This document shows, one piece after another, positions 1 through 64,000 of a stretch of DNA of 64,000 bases. The position numbers and the translations under genes are program-made. The notes beneath the pieces are model-generated. The model was given only the letters and a program-made list of their open reading frames with translations, was not told the origin of the DNA and made no database searches. This stretch comes from Bryobacteraceae bacterium (lineage in GTDB: Bacteria > Acidobacteriota > Terriglobia > Bryobacterales > Bryobacteraceae): assembly GCA_025928545.1 (NCBI GenBank), contig JAICJH010000006.1, positions 62,001 to 126,000 on the forward strand. Reading direction: 5' to 3'. The first letter of the stretch is position 1. Every line of letters starts with the position of its first letter.

Positions 1-810
1 TGCGCCGCTCCCATTCCGGATCAGCGCGCCGCGCTCGGCATCCGCGTAATGAAGCATGGCAAGGATTATCTGGTGGATAAGCCAGGCATCATCACGCTGA
101 ACGAACTCGCCGACGTTCGCAAAACCATCAAAGAGACCGGGCGCATCTACGCCATCCTGTTCTCCGAACGTCTGGAAGTGAAAGCGGCCGTCAAGGCAGG
201 CGAACTTGTGAAGGCCGGCGCCATCGGCAAAGTAGTGCAGACTGTGAATCTGGCGCCCCATCAGGTGAATGCGCCGTCGCGACCCGATTGGTTCTGGGAT
301 CCCGCCCGCTATGGCGGAATTCTCTGCGACATCGGCTCACACCAGGTGGACCAGTTCCTTTTCTATACCGGATCCACCACAGCTGAAGTGACGGCATCCC
401 AGGTTGCCAATGTGCATTACCCGAAGTATCCAAAGTTTCAGGATTTCGGCGATATGATGCTGCACGGCAATGGCGGCGCCGGGTACGTACGGGTCGACTG
501 GTTCACACCCGACGGTCTGGGCGTTTGGGGCGACGGGCGGCTTTTCATCCTCGGCACCGAAGGCTATATTGAACTTCGCAAATACGCGGATATTGTGGGA
601 CGCAAGGGCGGTAATCATTTGCTGATTGTGGATCAGAAATCGCAGCGCTACATCGACTGCACGAACGTTGTGCTGCCATTCGGCCCTCAGTTTGTGGCCG
701 ATGTCGTCAACCGGACGCATATCGCGCAGGATCAGGAAGAGACGCTGTTGACTACCGAACTTGTGCTGAAGGCGCAGAAGGCCGCGAAAACGCTGACGTT
801 CAGTTCATGA
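1..810 (+). CDS. Gfo/Idh/MocA family oxidoreductase, 5'-truncated
   Basis: The reading frame is open from the first base, so the N-terminal Rossmann half begins outside the window; 269 codons remain. The visible part includes a VDKPG motif at the place where this family usually has EKP (cofactor and substrate lysine). It continues into the alpha/beta C-terminal domain with a GGILCDIGSHQVDQF segment, where a conserved Asp and His normally lie. Members oxidise or reduce sugars and cyclitols with NAD(P). The stop lies 12 bases before a second Gfo/Idh/MocA gene, so the two are probably cotranscribed. The substrate cannot be told from sequence. Family assignment is secure. Confidence 0.88.
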   Translation, partial: CAAPIPDQRAALGIRVMKHGKDYLVDKPGIITLNELADVRKTIKETGRIYAILFSERLEVKAAVKAGELVKAGAIGKVVQTVNLAPHQVNAPSRPDWFWDPARYGGILCDIGSHQVDQFLFYTGSTTAEVTASQVANVHYPKYPKFQDFGDMMLHGNGGAGYVRVDWFTPDGLGVWGDGRLFILGTEGYIELRKYADIVGRKGGNHLLIVDQKSQRYIDCTNVVLPFGPQFVADVVNRTHIAQDQEETLLTTELVLKAQKAAKTLTFSS

Positions 811-822
811 GGACCCGTCATT

Positions 823-2202
823 ATGGCGATTAACAAAACAAATTCACGGCGCAATTTTCTAAAGACGAGTGCAGGCGCCGCAGTCGTCGCGGGCTTTCCC
901 GCCATCGTTCCTTCCAGTGTCTTTGGGCAGAATTCACCGGGCAATCGCATCAATGTCGGGGCAATCGGCGTCGGCCGCATTTCGAGGGGACACGATTTGC
1001 CGGGAATCTGGCAGCATGATATCGCTCGCATCATGGCGGTGTGCGATCTCGATTCCAATCGCGTCGAGCTTGGCAAGAAGCTGATCAATGGACATTATTC
1101 GCAGACGACCGGTAAACCGTACGATGGCGTGACCGGCTACCACCGATATCAGGATCTGCTCGCCAACAAGGATATCGACGCGGTGGTGATTTCGACTCCC
1201 GATCATCAGCATGCGATTTGCGCGGCTGCGGCGGTGCGTGCGGGTAAGGATGTTTATCTGCAGAAGCCGGCGTCGCTGACGATTGCCGAGGGGCGATATC
1301 TGAGCGATGTGGTCCGAAAATCGGGGCGCGTTTTTCAGATCGGATCGCAGCAACGCTCGCTCAGTCCATGGACACAATTTCATCGTGCGTGCGAGTTGGT
1401 TCGCAACGGCCGTATCGGACAGCTGAAACATGTGGAGATCGGACTGCCGGGCGATCCCGCCGGTCCCGCTGCGCCCGAGATGCCGGTCCCAAAGAATCTG
1501 GATTATGACGCGTGGCTGGGATCGACGCCTGTTGCCTATTACACCGAGATGCGCGTGCATCCGCAGGCGGATTTCGGCCGGCCAGGATGGCTGCGCTGTG
1601 AGCAATTCGGAGCGGGCATGATTACCGGATGGGGCGCGCACCATGTCGACACCGCCCACTGGGCCATGGATACCGAACACACCGGGCCGGTGGAAGTTTG
1701 GGGTTCGGCCGAATTCCCCGCCAGCGGCCTGTGGGATGTGCACGGTTCATTCAAGACAGAAGCCGTTTATGCCAACGGCGTGACCATGGCTATCTCGGGG
1801 GACTATCCGAACGGGCTGAAATTCTACGGAAGCGACGGATGGATTTTCGTCACCCGCGACGACACCGTAACCGACTCCGATCCCGTGAGCAAGGAGAAGT
1901 TGCCGCCTTTGATGGCGAGCAATCCGAAGATTCTCACCAGTGTGATCGGACCGAAGGAGACTCATTTGTACCAAAGCCCGGAGCATCATCTGAACTGGCT
2001 GGAATGTATCCGCAGCCGGAAGGAAACGATCGCGCCGGTGGAGACCGCACATCGCGCGTGCTCGACCTGTTTGGTGCATCATATCGCTATGAAAACGAAG
2101 CGGAGGCTCAAATGGGACCCCGCGAAGGAGAAGTTTATCGGCGACGACGCGGCGAATGCAATGCTAAGCAGGCCGCAGCGCGCCGCGTATCAGTTGGTTT
2201 AA
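823..2202 (+). CDS. Tat-exported Gfo/Idh/MocA oxidoreductase
   Basis: This 459-residue protein has a twin-arginine signal (SRRNFLKTSAG at about residues 8-18, then a hydrophobic stretch ending near SSVFG), so it should be exported folded, probably with NAD(P) already bound. The dinucleotide-binding motif is near residues 48-55 (GAIGVGRISRG), and the usual EKP motif appears as QKP in YLQKPASLT. The C-terminal part (HLNWLECIRSRKETIAPVE) is typical of exported members common in Acidobacteriota and Planctomycetota. It follows the preceding oxidoreductase by 12 bases. Substrate unknown; a sugar or cyclitol is likely. Confidence 0.9.
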   Translation: MAINKTNSRRNFLKTSAGAAVVAGFPAIVPSSVFGQNSPGNRINVGAIGVGRISRGHDLPGIWQHDIARIMAVCDLDSNRVELGKKLINGHYSQTTGKPYDGVTGYHRYQDLLANKDIDAVVISTPDHQHAICAAAAVRAGKDVYLQKPASLTIAEGRYLSDVVRKSGRVFQIGSQQRSLSPWTQFHRACELVRNGRIGQLKHVEIGLPGDPAGPAAPEMPVPKNLDYDAWLGSTPVAYYTEMRVHPQADFGRPGWLRCEQFGAGMITGWGAHHVDTAHWAMDTEHTGPVEVWGSAEFPASGLWDVHGSFKTEAVYANGVTMAISGDYPNGLKFYGSDGWIFVTRDDTVTDSDPVSKEKLPPLMASNPKILTSVIGPKETHLYQSPEHHLNWLECIRSRKETIAPVETAHRACSTCLVHHIAMKTKRRLKWDPAKEKFIGDDAANAMLSRPQRAAYQLV

Positions 2203-2263
2203 CGACAAAGATTGCCCCCACTAAGTGTGTAGAGCCTCAAGGAGTGAAACAGTTGAAAAAGAC

Positions 2264-2356
<93 letters not shown>

Positions 2357-2537
2357 GTTCTTGGGGCGCAATTTCAGCCGTTTGCGGTCACTGTCACTAT
2401 ACCACGCGTTGCCTGTTTTTCCCTCGCCGTTCAACCTCTCCGCCAGCTGGCAAACCGCTCCGGACTGGCCTTACAATTGCCTGCTCACCAACGCAGGCGC
2501 ACCGCTCCCGCTGCCAAGTCGACGGTTGCCGCTGAAA

Positions 2538-3626
2538 GTGACGTTCCATTTGCGACAGCTGCCCCGAGACCCCGAAAAAACCGCCATATTCGCCGGCCTT
2601 CAGTACGTGAGCGATCAGACCGCCGGCTACCAGCGAATCGCAGCCGGTGACGGATTCCGCTACATCGACACCCACGGAAAAACCATTCGCGATAAACGTG
2701 AGCTCAATCGCATTCGCTCCCTCGTAATTCCCCCCGCGTGGACCAAAGTCTGGATTTGCCCCGAGCCCTCCGGACATTTGCAGGCCATCGGTTTCGATGC
2801 ACGCGGACGCAAACAATATCGCTATCACCCTTCTTATCGGGCGCTGCGCAACCTGACGAAATTCCATTCCATGCCGGAAGTCGTGAAGGGCATCGCCCTG
2901 GTTCGCCAACGCATCCGCCACCACTTGTCTTTGCCCGGTATGCCGCGCGAGAAAGTCTTCGCCGCGCTCATCCGCCTCCTCGATATCACCGGAATCCGCA
3001 TCGGCAACGAGCAATCGGTCTCCCAAAACAAAACCTTCGGCCTGACTACTTTGCGCAACCGGCATGTCGATTTCGACGGACAGACACTGGTTTTTCGCTT
3101 CACCGGAAAAAGCGGCGTGAAACACGAGCTGAAAATAGCCGATCGCCGCCTGGCTCACATCGTCAGGCAATGTCACGATCTGCCCGGGCAAAGGCTTTTT
3201 GAATATGTGGACGAACAAGGCGAACTGCGCGCCGTTTCTTCAACCGACGTGAACGGGTATTTGTCGGAATTGTCGGGACAGGAATTGACCGCGAAAGACT
3301 TTCGAACCTGGGCTGGCACGGTCGAATGTGCAGTTGCGTTGCGCGATATCGGCGAATTCACCTCGGAAACGGAGGCCAAAAAGAATATCGCCGCGGCAAT
3401 CAAAATCGCCGCCGAACGCCTCGGGAACCGGGCTGCCACCTGCCGTACCTATTACATTCATCCGGCAGTCACAGAAGCTTATTTGGCCGCGGATCTTCTT
3501 CCTGAAATGCTGCACCCGCCCAGATCCGCCGGAATGTTGAGCCCCGAAGAGCGTGCCGTACTGCGCATGATCTCGCACTACCGCCGCGCCGAGGAACCGA
3601 ACGCCGTAGATGCTGTCTGCGCATAA
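2538..3626 (+). CDS. DNA topoisomerase IB
   Basis: Poxvirus/bacterial-type topoisomerase IB, which relaxes supercoils through a 3'-phosphotyrosyl intermediate. The N-terminal domain is recognisable (GLQYVSDQTAGYQRI, GFRYIDTHGKTIRD). It is followed by the catalytic domain, with conserved basic residues around RLLDITGIRIGNEQ and KSGVKHELKI, and the nucleophile in TCRTYYIHPAV, the second Tyr at about residue 306. The frame is open back to an ATG at 2361, but those extra 59 codons do not look like family sequence. I chose GTG 2538 (362 aa), which fits usual family length; TTG 2526 is an alternative and no clear ribosome site decides. It ends 8 bases before a convergent gene. Confidence 0.88.
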   Translation: MTFHLRQLPRDPEKTAIFAGLQYVSDQTAGYQRIAAGDGFRYIDTHGKTIRDKRELNRIRSLVIPPAWTKVWICPEPSGHLQAIGFDARGRKQYRYHPSYRALRNLTKFHSMPEVVKGIALVRQRIRHHLSLPGMPREKVFAALIRLLDITGIRIGNEQSVSQNKTFGLTTLRNRHVDFDGQTLVFRFTGKSGVKHELKIADRRLAHIVRQCHDLPGQRLFEYVDEQGELRAVSSTDVNGYLSELSGQELTAKDFRTWAGTVECAVALRDIGEFTSETEAKKNIAAAIKIAAERLGNRAATCRTYYIHPAVTEAYLAADLLPEMLHPPRSAGMLSPEERAVLRMISHYRRAEEPNAVDAVCA

Positions 3627-3634
3627 CTGCGCAG

Positions 3635-4441
3635 CTATTGTGCGCCGGTGTTGCTCGGCCACACGGGACTCGTGAGCTCAACGCTCCATATCGGTCCGCC
3701 TTCGTAGAACTGCCCCTCCATCCGCACAAATGCTGGTGCATTCCCGCCCAGAACCCACATGTGAATGTCGCGCGGTTGTTTGCCCACCAACGGCGCTGCC
3801 ACCCCGGCCAGTCCCCCTATTTCCACTTTGATGACATAGTGCTTCGCCTTGCGGCCGGCGCCCGCCGTTGAAAAACTTTCCTCCGCGTCGGGCTTGATCG
3901 CAAGCCTGACGATCCGCACTTTGGGAGTGGCAGCTACATATGAAACCTTCACCTCCCCCGCCTCCGGCCGAATGTTTTTCAGCAACGTCATGAGCAGACC
4001 GTTTGCCAGATCCGCGGGCAGGTCGGTATGGCTCGTTTCCACTTTTTCTTTGCCGTTGTCTGTTGCCCGTACCGTAACCAGCCCATGCGGGACGTCAATC
4101 GACACAGCCATCGGATGCGGAAAAGCTGGTCCTTTCTGGACATGTTCGTCGCTGAGCAGCTCGAAGTTACCGTGCTGCGACCACACTGTGGTTTCTTCGT
4201 CGCTCGAACCGTCTTTGAATCGAAAAGCCAGATGCGTAACCAGGTGATTGCCCTGAACCACCTGTGTCAAGTCGCCGGACGCAAGCGTTTTACCATCCAT
4301 CGAACGTAACACCAGAAAACCGTGAACTGTTCCTTCGATGTGCTTGACCTCAACAGGGTCTGACCATACGCAAGCCGTGACCAGCGCAAGGCCTGCCATC
4401 GCTCTGGCACAAGCTCCAAGTCTATTTCCTGACAAGCGCAT
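3635..4441 (-). CDS. Exported protein of unknown function
   Basis: Hypothetical protein of 268 residues with an N-terminal hydrophobic stretch (about residues 13-25, AMAGLALVTACVW) that looks like a signal peptide, possibly a lipoprotein signal. The rest is predicted beta-rich, with no cysteine pairs or catalytic motif I recognise (for example VEVKHIEGTVHGFLVLRS and the ending SVELTSPVWPSN). Its start overlaps the upstream flavoprotein's end by 20 bases, so the two are probably translationally linked. ATG 4399 is an alternative start that would shorten the leader. Confidence 0.6.
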   Translation of the reverse strand: MRLSGNRLGACARAMAGLALVTACVWSDPVEVKHIEGTVHGFLVLRSMDGKTLASGDLTQVVQGNHLVTHLAFRFKDGSSDEETTVWSQHGNFELLSDEHVQKGPAFPHPMAVSIDVPHGLVTVRATDNGKEKVETSHTDLPADLANGLLMTLLKNIRPEAGEVKVSYVAATPKVRIVRLAIKPDAEESFSTAGAGRKAKHYVIKVEIGGLAGVAAPLVGKQPRDIHMWVLGGNAPAFVRMEGQFYEGGPIWSVELTSPVWPSNTGAQ

Positions 4442-5549
4442 AGGGTTCCGCAGTCGTTGTCTGAGCAGTAGTTGTCTGAGCAGTCGTTGTCTGAGCAGTC
4501 GGTGACTCCATCGTGCGGAAATCAGGCGCCGCCACCCCCGGACCCCGCACGTTGAGGACCTTCTCGAAGATCCAGGGTTGCAGCGCCAGCGCCCCCAGAC
4601 CCACCCGGCGGAGCCCGGGCCGCTTGTCTAACAAAAGCAGCAGCCGCGATAAGAACTGCGGACGCCACTTTAGCCGTGAATGCGCCGCCTGATACATTGC
4701 CGGATCCTTCAGATAGAGCGCCTCCGCCAGCAAACCGGCCTGCTGAAACGCCAATGTCAGTCCTTCACCGGCAATTGCATCCACAGATCCCGATGCGTCT
4801 CCGATCAGCGCCACGCCTCCACACCACACCCGCGGCAGCCGGCGCAATAACGTCACCGATCCGCGCTCCGTGCTCAATTCCCGCGCCTGCTCCAGACGCC
4901 ATTCGAGTTCCGGAAACTCCGCCATTGCCGCGCTCAGCCGGAGACGGGGATCCCGCGTCAGCAGCGCGACGCCGATCGCTCCCTGCCGCAACGGAGTCAC
5001 CGTAATCTGGCATCGCTGGCCCCAATACACCTCCACGAAATCGGTCCAGGGCGCAATTCTGTAATGTTGCCGAAAACCAAAGCGCTGCGATTCAGCGCGG
5101 CCGCCTTCCAGTCCCGCCCAGCGCCTCACCTGCGAGTTTTCTCCATCCGCACCCACAATCCATCCGTGGGATCGAAGTACGGAAATATCCCTCACGTGTT
5201 GCTCCCATCTGAGGCGCACACCAAGTTGCTCGGCCCGTTCTGCCAAAACCTCATGCAGTAAAGTTCGCCGTACCGCCATTCCGTACCCGGTTTGGAAGTC
5301 GCCCTGAACCGCCGTGCCTTCGCTCAGGAACCGAATGCCGCGCAACGGATATGCAGCGGCCACCGGCAGCCTCACACCCAGCCGCGCCAAGGCGTCCACA
5401 CCGGCGGGCATGATTCCTTCTCCACATGCTTTGTCGATCGGAGGGCGGCCGGCCTCAACCACCGTGACATCGAATTGCCGCAGCCGCAACGCAATCGCGG
5501 CCGCCAGCCCTGCCGGCCCTCCACCAATCACCGTCACCCCAGCCCGCAT
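4422..5549 (-). CDS. FAD-dependent oxidoreductase (geranylgeranyl reductase/monooxygenase type)
   Basis: A 375-residue flavoprotein. The N-terminal FAD motif VIGGGPAGLAAAIALRL is followed by an acidic residue at the end of strand 2, then CGEGIMPAGVDALARLGV and the second FAD motif GDASGSVDAIAGEGL. This pattern belongs to p-hydroxybenzoate hydroxylase-fold enzymes that act on polyketides, isoprenoids or quinones. ATG 5549 is chosen because it follows a strong AAAGGAGG at 5 bases spacing; an in-frame start at 5576 lacks this. The C-terminus carries a tandem TAQTT pentapeptide repeat, unusual for the family. It overlaps the downstream exported protein by 20 bases. Substrate unknown. Confidence 0.82.
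   Translation of the reverse strand: MRAGVTVIGGGPAGLAAAIALRLRQFDVTVVEAGRPPIDKACGEGIMPAGVDALARLGVRLPVAAAYPLRGIRFLSEGTAVQGDFQTGYGMAVRRTLLHEVLAERAEQLGVRLRWEQHVRDISVLRSHGWIVGADGENSQVRRWAGLEGGRAESQRFGFRQHYRIAPWTDFVEVYWGQRCQITVTPLRQGAIGVALLTRDPRLRLSAAMAEFPELEWRLEQARELSTERGSVTLLRRLPRVWCGGVALIGDASGSVDAIAGEGLTLAFQQAGLLAEALYLKDPAMYQAAHSRLKWRPQFLSRLLLLLDKRPGLRRVGLGALALQPWIFEKVLNVRGPGVAAPDFRTMESPTAQTTTAQTTTAQTTTAEPYALVRK
4451..4495 (-). repeat. 15-bp tandem repeat, 3 copies, in flavoprotein C-terminus
   Basis: Three consecutive copies of cagtcgttgtctgag (plus-strand sense; the middle copy has one substitution) encode three TAQTT pentapeptides near the flavoprotein's C-terminus. A degenerate fourth unit follows. 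The unit is a multiple of three, so copy-number change keeps the frame. Confidence 0.9.
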
Positions 5550-5600
5550 GACCGCCTCCTTTGCGACAAGTCGCAATCGACTTCCGGGTTTTTCAGGCGG

Positions 5601-6599
5601 TTAACGGAACGAGTAGCTCACAAGCGCCCGCACGTTGAACAAACCGTCATTCGTATCCGGCGCCGCGGTGCTTCGCTGCACGAACAGAGGAGTGTAAAAA
5701 GCGTCCACCGTGAAAGCCACCCGCTTGCTGACCGCATACGTCAAACCCGCGGTGCCGGAAAATGTACCGCCGCGCGTCCACAGCCGGGTCTGATCCAGCC
5801 CCGCGGCAACTGGCGCGTGTACCTGAAATGCGCCATCGATGAAATTCCCGCCTGCTGCAACATGGGGCACCAGTTTCGGCATTCCCGGAATTCGATAAGA
5901 AGCTTCCAGTTCATTGCCGGCATAACGCAACGACACAACATCCGCCGATTCGCCCACGCACCTGGTAGTATTGCCCGGCGTTCCGGGAGCGAAAGGCAGC
6001 ACGCTCGTCGGGCAGGTGAACGCTCCCTTAATAGAACCAACCTGTCCATAACCGCGCCAGCTGATCGTCCACTGCCGGCCTTCGAATATCGGCCGCTCCA
6101 GTCCGAATGCCAAAAGCCGTGGCGTGACCCCGAACGTCCGGAACGGCGGCGGCGCTGCGATGATCGCGGACAGCTTCCATGGCAACCCGATTCTCACCAC
6201 GGGTCTCGCGAACAACGGCGCTTTGTTGAGATCCTGCGGCGCGTGTCCGTTGAAGCCGATTTGAGTTTGCCCCGCATCCAGCGTCGGTAGCCAGCCGAGT
6301 TCCAGGCCCACGGTTATTGCTCCAATCCTGTGCCCCTCGGCCGGCTCCACCGGCACCAGTCCGCTTAACATCGTGGCCGATGTGAAATACTTCAGACCCC
6401 ACGCCTCCGGCCGGTCGAAACCAACGTGGTAGTTCCGGGTCAGCGCACTTGTACTCCCTGTCGCAGCCGCCGTCGTACCGGTTGCTGTCGTACCAGTGGC
6501 CCCGCCGTACTGCGCTATCCCGTCAACCGCCAGTCCACTCGAAATAGCAATAATGCCGATTAAAGATTTCGCGAATTGTCCAACCTTGAAGACTGTCAT
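5601..6599 (-). CDS. Predicted outer-membrane beta-barrel protein
   Basis: A 332-residue protein with a signal peptide (hydrophobic SLIGIIAISSGLAVDGIA) and a short Thr/Ala/Gly low-complexity segment after it. Alternating hydrophobic strands follow, and it ends RALVSYSFR; a near-terminal aromatic residue is typical of outer-membrane barrels, though here the last residue is Arg. ATG 6599 is preferred over 6641 because GGAG lies about 7 bases upstream. Two cysteines (FTCPTS, TTRCVGES) may form a periplasmic disulfide. It has no recognised family and lies on the same strand as the downstream flavoprotein gene and the upstream YceI gene. Confidence 0.6.
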   Translation of the reverse strand: MTVFKVGQFAKSLIGIIAISSGLAVDGIAQYGGATGTTATGTTAAATGSTSALTRNYHVGFDRPEAWGLKYFTSATMLSGLVPVEPAEGHRIGAITVGLELGWLPTLDAGQTQIGFNGHAPQDLNKAPLFARPVVRIGLPWKLSAIIAAPPPFRTFGVTPRLLAFGLERPIFEGRQWTISWRGYGQVGSIKGAFTCPTSVLPFAPGTPGNTTRCVGESADVVSLRYAGNELEASYRIPGMPKLVPHVAAGGNFIDGAFQVHAPVAAGLDQTRLWTRGGTFSGTAGLTYAVSKRVAFTVDAFYTPLFVQRSTAAPDTNDGLFNVRALVSYSFR

Positions 6600-6637
6600 A
6601 AGAGTTCTCCAATCCGTCGACGCGCAAAAGTTCTGCT

Positions 6638-7213
6638 TCACCGCGCCAGTTGTATATCGAATTCGATTTGGATTTCATCCTTGACTCGTATCGTTCCTCC
6701 GGCAACCTTGATCGGCGTTATGCCGAAATCCGATTGCTTGAGACGCGATACTCCCGTATAATGGTCTGACTTTTCCTGGACGTTTACCGCTATCGGGTGT
6801 GTTTGCCCGTGCAGCGTCAGACTGCCGTTCACCGTCCACGCGCCATTCCCGGCCGATGCCGCCCCGCTACCCCGAAAGACGATGGCTGGAAACTGTTCCG
6901 CCTCCAGAACCGGTTGCCCCAGCATGTTGCTCTGGATCTCAGCCCGATCCTTATCGGAGATTCCCCGATCCATCACACGCAGCGCTCGCGCGTCGATATG
7001 GAGTTCAACCTGATGGGTAGTCTTATCGACCGTACCGCTTGCAACAGGAGCCGAGATTTCGTGATCGTGACCCAGGCCGGAGAGCAGCCCGGTCTTAAAC
7101 ACGCGCACTGTCATCGTCGATTTTTCGGCATCGATCGCTCGTGGCTGAGCCGCTAGGGCTGTGATCCAGAATAAGCATCCGGCTATCGCCACTACCGTTT
7201 TGCTTGCTTTCAT
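6638..7213 (-). CDS. YceI family periplasmic protein
   Basis: A 191-residue protein with a signal peptide ending near ALAAQP and a YceI-like lipocalin fold. Visible family features are the repeated beta pattern STMTVRVFKTG...GHDHEI, FPAIVFRGSG, and the final strand pattern KDEIQIEFDIQL. YceI proteins bind polyisoprenoid or other lipid ligands; the ligand here is unknown. The start at 7213 is chosen for its AGGTGG site about 7 bases upstream. Confidence 0.85.
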   Translation of the reverse strand: MKASKTVVAIAGCLFWITALAAQPRAIDAEKSTMTVRVFKTGLLSGLGHDHEISAPVASGTVDKTTHQVELHIDARALRVMDRGISDKDRAEIQSNMLGQPVLEAEQFPAIVFRGSGAASAGNGAWTVNGSLTLHGQTHPIAVNVQEKSDHYTGVSRLKQSDFGITPIKVAGGTIRVKDEIQIEFDIQLAR

Positions 7214-7499
7214 AATCAACCACCTGATTTCACCCTACGGGACCATCGCCGGAGATGTTGTCGATGACTTGTAAAAATCCTGCGAATTGCCTCCTGTAAC
7301 GAAGATCACCGCGACCCTGCAACAGCAGCGCAACTTGCTCTTCCCTCTGACCTTCCGCCCGTCCCACCTGCGTCTGTTCGAAAACGAACGCTTTGTCCCT
7401 ATTGCTTTGCCTCGTCGCGTTATCCTCTATAGAGACCTGCCGAGCTCCGCACCGACCCGGCCCTCACTGCTCGCAGAAAGGAACAAGTTCAAACCGAAA

Positions 7500-9092
7500 A
7501 TGCCGGAATCCGCAAATAGATCTCTGTTCGCCGATCGAACCCGCTCGATCGCCTTTTGGCTGGGCTCACTCGTCGTCGCAATCGGCGTCGGCATGCACCT
7601 GCCCATGTTCCTGATGGGGCGCGCGACGCACTACCGGCTCGCCGGTATGCCGATGGGTACGCCCATGATCGTGGGCATGTTTCTGATCATCCTGGGTGTT
7701 GCCGCGGCCGCCTATGGCTTACTGCCCGTCCGGCAGGAAAGCCAGCCGCTGAACTATGGGACCATTACGCCGCCTGAAGATGCGCCTCTGACGAAACACC
7801 ACTGGATGCAGCTCGGTCTGATCGGAATTGCCCTCATCATCGATGTCATGAAAGCGGCTTCTCTTGGTTTCGTAATCCCGGGCATGAGAGTTGAATACGG
7901 GCTGAGCGGTCCCCAGATCGCGGTACTCCCCATGGTCGCCCTCACGGGCACTACAGTCGGCTCTTTCATCTGGGGCGCACTCGCCGATATTTATGGCCGC
8001 CGGGCTTCCATCCTTCTCGCTGCTGTCATGTTCGTCGGCACCTCAATCTGCGGAGCCATGCCGTCCTTCGCATGGAATCTGTTCATGTGCTTCCTCATGG
8101 GCCTCGCCGCCGGCGGCATGCTCCCTGTTGCCAATGCTCTGCTGGCCGAAATCATGCCTACAAAGCACCGTGGCTGGTGTCTCGTGCTGCTCGGCGGCAT
8201 CGGTACCATTGGTGGCTATTACGCCACCAGCCAGATTTCCGCTCTCCTCCAGCCTCATTTCGGATGGAGAATCATGTGGCTGATCGGCTTTCCCACCGGC
8301 CTGATTCTGATCGGCCTCAGGCCGTTTTTTCCCGAGTCCGCGCAGTTCCTGCTGGAGAAAGGCCGCTTTGAAGAAGCCCGCGAAACTCTTTCCCGCTACG
8401 GAGCCGCTATCGTCCCCAACCGTCTCACGCCGGGCCAACCTTCTGCTAAAACCGCCAAAGCTCCAGCCCCGCTGGATAAGCCGAACCACGGCTTTGGACT
8501 CGGCCTCGCCCTCACCCTTGCGGCTCTCGCCTGGGGCTTTGTCAATTTCGGTATCGTGCTCTGGCTTCCCGGAAGCCTCGTCGCTGAGGGTCGCAGCGTA
8601 AGTATCGCCAGCGCCCTGATCGCGAAATCCGCTTTGATCGCCGTCCCAACGGTTGTCGTCGTTACCTGGCTTTATAGCCTCTGGAGCACTCGGCGGGTTC
8701 TCATGCTGGCCATCGCAATCACCATGCTTGGCTTGGTTGCTACTCTGCTTCGCGCCGTCGTTCCCGTCCTTGCAGACCCCATCATCTCGGTGTCATTGCT
8801 GATCGTTGGCAGCAGCGCTGTCATCTCCATTCTCATGCCGTACGCGGCCGAAAATTTCCCCGTCAGAAGCCGTGGCCGCGCTACCGGTTGGGTCGCGGGA
8901 TGCAGCAAGGTGGGCGGTGTGATTGCCCAGACCCTGGCTGTTTTTGCGCTGATTCCTGCATTCCGCATTGCCGCGGGCGCCGTTGCGATCCCCGCCGCAG
9001 CCTCGTTAATCCTGATATGGATCTTCGGGCGCGAAACCCGTGGCCGCGACCTGCGCGAACTCGAATCCTCGAGCTCCGGTCTCCACCGTTAA
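7500..9092 (+). CDS. MFS transporter with an extra N-terminal two-helix segment
   Basis: A 530-residue major facilitator carrier. Residues from about 100 form the usual 12-helix core, with the loop 2-3 signature GALADIYGRRAS and a PESAQFLLEKGRFEEAR linker, as in aromatic-acid/sugar/SV2-like symporters. Ahead of it come two extra hydrophobic helices (about residues 15-33 and 51-70) and a hydrophilic linker (PVRQESQPLNY). The frame is open to 7287, but that part has no membrane or family character, so ATG 7500 is used; an AAGGA site sits unusually far upstream (about 17 bases). Substrate not predictable. It converges on the GH95 gene. Confidence 0.8.
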   Translation: MPESANRSLFADRTRSIAFWLGSLVVAIGVGMHLPMFLMGRATHYRLAGMPMGTPMIVGMFLIILGVAAAAYGLLPVRQESQPLNYGTITPPEDAPLTKHHWMQLGLIGIALIIDVMKAASLGFVIPGMRVEYGLSGPQIAVLPMVALTGTTVGSFIWGALADIYGRRASILLAAVMFVGTSICGAMPSFAWNLFMCFLMGLAAGGMLPVANALLAEIMPTKHRGWCLVLLGGIGTIGGYYATSQISALLQPHFGWRIMWLIGFPTGLILIGLRPFFPESAQFLLEKGRFEEARETLSRYGAAIVPNRLTPGQPSAKTAKAPAPLDKPNHGFGLGLALTLAALAWGFVNFGIVLWLPGSLVAEGRSVSIASALIAKSALIAVPTVVVVTWLYSLWSTRRVLMLAIAITMLGLVATLLRAVVPVLADPIISVSLLIVGSSAVISILMPYAAENFPVRSRGRATGWVAGCSKVGGVIAQTLAVFALIPAFRIAAGAVAIPAAASLILIWIFGRETRGRDLRELESSSSGLHR

Positions 9093-9200
9093 ACTCAGTT
9101 CAGCGGCAGTAACAATCACGCCCGCCGCTTGCGCGCACGCTGGGCGCAACGGAATGCGATCTTTTCGTGCCGCTCTTATCAGCCGGACGATCTCCCAGCC

Positions 9201-11630
9201 TCAGCTGCCGTTCCACGTCAGCGTCTGTCCGGAACGCAGCCGCAGATCCTTCACCGCCGCTCCATAGCGGAGCCGGACAGAATTCCCCGCGGTTGATTTC
9301 ACCTTCGAGCTCGATAGCTTGCCATCTTTCCATGCCACATCCACTTCAAAGCCACCGCGTGCCCTCAATCCCGTGACCGACCCCGTTGGCCAGGCCTTCG
9401 GCAATGCCGGCAGAAGTTCTATTTGCCCATCGTGGCTCTGGACCAGCATTTCTGCAATCGCCGAAGCCCCGCCGAAATTCCCGTCGATCTGAAACGGTGG
9501 ATGCGCATCGAACATATCGGGATACGTTCGCTGCGGACTCAACAGGAAATTCAAAATACTGAACGCATGATCGCCTTCGCCCAGGCGGGCCCAGAGATTG
9601 ATGCGCCACGCAGTAGCCCATCCCGTCGCCTGATCGCCGCGAATCTCGAGCGAGCGGCGGGCCGCTGCCGCCAGTTCCGGCGTGTCCCGTCGATTGATCT
9701 GCCAACTCGGATAGAGGCCGAACAGATGCGATACGTGACGATGATGCACATCCTGGGCCTGCATATCCCAATCTTCCAGCCATTCCTGCAATTGGCCCGC
9801 GCTCCCGATCTGGCTGGGCGCGAGCCGCGCGCGCGTGGCCGCCAGCTGCGCGCGAAAATCGGCGTCAACTCCGAGGATTTCGCCGGCGCGAATCGAATCG
9901 GCAAACAGATCCCGCAGGATCTGCATGTCCATCGTCGGTCCGGGCGCAACCGCCGCGCCGTGCGGGTGTACATTCTCCGGAGACAGCGATGGATTCGTCA
10001 CCAGCCAGTGATGTTTCGGCTCCTCCACCAGAGTGTCGAGGAAGAACCGCGCCGCGCCCTTCATCGCCGGCCAGGCTTTTGCGAGGAACGCTTTATCGCC
10101 GCTGTAATCGTAGTGATCCCACAGATGCAGCGCCAGCCACGCACCGCCTGTCGGCCACATTCCGTATGGCGCGCCGTCAATCGGTGCGGATGCTCTCCAG
10201 ATGTCCGTATTGTGATGCACCACCCAGCCCTGGGCGTTGTACATTTCCTTCGCCGTACGAGCCCCGGTATCTGTGAGGTCCATGATCATCGCTATCAACG
10301 GGTCTACGCACTCGGCGAGATTGGTCGGCTCCGCGGGCCAGTAATTCATCTCTGTGTTGATGTTGATCGTGTATTTGCTGCCCCACGGCGGACTCATGCT
10401 CTCGTTCCAGAGCCCTTGCAGGTTAGCTGGCTGGCCGCCAGCGCGGGAACTGGATATCAGCAGATATCTCGCGAACTGAAAGTACAGTGCCGCCAGTTGC
10501 GGATCGCCGCCGTTGGCGAAATCCCGGATGCGTTCGTCCGTCGGCTTCTTCGCGGCCGCAGTGGTTCCCAGATCCAGCTGCACACGCCGGAACAGACGCT
10601 GGTGTTCTGCGATGTGAGCCCGGCGGATCGCATCGAACGGCTTCTTTTCCGCCGCGGCCAGAGTCTGCTCGGTTGCCTGCCGCGGATTGCCACTCACGTC
10701 TTTATAGCTCTTGTAACTGGTTGCGGCCGCGATCAGCAGAGTGGCGGAATCCGCGCCCTCCACTGCAACGGTTTGCCCTTCCGCCGTCGTGCGTCCACCC
10801 TGCGCCAGAACCCGGACGCGCGTCTCGAAAGTCAACGCTCCTTTGATGCCGGATGAATCGCCATTCACGCCCGTCATAACTAAGCTGCCCGGCGCCTCGG
10901 CTGTCACTGTCGCCTTCTGCGGCGTATTCATCTCGGCTTTGAAGGAAATCTTCCCGCGCTCTCCCGCCGTGAGCCGTACGACGATGACCTGATCCACGGG
11001 GCTCGAAAAAACTTCCCGCGTATATCGCACTCCGTCAGCAGTATAGTCAACGCGGGCTATGGCTGTATCCAGATCCAGATCGCGCCGGTAATTCCCCACC
11101 GAGTTCGTTGCCGGAAAGGTCAATTGCAGATTGCCTATGGTTTCGTACGGCATCTGCGCCAGCGGTTTTGCCATCACTTTATCGGTGATCAGTTTCGCGC
11201 CTTCCGCATACTTGCCTTCGAACAGGAGCCGCTGTACTTCGGGCAGCGCGCCCCGGGCATCGGGATTGACCGGATCGTACGGACCTCCCGCCCACAAAGT
11301 ATCTTCGTTGAGCTGGAGTCGTTCGTTCACCACACCGCCGAATACCATCGCGCCCAGACGGCCATTGCCTACCGGCAGGGCCTTGACCCATTCCGTCGCA
11401 CCGGGTCCGCCGCCACGCCCGCCAACCGGGGGCGCGTAAGGGTGATCGGACGCGGGTTGGCGATACCAAAGCGTCATCGTGCCCTCGGGGGGCGGCGCCT
11501 CCCCCATGAACTGCACTCCGGCAACTGGTGGGTTCTGCGCGTGGACAGCGAACTGCACGCTCCACAGCGCCACTCCAATGCCAGCCACCAGCATGACTGC
11601 ACTACAACATATTCCCTTTGAAACGTGCAT
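9201..11630 (-). CDS. Secreted GH95 alpha-L-fucosidase
   Basis: An 809-residue exported glycoside hydrolase of family 95, which removes alpha-1,2-linked fucose (some members act on L-galactose) by inversion. Signal peptide: MHVSKGICCSAVMLVAGIGV... cut near VHAQ. Family markers are LPVGNGRLGAMVFGG and LQLNEDTLWAGGPYDP in the N-terminal beta domain. In the (alpha/alpha)6 barrel they are NLQGLWNESMSPPWGSKY and NTEMNYWPAEPTNL, where the active-site Asn residues are expected, then GNFGGASAIAEMLVQS and GQIELLPALPKAWPTG. ATG 11630 follows a GGGGG site by 7 bases; an in-frame start at 11681 would hide the signal. A short GGRGGGPG insert lies near the N-terminus. Confidence 0.92.
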   Translation of the reverse strand: MHVSKGICCSAVMLVAGIGVALWSVQFAVHAQNPPVAGVQFMGEAPPPEGTMTLWYRQPASDHPYAPPVGGRGGGPGATEWVKALPVGNGRLGAMVFGGVVNERLQLNEDTLWAGGPYDPVNPDARGALPEVQRLLFEGKYAEGAKLITDKVMAKPLAQMPYETIGNLQLTFPATNSVGNYRRDLDLDTAIARVDYTADGVRYTREVFSSPVDQVIVVRLTAGERGKISFKAEMNTPQKATVTAEAPGSLVMTGVNGDSSGIKGALTFETRVRVLAQGGRTTAEGQTVAVEGADSATLLIAAATSYKSYKDVSGNPRQATEQTLAAAEKKPFDAIRRAHIAEHQRLFRRVQLDLGTTAAAKKPTDERIRDFANGGDPQLAALYFQFARYLLISSSRAGGQPANLQGLWNESMSPPWGSKYTININTEMNYWPAEPTNLAECVDPLIAMIMDLTDTGARTAKEMYNAQGWVVHHNTDIWRASAPIDGAPYGMWPTGGAWLALHLWDHYDYSGDKAFLAKAWPAMKGAARFFLDTLVEEPKHHWLVTNPSLSPENVHPHGAAVAPGPTMDMQILRDLFADSIRAGEILGVDADFRAQLAATRARLAPSQIGSAGQLQEWLEDWDMQAQDVHHRHVSHLFGLYPSWQINRRDTPELAAAARRSLEIRGDQATGWATAWRINLWARLGEGDHAFSILNFLLSPQRTYPDMFDAHPPFQIDGNFGGASAIAEMLVQSHDGQIELLPALPKAWPTGSVTGLRARGGFEVDVAWKDGKLSSSKVKSTAGNSVRLRYGAAVKDLRLRSGQTLTWNGS

Positions 11631-12080
11631 AGCATTACCCCCGGACAAATTCTGGAAGCGGTACCGCAACAACGTCACCATTCTATAGGCCCGGGATTTC
11701 CGATGAACTCGGCGGGCTTACGGGCGCGCTTGGACCGATCAAACTCCGGGGAATGAGTGGTCGGCCCGCAGGTGCGTTAGATCCCGAATAACAGCATTTT
11801 TTTACGCGCCTCGGTCAATCAATTGCAAGCAACGGCAACATGCGAGCTGTCGCCCTCGCGATTTGGATTGAAGGCGCAGAGTAAGACACTCGCCATCGGG
11901 ATTTTGGCAGCATCGGGCAGGCGGATTATGCAGCTCACTTAGAAATTCCGCAGCGGGTCCGGATTAGAGATTTTCGTGAATGGGCTTCTTCTCACTACTG
12001 TCTCTGCCTGTTCTTGCATGGGACGCGATTTAGTGGAAAACCTTATTTCATGCGTTCGCCTCCTGGAGGCGTGAAGAAAC
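11631..12080. other. Intergenic region between divergent GH95 gene and oxidase operon
   Basis: About 450 bases with no credible gene on either strand. It should hold the divergent promoters for the GH95 gene and the operon starting at 12081, but I cannot place -35/-10 boxes with confidence. The only clear element is the small stem at 12057-12071 that contains the ribosome site of the next gene. Confidence 0.5.
12057..12071 (+). promoter_or_regulatory. Stem-loop containing the ribosome-binding site of the operon's first gene
   Basis: CGCCTC (12057-12062) pairs with GAGGCG (12066-12071) around a 3-base loop. The GGAGG Shine-Dalgarno sequence at 12065-12069 lies in this stem, 11 bases before ATG 12081. 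Sequestration could limit translation initiation. The pairing is seen in the sequence; the effect is inferred. Confidence 0.4.
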
Positions 12081-12578
12081 ATGGACGACCCATTAGCGAT
12101 TTACCTTCACGACCATCTGGCCGGTTCCAGCTTCGCGGTCGAACTTTTGGAAAAGCTCGCTTCGGAGTTTTCCGGCACGCGGTCGGGTGAAATCGCGCGC
12201 CAGCTTCTTCAACAAGTGCAGGTTGATCGCAAGACGCTGGAAGAGCTGATCGCGAAGGTTGGCAAGGCGAACCCCGACATTTACGACGCGCTCGGTTGGA
12301 TCGCCGAACGGGTCAGCCGGATCAAGCTTAAGCACGACGACCCGACGGGAATTGGCGCCTTCGAAGCGTTTGAAACTATTGGTCTCGGCCTGCTTGGCAA
12401 ACGGGCGTTGTGGGAGGCGATGCAGGTCTGGCAGGAGTCGGATTCCAGGGTTGCGGGTCCGGACTATGCGGATCTGCTGGCTCGGGCAGAGCAACAGTTT
12501 CAAGGTGTAAATCACTACCGCCTGGAATTGATCCGCGGCGAATTGAGTACGAAGAGAGGAGATTCAGTCCAGCCATGA
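12081..12578 (+). CDS. Helical conserved hypothetical protein (ferritin-like?)
   Basis: A 165-residue soluble protein with no signal peptide, predicted almost wholly alpha-helical, opening PLAIYLHDHLAGSSFAVELLEKLASEF. The pattern of long amphipathic helices with scattered His/Glu (HDHLAGS, QLLQQVQVDRKTLEELI, EAFETIGLGLLGKRALWEAM, VNHYRLELIRGEL) recalls ferritin-like four-helix bundles. I do not see a clean paired EXXH di-metal motif, so metal binding is unproven. It heads the respiratory operon, and its stop overlaps the quinoprotein's start (ATGA). Confidence 0.65.
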   Translation: MDDPLAIYLHDHLAGSSFAVELLEKLASEFSGTRSGEIARQLLQQVQVDRKTLEELIAKVGKANPDIYDALGWIAERVSRIKLKHDDPTGIGAFEAFETIGLGLLGKRALWEAMQVWQESDSRVAGPDYADLLARAEQQFQGVNHYRLELIRGELSTKRGDSVQP

Positions 12579-14350
12579 AAATGCAGTGTTCAGCCTGTTT
12601 CCTGCTTCTGCTCGCACCGTGGGCAGCAGCCCAGGGACAAAGCCAGAAAATACAGGACCAGGCGGACGACGGGCAATGGATCATGCCCGCGAAGAACTAT
12701 GCCTCTACGCGTTTCAGCACTTTGACGGACATTAACACCGACACAGTCAAGAACCTTAAGCTGGCGTGGACATTCTCGACTGGGTTGACGCGTGGACATG
12801 AGGCTGGCCCGCTCGTGGTCAACAACACGATGTACATCGTGACGCCGTGGCCAAATATTCTCTATGCCCTGGACCTGACAAAGCCGGGTGGTCCGGTGAA
12901 GTGGTCTTACAAGCCGAAGCCGTCGGCCAGTTCGCAAGGGGTTGCGTGTTGCGATGTCGTCAACCGGGGGGCTGCCTGGTTCAACGGCAGGATTTACTAC
13001 AACACTCTGGACCTGCATACCGTCGCAGTCGACGCGACGACCGGAAAGGAGGTCTGGAATACAACGCTCGGCGACTTCAATAAGGGCGAAACGATGACGA
13101 TGGCGCCGATTGTCGCCAAGGGCGTTGTAATCGTCGGCGACAGCGGCGGCGAGTTCGGCATTCGCGGGTGGCTGGCGGGACTGGACGCGAAAGATGGGAA
13201 GATTTTATGGCGCGCCTATTCCACCGGGCCCGATAAGGATGTTCTCATCGGCCCTGGTTTTCATCCGTTTTACGCTTCGGAACGCGGAGCCGATCTTGGC
13301 ATGAAAACCTGGCCCGGCGACGCATGGAAAATCGGGGGTGGCACGGCCTGGAGCTGGATTTCCTGGGACCCCGAACTTGACCTCATCTATTACGGAACGG
13401 CCAATCCCGGTCCGTGGAACGCTGACCAACGTCCCGGAGATAACAAGTGGACCAGTACGATCTTTGCGCGCCGCCCCGAGACCGGGGAAGCTGTTTGGGC
13501 ATATCAGTTCAATCCTCACGACGTTCACGATTACGACGGGGTAAATGAGAATATCCTGCTTGATCTCACGATAAATGGGCAACTGCGCAAAGTTCTGGTT
13601 CATCCCGACCGAAATGCACGGATGTACGTGATCGATCGGGCGACGGGTGAAGTGATTTCGGCCGAAGCATACGCATTTCAAAACACCAGCGAGGGCGTGG
13701 ATCTGAAAACGGGCAAGCTCAAAATAAATTCAGCCAAAGTGGCTGGCACGAAAGCGGTGAAGGATATGTGTCCCGCGCCGCCCGGCGGCAAAGACTGGCA
13801 ACCGTCCGCATTCTCGCCGCGGACCGGGTGGCTCTATGTGCCTCACAACAATCTCTGCTATGAAGCTCAGACTGTAAATGCCAATTACATTGCGGGGACG
13901 CCCTACGTTGGAGAGAACGTGCGCATGTATGCGGGGCCTGGCGGCCAGCGCGGCGAATTCACAGCCTGGGACCCGGTAGCGGCGAAAGCCGTGTGGAGTG
14001 TGAAGGAATCGTTTCCGGCCTGGAGCGGCGCCATGGTGACGGCCGGCGATGTCGTTTTCTACGGAACCATGGACGGGTGGTTCCGCGCGCTTGACGCAAA
14101 GACGGGAACGAAGTTATGGGAGTTCAAGACCGGCTCCGGCATTATCTCGCAACCGATTACGTATAAGGGGCCGGACGGAAAACAATACGTGGCTGTTCTT
14201 TCGGGAGTTGGCGGATGGGCCGGGGCGATCGTCGCCGGCAACCTCAATCCGGCTGACGGGACAGGTGCGCTGGGTTTTCTAAACGCCATGGCAGACTTGC
14301 CGAATCAAACGACGAAGGGAGGCATGCTCTATGTATTCGCGCTTCCCTAG
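12575..14350 (+). CDS. PQQ-dependent methanol/ethanol dehydrogenase
   Basis: A 591-residue periplasmic quinoprotein with a signal peptide (MKMQCSACFLLLLAPWAAAQG). It shows the eight-bladed propeller tryptophan repeats (KLAWTFSTG, GKEVWNTTLG, GTKLWEFKTG). The vicinal Cys125-Cys126 (GVACCDVV) forms the unusual disulfide over PQQ. Active-site sequence NPHDVHDYDGVNENIL contains Asp319-Tyr320-Asp321; the first Asp fits the catalytic base, and a second Asp two residues on is the mark of lanthanide-dependent (XoxF/PedH-type) enzymes. There is no heme domain, so electrons must leave through a separate cytochrome, presumably the next gene, which it overlaps by 20 bases. Start is set by ATGA overlap with the previous gene. 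Confidence 0.9.
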   Translation: MKMQCSACFLLLLAPWAAAQGQSQKIQDQADDGQWIMPAKNYASTRFSTLTDINTDTVKNLKLAWTFSTGLTRGHEAGPLVVNNTMYIVTPWPNILYALDLTKPGGPVKWSYKPKPSASSQGVACCDVVNRGAAWFNGRIYYNTLDLHTVAVDATTGKEVWNTTLGDFNKGETMTMAPIVAKGVVIVGDSGGEFGIRGWLAGLDAKDGKILWRAYSTGPDKDVLIGPGFHPFYASERGADLGMKTWPGDAWKIGGGTAWSWISWDPELDLIYYGTANPGPWNADQRPGDNKWTSTIFARRPETGEAVWAYQFNPHDVHDYDGVNENILLDLTINGQLRKVLVHPDRNARMYVIDRATGEVISAEAYAFQNTSEGVDLKTGKLKINSAKVAGTKAVKDMCPAPPGGKDWQPSAFSPRTGWLYVPHNNLCYEAQTVNANYIAGTPYVGENVRMYAGPGGQRGEFTAWDPVAAKAVWSVKESFPAWSGAMVTAGDVVFYGTMDGWFRALDAKTGTKLWEFKTGSGIISQPITYKGPDGKQYVAVLSGVGGWAGAIVAGNLNPADGTGALGFLNAMADLPNQTTKGGMLYVFALP

Positions 14351-14879
14351 CCGGTTGGCGTATGGTGCGGCTTGCTGTCTTCTCGCACTCGCTGCCTGCA
14401 AGCGTGAACGCCGCGACGTGCGTCCGTCGCCGGCAGTTTCGGGGATGCCGGGCGATGCGGCGGGCGAGAGTACGCTGCGCCCTGGCGGCCAGGCGAACCA
14501 TGAGAATCTCAACAATCCATATGAAGGAAACGCGTATGCCATCTCCGAGGGCCAACGTCTCTACAACTGGTATAACTGCTCCGGTTGTCATGCCAATGGT
14601 GGCGGCGGCATTGGCCCGCCGCTGATCAAGAAAGACCAGCGCGACTGGATTTACGGCGGCGAGCCTTCCAATATTTTCGACACGATCGTGAAAGGCAGAC
14701 CGAATGGAATGCCGACGTGGGGAGGAAAGATTCCGGAGTATCAGGTGTGGCAACTAGTCACATATGTCCGCTCGCTCAACAATCTGGAGCCGAAAGCCGC
14801 CACGCCGCCTCGTTCCGATACGCTCGAAACAAAATCGGCGACGATTCTTCCGAATAAAGATGGAGCTCCGCATCCATGA
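14331..14879 (+). CDS. Lipoprotein c-type cytochrome (electron acceptor of the quinoprotein)
   Basis: A 182-residue protein with a lipoprotein signal (LLALAAC lipobox, Cys near residue 23), so it is membrane-anchored facing the periplasm. One heme site, Cys83-Ser-Gly-Cys86-His87, is followed by a likely axial Met in GMPTWGGKIPEYQVWQLVTYV, the standard class I ending. Linker regions on both sides are Pro/Ala-rich. Placed between the PQQ dehydrogenase (20-base overlap) and oxidase subunit II (ATGA overlap), it is the obvious shuttle between them. The partner role is inferred from position. Confidence 0.88.
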   Translation: MYSRFPSRLAYGAACCLLALAACKRERRDVRPSPAVSGMPGDAAGESTLRPGGQANHENLNNPYEGNAYAISEGQRLYNWYNCSGCHANGGGGIGPPLIKKDQRDWIYGGEPSNIFDTIVKGRPNGMPTWGGKIPEYQVWQLVTYVRSLNNLEPKAATPPRSDTLETKSATILPNKDGAPHP

Positions 14880-15844
14880 ATCAGTCGATGTGGCACACCG
14901 GAGGTCCGAACGCAGCGCACATTCAGGAACTCGCGGTATTTTTCGGCCTTCTGCTGGGTACGATTTTCGTCATTGTTGTGGCGGTCGCACTACTCTCGAT
15001 CCGACGACGCCATCGGGGCATCGAACAGGAGCCGCTGGAGGGCTCGCATCAACCCTCGGCCGGCACGGAGCACCGGCTGCGAACGACCGTTGGCATCGCC
15101 TCGGGAGTTACCGTCGTGATTCTCTTTGGACTGACAATTCTGAGCGTCTCGGTAGGCAAGGCCGTATCGGCCTCGGTTGCGCCCGCCGGAAACCTCAGCG
15201 TTGAAGTGACAGGCGCGCAGTGGTGGTGGAAGGTGCGCTACCTCAATGACGACCCGAGTCGCGTTCTGCTGACAGCTAACGAGATTCATATCCCGGCTGG
15301 GCGGCCGATCGCCATACGGGGATTAGCCGACGACGTGATCCATAGCTTCTGGGTGCCAGGTCTGCAGGGCAAGCGCGACCTGATTCCCGGCCGCATCACG
15401 CTGGAGTGGCTTCAGGCGGACCGACCCGGCGAGTACCGTGGGCAGTGTGCGGAATTCTGCGGCCTCCAGCATGCCCACATGGCGTTCTGGATAGTGAGTG
15501 AATCGCCCGATCAGTTCAACAAGTGGATGGATAACCAGCTTCAGCCTTCCATTGAGCCAGTTGACGACGACACCAAACGTGGCCAAAGCATATTCCTCAA
15601 GAGCGGTTGTGTTCTGTGCCATTCCATCCGCGGCACAGACGCGAGTGCCCAGATTGGACCCGATCTGACTCATTTCGGAAGCCGCAAAACGATCGCGGCC
15701 GGTACGCTTCCCAACACGAAAGGGAATCTCGCCGGCTGGATTGCGGATCCGCAGAATATTAAGCCGGGGACGCACATGGCGACGGTGCCGATCCAGCCCG
15801 CTGAAATGCAGCCGCTGATCGACTATCTGGAGAGTTTGAAATGA
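14876..15844 (+). CDS. coxB: Cytochrome c oxidase subunit II with fused cytochrome c (caa3 type)
   Basis: A 322-residue subunit II. Two N-terminal membrane helices are followed by the CuA domain: aromatic patch GAQWWWKVRYL, His156, then Cys191-x-Glu193-x-Cys195, His199 and Met202 (CAEFCGLQHAHM), a complete CuA site. A C-terminal cytochrome c domain has Cys245-Val-Leu-Cys248-His249 and ends with METLK-like sequence after HMATVPIQPAEMQPLIDYL, which supplies the likely Met ligand. It takes electrons from periplasmic cytochrome and passes them to subunit I. ATGA overlaps join it to both neighbours. Confidence 0.95.
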   Translation: MNQSMWHTGGPNAAHIQELAVFFGLLLGTIFVIVVAVALLSIRRRHRGIEQEPLEGSHQPSAGTEHRLRTTVGIASGVTVVILFGLTILSVSVGKAVSASVAPAGNLSVEVTGAQWWWKVRYLNDDPSRVLLTANEIHIPAGRPIAIRGLADDVIHSFWVPGLQGKRDLIPGRITLEWLQADRPGEYRGQCAEFCGLQHAHMAFWIVSESPDQFNKWMDNQLQPSIEPVDDDTKRGQSIFLKSGCVLCHSIRGTDASAQIGPDLTHFGSRKTIAAGTLPNTKGNLAGWIADPQNIKPGTHMATVPIQPAEMQPLIDYLESLK

Positions 15845-17736
15845 CACCGGCAGCGTCAGAGCAGCATGCACATGCGGATCTGGAGGTTTTGCGGCGCACG
15901 TGGAGTTCCCGGCCGGGCCTGCTCGGGTGGCTCTCGGAAATCAACCACCGCGAAATCGGCCGCCGTTATATCCTGACTGCTTTTTTCTTCCTGTTGGTTG
16001 GCGGGCTTGAGGCATTCCTGATGCGATTGCAACTGGCTAAGCCCGAAAATACCTTCCTCTCGGCCGCGCGCTACAACCAGATCTTCACTCTTCACGGCAC
16101 CACGATGATGTTTCTTTTCGCGGTACCTGTAATGGAGGGAATGGGAGTTTATCTCGTTCCTCTGATGGTGGGAACACGGAACGTCGCATTCCCCCGGCTC
16201 AATGCTTTCGGTTACTGGATGTATCTTGCGGGCGGCATTTTCCTGTACGGTTGTGCCTTCTTCAACATGATTCCGGATGCCGGATGGTTTGCGTATCCGC
16301 CGCTTTCCGGCCCGCAGTATTCACCGGGAAAAGGTGTGGATGCCTGGGCGCAGATGATCACCTTCACGGAAATCTCTGCTCTCTGCGTTGCCGTGGAGCT
16401 CATCGTCACCATTCTTAAGATGCGCGCTCCGGGCATGTCATTAAACCGAATGCCGATGTATTGCTGGTCGATGCTGATTCAGTCTTTCATGATCGTCTTC
16501 GCCATGCCCGCCGTGATGGTTGCAAGCACGATGTTTCTGCTGAACGATCGAACCATCGGGACGCACTTCGTCAATCCGGCGGAGGGTGGCGATCCACTTC
16601 TCTACCAGCATGTGTTCTGGTTCTTCGGCCATCCGGAGGTCTACATTATCTTTTTGCCGGCGCTGGGAATGATTTCATCAATCCTCGAAACGCACACGCG
16701 CCGCCGCATCTTCGGGTATCCGGCGTTGGTGCTGTCGCTGGTGGGGAACGGCTTTATCGCGTTCGGCCTCTGGGTGCACCACATGTTCGCGACAGGTCTG
16801 CCTCAAATCGGGGAAGCTTATTTCACCGCTGCGAGTATGATGATCGCGATCACCAGCGGCGTTCAGATCTTCTGCTGGCTCGCGACAATGTGGAGCGGCA
16901 GGCTGCAGTTGACCGCGGCGGTTCACTTTGTTTTCGGCTTCATCTTCATCTTCGTTATGGGTGGCATGACGGGCGTCATGCTCGCATCCATTCCGCTCGA
17001 CCTTCAGGCGCACGACACGTTCTTTGTCGTGGCGCATTTTCATTACGTTCTGATCGGCGGCGCCCTGTTTCCGCTTTTTGGCGGGTTCCATTACTGGTTC
17101 CCGAAATTCACCGGCCGCAGAATGGACGAACGGCTCGGGAAGCTCTCGTTCTGGATTCTCTTTATCGGCTTCAACCTGACGTTCTTCCCGATGCACTGGC
17201 TGGGCATGATTGGGATGACGCGGCGCATTTACACCTATCTCCCGGGGCTCGGCTGGGAGCGCTGGAATCTTTTGGCGTCGGGCGGAGCGGTCATCATTCT
17301 GCTCGGCGGCATCTTATTTATTACCAATGCCCTTCGCAGCCGCGCGAACGGAGCACGCGCCGGAAACGATCCCTGGGCGGCGAGTACGCTCGAATGGGAA
17401 GCGGAGTCACCACCTGCACCTTACAACTTTCCGAACCTTCCCGTCGTAACCAGCCGAACCCCGCTGTGGACACCCGCCGCCGAGCGCTCCATCGTCGTCG
17501 GTCTCCGCGAGGATCGCCGGGAAGTCCTCATCACAAGCGTTCTGGATGCGGAACCGCATCACCGTACCGTGCAGCCGAGGCCTACTCTGTGGCCGATACT
17601 GACCGCTTTAGGTTTTTCGATTGGTCTGGCGGGGTCGATTTTCGCGTTCTCCTGGTATTACGTCGCATCGGTGCTCGGCATGATCGGTCTGATCGGATGG
17701 TTTTGGCCGGAACGGCCGCTGGAGGTTGCAGCATGA
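15841..17736 (+). CDS. ctaD: Cytochrome c oxidase subunit I
   Basis: A 631-residue heme-copper oxidase catalytic subunit. Metal ligands are complete: His85 (low-spin heme), His264 and the cross-linked Tyr268 in GHPEVYI, His313-His314 (CuB), His399 and His401 (HFHYV). Glu266, the inner D-channel acid, is kept. Aligned by hand with A-type enzymes, the D-channel entry Asp is Asn114 (GTRNVAFPRLN) and the K-channel Lys is Gln342 (TSGVQIF). After the 12-helix core there is a hydrophilic linker and two more membrane helices (about residues 580-620), as in long caa3-type subunits. ATGA overlaps connect it to subunits II and III. Confidence 0.95.
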   Translation: MTPAASEQHAHADLEVLRRTWSSRPGLLGWLSEINHREIGRRYILTAFFFLLVGGLEAFLMRLQLAKPENTFLSAARYNQIFTLHGTTMMFLFAVPVMEGMGVYLVPLMVGTRNVAFPRLNAFGYWMYLAGGIFLYGCAFFNMIPDAGWFAYPPLSGPQYSPGKGVDAWAQMITFTEISALCVAVELIVTILKMRAPGMSLNRMPMYCWSMLIQSFMIVFAMPAVMVASTMFLLNDRTIGTHFVNPAEGGDPLLYQHVFWFFGHPEVYIIFLPALGMISSILETHTRRRIFGYPALVLSLVGNGFIAFGLWVHHMFATGLPQIGEAYFTAASMMIAITSGVQIFCWLATMWSGRLQLTAAVHFVFGFIFIFVMGGMTGVMLASIPLDLQAHDTFFVVAHFHYVLIGGALFPLFGGFHYWFPKFTGRRMDERLGKLSFWILFIGFNLTFFPMHWLGMIGMTRRIYTYLPGLGWERWNLLASGGAVIILLGGILFITNALRSRANGARAGNDPWAASTLEWEAESPPAPYNFPNLPVVTSRTPLWTPAAERSIVVGLREDRREVLITSVLDAEPHHRTVQPRPTLWPILTALGFSIGLAGSIFAFSWYYVASVLGMIGLIGWFWPERPLEVAA

Positions 17737-18350
17737 CCGAACAGCGAACAATCGATGTCTCGGGCCTGCCACCTTATGCGATTTCCAACCAGTCGCCGCT
17801 CTTCTGGGGGCAGGTGCTCATGTGTCTCATCGAGGGGACTCTGCTTTTCATTCTGATTGCGACTTACTTCTACCTCCGGCTCGGAGTGAATGCATGGCCG
17901 GCGCCAGGCGTGCGTCTGCCGGATGTCACTATGCCAACCCTGGCATTGATTCCTCTCGCCGCCAGTTGCGTTGGTTCTTATCTGGCGAGCGAGGCGGCAA
18001 AGAAAAACAGCCGTTCCGGAATGCTTTGGGGACTTGGGCTCAATCTCGGGCTCGCGCTTGTTTTTCTGACGATGCGAGGGTTCGAATGGAACGCGCTGAA
18101 TTTCAACTGGGCGAGCGATACGCATGGCAGCATCGTGTGGTCCATTCTGTTTTTGCATTCCTACGACGTCGTTGCGGATCTGCTGATGACTTTCGTGCTG
18201 ATCGTCATCGTGGCATCCGGCCGCTACGGGCCCCGACAACGAATCGGCGTGCATGTCGACAGCGTTCTGTGGTATTTTCTGTCCGGCATCTGGATTCCCC
18301 TGTACGGCCTCATCTATTGGGGACCGCGGCTGATCGGAGAGGGCAGATGA
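17733..18350 (+). CDS. ctaE: Cytochrome c oxidase subunit III
   Basis: A 205-residue membrane protein with about five helices, the short form of subunit III. The segment PLFWGQVLMCLIEGTLLFILIATYFYLR matches the family's first helices with the conserved Glu; HSYDVVADLLMTFVLIVIV and DSVLWYFLSGIWIPLYGLIYW form the C-terminal part. It stabilises subunit I. The start is fixed by ATGA overlap with subunit I, and its stop overlaps the start of the next gene in the same way. Confidence 0.9.
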   Translation: MTEQRTIDVSGLPPYAISNQSPLFWGQVLMCLIEGTLLFILIATYFYLRLGVNAWPAPGVRLPDVTMPTLALIPLAASCVGSYLASEAAKKNSRSGMLWGLGLNLGLALVFLTMRGFEWNALNFNWASDTHGSIVWSILFLHSYDVVADLLMTFVLIVIVASGRYGPRQRIGVHVDSVLWYFLSGIWIPLYGLIYWGPRLIGEGR

Positions 18351-18639
18351 GGCAAGCCGTGCTTGGCGCGGGCCTGGCTCTGGCACCGCTGGCCTGGTTC
18401 ATCAGCCTGGAAGCGAATTTTGCGTTGGCGCCGCTGGCCTGCGGGAGTCACGGAAAAGCATTCTGCTGCTGGTTTCCCTTGTGACTCTGGCGTTGGCGCT
18501 GACAGGCAGCCTGCTGGCCTGGACACAGCGAGGTTTTCAGCAACGACTGGCGGTCCCCGGCGCGGTGATCAGCGCTCTGTTCGCGCTCGTTATCCTGGCG
18601 CAGTCTATCCCTAACCTGCTGCTCGGAGGTTGTGAATGA
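18347..18639 (+). pseudogene. Small membrane protein of the oxidase operon, interrupted by a frameshift
   Basis: ATG 18347 overlaps the subunit III stop, but the frame ends at TGA 18482-18484 after 45 codons (MRQAVLGAGLALAPLAWFIS..., ending CCWFPL). From about 18455 another frame continues as a good hydrophobic protein (ILLLVSLVTLALALTGSLLAW..., ending PNLLLGGCE). It stops at TGA 18637-18639, exactly overlapping the ctaG start as ATGA, as at the other junctions. One extra base near the AAAA run at about 18455 would restore a roughly 97-residue, three-helix protein. Either a one-base deletion, a sequencing/assembly error or frameshifting explains it. Small membrane proteins are common between subunit III and ctaG. 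Confidence 0.7.
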
Positions 18640-19466
18640 GAAGCGCCATCCTCCAGGCCGAGTGGGGACTGGACCCGGGCATTGTCATTCCGCTGTTGTT
18701 GACTGCCGTGCTCTACGCTCGCGGCACGGCGACCGCGCCCGGGGTCTCCCAAAGCCGGAAAGCCTGCTTCTGGGCTGGATGGTTTCTTCTGTGTATCGCG
18801 TTGGTGTCGCCGTTGCACTCGCTTGGCGAAGAATTGTTCTCGGCGCATATGGTGCAACATGAGCTCCTCATGGTGGTAGCGGCGCCTCTGCTCGTTTTGG
18901 CTCGGCCGCTGGAACTGCTCTGGGGACTCCCTCTCGCCTGGAGACGAGCGTTCGGACAATTCTCGAAGGTGAAGGCAGTGCATGGAAGCTGGCGGTTCTT
19001 CACGCGTCCGATGACAGCATGGTGGGTTCATGCCGCCGCGCTGTGGTTATGGCATATTCCGCGCCTGTTTGAGGCTGCGGTGGAGAACGACTGGATTCAT
19101 TCCGTGCAGCACTTGAGCTTTCTCGGCTCGGCGCTGCTTTTCTGGTGGTCGCTCTTTTATGCGCATGGCAGCATCCGGTACGGCGCCAGCGTGCTCTATC
19201 TCTTTACTACTGCCGTCCACACCAGTATTCTCGGTGCATTACTGACTTTCGCTTCGACAATCTGGTATCCCCACTACCTGGTGGCGGCGCCTTTTCCCGG
19301 GCTCACGCCTCTCGAAGACCAGCAGGCAGGCGGACTGATTATGTGGATCCCGTCGGGAGTCGTCTACATCATCGGCGGCCTGGCATTATTCCGCGAATGG
19401 CTGCGCGAGAGCGACCGGATCGCGGACGCACGTGCCTGGAGCCGAAAGGGCGAGTATGCGGCTTAG
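18636..19466 (+). CDS. ctaG: Cytochrome c oxidase assembly factor CtaG (caa3 type)
   Basis: A 276-residue polytopic protein with about seven membrane helices. Family marks are SPLHSLGEELFSAHMVQHELLMVVAAPLLVL with its conserved His residues (likely copper-related), WWVHAAALWLWHIPRLFEAA, and LEDQQAGGLIMWIPSGVVYI. CtaG of this type is needed to assemble active caa3 oxidase. It overlaps the next cytochrome gene by 11 bases. Confidence 0.93.
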   Translation: MRSAILQAEWGLDPGIVIPLLLTAVLYARGTATAPGVSQSRKACFWAGWFLLCIALVSPLHSLGEELFSAHMVQHELLMVVAAPLLVLARPLELLWGLPLAWRRAFGQFSKVKAVHGSWRFFTRPMTAWWVHAAALWLWHIPRLFEAAVENDWIHSVQHLSFLGSALLFWWSLFYAHGSIRYGASVLYLFTTAVHTSILGALLTFASTIWYPHYLVAAPFPGLTPLEDQQAGGLIMWIPSGVVYIIGGLALFREWLRESDRIADARAWSRKGEYAA

Positions 19467-19812
19467 CGCTTTATTGCTGCCGCTGGTATTGCTGGCAAGC
19501 TGTGACGTGAGGCCCGGCGCAGTTTCGGCGGGCGGGGATTCAACCGCGGGCTCGCAGGAAATCTCTCGTCTTGGGTGCGGCAGTTGCCACACGATTCCAG
19601 GCGTCGTGGGCGCGCATGGCAAGGTGGGCCCCAGTCTGGAAGGCATTGCCACACGCAGCTATGTGGCTGGCCAGCTTCCCAATCAGCCGCCAAATCTGGA
19701 GCAGTGGATTCAGCACCCGCATTCCGTTCATCCCGACACTCTGATGCCGGAATTGGGGCTGTCCGACGCACAGGTCAGGGACATTGCCACCTATCTGTAT
19801 TCGTTGAATTAG
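19456..19812 (+). CDS. Small lipoprotein c-type cytochrome
   Basis: A 118-residue protein. The lipoprotein signal MRLSALLLPLVLLASC ends in a lipobox Cys at 16, so it is lipid-anchored outside the inner membrane. One heme site, LGCGSCHTIPG, is followed by KVGPSLEGIATR and a Met-bearing segment (DTLMPELGLSDAQVRDIATYLYSL), the class I monoheme pattern. It closely resembles the cytochrome domain on subunit II (HSI/HTIPG, GPDL/GPSLEG, QPPNLEQWI). ATG 19456 follows AAAGGGCG and overlaps ctaG; an upstream in-frame start at 19432 would spoil the signal. It probably donates electrons to CuA. Confidence 0.88.
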   Translation: MRLSALLLPLVLLASCDVRPGAVSAGGDSTAGSQEISRLGCGSCHTIPGVVGAHGKVGPSLEGIATRSYVAGQLPNQPPNLEQWIQHPHSVHPDTLMPELGLSDAQVRDIATYLYSLN

Positions 19813-19840
19813 CAGTCATTTGTTGAATCAGGAGTTCCTT

Positions 19841-20236
19841 ATGATCACACTCGCAGACGCAAAACGCATTTTGGCCGCCGCGGAACGGAAAGCGGAAGAA
19901 ATCGGGCAGCCGATGAATATCGCGGTCGTCGATACAGGAGGAAATCTGGTCGCGCATATTCGCATGGACAGGGCGTGGATCGGCAGTGTCGATATCGCCA
20001 TCAACAAGGCGTGGACCGCAAGGGCCTTTGATATATCGACCAGAGAGCTTGCGGAGCTATCGCAATCGGGCGACCAGTTCTTCGGGATTCACGCCTCCAA
20101 CGGCGGCCGGGTCATGATCTTCGCCGGCGGAATTCCATTGAAGCGGGGAGACGAGGTACTTGGGGCTATCGGCGTCAGCGGTGGAATGGGCAAACAGGAT
20201 CAGGCGGTGGCGGAGGCCGGGGCGGAGGCTTTTTAA
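19841..20236 (+). CDS. GlcG/HbpS family protein
   Basis: A 131-residue protein of the GlcG/HbpS (DUF336) family: MITLADAKRILAAAERKAEEIG, PMNIAVVDTGGNLVAHIRMD, GSVDIAINKAWTARAF, and RGDEVLGAIGVSGGMGKQDQAVAEAG. Members form octamers; the Streptomyces HbpS binds and degrades heme, while others have unclear roles next to oxidoreductase genes. It has no signal peptide. It follows the last operon cytochrome by 28 bases with its own AGGAG site, so it is probably the operon's last gene. A link to heme supply is a guess. Confidence 0.87.
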   Translation: MITLADAKRILAAAERKAEEIGQPMNIAVVDTGGNLVAHIRMDRAWIGSVDIAINKAWTARAFDISTRELAELSQSGDQFFGIHASNGGRVMIFAGGIPLKRGDEVLGAIGVSGGMGKQDQAVAEAGAEAF

Positions 20237-20254
20237 GCTGCGGTAGGCGGGAGT

Positions 20255-20290
20255 AAAAAACGGGCGAAGCCGATCCGGCGCTTCGCCCGT
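20255..20290 (-). terminator. Rho-independent terminator of rpsU
   Basis: Inverted repeat ACGGGCGAAGC (20260-20270) / GCTTCGCCCGT (20280-20290) with a 9-base loop. On the minus strand the stem is followed by a run of T (complement of 20255-20260). It lies 24 bases past the rpsU stop. Confidence 0.85.
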
Positions 20291-20313
20291 TCAATGCTTT
20301 GTCGGGTAAGAGG

Positions 20314-20511
20314 TTATTCGGGATCCCGGCGACTCTTTTTCCGGTTCCGCTTGCGAGCGAGTGCTGCCTTGACCCGCTTCTTTTCACCTGGCTTCAGGTA
20401 AAAGGAATGCCGCTTGACTTCCTTGATGATGTCTTCGGTCTGCACCTTGCGCTTGAAACGGCGCAACGCGTTCTCGAGCGTTTCCCCTTCCTGCAATCTG
20501 ACTTCAGCCAT
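20314..20511 (-). CDS. rpsU: 30S ribosomal protein S21
   Basis: A 65-residue basic protein matching S21 throughout: VRLQEGETLENALRRFKRKV, then EVKRHSFYLKPGEKKRVK, ending in a basic tail ARKRNRKKSRRDPE. It binds near the 3' end of 16S rRNA on the small subunit platform and aids initiation. A strong GGAGG site precedes the ATG. It is monocistronic, with its own terminator, and divergent from enolase. Confidence 0.96.
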   Translation of the reverse strand: MAEVRLQEGETLENALRRFKRKVQTEDIIKEVKRHSFYLKPGEKKRVKAALARKRNRKKSRRDPE

Positions 20512-20640
20512 TAGAAATACACCTCCTCACCGATCGGAAATTTGCACGGCACGCCTTACCGGCGAACGTGCTGTATCATATGAGTTTGCGCGTTCAGAGA
20601 ACTGCCTGAACTGCAATTCTTAAGCGTAACATACATGTAA

Positions 20641-22005
<1,365 letters not shown>

Positions 22006-22031
22006 AGCCTCCTTTATAATCAACAGCTTGC

Positions 22032-22055
22032 GCAGTGCGGCCCCGGCCGCACTGC
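22032..22055 (+). promoter_or_regulatory. GC-rich hairpin between eno and gpmI
   Basis: GCAGTGCGGCC (22032-22042) pairs perfectly with GGCCGCACTGC (22045-22055) around a 2-base loop. No T run follows, so it is not a canonical terminator. It lies 26 bases past the enolase stop and 22 before gpmI. It may stabilise the eno message or reduce read-through; function not shown. Confidence 0.5.
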
Positions 22056-22077
22056 ATTCGAAAAAACTGACCCAATT

Positions 22078-23616
22078 ATGTCCCGCACTAAACCACTCAT
22101 TCTGACGATTCTCGACGGTTGGGGTTTCTCCCCTGCCGTGGAAGGCAACGCCATCGCGGCCGCGCGCAAGCCGACTTACGACATGCTGCTGCGGGAGTTT
22201 CCGAATACGCTGGTGCAGACTTCGGGTCCGTCGGTCGGGCTGCCGGAGGGGCAGATGGGGAACAGCGAGGTCGGCCACCTGAATATCGGGGCAGGGCGCG
22301 TTGTCCACATGGATGTGACCCGAATTGATCTGATGATTTCGTCGGGCACGTTTTTCGCCGATACCCTGCTGCTGGATGTCATGAAGCACGCGCGGGAAGG
22401 GCGGCGTCTGCACGTCATGGGGCTTTGCAGCGATGGCGGGGTGCATTCGCAGCTGACGCATCTCTATGCCGTGCTGCAAATGGCGAAGCAACAGGGGGTG
22501 ACAGAGGTATTTGTCCATTGCTTCATGGATGGGCGCGATACGCCACCGGAAAGCGGACTGGGTTTCCTGCGCGACGTTCAGAAAAAGCTGCGGGAGATCG
22601 GCATCGGGAAGATTGCCTCGGTTGAAGGCCGGTACTACGCGATGGATCGCGATAAACGCTGGGAACGCATTGAGAAGGCGTTCGGTGCGATGGTGCTGGG
22701 CAACGGCGAGCGGGTTCAGGATCCCGAAGCGGCGATCCTCCGCTCCTACGAAAAAGGCATCACGGATGAGTTCATCAACCCGCTCACGATTGTGGATGCG
22801 CGCAACGAGCCGGTCGGACTGATCCGCGAGAACGATGCCTGCTTCTTCTTCAATTACCGGGCCGATCGCGGCCGGGAAATGACGGAAGCGCTGACCAGCG
22901 AGGCGTTGGCTGTCCCGTCCCGTACTCTGGTGCCGAAAAACCTGAAGTTCGCGACGATGACCCAGTACGATAAGTCCCTGAACGTGCCCTTCGTGCTGAC
23001 ACGCGAACCGTTACAGAACATCCTCGGCTATGTTTGCGGTGAACTGAACTGGAAGAATCTCCGCATTGCGGAGACGGAAAAGTACGCGCACGTGACCTAC
23101 TTTTTCAACGGCGGTATTGAAAAGGCATTTGCGGGTGAGGAACGTGAGATGGTGGCCTCGGCGAAAGTCGCTACATACGACCTCAAGCCCGAAATGAGCG
23201 CCCAGGGCATCACCGATATCGTGCTGGATGCGATGGGACGCAAGGATTTTGACGTCATCGTCATGAATTTCGCAAATGCCGATATGGTGGGGCATTCCGG
23301 AAAAATGGAGCCGACCGTACGGGCCGTGGAAGCCGTGGACGATTGCCTGGGGCAAATCTGGAATCGCCTCAAAGAGAAGAACGGTCGCTGGATTATTACG
23401 GCCGACCACGGCAACGCGGAAACGATGATCGATCCGATTACCAAAGGACCGCACACGTACCACACGACGAATCCGGTGCCGTTTATTCTGGTGGACGATT
23501 CCGCCGATAAGCTTCGGCACGGGGGATCTTTGCAGGATATTGCGCCGACTCTGTTAGGCGTTTTGGGCGAAGGCCAGCCGCGCGAAATGACGGGCCGCGA
23601 CCTGCGCAAACCCTAA
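22078..23616 (+). CDS. gpmI: 2,3-bisphosphoglycerate-independent phosphoglycerate mutase
   Basis: A 512-residue Mn-dependent mutase of the alkaline phosphatase superfamily, interconverting 3- and 2-phosphoglycerate. Asp13 in LDGWGFSP and Ser63 in [15 protein letters not shown] (the phosphorylated serine) are present. So are the transferase-domain residues [14 protein letters not shown] and YRADRGREM, and the metal ligands in [13 protein letters not shown] and [11 protein letters not shown]. Full length. It follows eno by 72 bases, so cotranscription is likely, and it ends one base short of the convergent TPR gene. Confidence 0.96.
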
Positions 23617-23617
23617 G

Positions 23618-24676
23618 CTATTTGCCCTGTTCGACGCGTTCGAGGCGGGCCAATTCCTTCAGCACCTGATCCCGCTCCGGCGCTTTCGGGGCAAGTTCCA
23701 GGTAACGCATCAGCCGTTGCCTCGCTTCAGCGTTATTTCCGCGCGCGAGTAACGCCATGCCAAGAACGTAATTGACGCGCAATTGCGCACCGGCATCGCC
23801 AAAGCGCAGGGCGGCCCTCGCCGAACGCTCCGCGACATCGTAGCGCTTCAGCATCAGATTCACCATGGCGTCCCAATAGCAGGCCTGCCAGGAACTGCCT
23901 GGATCGAGCCGCAGCGATTCATCCAGATACTTCACCGCGGTTGCGAGGTCGTTCTGCCGCGCAGCAAGAAGGCCGAGTTCGGCCGGCGGCCCCGACATTT
24001 GGGGATCGAGCGCCGCGGCGCGCAGGAATGCGTCGTGAGCAGGCGCAAGTTGCTCCTGGCTCTCCCGGGTCCGGCCAAGATTCAGCCATGCTTCGGCATA
24101 TTCCGGATAGATTTTTGTCGCGCTTTCGAAATCTTTGGCTGCGGCAGGCAGCTTGCCCTGCTGTAGTGAACGGACGCCGCGATCAAACAGCTTCACCGCA
24201 TCGGGGGGCGCCTTGAGCGATGTCGCGCTGACGGTCTGGCTGGGGCGGGGCTTGTTCTGGTCCTGGGCGTCGCCGGTCTGGCTGCGCTGGAGCGTCAGAA
24301 CGCCAACGTCGATCATGCCTGAGGACGATCTCAGCGGAAAACGTGCGATGGAAGACTCATAGCCAAGGGTCTTCGCCTCTACGGCACAGATATTGGCGGC
24401 GTTGATCGCCATCGGATCCGGCGTCATGGAAAACCGGAAGCCGCCACCCTGACTGACCGCCCCGCCATCATAGAAACTGCCGTGGTGACAATCGACTGAA
24501 ATTCGCAGTTCGGGAGGCAGCGGCGGATCGTCCGGACTGGCCTTCTGGACTGTGCCCGTGACCACCAGAGTTGAAGCGAAGGGACCGGTAGCGGCATCGT
24601 TGCCCACGATGGCGCTTTGGGCCCATGTCATCGTTAACGCAAGCGCGGCGGCTAATGTCAGACGGATCGCGGACAT
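23618..24676 (-). CDS. Exported TPR-repeat protein
   Basis: A 352-residue protein. The signal peptide (SAIRLTLAAALALTMTWAQS) is followed by a carboxypeptidase-like beta domain of about 110 residues (TLVVTGTVQKASPDD, FRFSMTPDP). Then come tetratricopeptide repeats from about residue 165, for example AVKLFDRGVRSLQQGKLPAA, AEAWLNLGRTRESQEQL and YVLGMALLARGNNAEARQRL. TPRs bind partner proteins; none can be named. ATG 24676 is used rather than the open frame back to 24865 because it begins a clean signal peptide. Confidence 0.78.
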   Translation of the reverse strand: MSAIRLTLAAALALTMTWAQSAIVGNDAATGPFASTLVVTGTVQKASPDDPPLPPELRISVDCHHGSFYDGGAVSQGGGFRFSMTPDPMAINAANICAVEAKTLGYESSIARFPLRSSSGMIDVGVLTLQRSQTGDAQDQNKPRPSQTVSATSLKAPPDAVKLFDRGVRSLQQGKLPAAAKDFESATKIYPEYAEAWLNLGRTRESQEQLAPAHDAFLRAAALDPQMSGPPAELGLLAARQNDLATAVKYLDESLRLDPGSSWQACYWDAMVNLMLKRYDVAERSARAALRFGDAGAQLRVNYVLGMALLARGNNAEARQRLMRYLELAPKAPERDQVLKELARLERVEQGK

Positions 24677-24755
24677 GAATCGATACCTGCTCAGAATCTG
24701 CCTCTCAACAGTATGGAACAAAACCCGCCCCTTAAACTGGTAACGAGCACCTGAT

Positions 24756-25982
24756 TTGACAGCTAAAACCGAAATACAGACTCCATCCGGCTCGAACGCA
24801 GTCAGCGGAGCTGTGTTCCCGGTTTTGCTTTCGATCAGCTTCTGCCATTTACTGAATGACGTCATTCAATCGCTGCTGCCGGCAATTTATCCAATTATCA
24901 AAAGTACATACCATCTGGATTTTGGCCAGATCGGGCTGATTACACTTGCGAACCAACTGACAGCCTCGCTGTTGCAGCCAGTTGTCGGCCATGCAATGGA
25001 TCGGAAGCCCGCTCCGTATTCGCTGGTGTGGGGAATGGTCAGCATGTTTTGCGGGCTTGTGATGCTGGCTTTTGCTCCGCGATATGGTTTCGTGCTGACG
25101 TCGGCGGGGCTGATCGGGATTGGCTCGGCGATTTTTCATCCTGAATCTTCACGAATCGCCCGCATGGCTTCGGGCGGACAGCATGGGCTGGCGCAATCGC
25201 TGTTTCAGGTAGGCGGCAACTTCGGGCAATCGCTGGGGCCGCTGATGGCCGCATTCATTGTGCTTCCCGGCGGGCAGCACAGCGTGGCCTGGTTTACGCT
25301 GGTGGCCTTCACGGGAGCGATCATCCTCTATCAGATTGGCGGATGGTACAAGGTCAGGCTGGTAGGCCGCGGGCACGCAAAAGACCATCACGCCGCGCCA
25401 CGAAGCGGATTATCGGGGGCTAAGATTCGTCTGTCGATTGCCGTCCTGCTGGCGCTGATGTTTTCGAAATTCTTCTATCTGGCAAGCATCGGAAGCTACT
25501 ACACGTTCTACCTGATCGACAAGTTTCATCTGCCCGTGCAGAAGGCGCAGTATTGCCTGTTCGTGTTTCTCGCATCGGTAGCGGCAGGCACGATTATCGG
25601 CGGCCCGGTAGGTGACCGGCTGGGACGCAAGCTGGTGATCTGGTGCTCCATTCTGGGCGTGCTGCCGTTCTCACTGTTATTGCCCCACGCCAGCCTGTTC
25701 TGGACGATTGTGCTGAGCGTGCCGATCGGCATCGTGCTGGCGTCGGCCTTTCCGGCCATCATCGTTTACGCTCAGGAACTGCTGCCGGGGCGCGTCGGCC
25801 TGGTTTCAGGTTTGTTTTTTGGCTTCGCGTTCGGTATGGGGGGCATCGGCGCGGCGGTGCTGGGCGAATTGGCCGATAAGACGAGCATTAACTTCGTTTA
25901 TCAGGTTTGCGCCTTTCTCCCCGCCATCGGATTATTAACAGCGCTGCTGCCGAATCTCGAGAAACGCCGGAGCATCAAATAG
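24756..25982 (+). CDS. MFS transporter, fosmidomycin-resistance (Fsr) type
   Basis: A 408-residue 12-helix carrier starting at TTG 24756. SFCHLLNDVIQSLLPAIYPIIKSTYHLDFGQIGLI and GMGSAIFHPESSRIARMASGGQHGLAQSLFQVGGNFGQS-like segments are diagnostic of Fsr family efflux proteins. Fsr of E. coli exports fosmidomycin when overexpressed; natural substrates are not settled. It is followed after 2 bases by a copper chaperone-like gene and then CopA, which hints at a metal or metal-complex role here, though that is context only. Confidence 0.85.
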   Translation: MTAKTEIQTPSGSNAVSGAVFPVLLSISFCHLLNDVIQSLLPAIYPIIKSTYHLDFGQIGLITLANQLTASLLQPVVGHAMDRKPAPYSLVWGMVSMFCGLVMLAFAPRYGFVLTSAGLIGIGSAIFHPESSRIARMASGGQHGLAQSLFQVGGNFGQSLGPLMAAFIVLPGGQHSVAWFTLVAFTGAIILYQIGGWYKVRLVGRGHAKDHHAAPRSGLSGAKIRLSIAVLLALMFSKFFYLASIGSYYTFYLIDKFHLPVQKAQYCLFVFLASVAAGTIIGGPVGDRLGRKLVIWCSILGVLPFSLLLPHASLFWTIVLSVPIGIVLASAFPAIIVYAQELLPGRVGLVSGLFFGFAFGMGGIGAAVLGELADKTSINFVYQVCAFLPAIGLLTALLPNLEKRRSIK

Positions 25983-25984
25983 AT

Positions 25985-26200
25985 ATGGGCTCACAAGTGG
26001 ATTTAAAAGTAGAAGGAATGACTTGCGACGCTTGTGTCCGCAGCGTAAAGTTTAAGCTCCTGCGCGTAAAGGGTGTTACAAGCGCTGACGTGGATCTTGC
26101 CGCGGGCAAGGCAACGGTGCAGCAGGATGAAACGGGGGCCAGCGTGGAAGACATGATCGCCGCCGTGGGACAGCTTGGGTTTCACGCCGCGCGGTTGTGA
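25985..26200 (+). CDS. Heavy-metal-associated domain protein (CopZ-like chaperone)
   Basis: A 71-residue single HMA domain with Cys14 and Cys17 in EGMTCDACVRSVKFKL and the beta-alpha-beta pattern ending QLGFHAARL. It would bind Cu(I) and hand it to the P-type ATPase encoded 18 bases downstream. ATG 25985 is used; an open frame runs further upstream through the end of the MFS gene but has no domain sequence. Confidence 0.88.
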   Translation: MGSQVDLKVEGMTCDACVRSVKFKLLRVKGVTSADVDLAAGKATVQQDETGASVEDMIAAVGQLGFHAARL

Positions 26201-26218
26201 CGTGGCCCCGCCAATTTC

Positions 26219-28294
26219 ATGAAGAGGATTGAGGAGATCGAGCTGCCGATCGGCGGGATGACGTGCGCGTCCTGTGCACGCATCGTCGAAGGGCAACTTG
26301 CAAGTACTCCTGGTGTTTCCCGCGCGTCGGTGAATTTCGCAACCCGGCGGGCAACTGTTCGATACGACGCGGCGCGCGTCGGTGTACAGAATCTCGTGGC
26401 CGCCGTAGAGGACGTCGGGTACGGTGTTCCCGTCGGGCCGCAAGAACTGGCGGAACAGGCGGAATCGGCGGATCTCAGGCGGCGTCTGATGGCAGGTGCG
26501 ATTTTCGCAGTTCCGGTCTTCGCGCTTGGAATGGCGGAGCGATGGCCGATTTTCCAAATGATTCTCGCGATACCTGTCCTTGCCTACTCCGGTTATCCGT
26601 TCTTCCGGGATGCATGGACCGCTGTTCGCCACTTCTCGGCCAACATGAATACATTGATTGCTCTCGGAACCGGAGCGGCTTTCATTTATTCGGCGTGGCG
26701 AGTACTGGCGGGTGGCACGGACGTCTATTTCGAAGCCGCGGCAGTGATCATCGTGCTTGTACTTCTGGGGCGTATGCTCGAAGCGCGCGCGCGAATGCGG
26801 GCTTCCGACGCTATCCACAAGCTGATGGATCTGCAACCCACAGCGGCGCGTGTGGTTCGCGACGGGCTGGAAGTCGAGATTCCCTTAGCGGAACTGCAGG
26901 TTGGCGACGAGGTCATCGTGCGGCCCGGAGACCGCATTCCGGTGGATGGCGTGGTGCTGGAAGGCAGCACTGAAATCGACGAATCCATGCTGACCGGCGA
27001 GAGCCTGCCGGTTGAAAAATCGCCCGGATCGGCGGTTTCCGCCGGCACAGTCAACACCACGGGCGCATTTCGCTTTACGGCGGCTAAAGTGGGGCGGGAC
27101 ACGGCGCTGGCGCGAATCATCGAGCTTGTGAAGCATGCGCAGGGCTCGAAGGCGCCCGTGTCGCGGATGGCCGATATTGTCAGCGGCTATTTCACGGTTG
27201 CCGTACTGCTGATTGCAGCGGTGACCTTCGGAGTGTGGCTGTTTTTTGCGCCGTTGGGAACGGCTTTGGTGAATGCGGTGGCTGTGCTGATTATTGCGTG
27301 CCCCTGCGCCATGGGACTTGCAACGCCGACGGCCATTATGGCCGGCACGGGGCGCGGAGCCGTGCGAGGAATTCTCTTTAAAGGCGGAGAAGCGCTGGAA
27401 GCGGCCGCTCGCGTGAACACGGTTGTCCTGGATAAAACGGGCACCATCACGACGGGCAAGCCGGTTGTTACGAAGGTCCGAACGCTGCACGGCTTCAGCG
27501 AAATCGAAGTCATCCGCCTCGCAGCCGCGGTGGAGCAATGGAGCGAACACCCGGTGGCGCATGCATTGATGAAGCGCGCGGGAGCTGGAACGGTAGAGGC
27601 ATCCACCGGATTCCGCGCCATCCCTGGCCGGGGCGCGGAAGCTGTCGTTGGATCTCGAACCGTCTCTGTCGGCAAGGGCGAAGCGGGTCTGATCGCGATA
27701 GACGTGGACGGCGTGCTTGCGGGAGAAATCGAGATTGCAGATCGGATTCAGCCCGGCGCGACCGAAGCGGTGCGCCGGTTGCACGATATGGGCCTCGAAG
27801 TCTGGATGGTGACAGGGGATCACGAGCGAGTTGCCCGCGATGTGGCGGGAGAAACCGGCATTGCAGAATCGCGGGTGCTCGCCGGAGTGCTGCCGGAGCG
27901 CAAACAACAGGAAGTTGCACGGCTGCGCTCGGAAGGGCGCCGGGTCGCGATGGTGGGGGATGGCATCAACGATGCGCCGGCACTGGCATCGGCCGATGTG
28001 GGGATTGCGATCGGAACGGGCACCGATATCGCGATTGAGGCCGGCGGAATTATTCTGATGCGTGGCGACGTGCGGGGCGTGGCGGAGGCTCTGGGGCTGG
28101 CACGCCAAACGCTGCGGATAATCCGTCAGAATCTGTTCTGGGCTTTCGCGTATAACGCAGTGGGTATTCCTTTGGCTGCGGGAGTTTTCTATCCTTGGAC
28201 GAAGTGGACGCTGTCACCCATGATCGCTTCGGCGGCGATGGCGCTGTCGAGTGTTTCGGTCGTGCTGAACAGCCTGCGTTTGCGGAGAGCGTGA
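26219..28294 (+). CDS. copA: Copper-exporting P1B-type ATPase
   Basis: A 691-residue P1B ATPase with one N-terminal HMA domain ([16 protein letters not shown]), eight membrane helices, and the Cu(I) site Cys361-Pro-Cys363 ([13 protein letters not shown]). It also has the TGES actuator loop ([13 protein letters not shown]), the phosphorylated Asp405 in [11 protein letters not shown], the HP motif ([10 protein letters not shown]), and the hinge [20 protein letters not shown]. It pumps Cu(I) out of the cytoplasm. It lies 18 bases after the CopZ-like gene; no MerR/CsoR-type regulator is nearby. Confidence 0.94.
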
Positions 28295-28312
28295 CACTGG
28301 AAACTCCGCGCT

Positions 28313-29257
28313 TCAGGCGATGGCTGTCCCGAACGACAGACCGGAGCCGCGCGCGACGCCCTGAATAAACTCGCGGCCCTGTTTATATTCTGCTTCGTTC
28401 TTCAGATGCTCCAGCATGAGCGGTGCATCCACCGGCAGTTGTGAGAGCTCACGGAGATAAGTCTTGTAGTCGATGAGGCCGGTACCGGGAATCACTTCCT
28501 GAATGTTTACCTGATAGCCCGGGCCCCATTGCAGATCTTTCGCGTGGCAGGAAACGATCCACTGGCCCAGTTTGGCAAAACACTCATGGATTACGGCGGC
28601 GTTGTTATAGAGCCGCGACGGGCTGCTCATTGTGTTGCAAACGTCGAGATGCACTCCGAACGCCTTGCGGTCCACCGCTTTGATGAGAGCCAAGTACTCA
28701 TCCGGAGTGCTGGGCAGGCTCCACGGCATCATTTCGATGGTGAAGCGTGCACGTTTCGGATTGACCCCGTCAATCACCTTGCGGCAGTTTTCGACGGTGG
28801 CGTCGAAAAAACTCTTACTCAGATTCTTCGGGTCCTGCCCGAACCAGACAGCCGGGTTGAACGAACCTGCGATATCGACGCAGTTTCGCGCGCCGAGCAG
28901 TTCAGCCAAGGCAAGCCGGTCCGTCACGTAGGCAATATTCTGGCTGCGCTTTTCCGTGTCCGGATCCAGCATATTCTTCCAGGCGCCGACTTCGGCAATC
29001 ACAACGTCACGGCTGGCGAATTCTTTTGCGGTGGCGGCAATGCGGTCGGTGTCTTTTACCGTGAGGTCGGAGGGAGCATAGGCTGCGCGGTAGCCGAGAT
29101 CCAGGTGAGCCTGAGCGAGCGCAGCAGGGTCGGTGGAGCGGACAAAGATGGGTCCGCCAAGCCGCATGGATTTGACTGCGGCGGCAGCCCTCAGGAGAGC
29201 GGAGCCTGCCATGGTAGTCCGTAGAAAAGCTCGTCGCGGTATCTGGGCGGCTTCCAT
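28313..29257 (-). CDS. Tat-exported sugar phosphate isomerase/epimerase-like protein
   Basis: A 314-residue TIM-barrel protein of the xylose isomerase-like/AP endonuclease 2 superfamily. The start has a twin-arginine pattern (IPRRAFLRTTMAGSALLRAAAA), predicting export. Metal-site acids and histidines appear in FTIEMMPWSLP, FGVHLDVCNTMSSP, VSCHAKDLQW and APLMLEHLKN. Such exported isomerase-like proteins often accompany Gfo/Idh/MocA enzymes in sugar conversion, but the two oxidoreductases at the window start are too far away to be partners. Divergent from the diguanylate cyclase. Confidence 0.83.
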   Translation of the reverse strand: MEAAQIPRRAFLRTTMAGSALLRAAAAVKSMRLGGPIFVRSTDPAALAQAHLDLGYRAAYAPSDLTVKDTDRIAATAKEFASRDVVIAEVGAWKNMLDPDTEKRSQNIAYVTDRLALAELLGARNCVDIAGSFNPAVWFGQDPKNLSKSFFDATVENCRKVIDGVNPKRARFTIEMMPWSLPSTPDEYLALIKAVDRKAFGVHLDVCNTMSSPSRLYNNAAVIHECFAKLGQWIVSCHAKDLQWGPGYQVNIQEVIPGTGLIDYKTYLRELSQLPVDAPLMLEHLKNEAEYKQGREFIQGVARGSGLSFGTAIA

Positions 29258-29376
29258 ATTGCTCCGACATTATCACGTATGCCAGTCTTGCGGGAGTTTG
29301 AAGACTATCTTTTGTAAAGCTTGCCTCTTTACGACTGAAGTTGCTACATTTACGTGTATAAGGTGGAGTTCCGATT

Positions 29377-30573
29377 TTGAAGGCCTTCGCGTCGGCGGTG
29401 CCCGCGCTACCGCAGCTTGACTTATTCTCGGTAAAGGTCGTCACCCTGGTAACTGTGCTCGTGGTGAGCCTGTTAACTCTGCTGGCCTCGAGAATTGACC
29501 GGCCGGTTCCAGGCATGCGTCGTTTTGCTCTGGGCTTGCTGCTGATATGCGCCGGGTCTGTGGCTGGCATATCGCGACTGGTGGTGCCGGGGCGGGCGAT
29601 TTTCATTCTGGCCAACATCGGCACGATCGCGGGGATCATCAACATCACGCAGGGAATCCGGCAATTCCGGGAGTTCCCGCAATTGCGCCGGATTGACATG
29701 GCAGTCATTTCGGTCGTCGTCGCAATCCCCTTCCTTTACTGGCTCTTTGTTAACGACGATTTCGGCATGAGAGTCGGCATAATTTCTCTGGCAACCGCCC
29801 TTCTGGCATTGGATGCAATGGCCTCGATGTTCAGGCAGATTCCAGCCGCGAATCGTATGACCTACTGGCTCCCTGCGTTGGCATTTGGCTTTACAGCGGC
29901 TTTTCTGGGCGTTCGTGCTTTCGCCGCTTTCACCGGCCATTACGGATCGAATTTTCTGGCTCCGGCGCCGATCGACATCCCGCTGTCGCTCTGTGCGGAT
30001 GTAGCGTTTGTGGGGTGCGCCTTCGGCATGTTATTGGTCTCGAACGCTCAGATGCGAAGCGCGGCGGAGAAAATGGCCTTTTTCGATCCTCTGACCAATC
30101 TGCCGAATCGGCGTATGCTGGCGGACCGGCTTCTGGAGGCCGAACTTCGCGCGCTGGAATCGGGATGGCAAGTCGGAGTCATCTATCTGGACCTCGATGG
30201 CTTCAAACTCATCAACGATACCCTTGGCCACGAGGCTGGCGACCAGATTCTGAAGAATGTCAGCGCGGCAATGCTGCCGATGCTTGGCGAACGCGACTGT
30301 CTGGCGCGGGTTGGCGGCGACGAGTTCGTGGTCGCAGTGGAGGACCTGCGGGGCCGGAGTGAACTGGAGACACTTGCCGAAAACCTGAAGGCCGCGGTAG
30401 AACGCGAACCGGTACCAGGTGGGGGCCGCGAAACGATACAGGTGAGCTGTGGTATCGCAGTTTTCCCGTACGATGGCGAGAGCGCTCACGATGTGATGCG
30501 CGAGGCCGATACCGCCATGTATCGGGCAAAACGCCGACGGCGAGGTGTTGTTCATACCGCCGCTTTCAGGTAG
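29377..30573 (+). CDS. Membrane diguanylate cyclase (GGDEF)
   Basis: A 398-residue protein with six or seven membrane helices in residues 1-220 and a GGDEF domain in 230-395. It makes cyclic di-GMP from two GTP. The substrate motif is intact (ARVGGDEFVVAVEDL), with DPLTNLPNRRMLADRL and YLDLDGFKLINDTLGHEAGDQIL. The feedback RxxD site expected five residues before GGDEF reads GERD, so the first Arg is missing. TTG 29377 is the start, with GGAG about 9 bases upstream. The N-terminal sensor has no named domain. Confidence 0.88.
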   Translation: MKAFASAVPALPQLDLFSVKVVTLVTVLVVSLLTLLASRIDRPVPGMRRFALGLLLICAGSVAGISRLVVPGRAIFILANIGTIAGIINITQGIRQFREFPQLRRIDMAVISVVVAIPFLYWLFVNDDFGMRVGIISLATALLALDAMASMFRQIPAANRMTYWLPALAFGFTAAFLGVRAFAAFTGHYGSNFLAPAPIDIPLSLCADVAFVGCAFGMLLVSNAQMRSAAEKMAFFDPLTNLPNRRMLADRLLEAELRALESGWQVGVIYLDLDGFKLINDTLGHEAGDQILKNVSAAMLPMLGERDCLARVGGDEFVVAVEDLRGRSELETLAENLKAAVEREPVPGGGRETIQVSCGIAVFPYDGESAHDVMREADTAMYRAKRRRRGVVHTAAFR

Positions 30574-30631
30574 GAACCGCTACTGACGAGCTTCGTTGGC
30601 CGTAAGGCACGTGAATTGCTGGGTTCGGATC

Positions 30632-32398
30632 ATGAAGATCGAGGACCTGGGGATTATCGGCAATTGCCAGTATTCCGCCCTGATTCAGAATAGCGGCGAA
30701 GTAGTCTGGTGCTGTCTGCCGCGGTTTGATTCCGAGCCGGTTTTCTCAACCCTGCTGGATGAAAAAGACGGCGGCCGATTCCGGATCGCCCCCGCCGGCG
30801 GTGAGGTTGGCACGCAACGCTATCTTCCGCATACGAACATCCTCGAAACTCTTTTTCAAACAGCGACGGGGTCGTTTCGGGTAATCGACTTCGCCCCGCG
30901 CTTCATCCAGTTCGGGCGCGCCTTTCGTCCGACGCAGATGATTCGAATCGTCGAGCCTGTTGAGGGAACTCCGCGCATTGCAGTCGAGTGCGACCCGCGC
31001 CTGGGATGGTCAAAGCAGAAGCCCGCTTCGACACAGGGTTCGCACCATGTGCGTTTCGAGGGCTTTTCAAGCCAACTTCGCCTGACCACCGATATACCTC
31101 TCTCCTATTTGGGCGGGCAGTTCTTCTCCCTCACAGGGAAAAGGTATTTCGTGCTGAGTTGGGGCAGTCCGGTCGAAGAGCCGCTGACCGCACTCTGCGA
31201 GCGTTTCCGGACTGAGACGGAGCAGTACTGGAAGCAATGGGTGAAGCAGTGCGATATTCCGCCCCTGTTTCAGCAGCAAGTGATTCGGTCGGCTCTGGCG
31301 CTGAAGCTGCACTGCTTCGAAGACACGGGCGCCATAGTGGCCGCCATGACGACCTCCATCCCGGAATCCGCCGGCAGCGGACGCACCTGGGATTACCGCT
31401 ATTGCTGGCTGCGCGATTCATACTACGTTCTGGCCGCGTTCGGGCTGCTGGGCCAGTTTGAAGAACGCGAGCAGTTTGTTCATTACCTGCTGACAGTGGC
31501 GAATGGCTCAAAGGAGCTGAATCTGGCCCCGTTGTATCGGGTGGATGGTTCGCAGAATCTGGAAGAGTCGATTCTCGAAAACTGGCCGGGGTACAACGGC
31601 GAGCAGCCGGTGCGGATCGGCAACGGGGCTGCAATCCATTTGCAGCACGATATCTACGGCGAGCTGGTCATGTCGCTCACGCCTATGTTTCTGGATGAGC
31701 GCATGTACGCCGAGCGTTCGCCCGCCGCGCTGAAACTGATGGAGGGTCTTGCGCGCCGCGCTGTCGCGCTGGCGGGAGTGCCGGACGCGGGGATCTGGGA
31801 GTACCGAACGGAGTGGAAGCCACAGACCTTCTCGGCGCTCATGTGCTGGGCTGCTGCCGATCGCATGGCGCGGATTGAGGAGGAGCACGCGCCGGAGCAA
31901 GCTGGCGAGTTCCGCGCTGCGGCGGACCGCATTCACGCGGAGATCATGACTCAGTCGTGGAACGAGCAGCTGGGCAGCTTCGTGGGGCATTACGGCGGAG
32001 AAGATCTGGATGCGTCATTGCTCCAGATGGCGGGCTTGCGCTTCCTGCCGGAGAACCATCCCAGGCTTCAGGGCACGATCAACGAAATCATGAAAGCTTT
32101 AACCATGGATGGGTGGCTGCTCCGATATTCGCTGAACGACGGCTTTGGCAAGCCAACCGTGGCATTTGTGATCTGCACATTCTGGCTGGTGGAGGCTCTG
32201 TCACTGTGCGGACGGCGTGCGGAGGCTCGGGAGATCTTCGATCGCGCACAGGCGGCTCTCTCACCTCTCGGTTTGCTGTCGGAAGATTTCGACGCGGGCA
32301 CTTCCCGGATGTGGGGCAACTTCCCGCAGACGTACTCTCACGTGGGCCTTATTCACGCGGCGTTCGCGGCATCGCCGCGCTGGACGGAAGTTCTCTAG
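30632..32398 (+). CDS. Glycoside hydrolase family 15 protein
   Basis: A 588-residue cytoplasmic GH15 enzyme (glucoamylase/trehalase-like). It opens [19 protein letters not shown] with an N-terminal beta-sandwich, then an (alpha/alpha)6 barrel with [23 protein letters not shown] and [17 protein letters not shown]. Toward the end it has [20 protein letters not shown] (general acid region) and a [20 protein letters not shown] motif. Inverting hydrolysis of alpha-glucosidic bonds is expected; glucan versus trehalose cannot be told. ATG 30632 is taken because family sequence begins there. Confidence 0.9.
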
Positions 32399-32483
32399 CG
32401 CGCCGGCTCGAGGGGCAACCGGACAGATAGTTCGACACGTGGACTATCTGTGGCGGCTCCAGTTGTTAAGATGGAAGCCTGCC

Positions 32484-33728
32484 ATGAGAATCATCGACAT
32501 CCGGGCGACCAGCGTGACGGTGCCGCTCGAAGCCCCGTTGCGCCACGCCAACGGCTGCCACTGGGGACGCTTTGTGCGCACCATCGTCGAAGTGGAGACG
32601 GATAACGGTCTCATCGGCCTGGGCGAGATGGGCGGCGGCGGCGAGTCGGCGGAAGCCATGTTTCGTGCGTTGAAAGCGATGCTTCTGGGTCACGATCCGG
32701 CCCGACTGGAAGAGATGCGCTTCCTCATCGCGAATCCGACGGCGTCGTTATACAACAACAGGACGCAGGCTCTGGCGGCGTTGGAATTTGCGTGTCTCGA
32801 TATTCTGGGCCAGGCATGGGGCGTGCCCGTCTGCGATATTCTCGGCGGACGCCTGCGAGACCGGGTAACGTTTGCGACGTATTGTTTCTGGCGCTACGCA
32901 AATCCCGCGACTGGCGAAGGAGAAGTTCGGACGCCCCAGCAGATGGTGGCGTTCGCAGCGGAGATGAAGCGGCGGTTCGGATTCACCACCCACAAGATGA
33001 AGGGCGGCGTGTTCCATCCCGATTATGAAATCGAAGTTTACCGCGCACTCGCCGCGGCATTTCCGGAAGACTCCCTGCGCTTCGACCCGAACGGGGTCCT
33101 GTCAACCGAGCAGGCGATTCGTTTCGGTCAGGGAATTGAGGGCTTGCGGAACGACTACCTGGAAGATCCCGTTTACGGACTGAACGGGATGCGACGGACC
33201 AGAGAGATGGTGCGGATTCCTCTGGCGACGAATACCGTTGTGGTGAACTTCGAACAATTGGCCGCCAATATTCTGAATACCGCGGTTGACGTCATCCTGC
33301 TGGATACGACGTTCTGGGGCGGGATACGTGCCTGCGTGAAAGCGGCTTCGGTTTGCGAAACTTTCCAGATCGGGGTGGCGGTGCACTCGTCGGGCGAACT
33401 CGGAATTCAGCTCGCCACCATGCTGCATCTGGGCGCTGTGATTCCGAACCTTTCCTTCGCCGCGGATGCGCATTATCACCATTTAACCGACGACATCATT
33501 CAGGGCGGACTGATGAAGTATGAACGTGGTTCCATCGCGGTTCCGGAAGGTCCGGGATTGGGAGTAAAACTGGATCGGGAGAAGTTAGGGGAATACAGCG
33601 AGTTGTATAAAAGATTGGGCGGATACGCGTATGACCGGGATCCGCTGCGGCCAGACTGGTCGCCTCTGGTGCCGAACGATCGCTGGGCCGATCCGGCGGA
33701 TAGCCGGACGCCGGCGATTCCTTACTAA
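32484..33728 (+). CDS. Enolase-superfamily sugar-acid dehydratase (glucarate dehydratase-like)
   Basis: A 414-residue enzyme of the mandelate racemase/muconate lactonising superfamily. The base motif is Lys171-Met-Lys173 (THKMKGG), and metal ligands are Asp201 (FDPNG), Glu227 (LEDPV) and Asn250 (ATNTVV). Asn as third ligand and the KxK motif point to the glucarate dehydratase group; His301 in AVHSSGE is the partner base. It would dehydrate an aldarate or uronate-derived acid. It ends one base before an SDR gene, and an alpha-glucuronidase follows, which supports a uronate substrate. An open frame upstream of ATG 32484 is only overlap with the GH15 gene. Confidence 0.88.
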
Positions 33729-33729
33729 A

Positions 33730-34452
33730 ATGACCAACCTACTGGATCTGACGGGTCGCGTCGTCGTGGCAATCGGAGCTACTTCCGGATTGGGAAAGAC
33801 GCTCGCGGCTGGCCTGGCCGCGCACGGCGCGACCGTCGTGCCCACCGGAAGGCGCGCGGCCGACCTGCCTTGCGATGTCGGATCGCGCGCATCGGTGGAT
33901 GGTTTTCGGGATGCAGTGCTCGCCCGGTACGGCCGCGTCGATGTTCTGCTGAATGCCGCGGGCCAGACTTTAAAATGCCCGGTGCAGGATATCGTTGAGG
34001 AGGATTGGGCGCGTATCTTCGATGTGGGCTTGACCGGCACGCTGCGGGCCTGCCAATCGTTTTATCCCGCGCTGAAGGCGAGCGGCCGCGGGCGCGTCAT
34101 TAATATCGCGTCACTCGGTTCGTATCTGGCGTTCCATCAGGTGGCCGCTTATTGTGCCGCGAAGACCGGGGTGCTTTCGTTGACGCGCAGCCTGGCTTGT
34201 GAGTGGGCGCACGACGGCATTTCCGTGAATGCGATCGCGCCGGGAATCTTTCCGACCGATCTGAATCGGAAGCTGATTGAGGGAACCCCGCGCGGGGCTG
34301 AGTTACTGATGCGGACTCCTATGGGTCGTTTTGGCAACCCTGAGGAACTGGTGGGACTGGCGGTGCTGCTGGCTTCGGACGGCGCGAGCTATCTTACCGG
34401 GCAGTGCATTGGCGTGGATGGCGGCTTTTTAGCCTCTGGAGTGAATCAATGA
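33730..34452 (+). CDS. SDR family NAD(P)-dependent oxidoreductase
   Basis: A 240-residue classical short-chain dehydrogenase: cofactor motif GATSGLGK, NAAG (VLLNAAGQ), catalytic Ser in NIASLGSYLAF, the YCAAK active-site motif and the C-terminal DGGFLASG. It probably acts on a sugar acid (glucuronate/fructuronate or keto-deoxy acid) given its neighbours. It begins one base after the dehydratase and overlaps the alpha-glucuronidase start as ATGA. Confidence 0.9.
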   Translation: MTNLLDLTGRVVVAIGATSGLGKTLAAGLAAHGATVVPTGRRAADLPCDVGSRASVDGFRDAVLARYGRVDVLLNAAGQTLKCPVQDIVEEDWARIFDVGLTGTLRACQSFYPALKASGRGRVINIASLGSYLAFHQVAAYCAAKTGVLSLTRSLACEWAHDGISVNAIAPGIFPTDLNRKLIEGTPRGAELLMRTPMGRFGNPEELVGLAVLLASDGASYLTGQCIGVDGGFLASGVNQ

Positions 34453-36974
34453 AACCGATCATAGTTGGACTTCTTGCATGTATCGCAATGCATGCCGAAA
34501 CCGGGCGAAGCGCGTGGCTCCGTTACGCCAGGCTCGATCGGGTGATCGCCGTGCCCGATTCCGTGACGATATTGGGCCCTGATCCGCTCGAACGAAGTGG
34601 CCGCGATGAAGTAATCCTTGGCGTCCGCGGGTTGCTCGGCAAAGAATTGAAGTCGGAAACGACGGCTCCGAAAACCGGCACTTTTCTGCTGGGCACGCTC
34701 GCGGAGATTCACGCCGCACTTCCCGCCATTGCACTCGCGGGCACTCTTGATGCCGACGCCTTCTGGCTGAAAAGCACAACAGTCGCCGGAGTGCATTACG
34801 TGATCGTCGCTGGAGGGAGCGAGAGAGGTGTCCTGTACGGCTCGTTCGCATTGATGCGCAAAATCTCGCTGGGCGGAGACATCAAATCAATTGATGAAAA
34901 GCAAACTCCTTATGCCCCGGTCCGGTGGGTGAACGAGTGGGACAACCTGAATGGAACTATCGAACGCGGGTACGGCGGAGCATCCATCTTCTGGGAAAAC
35001 GGCCGCGCGAGGGGCGATATGACCCGCGTCAGCGAGTATGGGCGCTTGCTGGCGTCCCTCGGCATCAACGGATGTGCGATCAGCAATGTGAACGCGGACC
35101 CGAAAATCCTGTCACCGGATTTCATTCCGGAGATCGCGAAGATTGCCGACGCGCTGCGGCCATGGGGGGTGCATGTAGCCCTCGCTGTGAGCTTCGATAG
35201 TCCGAAGAAGATTGGCGGCCTCGACACGTTCGATCCGGCGGACCCGAAGGTAATGGCGTGGTGGAAGACAACCGCGGATGGCATATACAAAGCGATTCCG
35301 GATATTGGCGGTTTTGTGCTGAAGGCCGATTCGGAGGGGCGACTGGGCCCATCGGCTTACGGGCGGTCGCACGCCGACGCGGCCAATGTTGTCGCGCGGG
35401 CACTGAAGCCGCACAACGGGCTGTTCTTCTATCGCGGTTTCGTCTATGACAATCACATGGACTGGAATAATCCGAAGAACGACCGGGCGCGGGCGGCGTG
35501 GGACAACTTCCATGCGCTCGATGGCCAGTTCGACGACAACGTCATCATCCAGATCAAGAACGGCCCGATCGATTTCCAGGTGCGCGAGCCGGCATCGCCG
35601 TTATTCGGAGCGCTGGAGAAAACGAATCAGGCGATTGAACTCCAGATCACGCAGGAGTACAACGGGCAGGCTCGTTTCATGATGTACGAAGTGCCGATGT
35701 GGAAAGAGACGCTGGAGTTCGACATGCACGCGGCGGTGGGACCGACGCCAGTGAAATCGCTCGTCAGTGGCAAAGTGTTCCATCAGAAGACCGGCGGATT
35801 TGTCGGCGTTTCCAACGTCGGTCTGGATGAGAACTGGCTGGGCAATCATCTGTCGCTGGCGAATCTGTACGGGTATGGGCGGCTTGCATGGAATCCGAAT
35901 CTCAGCGTGAAAGAGATTACGGACGAGTGGACGCAGCAGACATTCAGCGCAAACCAGAAAGTGGTAAATACTGTGGGAGCGATGCAGCTGTCATCGTGGC
36001 GCACGTATGAGAATTACACCGGGCCGCTCGGCCTGCAGACGCTGACCGATATCGTGGGAAATCACTACGGTGTTTCCGTGGAGGCATCGGAGAACAACGG
36101 CTGGGGACAGTGGCATCGCGCGGATAGCCAGGGAGTCGGGATGGACCGGACTTCCGCGGGTACGGGCTACACGTCGCAGTACAGGCCGGCGGTCGCGCAG
36201 ATGTACGAGCAACTGACGACTTGTCCGGACGATCTGTTGTTGTTCTTTCATCATGTGCCATATACCTACGTGTTGCATTCGGGCAAGACTGTGATTCAGT
36301 CGCTTTACGATTCACACTATCTCGGCGCCGATGAAGTCACGCGATATGTGGAAGACTGGAAATCGCTCAAGGGTCTCGTGGATGACGAACGCTACGGCGC
36401 TGTGCTGAAGATGCTCGAATATCAGGCGGGGCAGGCGGTGCTGTGGCGTGACGCGGTGTCGAACTGGTTCCTTCGGGCGTCGGGAATTGCGGACACGAAG
36501 GGCCGGGTGGGGAATTATCCGAACCGGTTTGAAGCGGAGAAGATGAAGCTTGATGGCTACAGCGAAGTGGCCGTGAAGCCGTGGGAAGCGGCATCGGGTG
36601 ACGGCAAGGCCGTGCAGTGCGAGGCAGTCCAATGTACCGCGAGCATGAGTTATACAGGAGCAGCCGGGAAATTTGCATTGCATGTGCGGTACTTCGATCA
36701 GAACGGGTCGCTGCCAGTGCCCGGTCCCGCACGTGGCGGCGCGGCCGGACCCGCGGGGCCGGCGAAATTTCGCGTGTTGGTGGATGGCAAGGTTGTCGAC
36801 GAGTGGACGGCCACGCATCCGGCTCCTTCGGCCAGACTGGACGGGTCGACCTCGACGCGGCACATCGTAGGTGGGATTACACTGAAACCCGGCGCTGAGA
36901 TTCGGATTGAGGGTGTGCCTTCCGGTCGGGAAGTTGCGGGGCTGGATTATCTGGAGATTTGGCCGGACAAGTAG
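34449..36974 (+). CDS. GH67 alpha-glucuronidase
   Basis: An 841-residue exported enzyme (signal KPIIVGLLACIAMHAE) that cuts (4-O-methyl)glucuronic acid from xylan oligosaccharides. The catalytic pair appears as Asp375 (NGPIDFQVREP) and Glu403 (TQEYNGQ), spaced 28 apart as in the characterised Cellvibrio enzyme, with a likely general acid Glu296 in KADSEGRLGP. The N-terminal domain and the C-terminal helical domain (YLGADEVTRYVEDWKSL) are present. After about residue 690 there is an added beta-rich region with a PGPARGGAAGPAGPAKF linker. Overlaps the SDR as ATGA. Confidence 0.92.
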   Translation: MKPIIVGLLACIAMHAETGRSAWLRYARLDRVIAVPDSVTILGPDPLERSGRDEVILGVRGLLGKELKSETTAPKTGTFLLGTLAEIHAALPAIALAGTLDADAFWLKSTTVAGVHYVIVAGGSERGVLYGSFALMRKISLGGDIKSIDEKQTPYAPVRWVNEWDNLNGTIERGYGGASIFWENGRARGDMTRVSEYGRLLASLGINGCAISNVNADPKILSPDFIPEIAKIADALRPWGVHVALAVSFDSPKKIGGLDTFDPADPKVMAWWKTTADGIYKAIPDIGGFVLKADSEGRLGPSAYGRSHADAANVVARALKPHNGLFFYRGFVYDNHMDWNNPKNDRARAAWDNFHALDGQFDDNVIIQIKNGPIDFQVREPASPLFGALEKTNQAIELQITQEYNGQARFMMYEVPMWKETLEFDMHAAVGPTPVKSLVSGKVFHQKTGGFVGVSNVGLDENWLGNHLSLANLYGYGRLAWNPNLSVKEITDEWTQQTFSANQKVVNTVGAMQLSSWRTYENYTGPLGLQTLTDIVGNHYGVSVEASENNGWGQWHRADSQGVGMDRTSAGTGYTSQYRPAVAQMYEQLTTCPDDLLLFFHHVPYTYVLHSGKTVIQSLYDSHYLGADEVTRYVEDWKSLKGLVDDERYGAVLKMLEYQAGQAVLWRDAVSNWFLRASGIADTKGRVGNYPNRFEAEKMKLDGYSEVAVKPWEAASGDGKAVQCEAVQCTASMSYTGAAGKFALHVRYFDQNGSLPVPGPARGGAAGPAGPAKFRVLVDGKVVDEWTATHPAPSARLDGSTSTRHIVGGITLKPGAEIRIEGVPSGREVAGLDYLEIWPDK

Positions 36975-37022
36975 GCCAGGGCCGCGAGCGCCCGAGGTGC
37001 TCATGGTGTTGCTGGTTCATAG

Positions 37023-37058
37023 AAAAAGGGGCAAATGGCATTTCGCCACCTGCCCCTT
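37023..37058 (-). terminator. Terminator of the quinoprotein/cytochrome pair
   Basis: AAGGGGCA (37026-37033) pairs with TGCCCCTT (37051-37058), with an inner TGGC/GCCA stem. On the minus strand a T run (complement of 37023-37027) follows. It lies 25 bases past the quinoprotein stop. Confidence 0.75.
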
Positions 37059-37082
37059 CTGACCCATCGTTCGTCCGAAAAA

Positions 37083-38783
37083 CTAATTCATAACAAACGC
37101 ATACAGTGTTTCGCCGCTCAGGCAGAGCAGATACTGGTGCCCATCCAGCATGTAGGTTTCCGGCGCATTCGAAAGACCTCCGATACGCGCGTTCCAGAGC
37201 GGTTTGCCTGTCATGACATCGAATGCTTCAATGCCGCCGCTGCCGCCCCCGAACAACAACTTTCCTGCCGTAGTCAGCAGACCGCCGCCACCACCGCCGA
37301 GGCTTTCATGCCGCCATTTGATGCTTCCATCGCGGTAATCGATAGCCGTAATATAACTGCCGGTGGAACCGACGCCGTCTTCTTCCTTGCCGCCCAGGCC
37401 CATCGCGCCGCGGGGATCGCCTTCCGTCAGATAGTACATCGCGAAGCCGTTATTCTCGCGCACGTAGAATAGTCCCGCGTCCGGGCTGTACGCGGGCGGA
37501 GGCCAGTTGGTGGAACCGCCATTCGTCGGCGAAACCAGTGAGCCGGCTACCGTCGGATCCTTTGCCGGATTCGGTCTCGGATGGCCCTGCGCATCCACGT
37601 TCAATGCCCAGTTGGCCTGTGAGAAGCGGCTGGTCACAAGATGTTCACCTGTCACGCGGTCGAGCACGAAGAAGTAGCCGTTGCGCGTAGCCTGCAAAAC
37701 CAGCTTGCGCATTTTGCCTTTAAACATTGCGTCGATCAGGATGGGCGTCTGGGTGGAATCCCAGTCGTGTGTCTCGTGCGGAGACGTCTGAAAATACCAT
37801 TTCATGTTCCCGGTTTCGACATCGAGCGCAACCAGACTGCATGTGAACAGGTTGTCGCCGTCGCGGCCTTTTGTGTAGGCCGGCGTCGGATTGCCGGTGC
37901 CGAGGATATAGAGATGAGTCTCCGGATCGTAAGCGCCGGGGATCCACGGCTGAGCGCCGCCGTGCTGCGCCGCGTCCAGACTCTGCCATGTATCCAGACC
38001 CGGGTCGCCTTCCTTCATGGGAACGAGATACTTCTTCCACTGGAGATCGCCGGTCTCGGGATCGACCGATTGAAGATAGCCTGGAGAATCGATATCGTCG
38101 CCGGTGCCGACGAGGATGTGATTTCCCACCACGATTGGCGCCGCAGTCGAGAAGTACTGCTGGCTGAAATCGGAAATAACTTTGTGCCAGCGCTCCTTGC
38201 CTGTACGCGCGTCGAGCGAGACTAGGTAATCGTCGGGCGTTTCGAGATACAGCCAGTTGCCATACATGCCGAGGCCGCGGTTGCCGATGTGGGTGCCGCC
38301 CTTGGTCTTCCAGAAATAATGCCACAGAGTACGGCCGCTGCGGGCGTCGACGGCCCACGCGTTGTCCGGTGCCGAAAGATACAGGACGCCGTTCACTTCG
38401 AGGATGGAGCCGGCGATCCGAGCCGTTGCCGCTGCGCCGGGCGCTGGATCGGGGCCTTCACCACCAATGATGGTGGTGCCGCCACCACCTCCGCCACCGC
38501 CGCGTCCGCCACCACCTCCGAAGCCGCCGGCAGCCGCGCCGCCACCGGGGGGGCCGGCGGTGACCGCACCCACCCATGCCAGACTCAGATTCTTGACCGT
38601 AGTCTGGTTGATCTGCGTGAGATTACTGTAGCGTTTTCCGCTATAGTCTCCCGAATATGTAGGCCATCCGGCGTCACCGAGAGGTTTCAGGAGATCCGCG
38701 GAATTCAGGGGACCCTGAGCGAAAGCCAGGGTGGGCAGAATGCAAAAAGATGCGCTGATGAGGATTCGTTTGATATTTGTCAT
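37083..38783 (-). CDS. PQQ-type beta-propeller dehydrogenase (cofactor uncertain)
   Basis: A 566-residue exported quinoprotein-fold protein (signal ends LAFAQG). Propeller repeats are clear (GRTLWHYFW, GKERWHKVIS, GDLQWKKYL, GNMKWYFQTS, GKPLWNARIG). The active-site-like TSPHETHDWDSTQTP has Asp-Trp-Asp, but the vicinal Cys-Cys pair seen in the 12.6 kb enzyme is absent, so PQQ binding is uncertain. Residues about 76-102 are an almost pure Gly stretch replacing a propeller loop. Its start overlaps the stop of the diheme cytochrome gene (TGA/ATG), making the cytochrome its probable partner. Substrate unknown. Confidence 0.82.
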   Translation of the reverse strand: MTNIKRILISASFCILPTLAFAQGPLNSADLLKPLGDAGWPTYSGDYSGKRYSNLTQINQTTVKNLSLAWVGAVTAGPPGGGAAAGGFGGGGGRGGGGGGGGTTIIGGEGPDPAPGAAATARIAGSILEVNGVLYLSAPDNAWAVDARSGRTLWHYFWKTKGGTHIGNRGLGMYGNWLYLETPDDYLVSLDARTGKERWHKVISDFSQQYFSTAAPIVVGNHILVGTGDDIDSPGYLQSVDPETGDLQWKKYLVPMKEGDPGLDTWQSLDAAQHGGAQPWIPGAYDPETHLYILGTGNPTPAYTKGRDGDNLFTCSLVALDVETGNMKWYFQTSPHETHDWDSTQTPILIDAMFKGKMRKLVLQATRNGYFFVLDRVTGEHLVTSRFSQANWALNVDAQGHPRPNPAKDPTVAGSLVSPTNGGSTNWPPPAYSPDAGLFYVRENNGFAMYYLTEGDPRGAMGLGGKEEDGVGSTGSYITAIDYRDGSIKWRHESLGGGGGGLLTTAGKLLFGGGSGGIEAFDVMTGKPLWNARIGGLSNAPETYMLDGHQYLLCLSGETLYAFVMN

Positions 38784-39739
38784 TTCACACCCAACAGGTA
38801 AGTAGTCAGATTATGGATATCGTCATCGGTTAAGGTCAACAGAAGATCTCTGTGAGCCTTCATCGGGTCATGGATTTCGATCTTGGGGAAATCGCCGTTC
38901 TTGCGCCACGTGTGCTGGGTTCCGTCGGCTTCAGTGAGAGTGATCAGGAAGTCGTCGTAAGTTCCCGGACGACCTTCGATCTTCTGGCCGTTCGCCAGGG
39001 TCACCGTCGCGGTGATTGTTCGGCGCGAAGCCGCGGAGCCGTCATCGGCAGCCGCCGCGCCACGGCCGCCGCCGCGTCCGCCGCCACCGCCACCCGAGAC
39101 CAGCGTATTCTGCATTGTTTTGGGATCGGAATATTTCGAGCCAATGCCTTTCAGATCGCCCGTGACCGAATGGCAGGAAGCGCAATGTGCTTTGAAATAG
39201 GCTTCGCCCGCAGCCGGTTTGCCAAGCGCCAGAATCGCGCCATTCGTATCCGGTGGAACGACGACAGTCCGATAATTCATGAACGTGTGCATGTACACCG
39301 CGAGATCGTGGACCTGCGTTGCATTCAGATCCATCTTCGGAGCCTGACCTTTTGCGTGCGGGCTCTGGAGGAATTTGCCGATGAGTTCGCCGTTCTGATC
39401 GTCCATGGTCATCTGGTTACGGACCAGATTGATGCCGCCGGCGGCACCGCGCATATCGGCCGCATGGCACTTGGCACAGTTCGGTTCGTAGATCGCCTTG
39501 CCGGCGGCCGCAATAGCGGGGTCGGCTGGCGGACGGGAAGGATAGGCTCCGCCGCCTCCACCTCCACGGCCGGCAACGGCTCCGGATGCGCCTGCGGCGC
39601 CGGCGGCGGCAGCGCCACGTCCGCGGCCACCCCTTCCGGCTGGTGCGGCAGGAGCCGGTGCCTGCGCCAGAAGATCGACGCCCATCGCCAGGGTAATTCC
39701 AAATAAGGCCGCAAGGGCCATAGAGTGCCTACGTTGCAT
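38780..39739 (-). CDS. Exported diheme cytochrome c with inserted beta domain
   Basis: A 319-residue protein. A signal peptide is followed by a Gly/Arg/Ala-rich linker (about residues 32-70), then heme 1 at Cys88-Ala-Lys-Cys91-His92 with a Met-rich second half (KMDLNATQVHDLAVYMH). Heme 2 is at Cys186-Ala-Ser-Cys189-His190. Between heme 2 and its closing helix (DPMKAHRDLLLTLTDDDIHNLTTYLLG) lie a Gly/Arg stretch and about 50 beta-rich residues (TATVTLANGQKIEGRPGTYDDFLITL...) that are not part of a cytochrome fold. ATG 39739 follows GAGG. Translationally coupled to the quinoprotein, so it is likely its electron acceptor. Confidence 0.86.
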   Translation of the reverse strand: MQRRHSMALAALFGITLAMGVDLLAQAPAPAAPAGRGGRGRGAAAAGAAGASGAVAGRGGGGGGAYPSRPPADPAIAAAGKAIYEPNCAKCHAADMRGAAGGINLVRNQMTMDDQNGELIGKFLQSPHAKGQAPKMDLNATQVHDLAVYMHTFMNYRTVVVPPDTNGAILALGKPAAGEAYFKAHCASCHSVTGDLKGIGSKYSDPKTMQNTLVSGGGGGGRGGGRGAAAADDGSAASRRTITATVTLANGQKIEGRPGTYDDFLITLTEADGTQHTWRKNGDFPKIEIHDPMKAHRDLLLTLTDDDIHNLTTYLLGVK

Positions 39740-39962
39740 ATTTTCTCGCCTCAAACCAAGGGTCACGAATGAAAACAGAATTTCGTTTTCTCAAACATAA
39801 AATGATGGTCGCGTCACGACAAATGTTACATCCGTGAAGCGCGTTTATCGTATCACATCGGCACGAAAGCTGCGTGAGTCTTACGGAGCGAACTGATGGC
39901 CGCATCGAGCGGTTATATAGAATTGCCTCAGCGGCTTATCTCAACGGCTTTCTACAGCAACC

Positions 39963-41024
39963 ATGCCCCCCGAGACCCATCCCCCGTCAACCGGCTCATC
40001 GGCCTCCTGGTTAGGCATCGACAGGAAGGTGGCGCGCGCTACGTGGACGATAGCGGTCACGCTTCTGCTAGTGGGCGCGGTTTACGCAATTCGCGGCACG
40101 TTGTTCGTGTTTGTACTCGCCCTACTGTTTGCTTACCTGCTTTCACCCCTGGTGGATCAGATCGGTGAGCGTTTTTCGCCGCGCAGCCGCGGACCGGCTT
40201 TGGCTGCGGCCTACATTCTGGTGCTTGGCGTTCTTGTTGCGGTGACGATCGGAATCGGAGCGAAAGTAGTGGAGGAAACGAAGCAATTGATCGCTAAGCC
40301 ACCAGACGTAAAGGCCTTCCTCACCCGCCTTCAGCTGGATCACCCGGCGCTCGCTCCCGAGATCGAGGCGGCGCAGGGGCGCATCCTGCAGGAACTGGGC
40401 GCGCTTGTAGCGGCTGTGCCTCGCCTGAGCGTGGAAGTTCTGGCGGCCTCAGCCAACTTACTGTATCTGGTTGTAATACCGATCCTCAGCTTTTTCATGC
40501 TGAAGGATGGCAAACAGATTCGCGATAATCTGCTGGCCGGGTTCCGCGCCGGGGAAAGCAGGAGTGAGGCCAGACGCCTGTTCACCGCGGTGCATCTTCT
40601 GCTGCTGAGCTATATGAGGGCGCTGCTCCTGCTTTGCTGCACGGTATTCGTGGTCTTCAGTCTGTTTCTGAGCATCATGGGTGTGCAGTATGCGTTATTG
40701 CTTTCGTCGATTGCTTTTCTTTGCGAATTCGTACCGCTGGTGGGACCTGTCACGGCGGCGGGACTGATTCTGGTGGTATCGGCGCTGAGCGGTTATCCCC
40801 ACGTGTGGTGGATCGCCGCCTTCCTGGGCGCTTTCCGGCTGGTTCAGGACTACTTCGTGAGCCCCAGATTAATGGGCAAGGGTGTAGAGTTGCACCCTAT
40901 GCTGGTAATTTTCGGGGTATTTGCCGGTGCGGAAATCGCCGGAGCCGCCGGTGTTTTCTTAAGTGTGCCTCTCCTCGCCCTCTTGCGCCTGGTCTTTGCG
41001 GAAGCTACGCAACTGGCAAAATAA
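39963..41024 (+). CDS. AI-2E/PerM family transporter
   Basis: A 353-residue membrane protein of the AI-2E exporter (PerM/YdiK) family: two N-terminal helix pairs (TLFVFVLALLFAYLLSPLVD) and the long amphipathic middle. The conserved C-terminal half runs from IPILSFFMLKDGKQIRD to LVGPVTAAGLILVVSALSG, with VQDYFVSPRLMGKGVELHPMLVI. Characterised relatives export AI-2 or act as Na+/H+ antiporters, so the substrate is open. It stands alone on the plus strand. Confidence 0.88.
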   Translation: MPPETHPPSTGSSASWLGIDRKVARATWTIAVTLLLVGAVYAIRGTLFVFVLALLFAYLLSPLVDQIGERFSPRSRGPALAAAYILVLGVLVAVTIGIGAKVVEETKQLIAKPPDVKAFLTRLQLDHPALAPEIEAAQGRILQELGALVAAVPRLSVEVLAASANLLYLVVIPILSFFMLKDGKQIRDNLLAGFRAGESRSEARRLFTAVHLLLLSYMRALLLLCCTVFVVFSLFLSIMGVQYALLLSSIAFLCEFVPLVGPVTAAGLILVVSALSGYPHVWWIAAFLGAFRLVQDYFVSPRLMGKGVELHPMLVIFGVFAGAEIAGAAGVFLSVPLLALLRLVFAEATQLAK

Positions 41025-41197
41025 CTGGAATTAGGAGAAAGGTACCAGTACCACAGTTGCCCTTGGACGTATTGTAATCGCTGTTATCAGGACTTACCAT
41101 CATGAAGAGGTACAAGCATAATTGTCTACGGACTCGCAACTGACCTGCGGGCCGTTTCCGATAGCGTTTCAAAGTGCCTGATAGCGGAGAAAGTAAT

Positions 41198-41989
41198 ATG
41201 CCACAACGGGCTAAGTTGAAACGCGGGGAGGATCTCGACGCGCGGCTGCGGAAGTATTCAGCCATGCGTGCGATCTCCATCGATGTAACAAGCGTTCGAA
41301 AACGGATTGGCAATTGGCCGATTTTCGCGGCCGCCGCCGGGTCCGCCCTGGCGATGGCGACCAGTGCTTCCGCGAGTATCATTACGGGCACCTATATCGG
41401 AGGTGGTCCGAATGGCGGGTTTGTCGTTCAGACCAATATCCCGAACATTCACCAGCAACTGAATATTCTGGGCTATTCCGGCCATCTCCTGATGAACGCG
41501 AGTCAAGCGGGCAACCTAGCCGTGAGTGCGGTTGCCATGGAAATTTTCACGGCGCCTTTTTTCCGATCGTCCAATGCCTCCGCGTCTGCGAGCTTCGCCC
41601 GCAATTTTGCGGGCGGCTCGAAGATCTCTGCCGGAGCTGGTAGCCGCAAGAGTAACGCTCTCGAAGTAGCGTTCACCTCGGGTGGCAAGTATTACAGCCC
41701 TTTTGCCGCGGGCCAACCGGGCTATCTCGGATTTGCGCTCAACGTCGGAAACAGCAATTTCGATTACGGCTGGATCAAAATGGATTTCTTTCTCAACCCT
41801 CAATCCAAACTTGCGTTGGAGGCGATCAGCTTCGGGCTTGAGACAAACCAAAATCAGTCCATTGCCGCCGGCGATACAGGTGCTCCCGAACCGGGAACTA
41901 TGGGGCTCGGAATTCTGGCCGCCGGAGCCGCAGGTGTGATGGCGCTGAGGCGCCGCAGGAAACTGTCCACCGAATCTTTGCCGGTTTAG
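41198..41989 (+). CDS. PEP-CTERM sorting domain protein
   Basis: A 263-residue exported protein. A long basic N-region precedes the signal helix (FAAAAGSALAMATSASA). The body is predicted beta-rich (YLGFALNVGNSNFDYGWIKM). The C-terminus is a PEP-CTERM tripartite signal: PEPGTMGLGILAAG, hydrophobic helix, then RRRRK. Such proteins are processed by an exosortase and released or attached at the cell surface, often with exopolysaccharide. A GGAGAAAG site precedes ATG 41198. It converges on the subtilase gene across a shared terminator. Confidence 0.86.
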   Translation: MPQRAKLKRGEDLDARLRKYSAMRAISIDVTSVRKRIGNWPIFAAAAGSALAMATSASASIITGTYIGGGPNGGFVVQTNIPNIHQQLNILGYSGHLLMNASQAGNLAVSAVAMEIFTAPFFRSSNASASASFARNFAGGSKISAGAGSRKSNALEVAFTSGGKYYSPFAAGQPGYLGFALNVGNSNFDYGWIKMDFFLNPQSKLALEAISFGLETNQNQSIAAGDTGAPEPGTMGLGILAAGAAGVMALRRRRKLSTESLPV

Positions 41990-42016
41990 TTCGGCTTTCA
42001 AACATCACTGAACAGG

Positions 42017-42051
42017 AAAATGGCGGTGGTCCTCAGGACCACCGCCATTTT
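42017..42051. terminator. Bidirectional terminator between convergent genes
   Basis: A perfect 16-bp stem, AAAATGGCGGTGGTCC (42017-42032) and GGACCACCGCCATTTT (42036-42051), with a 3-base loop and T runs on both strands. It serves the PEP-CTERM gene (plus) and the subtilase gene (minus). Confidence 0.92.
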
Positions 42052-42076
42052 TCACGATCAACTAATAGCGAGTAGT

Positions 42077-44050
42077 CTACTGGTCACCGTCGAGCAGGCT
42101 GCCCCAGACGGCGGAATCGGCGTAAATGGTTCCGCTGCCCCAAACTGCCGAATTGCCGGAAACCGCCGCGCTACCCCAGACCGCCGAGCTGCCCCAGACC
42201 GCCGAGCTGCCCCATACGGCTGAGCTACCCCAAACCGCTGAACTGCCCCAGACTGCGGAGGTGCCGGCCGGGTTCGAACTGCCCCAGACCGCCGACGATC
42301 CCCACACTGCGGAACTGCCCCAGACTGCGGACGATCCCCATACAGCGGAACTGCCCCAGACTGCGGACGATCCCCACACTGCGGAACTGCCCCACACAGC
42401 CGAGGAACCCCAAACGGCGCTGCTGCCCGCCTGCCAGACCGAAGAGCCCCACACAGCCGAGCTACCCCAGACAGCGGAGCTGCCCCAAACGGCTGAGCTG
42501 CCCCATACCGCCGACAGATCATTCACGATATCGATGTTTGCGTTGCCGTTGGCATCGAAGGTCCCGTCCGGAACCGCAATTGGTGAAGCCGCGCTCGCGC
42601 CCGCTGGAATCGTATCCGTGCTGGTGAGCGCACTATCCAGGTTCAGATAACCGGCACCCACAGTAAAGATGTCGTACTGGATATTAAAGGTCTGACCCGT
42701 AGTTGAATCCGTAATCGTCGAACTCTGCGGAAAGGTCTTCGAAGCGGTCAACATCAGACGCGCTTTGACCTGATCGGGTGTCAGCGAATTATTCGCCGGC
42801 GTACTCAGAAGGGATGCGACAGCACCGCTCGTTGCCGCAGCCGCCATACTGGTTCCGCTGAGAACAAAGTAGTTATTCGCCTGTCCTGCCGGCGAAGTGA
42901 TGTAGGCGGAGAGTGGCGCAACCGCGGTGGGCTCCGCTGTATCCAGCGTCGACCCAGCTACGCGAATCGAGAAGATGCGATTTCCTGGAGCGACAAGATC
43001 CGGCTTGACCACCGAGTCGCCCATCGTCGGGCCCTTGGCGCTGTAGGTCGTCATTAAATCGTCCGAACGGGTCGCCGTTCCTTCCGTGTTCATTGCGCCC
43101 ACGGTGATAGCGAGCGGATCGTTGCCCGGCGCCGAGATGGTTCCGTAGCCATTTGTGATCGAGTCCGCGGCCGGACGACCGCCGTTTCCGGCTGCTACGA
43201 CTACTGTAATTCCCGCCCTCCACGCCTGCTCCACTGCCTGATCGAGCGGGTCGATTGTATAACTTTCAAAGGCCGGACGCCCGAGCGAGAGATTAATGAC
43301 GCGGATGTTGAAATTGCTCTTTAGCGCGATTGCGGTCTGAATCGCCTGAATTACTTCGGCGTCCGTGGACACGCCCCACTGATCGATAACCTTAAGATTG
43401 ATCAGTTTAGCGCCCGGGGCGATTCCGTGAATGTTGTTATAGTACGCCGCGCCGTAGCTGTTGGATCCGTCTCCCGCGATAATGCCGGCTACATGGGTTC
43501 CATGTCCATACAGATCGCTGGTTGAAGTTTCATACGGAATGAAGCTCTGCGAATAGGCAACGTGCGAAACACGATTGTTGTTCGCGCCACCGAGGCCATT
43601 TCCCAAAAGATCCCAGTTCGTGGAGTCGATGCCACTGTCGATGATGGCTACGCCGATGCCGCTGCCGTAACTGGTGTTAGTGACGGTGCCGGCATAGTTT
43701 GCCGCCGATTGAACCGTCCTGGGCAGGAAGTCATAAACCGGGCTGCTGCTGCCAACCATTTCGTGGTTAACGGAGATATGAGTCACCGCCGGATCGTTCG
43801 CCAAAGCTATTGCGGTATCAACGGTGGTCTGGGCGACGATTGTGCTCGGAAGCGACGAGTTGATCGTCGTCACGCCCGCCATATTTTGCTGCGTGGGGGT
43901 TTGCGATTGATACAGGCCGACGATAACCTGCACTACTGTGTTGCCGCTGAGCGCATTCAGATCCGAAGCAACCGTACCCGCAAATGAGGCTGCGGCCGCG
44001 ACGAGGGCAATGGATACAGTTTTTGACAATAACCGTACGTTTGTTAACAT
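42077..44050 (-). CDS. Secreted subtilisin-like S8 protease with SAVWGS hexapeptide repeats
   Basis: A 657-residue exported protease. The signal SKTVSIALVAAAASFAG is followed by an inhibitor-I9-like propeptide and the S8 catalytic domain: Asp138 (AIIDSGID), His183 (GHGTHVAGIIAG), and Ser in LSGTSMAAAATSGAVASLL. From about residue 500 to the end the protein is 19 copies of SAVWGS, broken by four variants (SVWQAGS, SNPAGT, SAAVSGN, GTIYAD). ATG 44050 gives the cleanest signal peptide; upstream in-frame starts reach 44092. The repeat may form a surface beta structure; its role is unknown. Confidence 0.9.
   Translation of the reverse strand: MLTNVRLLSKTVSIALVAAAASFAGTVASDLNALSGNTVVQVIVGLYQSQTPTQQNMAGVTTINSSLPSTIVAQTTVDTAIALANDPAVTHISVNHEMVGSSSPVYDFLPRTVQSAANYAGTVTNTSYGSGIGVAIIDSGIDSTNWDLLGNGLGGANNNRVSHVAYSQSFIPYETSTSDLYGHGTHVAGIIAGDGSNSYGAAYYNNIHGIAPGAKLINLKVIDQWGVSTDAEVIQAIQTAIALKSNFNIRVINLSLGRPAFESYTIDPLDQAVEQAWRAGITVVVAAGNGGRPAADSITNGYGTISAPGNDPLAITVGAMNTEGTATRSDDLMTTYSAKGPTMGDSVVKPDLVAPGNRIFSIRVAGSTLDTAEPTAVAPLSAYITSPAGQANNYFVLSGTSMAAAATSGAVASLLSTPANNSLTPDQVKARLMLTASKTFPQSSTITDSTTGQTFNIQYDIFTVGAGYLNLDSALTSTDTIPAGASAASPIAVPDGTFDANGNANIDIVNDLSAVWGSSAVWGSSAVWGSSAVWGSSVWQAGSSAVWGSSAVWGSSAVWGSSAVWGSSAVWGSSAVWGSSAVWGSSAVWGSSNPAGTSAVWGSSAVWGSSAVWGSSAVWGSSAVWGSAAVSGNSAVWGSGTIYADSAVWGSLLDGDQ
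42095..42513 (-). repeat. 18-bp coding repeat (19 SAVWGS units)
   Basis: About 420 bases of 18-bp units, each reading SAVWGS on the minus strand, grouped 4, 8, 5, 1 and 1 between variant units. Synonymous codons differ widely between copies (for example ctgccccagac, ctaccccaaac, gatccccacac). The copies are therefore old or held by selection on protein sequence, not a fresh expansion. Confidence 0.95.
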
Positions 44051-44092
44051 AAGTAATCCAGCTACTATCTTATGCAAACTGCGGGCCATCAC

Positions 44093-44471
44093 ACTAGCTA
44101 ATTCAAGCTGATGGTTCTAGTACGGATCGGCCCAAAGCCAGATTCCATAGTGTGACTAAATGGCACTTTTCGAACAAACTTGACACATGCGGCGGGTAGG
44201 ACATTTCCGAAGTGTCGGTATACTCTCCCCAGGAGTATAACTTGCTTGTAAATGCCTGTAAACCTTTTGCTAGTTGGAAGGCCGCCAGGGAGCGCATAAA
44301 GCCCCGATATGGGTGTTGTTTTAGACACGAAATAGTGACAGCTTGCCCATAGCCTCCTCTTTTAAGTATCAAATATTACGTAATATGAAACCGATTGTTC
44401 AAGGCAACCATAGCAAAAGGTTGTGAACCAAAAGTACCAGCCCCGCGATTTGAAATCGGCTACCGCGTGCC
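44093..44471 (-). promoter_or_regulatory. Long leader of the subtilase gene with two adjacent hairpins
   Basis: About 380 bases between the BON gene stop and the subtilase start, without a credible gene. Two hairpins sit side by side: 44200-44216 (7-bp stem with one G-T pair, CCG loop) and 44219-44239 (TATACTC/GAGTATA, 7-base loop). Known riboswitch consensus sequences were not recognised. This is probably the 5' leader and promoter of the subtilase. Confidence 0.4.
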
Positions 44472-44948
44472 TTATTTTCGGTCAGGCGGCAGAACTGACG
44501 CCCGGGGAGTCGCCGAAGCGGGCAAAACAGGCGCAGGCGGCGGGGCTGGTCCCGGATTGGCGCCGACCCCTGCGTTGACGGTCGCACGGTGCCCGGCCAA
44601 AGTCGCCGCGGCCTTTGCTTTCGCCGCGTCGGATATCCGTATGTTGTTGTGAACACTGGCGGCGCCGCTCGTTTTCGCCATCCTCGTCATTGCGCCCTTG
44701 TGCTGCATGACGCCGGTGTTCCCTTCGATCGTAACCACGCCCTTCAGAACCGAAAAAGTGAAATGATCCGCGCTCATCTTCGACTTTGCGAGTTTTGTCC
44801 TGAGCGTTTTTTCGATCCGGACATCTTCCGCAGTCTTTGTCTGGGGGGAAACTTGAGGGTTGGCGGCACCTGGAACGGCTGCCGGAGATGGCTGATTCAT
44901 TCCCACCAGGGCGAATAGAAACAGCACAGATAACAACCTGCTGATCAC
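44472..44948 (-). CDS. Exported BON-domain protein
   Basis: A 158-residue protein with a signal peptide (RLLSVLFLFALVGMNQ) and one BON domain at about residues 40-105: DVRIEKTLRTKLAKSKMSADHFTFSVLKGVVTIEGNTG...VHNNIRIS. BON domains bind phospholipid membranes or polymers in the periplasm. The C-terminus is a Pro/Ala-rich tail. It lies 35 bases past the GntR regulator on the same strand. Function not predictable beyond envelope association. Confidence 0.8.
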   Translation of the reverse strand: MISRLLSVLFLFALVGMNQPSPAAVPGAANPQVSPQTKTAEDVRIEKTLRTKLAKSKMSADHFTFSVLKGVVTIEGNTGVMQHKGAMTRMAKTSGAASVHNNIRISDAAKAKAAATLAGHRATVNAGVGANPGPAPPPAPVLPASATPRASVLPPDRK

Positions 44949-44983
44949 AAAGCCAGACTACATGTTTGTGAACCGAAATGATA

Positions 44984-45754
44984 TTACCCCTTGTCAGAAA
45001 GGGGGTACACCGGTCCGGCACTTTGCACAGGGGGAGCGGAAACGCTCTTGGCTTCAAGCGTCTGTTTGGCACGGCTGACGTGGATCGACTCCGCCCGGTC
45101 CAGATGCTCGTTCATGGCACGGCGCGCGGCCTCGGGATCCGCCGCCCGAATAGCCTCGAGAATTCCGGCATGCGAACTAATCGCGTTTGAGTAATCGTGG
45201 ATTGACCAGCTGACCGCAAAGTTGTCGGTCATGATGCGGTGCAAAGGCACAAACATCCGGAGGCACACGCGGTTCCCGGCCATTTCCCAGATCAGACGAT
45301 GGAAGCGCTGATCCCCCGTCGCCACGTCGGCAAGCGAGCCGGATTCGAAGTGACGCTTCATATCCGTGACCGACTCTTCCAGACGCAGGAGTTCATCGGC
45401 CGTATGACGGCGCGCGGCGCGGGCGGCGAGTTCAGGTTCAAAAATACGCCGGGCCTCGTAGACCTCGCTAAAGGTGATACCGTCAACCAGAAGCAGGAAG
45501 TCGAGCGGCGCGCTGAGGGTAGAAGATGCGTCCTGAGTGAGATAGGTGCCATCCCCGACGCGCTGCCGTACTACGCCCATTACCTCCAGCGCTTTCAGGG
45601 CCTGCCGGACCGAAGCCCGATTAACGCTGAAACGTTTCGCCAGATCGCGCTCCGGCGGCAATTTCGCGCCATGATGCAGGTCGCCATCGGCGATCATCTG
45701 TTTCAAACCGGCGACGAGTGTGGTCGTCAGATCGCGACTGGTTGCGGACGGCAT
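44984..45754 (-). CDS. GntR family regulator, FadR subfamily
   Basis: A 256-residue repressor-type protein. The N-terminal winged helix has GLKQMIADGDLHHGAKLPPERDLAKRFSVNRASVRQALKALEVMGVVRQRVGDGTYL. The C-terminal FCD helical domain (TFSEVYEARRIFEPELAARAA, FHRLIWEMAGN, SSHAGILEAIRAADPEAARRAMNEHL) carries the usual His/Asp metal and ligand residues. FCD regulators sense organic acids. ATG 45754 is chosen because domain sequence begins there; the open frame continues into the next gene region without homology. Target genes are unknown. Confidence 0.88.
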   Translation of the reverse strand: MPSATSRDLTTTLVAGLKQMIADGDLHHGAKLPPERDLAKRFSVNRASVRQALKALEVMGVVRQRVGDGTYLTQDASSTLSAPLDFLLLVDGITFSEVYEARRIFEPELAARAARRHTADELLRLEESVTDMKRHFESGSLADVATGDQRFHRLIWEMAGNRVCLRMFVPLHRIMTDNFAVSWSIHDYSNAISSHAGILEAIRAADPEAARRAMNEHLDRAESIHVSRAKQTLEAKSVSAPPVQSAGPVYPLSDKG

Positions 45755-45859
45755 CGATTTCGAGCGATATCTGAGTGTCAGTTTAGCAAAACTAAGGTTA
45801 CCATCGTGTTTTAGGAAGCGAAAGCCGGTTTTTGGGCTTCGTCCTGCTAATATCGTGCA

Positions 45860-46243
45860 TTGCTGCTGAAATGCCTCGCGGTGATGTGCGGAGGGGCCGT
45901 CGGGTCTCTCCTCCGTTACCTCGCTACGCGCGCCATTAACGAAAAGTACGACGGCCACTTTCCCCTGGCCACCTTCGCCATCAATGTGACAGGTTCATTT
46001 CTGATCGGGTTGCTGATGGTTATGAGCGATCACGAAGACCTGCTGCACCCCAATTTCCGGCCGCTTTTGATCACAGGGCTGCTCGGCGGCTTCACGACAT
46101 TCTCCACGTTCGAATGGGAAGTTTTCGGACTGGGCCGCCAGGGGTCTTCACTCGCCTTTGTCTATGGGATTTCGAGTATCGTCGCGGGCTGGCTCGCGTG
46201 CTGGGTGGGGGCAATGCTGGCCCGGCGCATGGCTATGTTTTGA
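45860..46243 (+). CDS. crcB: Fluoride exporter CrcB/Fluc
   Basis: A 127-residue four-helix Fluc channel: GGAVGSLLRYLATR, the conserved FPLATFAINVTGSFLIGLL (pore Asn), GLLGGFTTFSTFEWEV (Na+ site and Phe box) and a C-terminal helix. It exports fluoride as a dual-topology dimer. The start is TTG 45860. No fluoride riboswitch consensus was found in the 105 bases upstream. A single crcB gene implies a homodimer. Confidence 0.93.
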   Translation: MLLKCLAVMCGGAVGSLLRYLATRAINEKYDGHFPLATFAINVTGSFLIGLLMVMSDHEDLLHPNFRPLLITGLLGGFTTFSTFEWEVFGLGRQGSSLAFVYGISSIVAGWLACWVGAMLARRMAMF

Positions 46244-46261
46244 TCGGATTGGAGCGCTTGC

Positions 46262-47809
46262 TCAATCCAGCACTGCTTCAATGACCCGCGGGCCCGTCTG
46301 CCGCATCGCGGCGCCGAACTCGCGAATGAAATCGTCGGCGGTCCCTGCCCGCACTGCCTCCACTCCGAACCCTTCCGCCAGTTTTACCCAATCCGGCGCC
46401 GGATCGCTGAGATCCAGCATCCGGTCCGCCTGCGGGCCCACCTTGCCGGCGCCGGTGCGCTTCATCTCGATATCCAGGATGCGGTAGCGGCGGTTTGCCA
46501 GAATCACCACTGTCACATCCAGGCGTTCGCGCGCCATTGTCCATAAAGACTGAAGGGTGTACATGGCGCTGCCATCGGCTTCGAGCGAAACCACTTTGCG
46601 ACCGGGGCACGCAAGCGCGGCGCCAAGCGCCACCGGCAGACCCTGGCCGATCGAACCGCCGGTAACCGGAAGATGGTCGTGCGCCGGAGCCCCCGCCAGA
46701 TGCGGCCAGATCTGTTCGTTGCACGAAACCGTCTCATCGGAAAAGATGACGCCCTCGGGCACGAGCGCGCCGATAGTCCGCCCGATTGCGGCGGCAGTTA
46801 GCGGTTCGCCGCACGGCAAAGTCGGACGCGCGGCGGCGGGCGTCTCCGGCGACGCGGGCGCTCCGAGTGCACTCGCCAGCCATTCCAGGGCTTCGGAGCC
46901 ATTCTCGCCAATTGCCGAGAGTGTATCGAAGGTGCAATCGGGCGCCGCGAGAGTGGAGCGCAGCCCAGGGTAGCCGAAAAACGAAACAGGCGGCTTGCTC
47001 TCCACCAGAATGAGGCGCTCAAATCCGGCCAGCAGCGCTTGCGCGGCTTCCGGGAAATATGGAATGCGATCGCCAGCCGGAATATCGCCGCCCCGCGCCA
47101 TTCTGCCGGAGTTCCTGTTGGCGAAAAGCCTCACACCGGTTGCGGCCCGCACACGTCCGGCCGCCCGCAAGCCACGCTCATGCAAAGCCGACCCGCCCAG
47201 TAACAGCCCCGCCGGACACCCCGAGCGCAGCAGCGCTGCCACTTCCCGAATCGTCTGTTCCGTTGGCAGTGCCGGAGCGGTCCTCTGCACGGGGAGCGCC
47301 GGGTCCCCCGCCTCACTCCACGAATAATCCGCCGGCACAATCAGCGTCGCCACTTTACCCGGAGGACCGATGGCTGCGTCCACCGCCGCCGAGGTGGCCT
47401 CACCCATGGCCGCAGCGCATTCCAGCGTCCGCACCCACCCGGATACAGGGCGGGCGAAGCCCTCGATATCTGCCGTGAGCGGAGCATCGTGGCCAAGATG
47501 CTGGGTGGAGTGCTCCCCGACAATATTGACCACCGGCGAGTAAGCCTTGCGGGCATTATGAAAGTTGGCCAGCGAGTTGCCGAGGCCGGGCCCGAGGTGA
47601 AGAAGCGTGGCCGCGGGCTTTCCCGCCATACGCGCGTAGCCATCCGCGGCGCCCGAACAAACGCCTTCGAAGAGACAAAGCACGCCACGCATACCGGGCA
47701 CGCGGTCAAGCGCCGAAACGAACTGCATTTCAGACGTGCCTGGGTTCATGAAGCACAACTCGATGCCGTTAGCCAGCAGCGTTCGGAGAAGAGACTCGGC
47801 GCCGTTCAT
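46262..47809 (-). CDS. Thiamine diphosphate enzyme, acetolactate synthase large-subunit-like
   Basis: A 515-residue ThDP enzyme with the three usual domains. The N-terminal PYR domain has LLANGIELCFMNPGTSEM and the activating Glu in LFEGVCSGAADGYARM; a central domain follows. The C-terminal PP domain has the Mg-ThDP motif LEADGSAMYTLQSLW...ANRRYRIL, where the usual GDG is ADG. Sequence is closer to the benzoylformate decarboxylase/unassigned ALS-like group than to IlvB, and no small subunit gene is adjacent. It would decarboxylate or condense a 2-keto acid. Convergent with crcB. Confidence 0.85.
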   Translation of the reverse strand: MNGAESLLRTLLANGIELCFMNPGTSEMQFVSALDRVPGMRGVLCLFEGVCSGAADGYARMAGKPAATLLHLGPGLGNSLANFHNARKAYSPVVNIVGEHSTQHLGHDAPLTADIEGFARPVSGWVRTLECAAAMGEATSAAVDAAIGPPGKVATLIVPADYSWSEAGDPALPVQRTAPALPTEQTIREVAALLRSGCPAGLLLGGSALHERGLRAAGRVRAATGVRLFANRNSGRMARGGDIPAGDRIPYFPEAAQALLAGFERLILVESKPPVSFFGYPGLRSTLAAPDCTFDTLSAIGENGSEALEWLASALGAPASPETPAAARPTLPCGEPLTAAAIGRTIGALVPEGVIFSDETVSCNEQIWPHLAGAPAHDHLPVTGGSIGQGLPVALGAALACPGRKVVSLEADGSAMYTLQSLWTMARERLDVTVVILANRRYRILDIEMKRTGAGKVGPQADRMLDLSDPAPDWVKLAEGFGVEAVRAGTADDFIREFGAAMRQTGPRVIEAVLD

Positions 47810-47860
47810 ATTCGCGATCTTTTCATCAGATCATACGCGAACGCCTGTTAACCTTAAGAG

Positions 47861-48103
47861 ATGGCAGACGAAGAAATACAGGCAGAACTGGCCCGCTTGA
47901 GGGCAGAGAACGAAGCGCTGAAACAGAAGCGCAGCGGCTCCACTTCGATGAAAGTCAGCGAAAAAGGGGCGGTGTCCGTCTACGGTCTGGGCCGCTTCCC
48001 GGTGACTTTGTATCAGGAACAGTGGCTGAAGCTGCTGGCGATGGCGGAAGACATCAAAACTTTCATTGCCGATAACAAAGATCGCCTGAAGGTCAAAGAA
48101 TAA
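47861..48103 (+). CDS. Small conserved protein with N-terminal coiled coil
   Basis: An 80-residue cytoplasmic protein. Residues 1-25 are a short Leu/Glu coiled coil (EEIQAELARLRAENEALKQK), followed by VSEKGAVSVYGLGRFPVTLYQEQWLKLLAM and a helical end. The YGLGRFPVTLYQEQW core is a pattern I have seen in small conserved proteins of unknown function. An AAGAG site precedes the ATG. No neighbour suggests a role. Confidence 0.75.
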   Translation: MADEEIQAELARLRAENEALKQKRSGSTSMKVSEKGAVSVYGLGRFPVTLYQEQWLKLLAMAEDIKTFIADNKDRLKVKE

Positions 48104-48124
48104 AAACGAGCCTTTCCGGCTGAT

Positions 48125-51100
48125 TCATCCGCGCACCTTCACCGAGAAGAGCGCATGATGTGTCAGCACGAATAAGGTTCGCCCATCGGGGCCGCCGAAA
48201 ATAATATCGATCGGCGTTTCCGGCACGTCGATTTCGCCCGTCTGCTTACCGGTACGGTCGTAGACGAAGATTTGTCCGTTCGTTACGTAAACGTTCCCCT
48301 TCGCGTCCACCGCGACACATTCGCCGCCGCGCTGCGCGAAGGGTTGCAGTTCGCCCAGCGTGCCGTCCGCGTTCACCAGCGCGCGGTACGTAATGTCCTC
48401 GGCTTCATTGCTGACATAGACGTGGTCACCGGGTGCGGCAGTCACGAACCCGTAGGTGTCGAGAGTGTCGGAGAAGCGCCACCCCGTGATGGAGTCGGCC
48501 GGCCCTTGCTGGAACACGCGGAACCCCGGCAGAAAAACGCTGCCGTCCGGTGAAACGTATTCCTTCGTTTTCGGCGTGGAGACGTCCTCCTGGAACATCT
48601 GCGCCAGGGTCTTGTAGGTCAGCGTTTCCGGATCCAAATGTGACCGGAACTGCCCATCGTTCCAGTAGCCCACCGGCAGGACAACGCGCGCCGATGGATG
48701 CGGTTGTGCGGGTTTGAGCGGCAACACGGTGATCTGGTCCCTGGGCGATCCTGGGTGAAACGCGTAGACGGTAGCCTCCGGCCCTCCCGAAGAGAGGACC
48801 AACAAATTGCCCGACTTGTCAAACGCGAGGTTGACGGGATCGAGTGGACTGTCCCGCTCGATAGTCAGTCCTTCGGCCGCCGACCAGCCATAGATCCGCT
48901 GCTGATGACGATCGACGAAATAGAGTTTGCCTGCCGCATCCACGGCGGCGCCTGAAATGGAAAAGAAACCGTCTTCCAGCTTTTCCACTTTTGTCCCTGG
49001 GGCCAGAATCGCGCCGCTGGCCGAGCCGGCGACTGAAACGGAAGGCTTGGGTGCCCCGGAAACGTCGAGCAGAGCGAATTGGCGTTCGCGCGTGTTCAGG
49101 TGACGCGTCACATCTTCCACTGCATTCTCATAAGGAAATTTGCCCGCGCGCACAAAAGTGCCGCATCCGTTCTGGTCGCAGATCGGGTACCCGTGCTCCG
49201 AATTAATTCGCACGTTGCGAAAGTGAATGTCCGAAGACTGGTACAGGCGCACCGCGGCCGGAAACGGCGCACGGGAACGCGCGACGCGATAAGCCTGGTA
49301 GTTGGCAATTGTGATGTTCTTCGACCAGGAAATCTCAAGCGACAGGGCTTCAGGACTCTCACCGGCCTCCTCCTCTGTCTGCGGAGCAGTGAAATCCCAG
49401 TTCTCAACGTGATCGAGCTTAATCTCCGTGCGCGCGTGGTGCTCGGCGGAAAGCTCATACACGTGTCCGGGAGTCGTAGTGGCGGAGACATAGAATCCCG
49501 CCTGTGCGTAAGTGTCCGGCGTCCAGATTTCGGTGAAGGTTCCGCCGCCGCCCTGCGTCACCCAAATACTCGGATACTGGCCGTCCCGTCGCTTGCGCAG
49601 GTCCGCGTCTGCTGTGCCGAGATTGTTGGCCGCTCCCGGACCCATCAGACGCACATCGTCGATCAGCGAGGCCGCGCCTGAACGCCACAGGATTCCCACC
49701 GCGCGCGGGTTCATGCCGTTGGTCGCGATGCCCACGCCTGTCAGGATGTTGGCCCCGCCGGGCGGCGCATCGATGACCGCGAGAGGCGTGCCGATCCCCC
49801 GAAAAGCTGGAGTGTCGTCGGGCAAAACAAACTGAGTCGCCGCGGGATGCAACCCGACGATGACCGTGTCGGGCTTGAGTGCGAGCGTTTCTGTGACGAC
49901 GTACTGTCCGCTCGGAAAATACAGCACGCGGTGTTCACTGATCGCCTTTCGAATTGCCGCCGTATCGTCGGTCTTGCCGTCGCCGGCGACGCCGAGGGAG
50001 TGGACGTTCACCCAATCGCTGGTTTCAGGCAGCGGCCGAACTGCCGGCGCCATGGGCGCAGGCAAACTGCTGAGTGGCAGGGCGTTGTAGACCGTACCGA
50101 TCGAGCCGCTTTGTCCTTCGCCCGGCACGATGAGTCCGTGGTTGAAACTCGTCACCCGGTAGACAGGTCCTTTGCCTTCGACCTTCCTTCCGCTCTCCCG
50201 GAACTGCGCGAACACCGGAACATTCTTCAGCACCGCGTTCTCGAATCCGATCTGGTTGAGCGGGCTTTTCTCGCTGCTGATAATCACCGCCGAACCGGCG
50301 ATGTTTTCGAAACGGCAGTCCCTGACCCACAACCGGTCGAAATACTGCGGGTCGATTGCGATCGCGGCAGGGACGTCGCGAAAGCTGGTGCGGATGAGTG
50401 TGAGCCCTGCGCCATGTTCGCGGATGGACGATTCGCGCTGCCCCTCAAATTCTGAATCGATCAGCGTGAACGGCCAACTTGGCGTCGTCATGTCGGTGAG
50501 AATGCCGTACCGTCCACCGTGGATGTGCAGATCCTCAGCGTAGTTGCCGATTTCGGTCAGGGCAGCGAGGCCGGAACCCACCTGGAAAGTCATGTGAGTG
50601 AGAAAACAGTGCTGCGCGACATGGAATCGAATCGCAACGGCGGCCGGATTTCCCTCGCCGATTTCAAAATCGATATTGCTCATTGCCGAATAGAACGTGT
50701 TCTGATTCGCGTCCTGAATTGCCGGATTCGGAGGCACGCTGTCGGGAGGAGGAAACGGTACCCGGACGGGTCCCCGGCCGGGACCACCACCCGGACCGCC
50801 CCCGGGACCGCCCGGTCCACTGCGCGCTCCTGCGAATGTCACCATGACGCTCACGCCCTTCTGAAATCCCGGAGTGTTGGCAGCCAGGACGAAGACCGGC
50901 CGCGTGGCGCCATAGCCAATCAACCGGACGCCGGGCCATACGAAGATCGTGCGCGTGAGCCTGTAACGGCCGGGAGCGACGAAGAGGACTCCCTGGCGCG
51001 TGCCGTCGATGGCGGCCTGAATGGCGCCGCTGTCGTCGTTGATTCCGTCCCCATGTACGCCGAACTGAGGGGCGGCGAGTTGTACCGCCTTCGGATCATC

Positions 51101-51196
51101 CGGCCGTGTGAGCATTGATGACGCGGCGATAGCGTTGGTATGCAGGCTCGCCAGTAACACGACAACCGGCAAAATCCCGCGAACTTGAATATCCAT
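48125..51196 (-). CDS. Exported double pectate-lyase-fold protein fused to an NHL/SMP-30-like propeller
   Basis: A 1023-residue secreted protein. Signal: GILPVVVLLASLHTNAIAAS. Two pectate_lyase_3-type beta-helix starts are seen, QFGVHGDGINDDSGAIQAAID (about residue 45) and SLGVAGDGKTDDTAAIRKAI (about residue 400); this paired arrangement recalls GH55-like proteins. From about residue 740 a beta-propeller follows (GAAVDAAGKLYFVDRHQQRI, NLAFDKSGNLLVLSSGG, CVAVDAKGNVYVTNGQIFVY). A Gly/Pro/Arg-rich insert lies at about residues 124-152. Polysaccharide cleavage or binding is likely; no catalytic residues can be assigned. Confidence 0.82.
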   Translation of the reverse strand: MDIQVRGILPVVVLLASLHTNAIAASSMLTRPDDPKAVQLAAPQFGVHGDGINDDSGAIQAAIDGTRQGVLFVAPGRYRLTRTIFVWPGVRLIGYGATRPVFVLAANTPGFQKGVSVMVTFAGARSGPGGPGGGPGGGPGRGPVRVPFPPPDSVPPNPAIQDANQNTFYSAMSNIDFEIGEGNPAAVAIRFHVAQHCFLTHMTFQVGSGLAALTEIGNYAEDLHIHGGRYGILTDMTTPSWPFTLIDSEFEGQRESSIREHGAGLTLIRTSFRDVPAAIAIDPQYFDRLWVRDCRFENIAGSAVIISSEKSPLNQIGFENAVLKNVPVFAQFRESGRKVEGKGPVYRVTSFNHGLIVPGEGQSGSIGTVYNALPLSSLPAPMAPAVRPLPETSDWVNVHSLGVAGDGKTDDTAAIRKAISEHRVLYFPSGQYVVTETLALKPDTVIVGLHPAATQFVLPDDTPAFRGIGTPLAVIDAPPGGANILTGVGIATNGMNPRAVGILWRSGAASLIDDVRLMGPGAANNLGTADADLRKRRDGQYPSIWVTQGGGGTFTEIWTPDTYAQAGFYVSATTTPGHVYELSAEHHARTEIKLDHVENWDFTAPQTEEEAGESPEALSLEISWSKNITIANYQAYRVARSRAPFPAAVRLYQSSDIHFRNVRINSEHGYPICDQNGCGTFVRAGKFPYENAVEDVTRHLNTRERQFALLDVSGAPKPSVSVAGSASGAILAPGTKVEKLEDGFFSISGAAVDAAGKLYFVDRHQQRIYGWSAAEGLTIERDSPLDPVNLAFDKSGNLLVLSSGGPEATVYAFHPGSPRDQITVLPLKPAQPHPSARVVLPVGYWNDGQFRSHLDPETLTYKTLAQMFQEDVSTPKTKEYVSPDGSVFLPGFRVFQQGPADSITGWRFSDTLDTYGFVTAAPGDHVYVSNEAEDITYRALVNADGTLGELQPFAQRGGECVAVDAKGNVYVTNGQIFVYDRTGKQTGEIDVPETPIDIIFGGPDGRTLFVLTHHALFSVKVRG

Positions 51197-51288
51197 GGGG
51201 TTATGATTTCACGCGCCTGTTTCCTGCGGGGCAAGCAGGCGGGAAGTTCTGGCGGTGCAAGACGCTGAGGAGACTCTGTCGCCTTTTT

Positions 51289-52296
51289 TCAGGCCGGCTG
51301 CTGCTGTGTCATGCAGTGCAGCGTCCCGAGTCCCCAGACCAGTTCCACGCAATTAATTCCGACCACCTGGCGATCCGGGAAGCATTCAGCCAGGGTGTCC
51401 AGCGCAACCCGGTCATTGGCATCGTTGAACGTCGGCGCCAGCACGGTCTTGTTGGCGATGTAAAAGTTCGCGTAGCTCGCGGGCAACCGCACGCCGTCAA
51501 ACCAAAGCGGCTTCGGCATCGGAAGTTTGCGGACCCGCAGCGACATCGCTTTCACCCGTTCCAGGTTTTCAAGCAGGGGCGCGTGATTAGCATCCGCCGG
51601 GTCGTCTTCCGATACGATCACGATGGATTCGCTGTCTGTGAATCGCGCGAGGTCGTCGATGTGGCCGTGGGTATCGTCGCCGGCGATTCCGTTATTCAGC
51701 CAGAGAACGCGATCAATCCCAAGATAATCGCCAAGCCGCGCTTCAAGCTGTTCGCGGCTCAGCGCCGGGTTCCGCGCCTGAATCGAACTGAGCAGGCATT
51801 CTTCAGTAGTTAACAGCAGTCCCGCGCCATTCACGTCGATGCTTCCGCCTTCGAGCACCATGTCGGGTTGCCAGCGAACCCCGGGAATCGCGCGGCCGGC
51901 CGCATCGTCGAGCTGGTGATTGTCATATTTCGCCCAGCCATTGAACCGGAATTTCGCGCCGGCAATTTCGCCCTGCCGGTTCTTTAGAAAAAGCGGCGCG
52001 AAATCGCGGGTCCAGACACGGTCACTCGGGATGAGATGGAATTCGACCGCCGCCATATTCGCGCCGATCTTCTCCAGAACAGCGCGCGCACTTTCACGCA
52101 GGTCTTCGCCGGAAACCAGGATCTTCACTCGCTCCACGGCCGAAAGTTTCCGGACGATTTCCCCATACACCCACGGGATAGGCGCAAATCTCCCCGGCCA
52201 GTCTTCTTCGTTGTGCGGCCATGCCAGCCACGTAGCCTCGTGCGGCTCCCATTCGGCGGGCATGCGAAAGCCCAATGCCCGCGGCGTCGGCTCCAT
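51289..52296 (-). CDS. aguA: Agmatine deiminase
   Basis: A 335-residue guanidino-group hydrolase of the peptidyl-arginine deiminase fold, converting agmatine to N-carbamoylputrescine and ammonia. It has MPAEWEPHEATWLAWPHNEEDWPG, RVWTRDFAPLF, LEGGSIDVNGAGLLLTTEECLL, DDTHGHIDDLARF, and the nucleophile Cys328 in GLGTLHCMTQQ. ATG 52296 fits just after the aguB stop (5 bases); an open frame upstream overlaps aguB and is not family sequence. Forms an operon with aguB. Confidence 0.95.
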   Translation of the reverse strand: MEPTPRALGFRMPAEWEPHEATWLAWPHNEEDWPGRFAPIPWVYGEIVRKLSAVERVKILVSGEDLRESARAVLEKIGANMAAVEFHLIPSDRVWTRDFAPLFLKNRQGEIAGAKFRFNGWAKYDNHQLDDAAGRAIPGVRWQPDMVLEGGSIDVNGAGLLLTTEECLLSSIQARNPALSREQLEARLGDYLGIDRVLWLNNGIAGDDTHGHIDDLARFTDSESIVIVSEDDPADANHAPLLENLERVKAMSLRVRKLPMPKPLWFDGVRLPASYANFYIANKTVLAPTFNDANDRVALDTLAECFPDRQVVGINCVELVWGLGTLHCMTQQQPA

Positions 52297-52301
52297 GCGG
52301 C

Positions 52302-53192
52302 TCACGTCAGAAACCGATTCAGGATTGGGCCATACGCATCGATACGGCGATCGCGCAGGAAAGGCCAGTTGCGGCGCACATCCTCCATCACAGCCGGATC
52401 GCATTCCACAACGAGAACTTCCTCGCGATCGTGCGAAGCTTCCGCCAGAATGCGGCCAAACGGATCGCTGACGAAAGAAGCGCCCCAGAATTCCAGACCG
52501 CGATCCGGCGGACCTTCAAAGCCCACGCGGTTCACCGCAGCCACAAAAATTCCGTTCGCGATCGCGTGAGAACGCTGCATGGTGCGCCAGGCATCGTGCT
52601 GGGCTTCTCCATACTGCGCTTTTTCCGCCGGATGCCAGCCAATCGCTGTCGGATAAAAAATAACATTCGCGCCAGACAATGCCGCCAGCCGCGCGGCCTC
52701 CGGATACCATTGATCCCAGCAAACCAGAGTGGCGATGCGTCCGAATTTCGTATCGAACGCCTTGAAGCCGAGATCGCCCGGTGTGAAGTAGAACTTCTCA
52801 AAAAACAGCGGATCGTCCGGAATGTGCATCTTCCGATACCGGCCCAGCAAAGTCCCGTCCGCATCGATCACGACCGCCGTATTGTGATACAACCCGGTTG
52901 CGCGTTTCTCAAAAAGCGACGCCACGATCACAACGCCCAGTTCGGCCGCCAGCGGCTGCAGGCGTTCCGTGGATGGCCCCGGAATCGTCTCGGCCAGATC
53001 GAACAGCCGCGCATCTTCTTCCCGGCAAAAATACTGCGAACGAAAAAGTTCTTCAGTGCAGATCACCTGGGCGCCCTGACGGGCAGCCTCGCGGATTTTT
53101 TCGCACGTACGTTCAAGATTCGCTGCGGCGTCGATTGCACACGACGTCTGAATCAATCCGACCTTGAATTTTTCGGGGATCACTTGAACCAT
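52302..53192 (-). CDS. aguB: N-carbamoylputrescine amidase
   Basis: A 296-residue nitrilase-superfamily enzyme that hydrolyses N-carbamoylputrescine to putrescine, CO2 and ammonia. The Glu-Lys-Cys triad appears in ICTEELFRSQYF, YRKMHIPDD and LVCWDQWYPEAARL; IGWHPAEKAQYGEAQHDAW is typical of the plant/bacterial carbamoylputrescine amidase group. ATG 53192 starts directly at family sequence. It precedes aguA by 5 bases; together they complete agmatine to putrescine. Arginine decarboxylase is not in the window. Confidence 0.95.
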   Translation of the reverse strand: MVQVIPEKFKVGLIQTSCAIDAAANLERTCEKIREAARQGAQVICTEELFRSQYFCREEDARLFDLAETIPGPSTERLQPLAAELGVVIVASLFEKRATGLYHNTAVVIDADGTLLGRYRKMHIPDDPLFFEKFYFTPGDLGFKAFDTKFGRIATLVCWDQWYPEAARLAALSGANVIFYPTAIGWHPAEKAQYGEAQHDAWRTMQRSHAIANGIFVAAVNRVGFEGPPDRGLEFWGASFVSDPFGRILAEASHDREEVLVVECDPAVMEDVRRNWPFLRDRRIDAYGPILNRFLT

Positions 53193-53235
53193 TTTACTTG
53201 CCCGGCTTTTTTGGCTCCAACCGTTATGATGGAAA

Positions 53236-53913
53236 TTGAGCGCTTCACTTGTACTCTTCGATATCGATGGCACGCTGACCCGCGGCGTGGGCCCGCATCA
53301 CCTCATCGCGCTGGAACGAGCCGTGCATCAGGTGACCGGCGTGGCCGCGCCCATCGAAGGGATTCCAGTCCACGGAATGCTGGACTGCATCATCCTGGCG
53401 GAAATGATGCGCGCCGCCGGAATCCCGCACGCCGACGCCGAACGCGCGATGCCCGACATAATTGAGGCCGCACAGGTTCTCTATCTCGCCGACATGATTC
53501 CCGACCTGCGCGGCAAGCGCTGCCCAGGTGTGCCCGACATTCTGGAAGAACTGGCGCGTCGCGACGTTCTGCTGGCTCTGGTTACCGGCAACCTTACCCG
53601 CATCGGCTGGCACAAACTTTCCAAAGCGGAGATTCATCACCACTTCCGCTTCGGTGCATTCGGCGAAATGGCGCCCACGCGCGGCGAATTGGCCAAACTG
53701 GCAATCCAGCAGGCCCGCCGGGAGGGTCTCATCGGACCGCAATCGAAGATTTCTCTCATCGGCGATTCCGTCAATGACGTGATTGCCGCGCAACATGCCG
53801 GCATTCAATCCATCGCGGTAAGAACCGGAATCACCCCTCTTGAGGACCTCCACGCCGCAACTCCCGACGTCCTGCTGGACGATCTCACTCGGCTCGATCC
53901 GGCCATCATCTAA
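53236..53913 (+). CDS. HAD family hydrolase
   Basis: A 225-residue haloacid dehalogenase-like phosphatase. Motif I is LFDIDGTLT, motif II VTGN, motif III Lys in KLAIQQA, and motif IV GDSVNDVIAAQHAG, with a helical cap between I and II. Phosphoglycolate phosphatase-like activity on small phosphates is typical. The start is TTG 53236. It is divergent from aguB with 43 bases between, and 9 bases upstream of the spermidine-synthase-like gene. Substrate unknown. Confidence 0.88.
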   Translation: MSASLVLFDIDGTLTRGVGPHHLIALERAVHQVTGVAAPIEGIPVHGMLDCIILAEMMRAAGIPHADAERAMPDIIEAAQVLYLADMIPDLRGKRCPGVPDILEELARRDVLLALVTGNLTRIGWHKLSKAEIHHHFRFGAFGEMAPTRGELAKLAIQQARREGLIGPQSKISLIGDSVNDVIAAQHAGIQSIAVRTGITPLEDLHAATPDVLLDDLTRLDPAII

Positions 53914-53922
53914 ACTAGAATC

Positions 53923-56283
53923 TTGCCCCAAAGTCCCGCCTCGCGACCCGCCAGTTGGCCCCTACTCTATCTGGCGCTGGCCTTAACCACATCCGGTACT
54001 TTGCTGCTGGAACTCACCCTCACCCGCATCTTTTCCGTCGTCTTCTACTACCATTTTGCGTTTCTGGCTATTTCAATCGCCCTGTTCGGCCTTGGCGTGG
54101 GTGGGGTTCTGTCCTACGTAGTGGCGCCAGGCGGCCGCATTTACAGGAAGCTCGGCGCGGCGAGTCTCATCAATTCGGTGCTGGCTTTGGGCGCGCTGCT
54201 TTTCGTCCTGACCCGCGGCGCCGATATCGGCACCGTGGAACTCGGCATTATTTATTTCACGACGGCTCTGCCATTTGTCGGGACGGGCATCATCGTTTCA
54301 CTCGCCATTTCGGAAACGATGGAGCGCATCGATAAAGTTTATTTTTTCGATTTGCTCGGCGCCGCCGCCGGCTGTCTTGCGCTGGTGGCTTTTCTGAATA
54401 CCTTCGGTGGCCCCAACACTGTGATTGCGGTCTCCATCATCTTTGCAGCAGCCGCGGCGATCTGGTTCAGTCTGGACGCTTACCGCGTGGGACGAATCGC
54501 GGGCGTCGGAGTTGGCCTGTTGTTCACCATCGTTCTGATCCTGAACTGGGGCCATCCGTTCATCGAGGTCCGTTACGCCAAAGGCCTGAAGCTGCGCACC
54601 GAACAATACACGAAGTGGAACAGCATTTCGCGCATCGGCCTCGCTCCCGACAAAGATGCCGGCGAGATGATCTTCATCGATGCCGATGCCTCCACCGCGA
54701 TCGCGAATTTCGACTTCAACCATCTGACCCCGAACCAGTTTGACGAACTGGAACACCAGGGCCCCGGTATTCCCTACAATCTGCGCCCCGGCGCCAAGAC
54801 CCTCATCATCGGACCGGGCGGCGGTTGGGATGTCTCACGCTCTCTGGCTTCCGGGAGTCACGACGTAACAGCCGTCGAAATCAATCCAATCATCGCCACG
54901 AAGATCATGCGGCAGCAGTTTCCGCATCTGAGCCAGAATCTCTATCTTCGACCCGACGTCCATATCAACATCGAAGACGGGCGCAGTTTCGTGCGGCGCA
55001 GCAGCGATCGCTTTCAAGTGATTCAGGCGACGCTGGTGGATACCTGGGCTTCCACCGCCGCGGGAGCATTCGCGCTCTCGGAAAACAATCTCTACACAAC
55101 CGACGCCTTCCGCGATTACCTCACGCATCTCACTCCCGACGGTTTGCTGACCTTCACTCGCTGGGGCTTCGATCCGCCCCGCGAATCGCTGCGCCTGGTC
55201 TCGTTGGCGATGTCTGCCCTGTCGGATCTCGGCCAACACGAACCATGGCGGCACGTTCTTGTCGGACGCTCCGGCGGAAAATCTGAGTTGCACGGCTGGG
55301 GTGCGCTCGACACTGTCATCTTCTCGCGTATGCCCCTGAGCGACGCGGATGTCGCCCGTGCGCGGCAGGCTTTTGCCGACGCGCACATGGAAGCGGTCTA
55401 TCTGCCCGGTGACCCGCCGCGCAATGAATTCGGCCAGTTGCTGCTGGCGAAAGATCCCGTCGCATGGCAACAGAATTACCAGTTCGACATCACTCCGGTC
55501 AGCGACAATCGCCCGTTCTTCTTCTATACGGTGCAGCCGCGCGATGTCTCGGCTTTCATTCTGAAAACGAATTCGAAGTCGGCAGATTACAAGGTCAACG
55601 TAGCGGTGCCGAAGTTGTTCGACGCCATGATCGTGAGTGTGATTGCGGTGGCGATTATTCTCATCCTGCCCCCGCTCGTGCTCGGAACCAGGTTGCCGCA
55701 CGAGCGTTCCGTGCGCGGTTTTCTGCTCTACTTCCTGGCGATCGGCATGGGTTACATCCTGATCGAAGTGGCCATGATTCAGAAATTCGTGCTCTTCCTC
55801 GGCCATCCCACTTACGCCCTCACTGTGGTTATTTTCTCGATGCTGGTATCGAGCGGCCTTGGCAGCTACGCCAGCCGAAAGTTGATTGGCGATAGCCCTG
55901 CCCGGCTGATCAAAGCTTTGACTGTGGTCGCTGTTCTGGTGGCAATCCTGGCGGCGATTGTGCAACCTGTGCTGAGTTCCGGCGTCGGTTTACCGCTGCT
56001 GGTGAAGATGGCGGCCACGGTTTTGTTGCTGGCCCCGGCGGGCTTTGCGATGGGCTTGCCGTTTCCGACAGGCTTGCGAATGCTGGAACGAGCTCACCCG
56101 CCATCCGTGCGCTGGGCCTGGTCGCTGAACGCCGCGGCCAGCGTGCTCGGTTCGGTGGGTGCTCTCGTTTTGGCGCTTTATCTCGGCATCGTACAGACCC
56201 TGCTGGTAGGCGGTGGACTCTACCTTTTTGCCGCGCTCGTAGCCGCTATCAGCCGGGTGCCGCGCGCGGCTCGCGTCGCGTAA
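53923..56283 (+). CDS. Polytopic membrane protein with spermidine-synthase-like domain
   Basis: A 786-residue protein with three parts: about six membrane helices (residues 10-215), a soluble Rossmann domain (about 250-545), and about six more helices (555-786). The soluble part resembles SpeE: TLIIGPGGGWDVSRSLASGSHDVTAVEINP (nucleoside-binding glycine loop and acidic strand), HINIEDGRSFVR and VIQATLVDTWASTAAGAFALSENNLY. The aminopropyl-transfer motif DSSDP is not preserved (VDTWAS), so the reaction may differ. TTG 53923 is the start. Proximity to aguA/aguB suggests polyamine-related work; not proven. Confidence 0.78.
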   Translation: MPQSPASRPASWPLLYLALALTTSGTLLLELTLTRIFSVVFYYHFAFLAISIALFGLGVGGVLSYVVAPGGRIYRKLGAASLINSVLALGALLFVLTRGADIGTVELGIIYFTTALPFVGTGIIVSLAISETMERIDKVYFFDLLGAAAGCLALVAFLNTFGGPNTVIAVSIIFAAAAAIWFSLDAYRVGRIAGVGVGLLFTIVLILNWGHPFIEVRYAKGLKLRTEQYTKWNSISRIGLAPDKDAGEMIFIDADASTAIANFDFNHLTPNQFDELEHQGPGIPYNLRPGAKTLIIGPGGGWDVSRSLASGSHDVTAVEINPIIATKIMRQQFPHLSQNLYLRPDVHINIEDGRSFVRRSSDRFQVIQATLVDTWASTAAGAFALSENNLYTTDAFRDYLTHLTPDGLLTFTRWGFDPPRESLRLVSLAMSALSDLGQHEPWRHVLVGRSGGKSELHGWGALDTVIFSRMPLSDADVARARQAFADAHMEAVYLPGDPPRNEFGQLLLAKDPVAWQQNYQFDITPVSDNRPFFFYTVQPRDVSAFILKTNSKSADYKVNVAVPKLFDAMIVSVIAVAIILILPPLVLGTRLPHERSVRGFLLYFLAIGMGYILIEVAMIQKFVLFLGHPTYALTVVIFSMLVSSGLGSYASRKLIGDSPARLIKALTVVAVLVAILAAIVQPVLSSGVGLPLLVKMAATVLLLAPAGFAMGLPFPTGLRMLERAHPPSVRWAWSLNAAASVLGSVGALVLALYLGIVQTLLVGGGLYLFAALVAAISRVPRAARVA

Positions 56284-56321
56284 AGTTCAGGCGAATCCGC
56301 GCGCGGCATGACACAAGCGGC

Positions 56322-56903
56322 ATGACACAGGACGACAAATCCAACGGCTACGAAGAGATCGCGGACCAGTTCATCGCCAGCCGCAACCCCGTCATCGGAG
56401 CGGAGACAGTGCGCCAATGGAGCACCATCCTGCCGCGGAGCGCGGCGATCCTGGATCTCGGGTGCGGTCACGGATTCCCCATCTCTCAGGTGCTTGTGGA
56501 TGAAGGCTTCACGGTCTATGGAATTGACACCTCGCCAACAATGGTCGCCGCGTTTCGGAAAAGATTTCCCGATGCGCACGCGCGGTGCGAGAGCGTGGAA
56601 GAATCGGATTTCTTCGGATGCCAATTCGATGCGGTAGTGGCATGGGGCCTGATGTTTCTGCTGGCGGAGGATGTGCAGGCCACGTTGATTCGAAAAGTGG
56701 CTCACGCGCTCAAGCCCGGTGGACGGTTTCTATTCACAGCTCCGCGCGAAATCGGTCAGTGGGCGGATCTCAAGACCGGGCGTCAATCCATTTCGCTGGG
56801 AAAAGCTGCTTATGAGGACCTTCTGAAAACCGAGGGCTTCGCGATGGAGGGCGAGCAACTCGATGGCGGCAGCAATTACTACTACCTGGCGATCAGGCCC
56901 TGA
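56322..56903 (+). CDS. SAM-dependent methyltransferase
   Basis: A 193-residue class I methyltransferase: SAM motif LDLGCGHGFPIS, acidic strand-2 end VYGIDTSPTMV, motif IV DAVVAWGLMFLL, and the post-motif KPGGRFLFTAPRE. Target unknown. Its ATG lies in the second copy of a 14-base tandem duplication (56303-56329) that also creates a short MTQAA leader frame. The 3' end overlaps the convergent TetR gene by 11 bases. Confidence 0.88.
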   Translation: MTQDDKSNGYEEIADQFIASRNPVIGAETVRQWSTILPRSAAILDLGCGHGFPISQVLVDEGFTVYGIDTSPTMVAAFRKRFPDAHARCESVEESDFFGCQFDAVVAWGLMFLLAEDVQATLIRKVAHALKPGGRFLFTAPREIGQWADLKTGRQSISLGKAAYEDLLKTEGFAMEGEQLDGGSNYYYLAIRP

Positions 56904-57483
56904 CAGCCAGCAGCAATCGAAAATGCTCCCGCAGTTGGGCGATGGTTCGATCGAACGGCTCAACCGATCCATACGACCGCGACAGCATCACTCCGCCCTC
57001 CATCACCGCAAGAACGTAAGTTGCCAGAGCTTCCGAATCCGTGCCGGCGGGAAGCTTCATCTGATCGACGCACTCACGCACCGCTCCGATCCACCCCGTG
57101 AAGTTCTGGGAAATCAAATCGTGAGCGGGCCGATTCTCCGGATCGATTTCAAGAGCGAGGCGCCCCAGAGGACATCCGTACTTACAATCGGTTTGCAGGA
57201 TTCGTCCGCGGTAGCCTTCGAGAATTGCGAAAATTCTTTCAACAGGCTCCCGAGCGCTCGCAAATGCCGGGTCGATTACGACCGGCCTGAGGGCTTGAAC
57301 GTAGGTCTCCAGCACGGCCCGAAGCAGCGCTTCCTTGCTTTCGAAAAAATGATAGAAGCTGCCCGAATTCACCTGGGAATGCGCCAGCAGATCGGCCATG
57401 CTCGTCCCGGCGAAACCGCGCTCCCAAAACAGAAAGCGGGCGGATTCGATCAGACGCTCCTTCGTCCCGGGGTTTTTCGTCAT
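56893..57483 (-). CDS. TetR family transcriptional regulator
   Basis: A 196-residue TetR regulator. Helix-turn-helix: TKERLIESARFLFWERGFAGTSMADLLAHSQVNSGSFYHFFESKEALL. The C-terminal ligand domain contains DCKYGCPLGRLALEI, a cysteine-bearing motif found in a subgroup of TetR proteins. It is divergently arranged with the SRPBCC gene (57 bases between starts) and may control it. Confidence 0.9.
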   Translation of the reverse strand: MTKNPGTKERLIESARFLFWERGFAGTSMADLLAHSQVNSGSFYHFFESKEALLRAVLETYVQALRPVVIDPAFASAREPVERIFAILEGYRGRILQTDCKYGCPLGRLALEIDPENRPAHDLISQNFTGWIGAVRECVDQMKLPAGTDSEALATYVLAVMEGGVMLSRSYGSVEPFDRTIAQLREHFRLLLAVRA

Positions 57484-57539
57484 GACCTTATTGACTTTTT
57501 AGAGTAGCAGTGATTTACTTGAATGATCAACCAAGTAAT

Positions 57540-58067
57540 ATGAAAACACTCCTGCTCTTCGCCATCGCCACCCTCACCTTCGCGCAAAGCCCGGTCAAGA
57601 CGGTAAAACGGCCTGCTCCCGACAAGGCGCTGATATTCGAGGTGACTGTCCCCGCCAGCCGGGCTGACGTCTGGAAGGCCTTCACCACCAGTGAAGGTCT
57701 GAGCACCTGGCTGACTCCCGGCGCCATCGTGGATCTCCGAAAAGGCGGTGAGTGGACGGCGCATTTCCCTGGCGGCAGCACCGGCGGCGGTAACATCCTG
57801 AGCTTTATTCCGGAAAAGGAAGTGGTCATCGCAGCCCTGTGCCCCGATCAATTCCCCACAGTTCGCGCAACGCGAACCAACGCCAGATTCGAATTCATCG
57901 TGCAAGGGAATTCGACGCTGGTGCGGCTTACGCAAACCGGCTGGAAGACGGGAGAAGAGTGGGACAAAGCCTATGACTATCTCGCCCAGGGCAACGTGCA
58001 GTTACTCGAAACTCTTCGCCGCCGCTTCGTGAGCGGACCCCTCGACTGGGCGAAAGAGTGGAAATAA
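57540..58067 (+). CDS. Exported SRPBCC/AHSA1-domain protein
   Basis: A 175-residue protein with a short signal (KTLLLFAIATLTFAQS) and an AHSA1-type START-like domain: IFEVTVPASRADVWKAFTTSEGLSTWLTPGA, ending with WDKAYDYLAQGNVQLLETLRRRFVSGP. AHSA1 domains are hydrophobic-ligand cavities and are usually cytoplasmic, so the signal peptide is noteworthy. ATG 57540 starts the signal; a frame from 57510 adds ten unconvincing residues. Likely regulated by the adjacent divergent TetR. Confidence 0.82.
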   Translation: MKTLLLFAIATLTFAQSPVKTVKRPAPDKALIFEVTVPASRADVWKAFTTSEGLSTWLTPGAIVDLRKGGEWTAHFPGGSTGGGNILSFIPEKEVVIAALCPDQFPTVRATRTNARFEFIVQGNSTLVRLTQTGWKTGEEWDKAYDYLAQGNVQLLETLRRRFVSGPLDWAKEWK

Positions 58068-58300
58068 GAAAACGCCGGTGACAACTTTCTACCGGTTTCT
58101 CGACCCGTCCGCATGTGACTAATTCGCGGACTGTTAGCCCGCTTTCTCCACCCGGACCCGGCGTTGTTAACCCCTTATTTCCTTGCAGTCCATGCTACCG
58201 TCCAGGCGTATAGACGGCCGTCTTCGACAAGGAGCTCCGGCCAACGGTTCTTTGCCAACAGAATATTGACCGGACACGCGCAGACTCCGCAACGAAATAC

Positions 58301-58334
58301 GGCCCAGGTTCGTTTTGTAAAACGAACCTGGGCC
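58301..58334. terminator. Perfect 16-bp inverted repeat downstream of ahcY
   Basis: GGCCCAGGTTCGTTTT (58301-58316) and AAAACGAACCTGGGCC (58319-58334) pair fully with a 2-base loop. It lies 22 bases past the ahcY stop. The trailing T run expected on the ahcY strand is weak, so it may be a terminator, a 3' stabiliser or a protein site. Confidence 0.55.
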
Positions 58335-58356
58335 GCAAAAAAACTCCGGTCGGCAG

Positions 58357-59784
58357 TTAGTAGCGGTAGTGATCCGGCTTGTACGGACCGTCCACCGGAA
58401 CGCCGATGTAATCCGCCTGCTCCTTCGTCAGCCGCGTGAGTTTCACGCCGATCTTTTCAAGGTGCAGCCGCGCCACTTCCTCGTCCAGCTTCTTCGGCAG
58501 AACGTAAACGCCGGGCTTGTAGGTGTCTTTGTTGGCCCACAGATCCAGCTGCGCCAAAGTCTGGTTGGAGAAGCTGTTCGACATCACAAAGCTGGGGTGG
58601 CCTGTCGCGCAACCCAGGTTCACCAGGCGGCCCTCAGCCAGCACGAAAATGCTGTTGCCCGCCGGGAACGTGTACTGATCCACCTGCGGCTTGATCTCCA
58701 GCTTCTTCGCGTCCGACCCGTTGAGCTTATCCACCTGAATTTCGCTGTCGAAGTGGCCGATATTGCAGACAATCGCCTGATCCTTCATCTTGCGCATGTG
58801 CTCCAGCGTGATCACGTCGACATTGCCCGTCGTCGTAACGTAGATATCGCCGCGGCCCAGTGTGTCTTCAATCGGGCAGACTTCGTAGCCTTCCATCGCC
58901 GCCTGCAAAGCGTTAATCGGATCGATTTCCGTGATCACCACACGGGCGCCGAGACCCCGCAGCGAGTGCGCGCTTCCCTTGCCGACATCGCCGTACCCGC
59001 AAACCACGCAGACTTTGCCGGCAACCATGACGTCGGTCGCGCGCTTGATGCCGTCGGCCAGCGATTCGCGGCAGCCATACAGGTTATCGAACTTGGACTT
59101 CGTGACCGAATCGTTCACATTGATGGCGGGAATCAGCAGTTCGCCCGCTTCGTGCATCTTGTATAAGCGGTGAACGCCGGTCGTGGTTTCTTCCGAAACG
59201 CCGCGCCAGTCCTTCACCACGTTGTGCCAGACGGTCTTGTTTTCCGCGTTGATCTTCTTCAGCAGATCTTTGATGACCTGCTCTTCGCGGTTGCCGGAAG
59301 GCGTGTTGACCCACTTGCTGCCATTTTCCAGTTCGTAGCCCTTATGGATGAAGAGGGTCGCATCGCCGCCATCGTCCACGATGAGCTGCGGACCCAGCCC
59401 ACCCGGATGGCTCAGCGCCATGTTCGTGCACCACCAGTAGTCTTCGAGTGTTTCGCCCTTCCACGCAAAAACGGGCACGCCGGCCGCCGCGATGGCTGCG
59501 GCTGCATGATCCTGAGTGGAGAAAATATTGCAGCTTGCCCAGCGCACCGAAGCGCCGAGGTCGACCAGGGTTTCGATCAGCACCGCGGTCTGAATCGTCA
59601 TGTGCAGCGATCCGGTGACCCGCACGCCGGCCAACGGCTTCGTTTTTGCATATTTCTGTCGGATCGACATCAGGCCGGGCATTTCCTTCTCGGCGATGGT
59701 GATCTCTTTACGGCCCCAATCGGCCAGTTTCATGTCTGCGACTTTGTAATCAAGGCCTGTTGCGGGTAGTGTGGCGCTGCTCAT
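58357..59784 (-). CDS. ahcY: Adenosylhomocysteinase
   Basis: A 475-residue S-adenosylhomocysteine hydrolase, splitting SAH to adenosine and homocysteine with bound NAD. It has [17 protein letters not shown], the substrate region [15 protein letters not shown]-like ([16 protein letters not shown]), [21 protein letters not shown] with catalytic Lys/Asp, NAD motif [17 protein letters not shown], and the conserved end [10 protein letters not shown]. Full length of the bacterial type with inserts. A GGAG site lies 12 bases upstream. Divergent from an ArsR-methyltransferase gene, with an ATCAA/TTGAT palindrome between. Confidence 0.97.
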
Positions 59785-59801
59785 GCTGTTTCTAATCTCC
59801 T

Positions 59802-59825
59802 ATCAACTAATCAAAATATATTGAT
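59802..59825. promoter_or_regulatory. Putative ArsR-type operator between ahcY and the regulator gene
   Basis: ATCAA-N6-TTGAT palindrome at 59810-59825, with another ATCAA at 59802-59806, in the 73-base gap between two divergent starts. AT-rich short-armed palindromes of this kind are typical ArsR family sites. Binding is inferred from position and form only. Confidence 0.55.
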
Positions 59826-59857
59826 GTATTGCTCCGACAAGTTCTACAATAGCATGC

Positions 59858-60778
59858 GTGGCATCGATTCTCAAGAGTCTCAAACTGGTTTCCGATCCGA
59901 GCCGTCTCCGCATTCTGTTGCTCCTCGAACAGGAAGAATTATCCGTGGCCGAGCTTCAGGAAATCCTGGCCATGGGACAGAGCCGGATCTCCACCCATCT
60001 TTCCCAGCTCAAGGCCGCCGGACTTGTGGAGGACCGAAAACAAGGCAAGAACAGCATTTACCGGCTTCGCGATCGGCAACTGCTCCAGCTATTCCAATAC
60101 GCGGCCAGCGAACTTCCTGAAGCCACCACCGATTTGCGCGGCCTGGTGCTGGTGCTCGAAAAGCGGCGCGACAAGGTCCGGGGCTATTTCGATGAGCTGG
60201 CGGGGAAGTTTGGGCGCAACTACGTCCCCGGCCGCAGCTGGAAAGGGCTCGCCGAAACCCTGCTCCAGTTGATGCCCCCGATGGAGATTGCGGATTTGGG
60301 AGCGGGAGAAGGCACGTTTTCCCAGCTGCTTGCCCAGCGCGCCAAACGGGTAATCGCGGTCGACAACTCCGCGAAAATGGTGGAATTCGGCGCGAAGCTG
60401 GCCCGCGAAAACGGCATTGCGAATCTGGAATACCGCGTGGGAGATCTGGAGTCGCCGCCGATCGAAGACGCCTCCATCGATCTGGCGTTCTTCAGCCAAA
60501 GCCTGCATCACGCCCTCCATCCCGAAAGGGCTGTAACGGCAGGGGCGCGGCTTCTCAGGCCGGGCGGCAGGATCGTCATCCTCGACCTGAAGAAGCACAG
60601 CTTCGAGCAGGCGCGGGATCTTTATGCGGATACCTGGCTTGGCTTTTCGGAAGTGGAGTTGCGTGGTTTCCTGGAAAATGCCGGATTCGAAGATGTGCAA
60701 AGCTGGGTCGTGGACCGCGAACAACAATCGCCGGGCCTGGAAACGATTCTCGCCATTGGCCGGAAGCCCGCTGCATGA
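59858..60778 (+). CDS. ArsR regulator fused to a SAM methyltransferase domain (SahR-like)
   Basis: A 306-residue fusion starting at GTG 59858. Residues 1-85 form an ArsR winged helix (KLVSDPSRLRILLLLEQEELSVAELQEIL, GQSRISTHLSQLKAAGLVEDRKQGKNSIYRL). Residues 120-300 form a class I methyltransferase-like domain with SAM motif IADLGAGEGTFS, RVIAVDNSAKMV, SIDLAFFSQSLHHALHPE and LRPGGRIVILDL. The classic ArsR metal cysteines are absent. Fusions of this sort beside SAM-cycle genes suggest the second domain senses SAM/SAH to control ahcY. Overlaps the ICMT gene as ATGA. Confidence 0.88.
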   Translation: MASILKSLKLVSDPSRLRILLLLEQEELSVAELQEILAMGQSRISTHLSQLKAAGLVEDRKQGKNSIYRLRDRQLLQLFQYAASELPEATTDLRGLVLVLEKRRDKVRGYFDELAGKFGRNYVPGRSWKGLAETLLQLMPPMEIADLGAGEGTFSQLLAQRAKRVIAVDNSAKMVEFGAKLARENGIANLEYRVGDLESPPIEDASIDLAFFSQSLHHALHPERAVTAGARLLRPGGRIVILDLKKHSFEQARDLYADTWLGFSEVELRGFLENAGFEDVQSWVVDREQQSPGLETILAIGRKPAA

Positions 60779-61194
60779 ATTCTGAAGCTTCATTTGTCAC
60801 GTTCGTTCCGCTGGCCGGATTTGGCCTCCTGCTCGCCTTTACAGCAGGAGAAGGAGCGTGGCCACCGGAGCGGATCGCCGGATTTGTGCTGGTAGTTGGC
60901 GGCCTGGTTTTACTGACTATCGCCCGCTTCAATCTGGGAAGTTCATTTTCCGTGACTCCACAGGCGAAAAAGCTCGTGACGAACGGTGTCTATTCGAAAA
61001 TCCAGCATCCAGTCTATGTGTTTTCGGCCTTCGTGCTGGCGGGTCTCGCGTTGTACTTTGGAAAACCAACGTATCTCGTATTCCTCGTAGTACTGGTGCC
61101 GCTGCAAGTGGCGCGAGCACGCAAAGAAAGTCAGAAGCTGGAAGAAAAGTTCGGCGACGAATACCGGGAATGGAAGCGGACGACCTGGTTCTGA
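60775..61194 (+). CDS. Isoprenylcysteine carboxyl methyltransferase (ICMT) family protein
   Basis: A 139-residue membrane protein with four helices and the ICMT/PEMT C-terminal pattern LVTNGVYSKIQHPVYVFSAFVLAG, then RARKESQKLEEKFGDEYREWKRTTW (SAM-binding Glu/Arg). It methylates an unknown lipid or isoprenoid-linked substrate. Its start overlaps the ArsR-methyltransferase stop (ATGA), so it is cotranscribed with the SAM-cycle regulator. Confidence 0.88.
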   Translation: MNSEASFVTFVPLAGFGLLLAFTAGEGAWPPERIAGFVLVVGGLVLLTIARFNLGSSFSVTPQAKKLVTNGVYSKIQHPVYVFSAFVLAGLALYFGKPTYLVFLVVLVPLQVARARKESQKLEEKFGDEYREWKRTTWF

Positions 61195-61201
61195 CCGCGA
61201 C

Positions 61202-62089
61202 CTATCTGGTCGCCACCCAGGCCAGAACCGCTGCGCCAACCACAAGCCGATAAATTGCGAACGGCACAAAACCACGGCTGCGCACCCAGTTCATGAACCA
61301 GCCCACCACCCCGTAAGCCACCACAAACGAGATCAGAGTCCCCAAAAAAAGCAGTACCCATGAATGTGAGTCCATGTGAACCGGAAGTTCGCCGCTCGTG
61401 GGCTTCAGTGAGTCCCGCAGGTCATGGCCGGTCGCCGCCACCATCGTTGGAATCGAAAGCAAAAATGAGAATTCCAGCGCGGCAAATCGGGAAAGTCCGC
61501 AGATCTGGCCGCCCGCGATAGTCGCCATGGATCGCGAAGTGCCCGGGAAGATTCCGGAGAGCGCCTGGCACAGGCCAATCCAGATCGACCTTCCAACACC
61601 CATCTCTTCCACTTCGCGCGCCGCGTCGTTTTCCGACGAGCTCGTACCGTGGGAACCGTAGATCGCATCCACAATCCACATCACAACGCCGCCGACGATC
61701 ATTGTGATCGCGATCAGCGACAGGTTTTCCAGATGTTTTGAGATCAGCTTCTTCAGTAACAGTGCAGGCACCGCGGTAAAGAAAAAAGCGATCAAAGTCA
61801 GGGTGACCGGGTGGGTCATGACAGTGCGGTCCCCGCGCGTTCCCGACGGAAACGAGGCTAGCCAGACGGCGATGCGGTTCCGGAAGAAGATCGGCAGGCA
61901 AAGAATAGGCCCGATCTGAATCACGATGGCGAACATTTTCCAGAATCCGTTGCTCAGATCCGTGCCGAGCAGCGCCTGAGCGATACGTAAATGGGCGGTG
62001 GAACTGACGGGCAGGAACTCGGTGATCCCCTCAACGATTCCCAGGATGATGGTGAGCAAATAGTCGTTCAAGTAAGGCCATCTTAGCAA
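61202..62089 (-). CDS. uppP: Undecaprenyl-diphosphatase UppP/BacA
   Basis: A 295-residue integral membrane phosphatase that regenerates the C55 lipid carrier for cell-wall synthesis and can give bacitracin resistance. It has IILGIVEGITEFLPVSSTAHLRIAQALLG (conserved Glu-rich loop), GLCQALSGIFPGTSRSMATIAGGQICGLSR with the catalytic Ser/Arg, and a final VAYGVVGWFMNWV helix. It is a little longer than the usual 265-280 residues because of a charged loop (GTSSSENDAAREVEEMGVG). The start is TTG 62089; TTG 62071 is possible. Confidence 0.93.
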   Translation of the reverse strand: MLRWPYLNDYLLTIILGIVEGITEFLPVSSTAHLRIAQALLGTDLSNGFWKMFAIVIQIGPILCLPIFFRNRIAVWLASFPSGTRGDRTVMTHPVTLTLIAFFFTAVPALLLKKLISKHLENLSLIAITMIVGGVVMWIVDAIYGSHGTSSSENDAAREVEEMGVGRSIWIGLCQALSGIFPGTSRSMATIAGGQICGLSRFAALEFSFLLSIPTMVAATGHDLRDSLKPTSGELPVHMDSHSWVLLFLGTLISFVVAYGVVGWFMNWVRSRGFVPFAIYRLVVGAAVLAWVATR

Positions 62090-62131
62090 GCGGAGGGTGG
62101 CGACAACTGCACGCTATCCTGGTATCAAGAG

Positions 62132-63538
62132 ATGGCAAATGCAAAAATTGTAGTGACCCTGGGCCCTGCGAGTGACGCCTTCGAAACGATCTGTACTCTG
62201 ATTCGCGCGGGCGCCACCATCTTCCGCCTGAATACCTCCCACGGCACCTGGGATCAACACCAAAAACGCATCGAGACGGTACGCGCGGCAGAGAAACAAA
62301 CCGGTATTCCCGTTGGGATTCTGCTGGATCTGCAAGGCCCGAAAATCCGCCTGGGCAAGTTCGCCGCCGGGAGAGTTACGCTCGAAACCGGCGCTCGTTT
62401 CGTGATCACGACCGAGGAAACGGTGGGCGACGAAACCCGCGCTTCCACCATCTATCGAAGATTCGCCAACGATGTCCGGGTAGGCGATCGCGTGCTCCTG
62501 AACGACGGAGCCGTTGCGCTGCGGGCCATCGCATCGGACGGCGTTTCGGTGACCTTCGATGTGGTCTCAGGCGGCCCCATCGGCGATAACAAGGGCATTA
62601 ATCTGCCGGGTGTAAAAGTGAGCGCGCCCTCCATGACGCAGAAGGATCTGACAGATCTGCGTGCTGGCCTGCAGGCGGGCGTGGATTTCGTGGCCATTTC
62701 GTTTGTGCGTTCCGCCGCCGACGTGCAGATGGTTCGCGAGCGCATGGGTGCCGCCCGCGTTCCGATCATTGCGAAAATCGAGAAGCCCGAGGCGGTCCAG
62801 GACATCGACGCGATTCTGGATGTTTCCGACGGCATTATGGTGGCGCGAGGCGATCTGGGTGTCGAAATGTCGCTCGAAATGGTGCCCCCGATTCAGAAAC
62901 GGCTCATTCGCAAGGCGCGGCGCCGCAACCGGTTTGTGATCACCGCCACCCAGATGCTGGAATCGATGATCGAAAACCCAAATCCCACCCGCGCCGAGGT
63001 CAGCGATGTGGCCAATGCCGTTTACGATGGCAGCGACGCCGTGATGCTGTCGGCGGAAACCTCCGTCGGAAAACATCCCGTCGCGGCAGTGGAATTTATG
63101 GCGAAAATCGCTGAAGAAGTGGAACGCGGCCTGCGCCGCCGCGGTTTCGCCGAACCGGTGGCTATTGGCACGGATGACTCCGAAATCGTGGCCGATGCCG
63201 CTTTTCACGCGGCTAAATCCGCCGGGGTGGAAGCGATTGTAGTTTTCACGGAAAGCGGCTACAGCGCCCGCCTGATTTCACGCTTTCGTCCGTTGTTCCG
63301 GGTGATCGCAATGGCAAGCTCGCTCGATGTGGTGCGGCGGCTGACCGTGAACTACGGTGTGACCCCCGTCCTCGCACCGCACGTTACAACCACCGATGAA
63401 ATGCTCGGACAAATGGATACACTGCTGGTTTCCCGCGAATTTCTGTATCCGGGCAACCGGGTCGTTTTCGTGGCCGGCACCCCGGTAGGTCGCGCCGGAT
63501 CCACCAACCTGATGAAGTTGCACACCGTTGAGGGCTAG
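62132..63538 (+). CDS. pyk: Pyruvate kinase
   Basis: A 468-residue pyruvate kinase, making pyruvate and ATP from phosphoenolpyruvate. Sites: IVVTLGPASDAFETICTLIRAGATIFRLNTSHG, LLDLQGPKIRLG, the substrate Lys/Glu region IIAKIEKPEAVQDIDAIL, the Mg site DGIMVARGDLGVEM, and TATQMLESMIENPNPTRAEVSDVANAVYDGSDAVMLSAETSVGKHP. The C-terminal regulatory domain is complete. Third lower-glycolysis gene in the window, but 38 kb from eno/gpmI. Starts divergently from uppP. Confidence 0.96.
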   Translation: MANAKIVVTLGPASDAFETICTLIRAGATIFRLNTSHGTWDQHQKRIETVRAAEKQTGIPVGILLDLQGPKIRLGKFAAGRVTLETGARFVITTEETVGDETRASTIYRRFANDVRVGDRVLLNDGAVALRAIASDGVSVTFDVVSGGPIGDNKGINLPGVKVSAPSMTQKDLTDLRAGLQAGVDFVAISFVRSAADVQMVRERMGAARVPIIAKIEKPEAVQDIDAILDVSDGIMVARGDLGVEMSLEMVPPIQKRLIRKARRRNRFVITATQMLESMIENPNPTRAEVSDVANAVYDGSDAVMLSAETSVGKHPVAAVEFMAKIAEEVERGLRRRGFAEPVAIGTDDSEIVADAAFHAAKSAGVEAIVVFTESGYSARLISRFRPLFRVIAMASSLDVVRRLTVNYGVTPVLAPHVTTTDEMLGQMDTLLVSREFLYPGNRVVFVAGTPVGRAGSTNLMKLHTVEG

Positions 63539-63542
63539 GCGA

Positions 63543-64000
63543 ATGAAGTTTCCGCCGCCAGGCCGGATGTTCGATATCGGAGGCCGGCGGTTGCACCTTC
63601 ACGTTTCAGGCCAGCGAAATTCCGGGAGCGCGGTAATTCTGGAGGCCGGGCTGGCCGCGACTTCGCTCAGCTGGGCCACGGTCCAGCCGCTGATTGCCGA
63701 ATTCGCCTGCGTCGCCAGTTATGACCGCGCAGGCCTGGGATGGAGCGACGATGCTGTCGCGCCCGCAACTGCGCTGAGCGCGGTGAACGATCTGCACGCC
63801 CTGTTGGAATCCGCGAATCTGCCAGGTCCGTTCATTCTGGTGGGGCACTCGTTCGGTGGTTTGATCGTCCGCCTTTATCAACAGCTTCATCCGGAACAGG
63901 TGGCGGGGCTGGTTCTGGTGGACCCCGTGGTGAGGGCGGAATGGCGCGGACCGACGGCCGCCCGGGGGAAAATGCTGGCTCGCGGCGCCATGCTGTCGCG
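63543..64000 (+). CDS. Alpha/beta hydrolase, 3'-truncated by window end
   Basis: ATG 63543 opens a frame that stays open to the window edge (152 codons). It reads as an alpha/beta hydrolase: RMFDIGGRRLHLHVSG, then VILEAGLAATSLSW (oxyanion region), ASYDRAGLGWSDD and the nucleophile elbow GHSFGGLIVRLYQQLHPE, with AGLVLVDP after it. The Asp and His of the triad would lie outside. It begins 4 bases after the pyruvate kinase stop. Substrate unknown. Confidence 0.85.
   Translation, partial: MKFPPPGRMFDIGGRRLHLHVSGQRNSGSAVILEAGLAATSLSWATVQPLIAEFACVASYDRAGLGWSDDAVAPATALSAVNDLHALLESANLPGPFILVGHSFGGLIVRLYQQLHPEQVAGLVLVDPVVRAEWRGPTAARGKMLARGAMLS

Follow-up and report, generated by a model that had tools for sequence, protein, structure and literature searches.

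A probable XoxF3 methanol-respiration operon with its own caa3-type oxidase and a predicted modified D-like proton entry

Does one operon of a soil acidobacterium encode the whole route of electrons from an alcohol to oxygen, and by which path would protons reach the oxidase at its end? The question is raised by ten genes, all on the plus strand, at positions 12081-20236 of the 64,000-nucleotide stretch of DNA that was analysed (the window). Their strand and positions, claimed in an earlier note on this DNA, were confirmed by the coordinates of the open reading frames, and the identities proposed for genes 2-6 and 8-10 are backed by Pfam and NCBIfam matches. It is held here, with a probability of roughly three in four, that the locus is an XoxF3 methanol-respiration operon with its own oxidase and a modified D-like proton entry. 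Gene content, gene order and its conservation, residue states and trees were read directly from the sequences.

The operon is real. The earlier note had it run without a break, which is right for order and strand but not for gene 7, where alone the reading frame is broken in the present assembly. Overlaps of 4 bases join gene 1 to xoxF (12578/12575), the first cytochrome c gene to coxB (14879/14876), coxB to coxA (15844/15841), coxA to coxC (17736/17733) and coxC to gene 7 (18350/18347), and 20 bases are shared by xoxF and the first cytochrome c gene (14350/14331). Gene 7 overlaps ctaG by 4 bases provided that it is read through the frame break, ctaG overlaps the second cytochrome c gene by 11 bases provided that the latter starts with the ATG at 19456, and the last junction, between the second cytochrome c gene and the HbpS-like gene, is a gap of 28 bases up to the ATG at 19841. 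The count of eight overlaps of 4-20 bases in nine junctions thus holds, with the broken frame of gene 7 as the one correction. No sigma-70-like site was found inside the operon or in front of it by a consensus scan of the plus strand from 11650 to 20800, and because none was found in front either, the scan says little.

Gene 7 (18347..18639) encodes a small membrane protein with three predicted helices. Its ATG frame gives a 45-codon reading frame (18347-18484) and the remainder lies in another frame up to ctaG; the copy of the nearest relative (L047) is intact, with 97 amino acids, and exceeds that of the window by one base. The break may be an error of the assembly or a real mutation. A pair of cysteines is kept in 18/18 aligned relatives (alignment A1; 36 phmmer matches, of which 24 were picked and six with unsure starts dropped), and the AF2 model of the L047 homologue (pLDDT 90.7) found no match at E<=0.001 in a fold search against the PDB. 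Gene 1 (12081..12578), an open reading frame for a predicted mostly helical protein of 165 amino acids, has no Pfam or NCBIfam match, its AF2 prediction is useless (pLDDT 44.8), and among 80 named loci a homologue at E<=1e-4 was found only in L047 (66% identity). The operon ends with an HbpS/GlcG-like gene (19841..20236; PF03928, 7.1e-44), which has counterparts in the same position in L051, L052 and L057 (85% identity) and in L131 and L132 (75 and 81%).

The dehydrogenase gene xoxF (12575..14350) encodes a PQQ methanol dehydrogenase of XoxF3 type (TIGR03075, 635 bits against a cut-off of 480) with 4mae as its best PDB match. Residues E193, N277, D319 and D321 of the lanthanide site, which correspond to metal ligands in the 4mae structure, are kept in 56/56 sequences, and D321 in 93/93. 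In a quick tree, 93 rows with at least 57% identity to the window protein, Methylobacterium oxalidis L113 among them, form one side of a branch with an SH-aLRT of 94 (unstarred), and three PDB rows and 11 others form the other. Strain L113 (NBRC 107715) is presumably the same as DSM 24028, and its XoxF has Trp at position 300. In the consulted part of one paper, the sole XoxF of M. oxalidis is placed in XoxF3 and a Trp at position 300 is noted (PMC8561711), and the name XoxF3 used here derives from that statement together with the position in the tree beside L113. The “alcohol” dehydrogenase of the earlier note therefore stands as a PQQ dehydrogenase and is narrowed to a XoxF3, predicted to be lanthanide-dependent; we infer both metal and substrate, the latter being most likely methanol.

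The cofactor and the accessory protein of this enzyme deserve a separate remark. Neither a match to PqqC nor a match to PqqE over the cut-off was found in the genome, so PQQ would be imported or made by unrecognised genes. No xoxJ gene lies between xoxF and the cytochrome c gene of the operon, and TIGR03871, a model that finds 5/5 tested gap genes of relatives, has no match at E<=0.01 anywhere in the genome; xoxJ is a usual part of XoxF systems, and its absence, like the gaps in PQQ synthesis and the frame break of gene 7, counts against reading the locus as an XoxF3 operon.

The product of the next gene (14331..14879) is a lipoprotein monohaem cytochrome c (Cytochrome_CBB3, 2.6e-14) with one CxxCH motif and an LAAC lipobox, and it is called XoxG-like on account of its gene position and a weak match to the MoxG model TIGR03872 (5.9e-7, 29.7 bits against a cut-off of 147.8). 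A second lipoprotein monohaem cytochrome c, SoxX-like, is encoded at 19456..19812 (Cytochrom_C, 2.5e-6; SoxX model 6.5e-10, below the cut-off), again with one CxxCH, and with an LASC lipobox. Between them, coxB (14876..15844) encodes subunit II with a CuA domain and a fused cytochrome c (COX2 and Cytochrom_C matches), coxA (15841..17736) subunit I of 631 amino acids (COX1, 1.7e-148; TIGR02891, 696 bits), coxC (17733..18350) subunit III of 205 amino acids (COX3, 8.9e-9) and ctaG (18636..19466) a Caa3_CtaG copper assembly factor (PF09678, 6.4e-59). The oxidase is a caa3-type member of the A family of haem-copper oxidases; the subunit II of the Thermus thermophilus caa3 oxidase (2yev_B), with its fused cytochrome c, aligns with residues 12-322 of the window CoxB.

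The earlier note had considered that PQQ dehydrogenases usually lack terminal oxidase genes of their own, and had proposed looking for the same gene order in other Acidobacteriota. When this was done among relatives, dehydrogenase and oxidase were found to adjoin: the XoxF3-type oxidase lies at most 6 kb downstream of xoxF on the same strand in 55/61 relatives from five phyla, counted in the best 80 of 270 relatives found, a sample that leans to near relatives, after 19 loci with less than 3.5 kb beyond xoxF had been dropped. A unique order or a chance neighbourhood is ruled out by this count, and in the XoxF3 clade the pairing is not unusual. It is also already in print. COX operon type a-II, often found with methanol dehydrogenase, was described for alpha- and beta-proteobacteria (Degli Esposti et al. 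2014, PMC4013037), and XoxF3 with CoxI, CoxII, CoxIII, CtaG and CytC was reported for Acidobacteria in a study (Voutsinos et al. 2024, PMC10875860) whose XoxF3 gene clusters come from Acidobacteria, Gemmatimonadetes and Verrucomicrobia. Type a-II, according to the consulted text, is a proteobacterial aa3 operon whose COX1 has a fused COX4-like C-terminus. The window operon contains a PQQ dehydrogenase, and the C-terminal extension of its CoxA shows hydrophobic stretches at 586-618 by hydropathy. In contrast to the clusters of Voutsinos et al., as far as these are described in the consulted part, the window operon has no xoxJ and ends in the HbpS-like gene; a part of their XoxF3 genomes lacks PQQ synthesis.

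Co-occurrence points in the same direction. XoxF3 (at least 59% identity) is present in 8/297 genomes of the phylum, all eight of which have the XoxF3-type oxidase (at least 57%), in G192 on another contig than XoxF3, and 20/20 named isolate genomes, picked for their xoxF3 locus, have it as well. The distances of XoxF and CoxA correlate (Mantel r 0.75, 56 sequences, 0/2000 permutations as high); part of this correlation could stem from common descent of the hosts.

As a mechanism it is proposed that methanol would be oxidised in the periplasm by XoxF with PQQ and a lanthanide, that the XoxG-like lipoprotein would accept its electrons and hand them on to the fused cytochrome c domain of CoxB, and that from there they would reach CuA, haem a and finally the haem a3/CuB site, where O2 would be reduced; we infer each of these transfers. 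CtaG would insert CuB, and the second cytochrome c and the gene 7 product would probably be donor and accessory subunits. A dedicated methanol-to-O2 chain is plausible from the sequence, as dehydrogenase, cytochrome c, caa3-type oxidase and CtaG are encoded together, but exclusivity, which the earlier note had added, does not follow. Methanol dehydrogenases ordinarily bypass bc1, and the bypass is thus nothing special to this layout. Nor does it follow that a shared cytochrome pool would never be needed, for five further matches to COX1 and two to cytochrome b lie in the genome, and oxidases of the type are also found at a distance from xoxF: G167 carries one with no XoxF3 match in the genome, and of five such oxidases in a sample of Burkholderiales taken irrespective of xoxF only two have xoxF nearby, the fetched flanks of the other three (L260, L261, L264) holding none. 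This small count comes from matches to the window CoxA at E<=1e-150 only, which selects for similarity, and omits the seed G302, chosen for xoxF3, and L268, a 53% match on a 3.3-kb contig. The oxidase of L264 stands beside sulphur-transport and metallo-beta-lactamase-fold genes; Pfam names one protein with cytochrome c domains and one molybdopterin oxidoreductase among the neighbours of the unlinked oxidases, and several neighbours have no Pfam match. The oxidase may therefore serve other donors. That it is a general oxidase recruited beside xoxF, supplied through a shared pool and chiefly by bc1 or alternative complex III, agrees with these unlinked copies and is nevertheless improbable, given its place downstream of xoxF in most xoxF3 loci, the cytochrome c of CoxB itself and the other oxidases of the genome, one of which has an NrfD match about 5 kb from its COX1.

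The unexpected part of the locus is the oxidase and not its pairing with xoxF, and it raises a testable question of proton uptake. For residue counts, 137 COX1 reading frames were reduced to 97 by identical core and four of type b were added, making 101; 65 of these are called XoxF3-type, that is, at least 54% identical to the window CoxA, with xoxF adjacent or not (G167, Phenylobacterium and the second copy in G297 included), and they form one clade in a quick tree (SH-aLRT 99). Of six haem and CuB histidines read, five are present in 65/65 and the sixth in 64, the remaining row having a gap there, and Tyr280 and Glu278 of HPEVY are kept in 65/65, which rules out a pseudogene or a non-oxidase. 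Numbering follows Paracoccus except for Glu177 and Gln342, which are numbered as in the window CoxA. The K-channel Lys354 is replaced by Gln in 65/65 (Q342 in the window), and the entrance motif E-x-x-W-[ST] of subunit II is found in 0/83 CoxB, a set of all other CoxB matches with sisters included, versus 6/6 ordinary oxidases; where 2yev has RLEVVWT, the window CoxB has RLRTTVG. Asp124 at the D-channel entrance is replaced in 61/64, most commonly by Asn (N114 in the window), and kept in 3/64, whereas it is present in 24/25 K-type controls, which were chosen by having Lys and so possess that residue by definition. Since both xoxF-linked Burkholderiales copies also keep Asp124, the change at the D entrance is not general. 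Asn113 is kept in 0, Asn131 in 59 and Asn199 in 5 of 64, the window having V, N, N and E at Asn113, Asp124, Asn131 and Asn199 (the last being E186), and a new glutamate in helix IV (E177 in the window) occurs in 64/65. Judged by sequence, neither the canonical A1-type K channel (Lys354 with the subunit II Glu) nor the canonical D channel (Asn113, Asp124, Asn131, Asn199) appears to be present. The idea that the D-channel carboxylate has simply moved to the Asn199 position is not supported as a general rule, an acidic residue being at neither position in 32/64; the window copy does fit it, with N and E.

Three readings of these residues were weighed. It is doubtful that this is an ordinary pumping oxidase in which Gln and waters stand in for Lys in a working K channel: ba3-type oxidases do work with a differently built K channel, Ser or Thr is found at 351 in 52/65 and Ser at 291 in 59/65, and the catalytic residues are kept, yet the subunit II motif is lost together with Lys, which argues for a channel abandoned as a whole and against a single substitution. 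Rather unlikely, too, is a non-pumping oxidase, which would reduce O2 taking up only the protons for water and conserve roughly half as much energy per electron as is usual. The losses of Lys354 and Asp124 speak for it, as do the effects reported in the consulted part of a 2026 review of laboratory enzymes, in which D91N, at the Asp124 position, essentially abolishes the movement of protons through the D pathway and the reduction of haem a3 is blocked in K319M (PMC12901375). Against it, the retained Glu278 and Asn131 and the nearly invariant helix-IV Glu look as if selection had acted on a proton path. Pumping also persists in archaeal and Rhodothermus oxidases whose D and K pathways are altered, which weakens the case further. 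The best-supported guess from the sequences is that protons would use a modified D-like entry made up of the conserved Asn131, polar residues of helix IV, the new Glu177 and Glu278, in a bacterial A-family branch that would have lost the K channel and, in most members, changed the entrance of the D channel.

On the tree the loss of the K channel takes a single change from Lys to non-Lys, before the XoxF3-type clade and its sisters. Whether this loss is tied to XoxF was considered, and sister loci are mixed in xoxF linkage: the four Lys-less ones read with flanks (L184, L232, L233, L234) have no xoxF nearby, and of the HPWVY sisters L119, L123, L230 and L231 have it and L269 and L270 do not. 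Variants of the K and D channels were mapped in archaeal COX1, and one of the hypotheses weighed there has the K channel lost seven times in family A (PMC8239418, consulted in part); the present branch differs in being bacterial and often tied to XoxF3. No report of channel-residue losses in XoxF-linked oxidases was found in the open-licence papers searched, as far as their consulted text goes; the main text of PMC10875860 contains neither “proton” nor “K-channel”, and that of PMC4013037 none of “K-channel”, “K channel” and “proton channel”.

What roles the D and K channels play in proton-pumping oxidases has been deduced largely from mutants of a handful of model enzymes. Examples of such mutants are given in the review cited above (PMC12901375). 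If the proposed reading is true, natural enzymes bear replacements exactly where laboratory mutations cripple model oxidases, and a natural, widespread and catalytically intact oxidase lacking the K-channel Lys and the entrance Glu, and usually the D-channel Asp, would be an independent test of these roles. Tentatively, at somewhat less than even odds, a large bacterial A-family branch, many members of which serve lanthanide methanol dehydrogenases, may have done away with the K channel and built its proton entry anew around the new helix-IV Glu, with all protons taken by one non-canonical route or with pumping lost. XoxF3 reportedly outnumbered all other XoxF types in a survey of weathered granite and soil, with 340/411 distinct sequences (PMC10875860, consulted in part), and the energy yield of soil bacteria from methanol via XoxF3 would also be at stake.

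Ten genes run on the plus strand from 12081 to 20236, and among their products profile searches recognised a dehydrogenase of the PQQ methanol/ethanol type and two cytochromes c, each with a single haem, together with COX2 carrying a fused cytochrome c, COX1, COX3, Caa3_CtaG and a protein resembling HbpS. The earlier note had eight of the nine junctions overlapping; seven overlap by 4-20 bases as read, the eighth does so (by 4 bases) only if gene 7 is read through a frame break, and the ninth is a 28-base gap up to the best start codon. No sigma-70-like sites were found in a consensus scan of the plus strand over 11650-20800, a range which includes the DNA in front of the operon. The genes flanking the operon appear to have no relation to it: upstream, on the opposite strand, is a gene of glycoside hydrolase family 95, and enolase and phosphoglycerate mutase genes, recognised by eye from their sequences, lie downstream.

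The best 80 loci of 270 relatives were sampled for synteny, and the 61 with at least 3.5 kb after xoxF were counted. The same oxidase type follows on the same strand within 6 kb past xoxF in 55 of these (Acidobacteriota 20/20, Pseudomonadota 22/28, Gemmatimonadota 9/9, Verrucomicrobiota 3/3, Myxococcota 1/1). Among the six exceptions the oxidase is inverted (L097) or lies elsewhere in the genome (L082), another oxidase lacking the K-channel lysine is nearby (L119, L123), and at L088 and L102 no oxidase of the type occurs in the stretch examined. Eight of 297 genomes of the phylum carry XoxF3 (59% identity or more); each of them has this oxidase type too, on a different contig in G192. A ninth, G167, has the oxidase and no XoxF3 match. 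XoxF and CoxA distances are correlated (r 0.75), part of which could come from shared host descent. An operon of this kind is already known: the portions consulted of Voutsinos et al. 2024 (PMC10875860, where an earlier mini-review is mentioned) describe the cluster for Acidobacteria, and those of Degli Esposti et al. 2014 (PMC4013037) for Proteobacteria. Conservation in relatives and these reports together answer the surprise of the earlier note, which had held the pairing of dehydrogenase and oxidase to be unusual.

The dehydrogenase is XoxF3. Among solved proteins a XoxF, 4mae, matches it best, all four lanthanide-site residues are present in 56/56 aligned XoxF sequences, and the extra Asp of this site in 93/93 sequences. 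In a quick tree of 107 rows it joined 92 rows that share 57% identity or more with it, Methylobacterium oxalidis (L113) among them, at SH-aLRT 94; outside this group fell three XoxF/MDH rows from the PDB and 11 further rows. The name XoxF3 is anchored on a single paper, PMC8561711, which in the part consulted places the sole XoxF of M. oxalidis in XoxF3 and remarks on Trp at position 300; this residue is Trp in L113 and Tyr in the window. A tandem pair of xoxF3 genes precedes the oxidase genes in L094 and L101 (about 8230-11773).

Downstream of xoxF, 44 of 55 relatives have a gap of xoxJ size and 11 a short one, and the five gap genes tested were all identified as TIGR03871; the window has no such gap, and its 95%-complete genome no TIGR03871 match. 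PqqC exceeds the cut-off in 14 of the 297 genomes, and among the eight with XoxF3 only G281 has both PqqC and PqqE over cut-off. Weak matches to the PqqE model occur in other XoxF3 genomes, the window genome included, and to the PqqC model in G197, G042 and G286; in the window genome PqqC gives no match and PqqE none above cut-off. PQQ uptake is the likely explanation, as proposed by Voutsinos et al., who in the text consulted count 16 of 38 genomes as PQQ makers (PMC10875860). The PQQ alcohol dehydrogenase model has 80 matches in the window genome, three of them over cut-off; the 80 include fragments that belong to a single gene. The HbpS/GlcG-like gene (19841-20236) is a recurrent XoxF3 neighbour at 68-85% identity, placed after the operon genes in L051, L052, L057, L131 and L132 but in front in L088; in L262 and L263 it follows at 46-48%.

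Gene 7 (18347-18639) belongs to a family of membrane proteins encoded between CoxIII and CtaG. In the window it stops after 45 codons, the remainder being in another frame, and it is one base shorter than the intact 97-residue gene of the nearest relative, L047, whose AF2 model predicts three helices. Two cysteines are invariant in 18/18 aligned members, and in this model one lies where helix 1 ends and the other just past helix 3; they are candidates for copper ligands or a disulphide bond. Three members scanned gave no Pfam match over cut-off.

Channel residues of the oxidase itself are replaced. CoxA was numbered from Paracoccus 1ar1 via a bridge sequence, in agreement with the residue table in the part consulted of PMC12901375, and 65 non-redundant proteins with at least 54% identity to the window CoxA were compared. 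Lys354, the K-channel lysine, is Gln in 65/65. The Asp124 position holds Asn in 41, Ser in 11, Thr in 4, Ala in 2, Gln in 2, Glu in 1, Asp in 3 and a gap in 1; in place of Asn113, 59/64 have Val, Ile or Leu, and 59/64 retain Asn131. No change is seen at Glu278, Tyr280 or the histidines read, apart from one gap in one row. The window equivalents are Val103 (Asn113), Asn114 (Asp124), Asn121 (Asn131), Glu266 (Glu278) and Gln342 (Lys354). Glu stands at the Asn199 position in 30/64, the window too, and two residues ahead of the Ser192 position (window Glu177), in helix IV, in 64/65, the latter position being Gly, Cys or Ser in 25 Lys-containing oxidases. The subunit II motif E-x-x-W-[ST], which carries the K-channel entrance glutamate, occurs in 6/6 ordinary oxidases versus 0/83 others. 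Asp and Lys are both retained at 20 other COX1 loci of the phylum (L153-L172), and G067 lacks Lys but retains Asp. The window genome has five other COX1 matches, of which four were read: Lys is present in 4/4 and Asp in three, with Arg in L005. Contig C104 of this genome (L138, L236) has an NrfD match, an alternative complex III candidate, about 5 kb from a YSHPAVY-type COX1.

All oxidases without the lysine lie on one side of a single branch of the tree, the XoxF3-type enzymes forming one clade (SH-aLRT 99) with seven Lys-less sequences retaining Glu278 and four with HPWVY as sisters. This second Lys-less type, with HPWVY for HPEVY (Glu278 to Trp), was seen in L119, L123, L230 and L231, where xoxF is nearby, and in L269 and L270, where it is not; L279 has a Lys-less oxidase with Asp for Glu278. 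A second sample comprised 300 genomes from the order of Massilia agilis (G302; Burkholderiales), 19 of which match the window CoxA at E<=1e-150. Five of these, G302 left out, have an XoxF3-type oxidase at 55% or more, with Gln at 354 and Glu at 177 in 5/5 and Ser (three) or Asp (two) at 124; xoxF lies inside the fetched flanks in only two, exactly those with Asp124. The lysine is also missing at 14 remoter places and on one partial contig (L268) of this sample. These results limit the claim: the K-channel lysine is missing throughout the branch, but neither the loss of Asp124 nor the linkage to xoxF extends to all of it. At L264 an XoxF3-type oxidase stands beside sulphur-transport, DUF6691 and metallo-beta-lactamase-fold genes, which suggests that in some genomes the electrons derive from sulphur.

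None of the open-licence papers searched was found to describe the channel signature, which may nonetheless be known already; for family A oxidases of archaea, variants and losses of the K channel are reported in the part consulted of PMC8239418. Methanol electrons would pass from XoxF through the XoxG-like cytochrome, the cytochrome c of CoxB, CuA and haem a to oxygen. In model enzymes (bovine numbering, same positions), according to the part consulted of PMC12901375, D91N stops proton movement in the D-pathway and K319M blocks haem a3 reduction. The natural enzymes described here always carry a replacement at the K319 position and usually at D91, and their catalytic residues are kept across five phyla. 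As judged from sequence, pumping could have been lost in these oxidases, or Gln together with waters could still conduct protons. Alternatively, the route of proton entry may have been rebuilt, with Asn131, polar residues of helix IV, Glu177 and Glu278 as its candidate residues.
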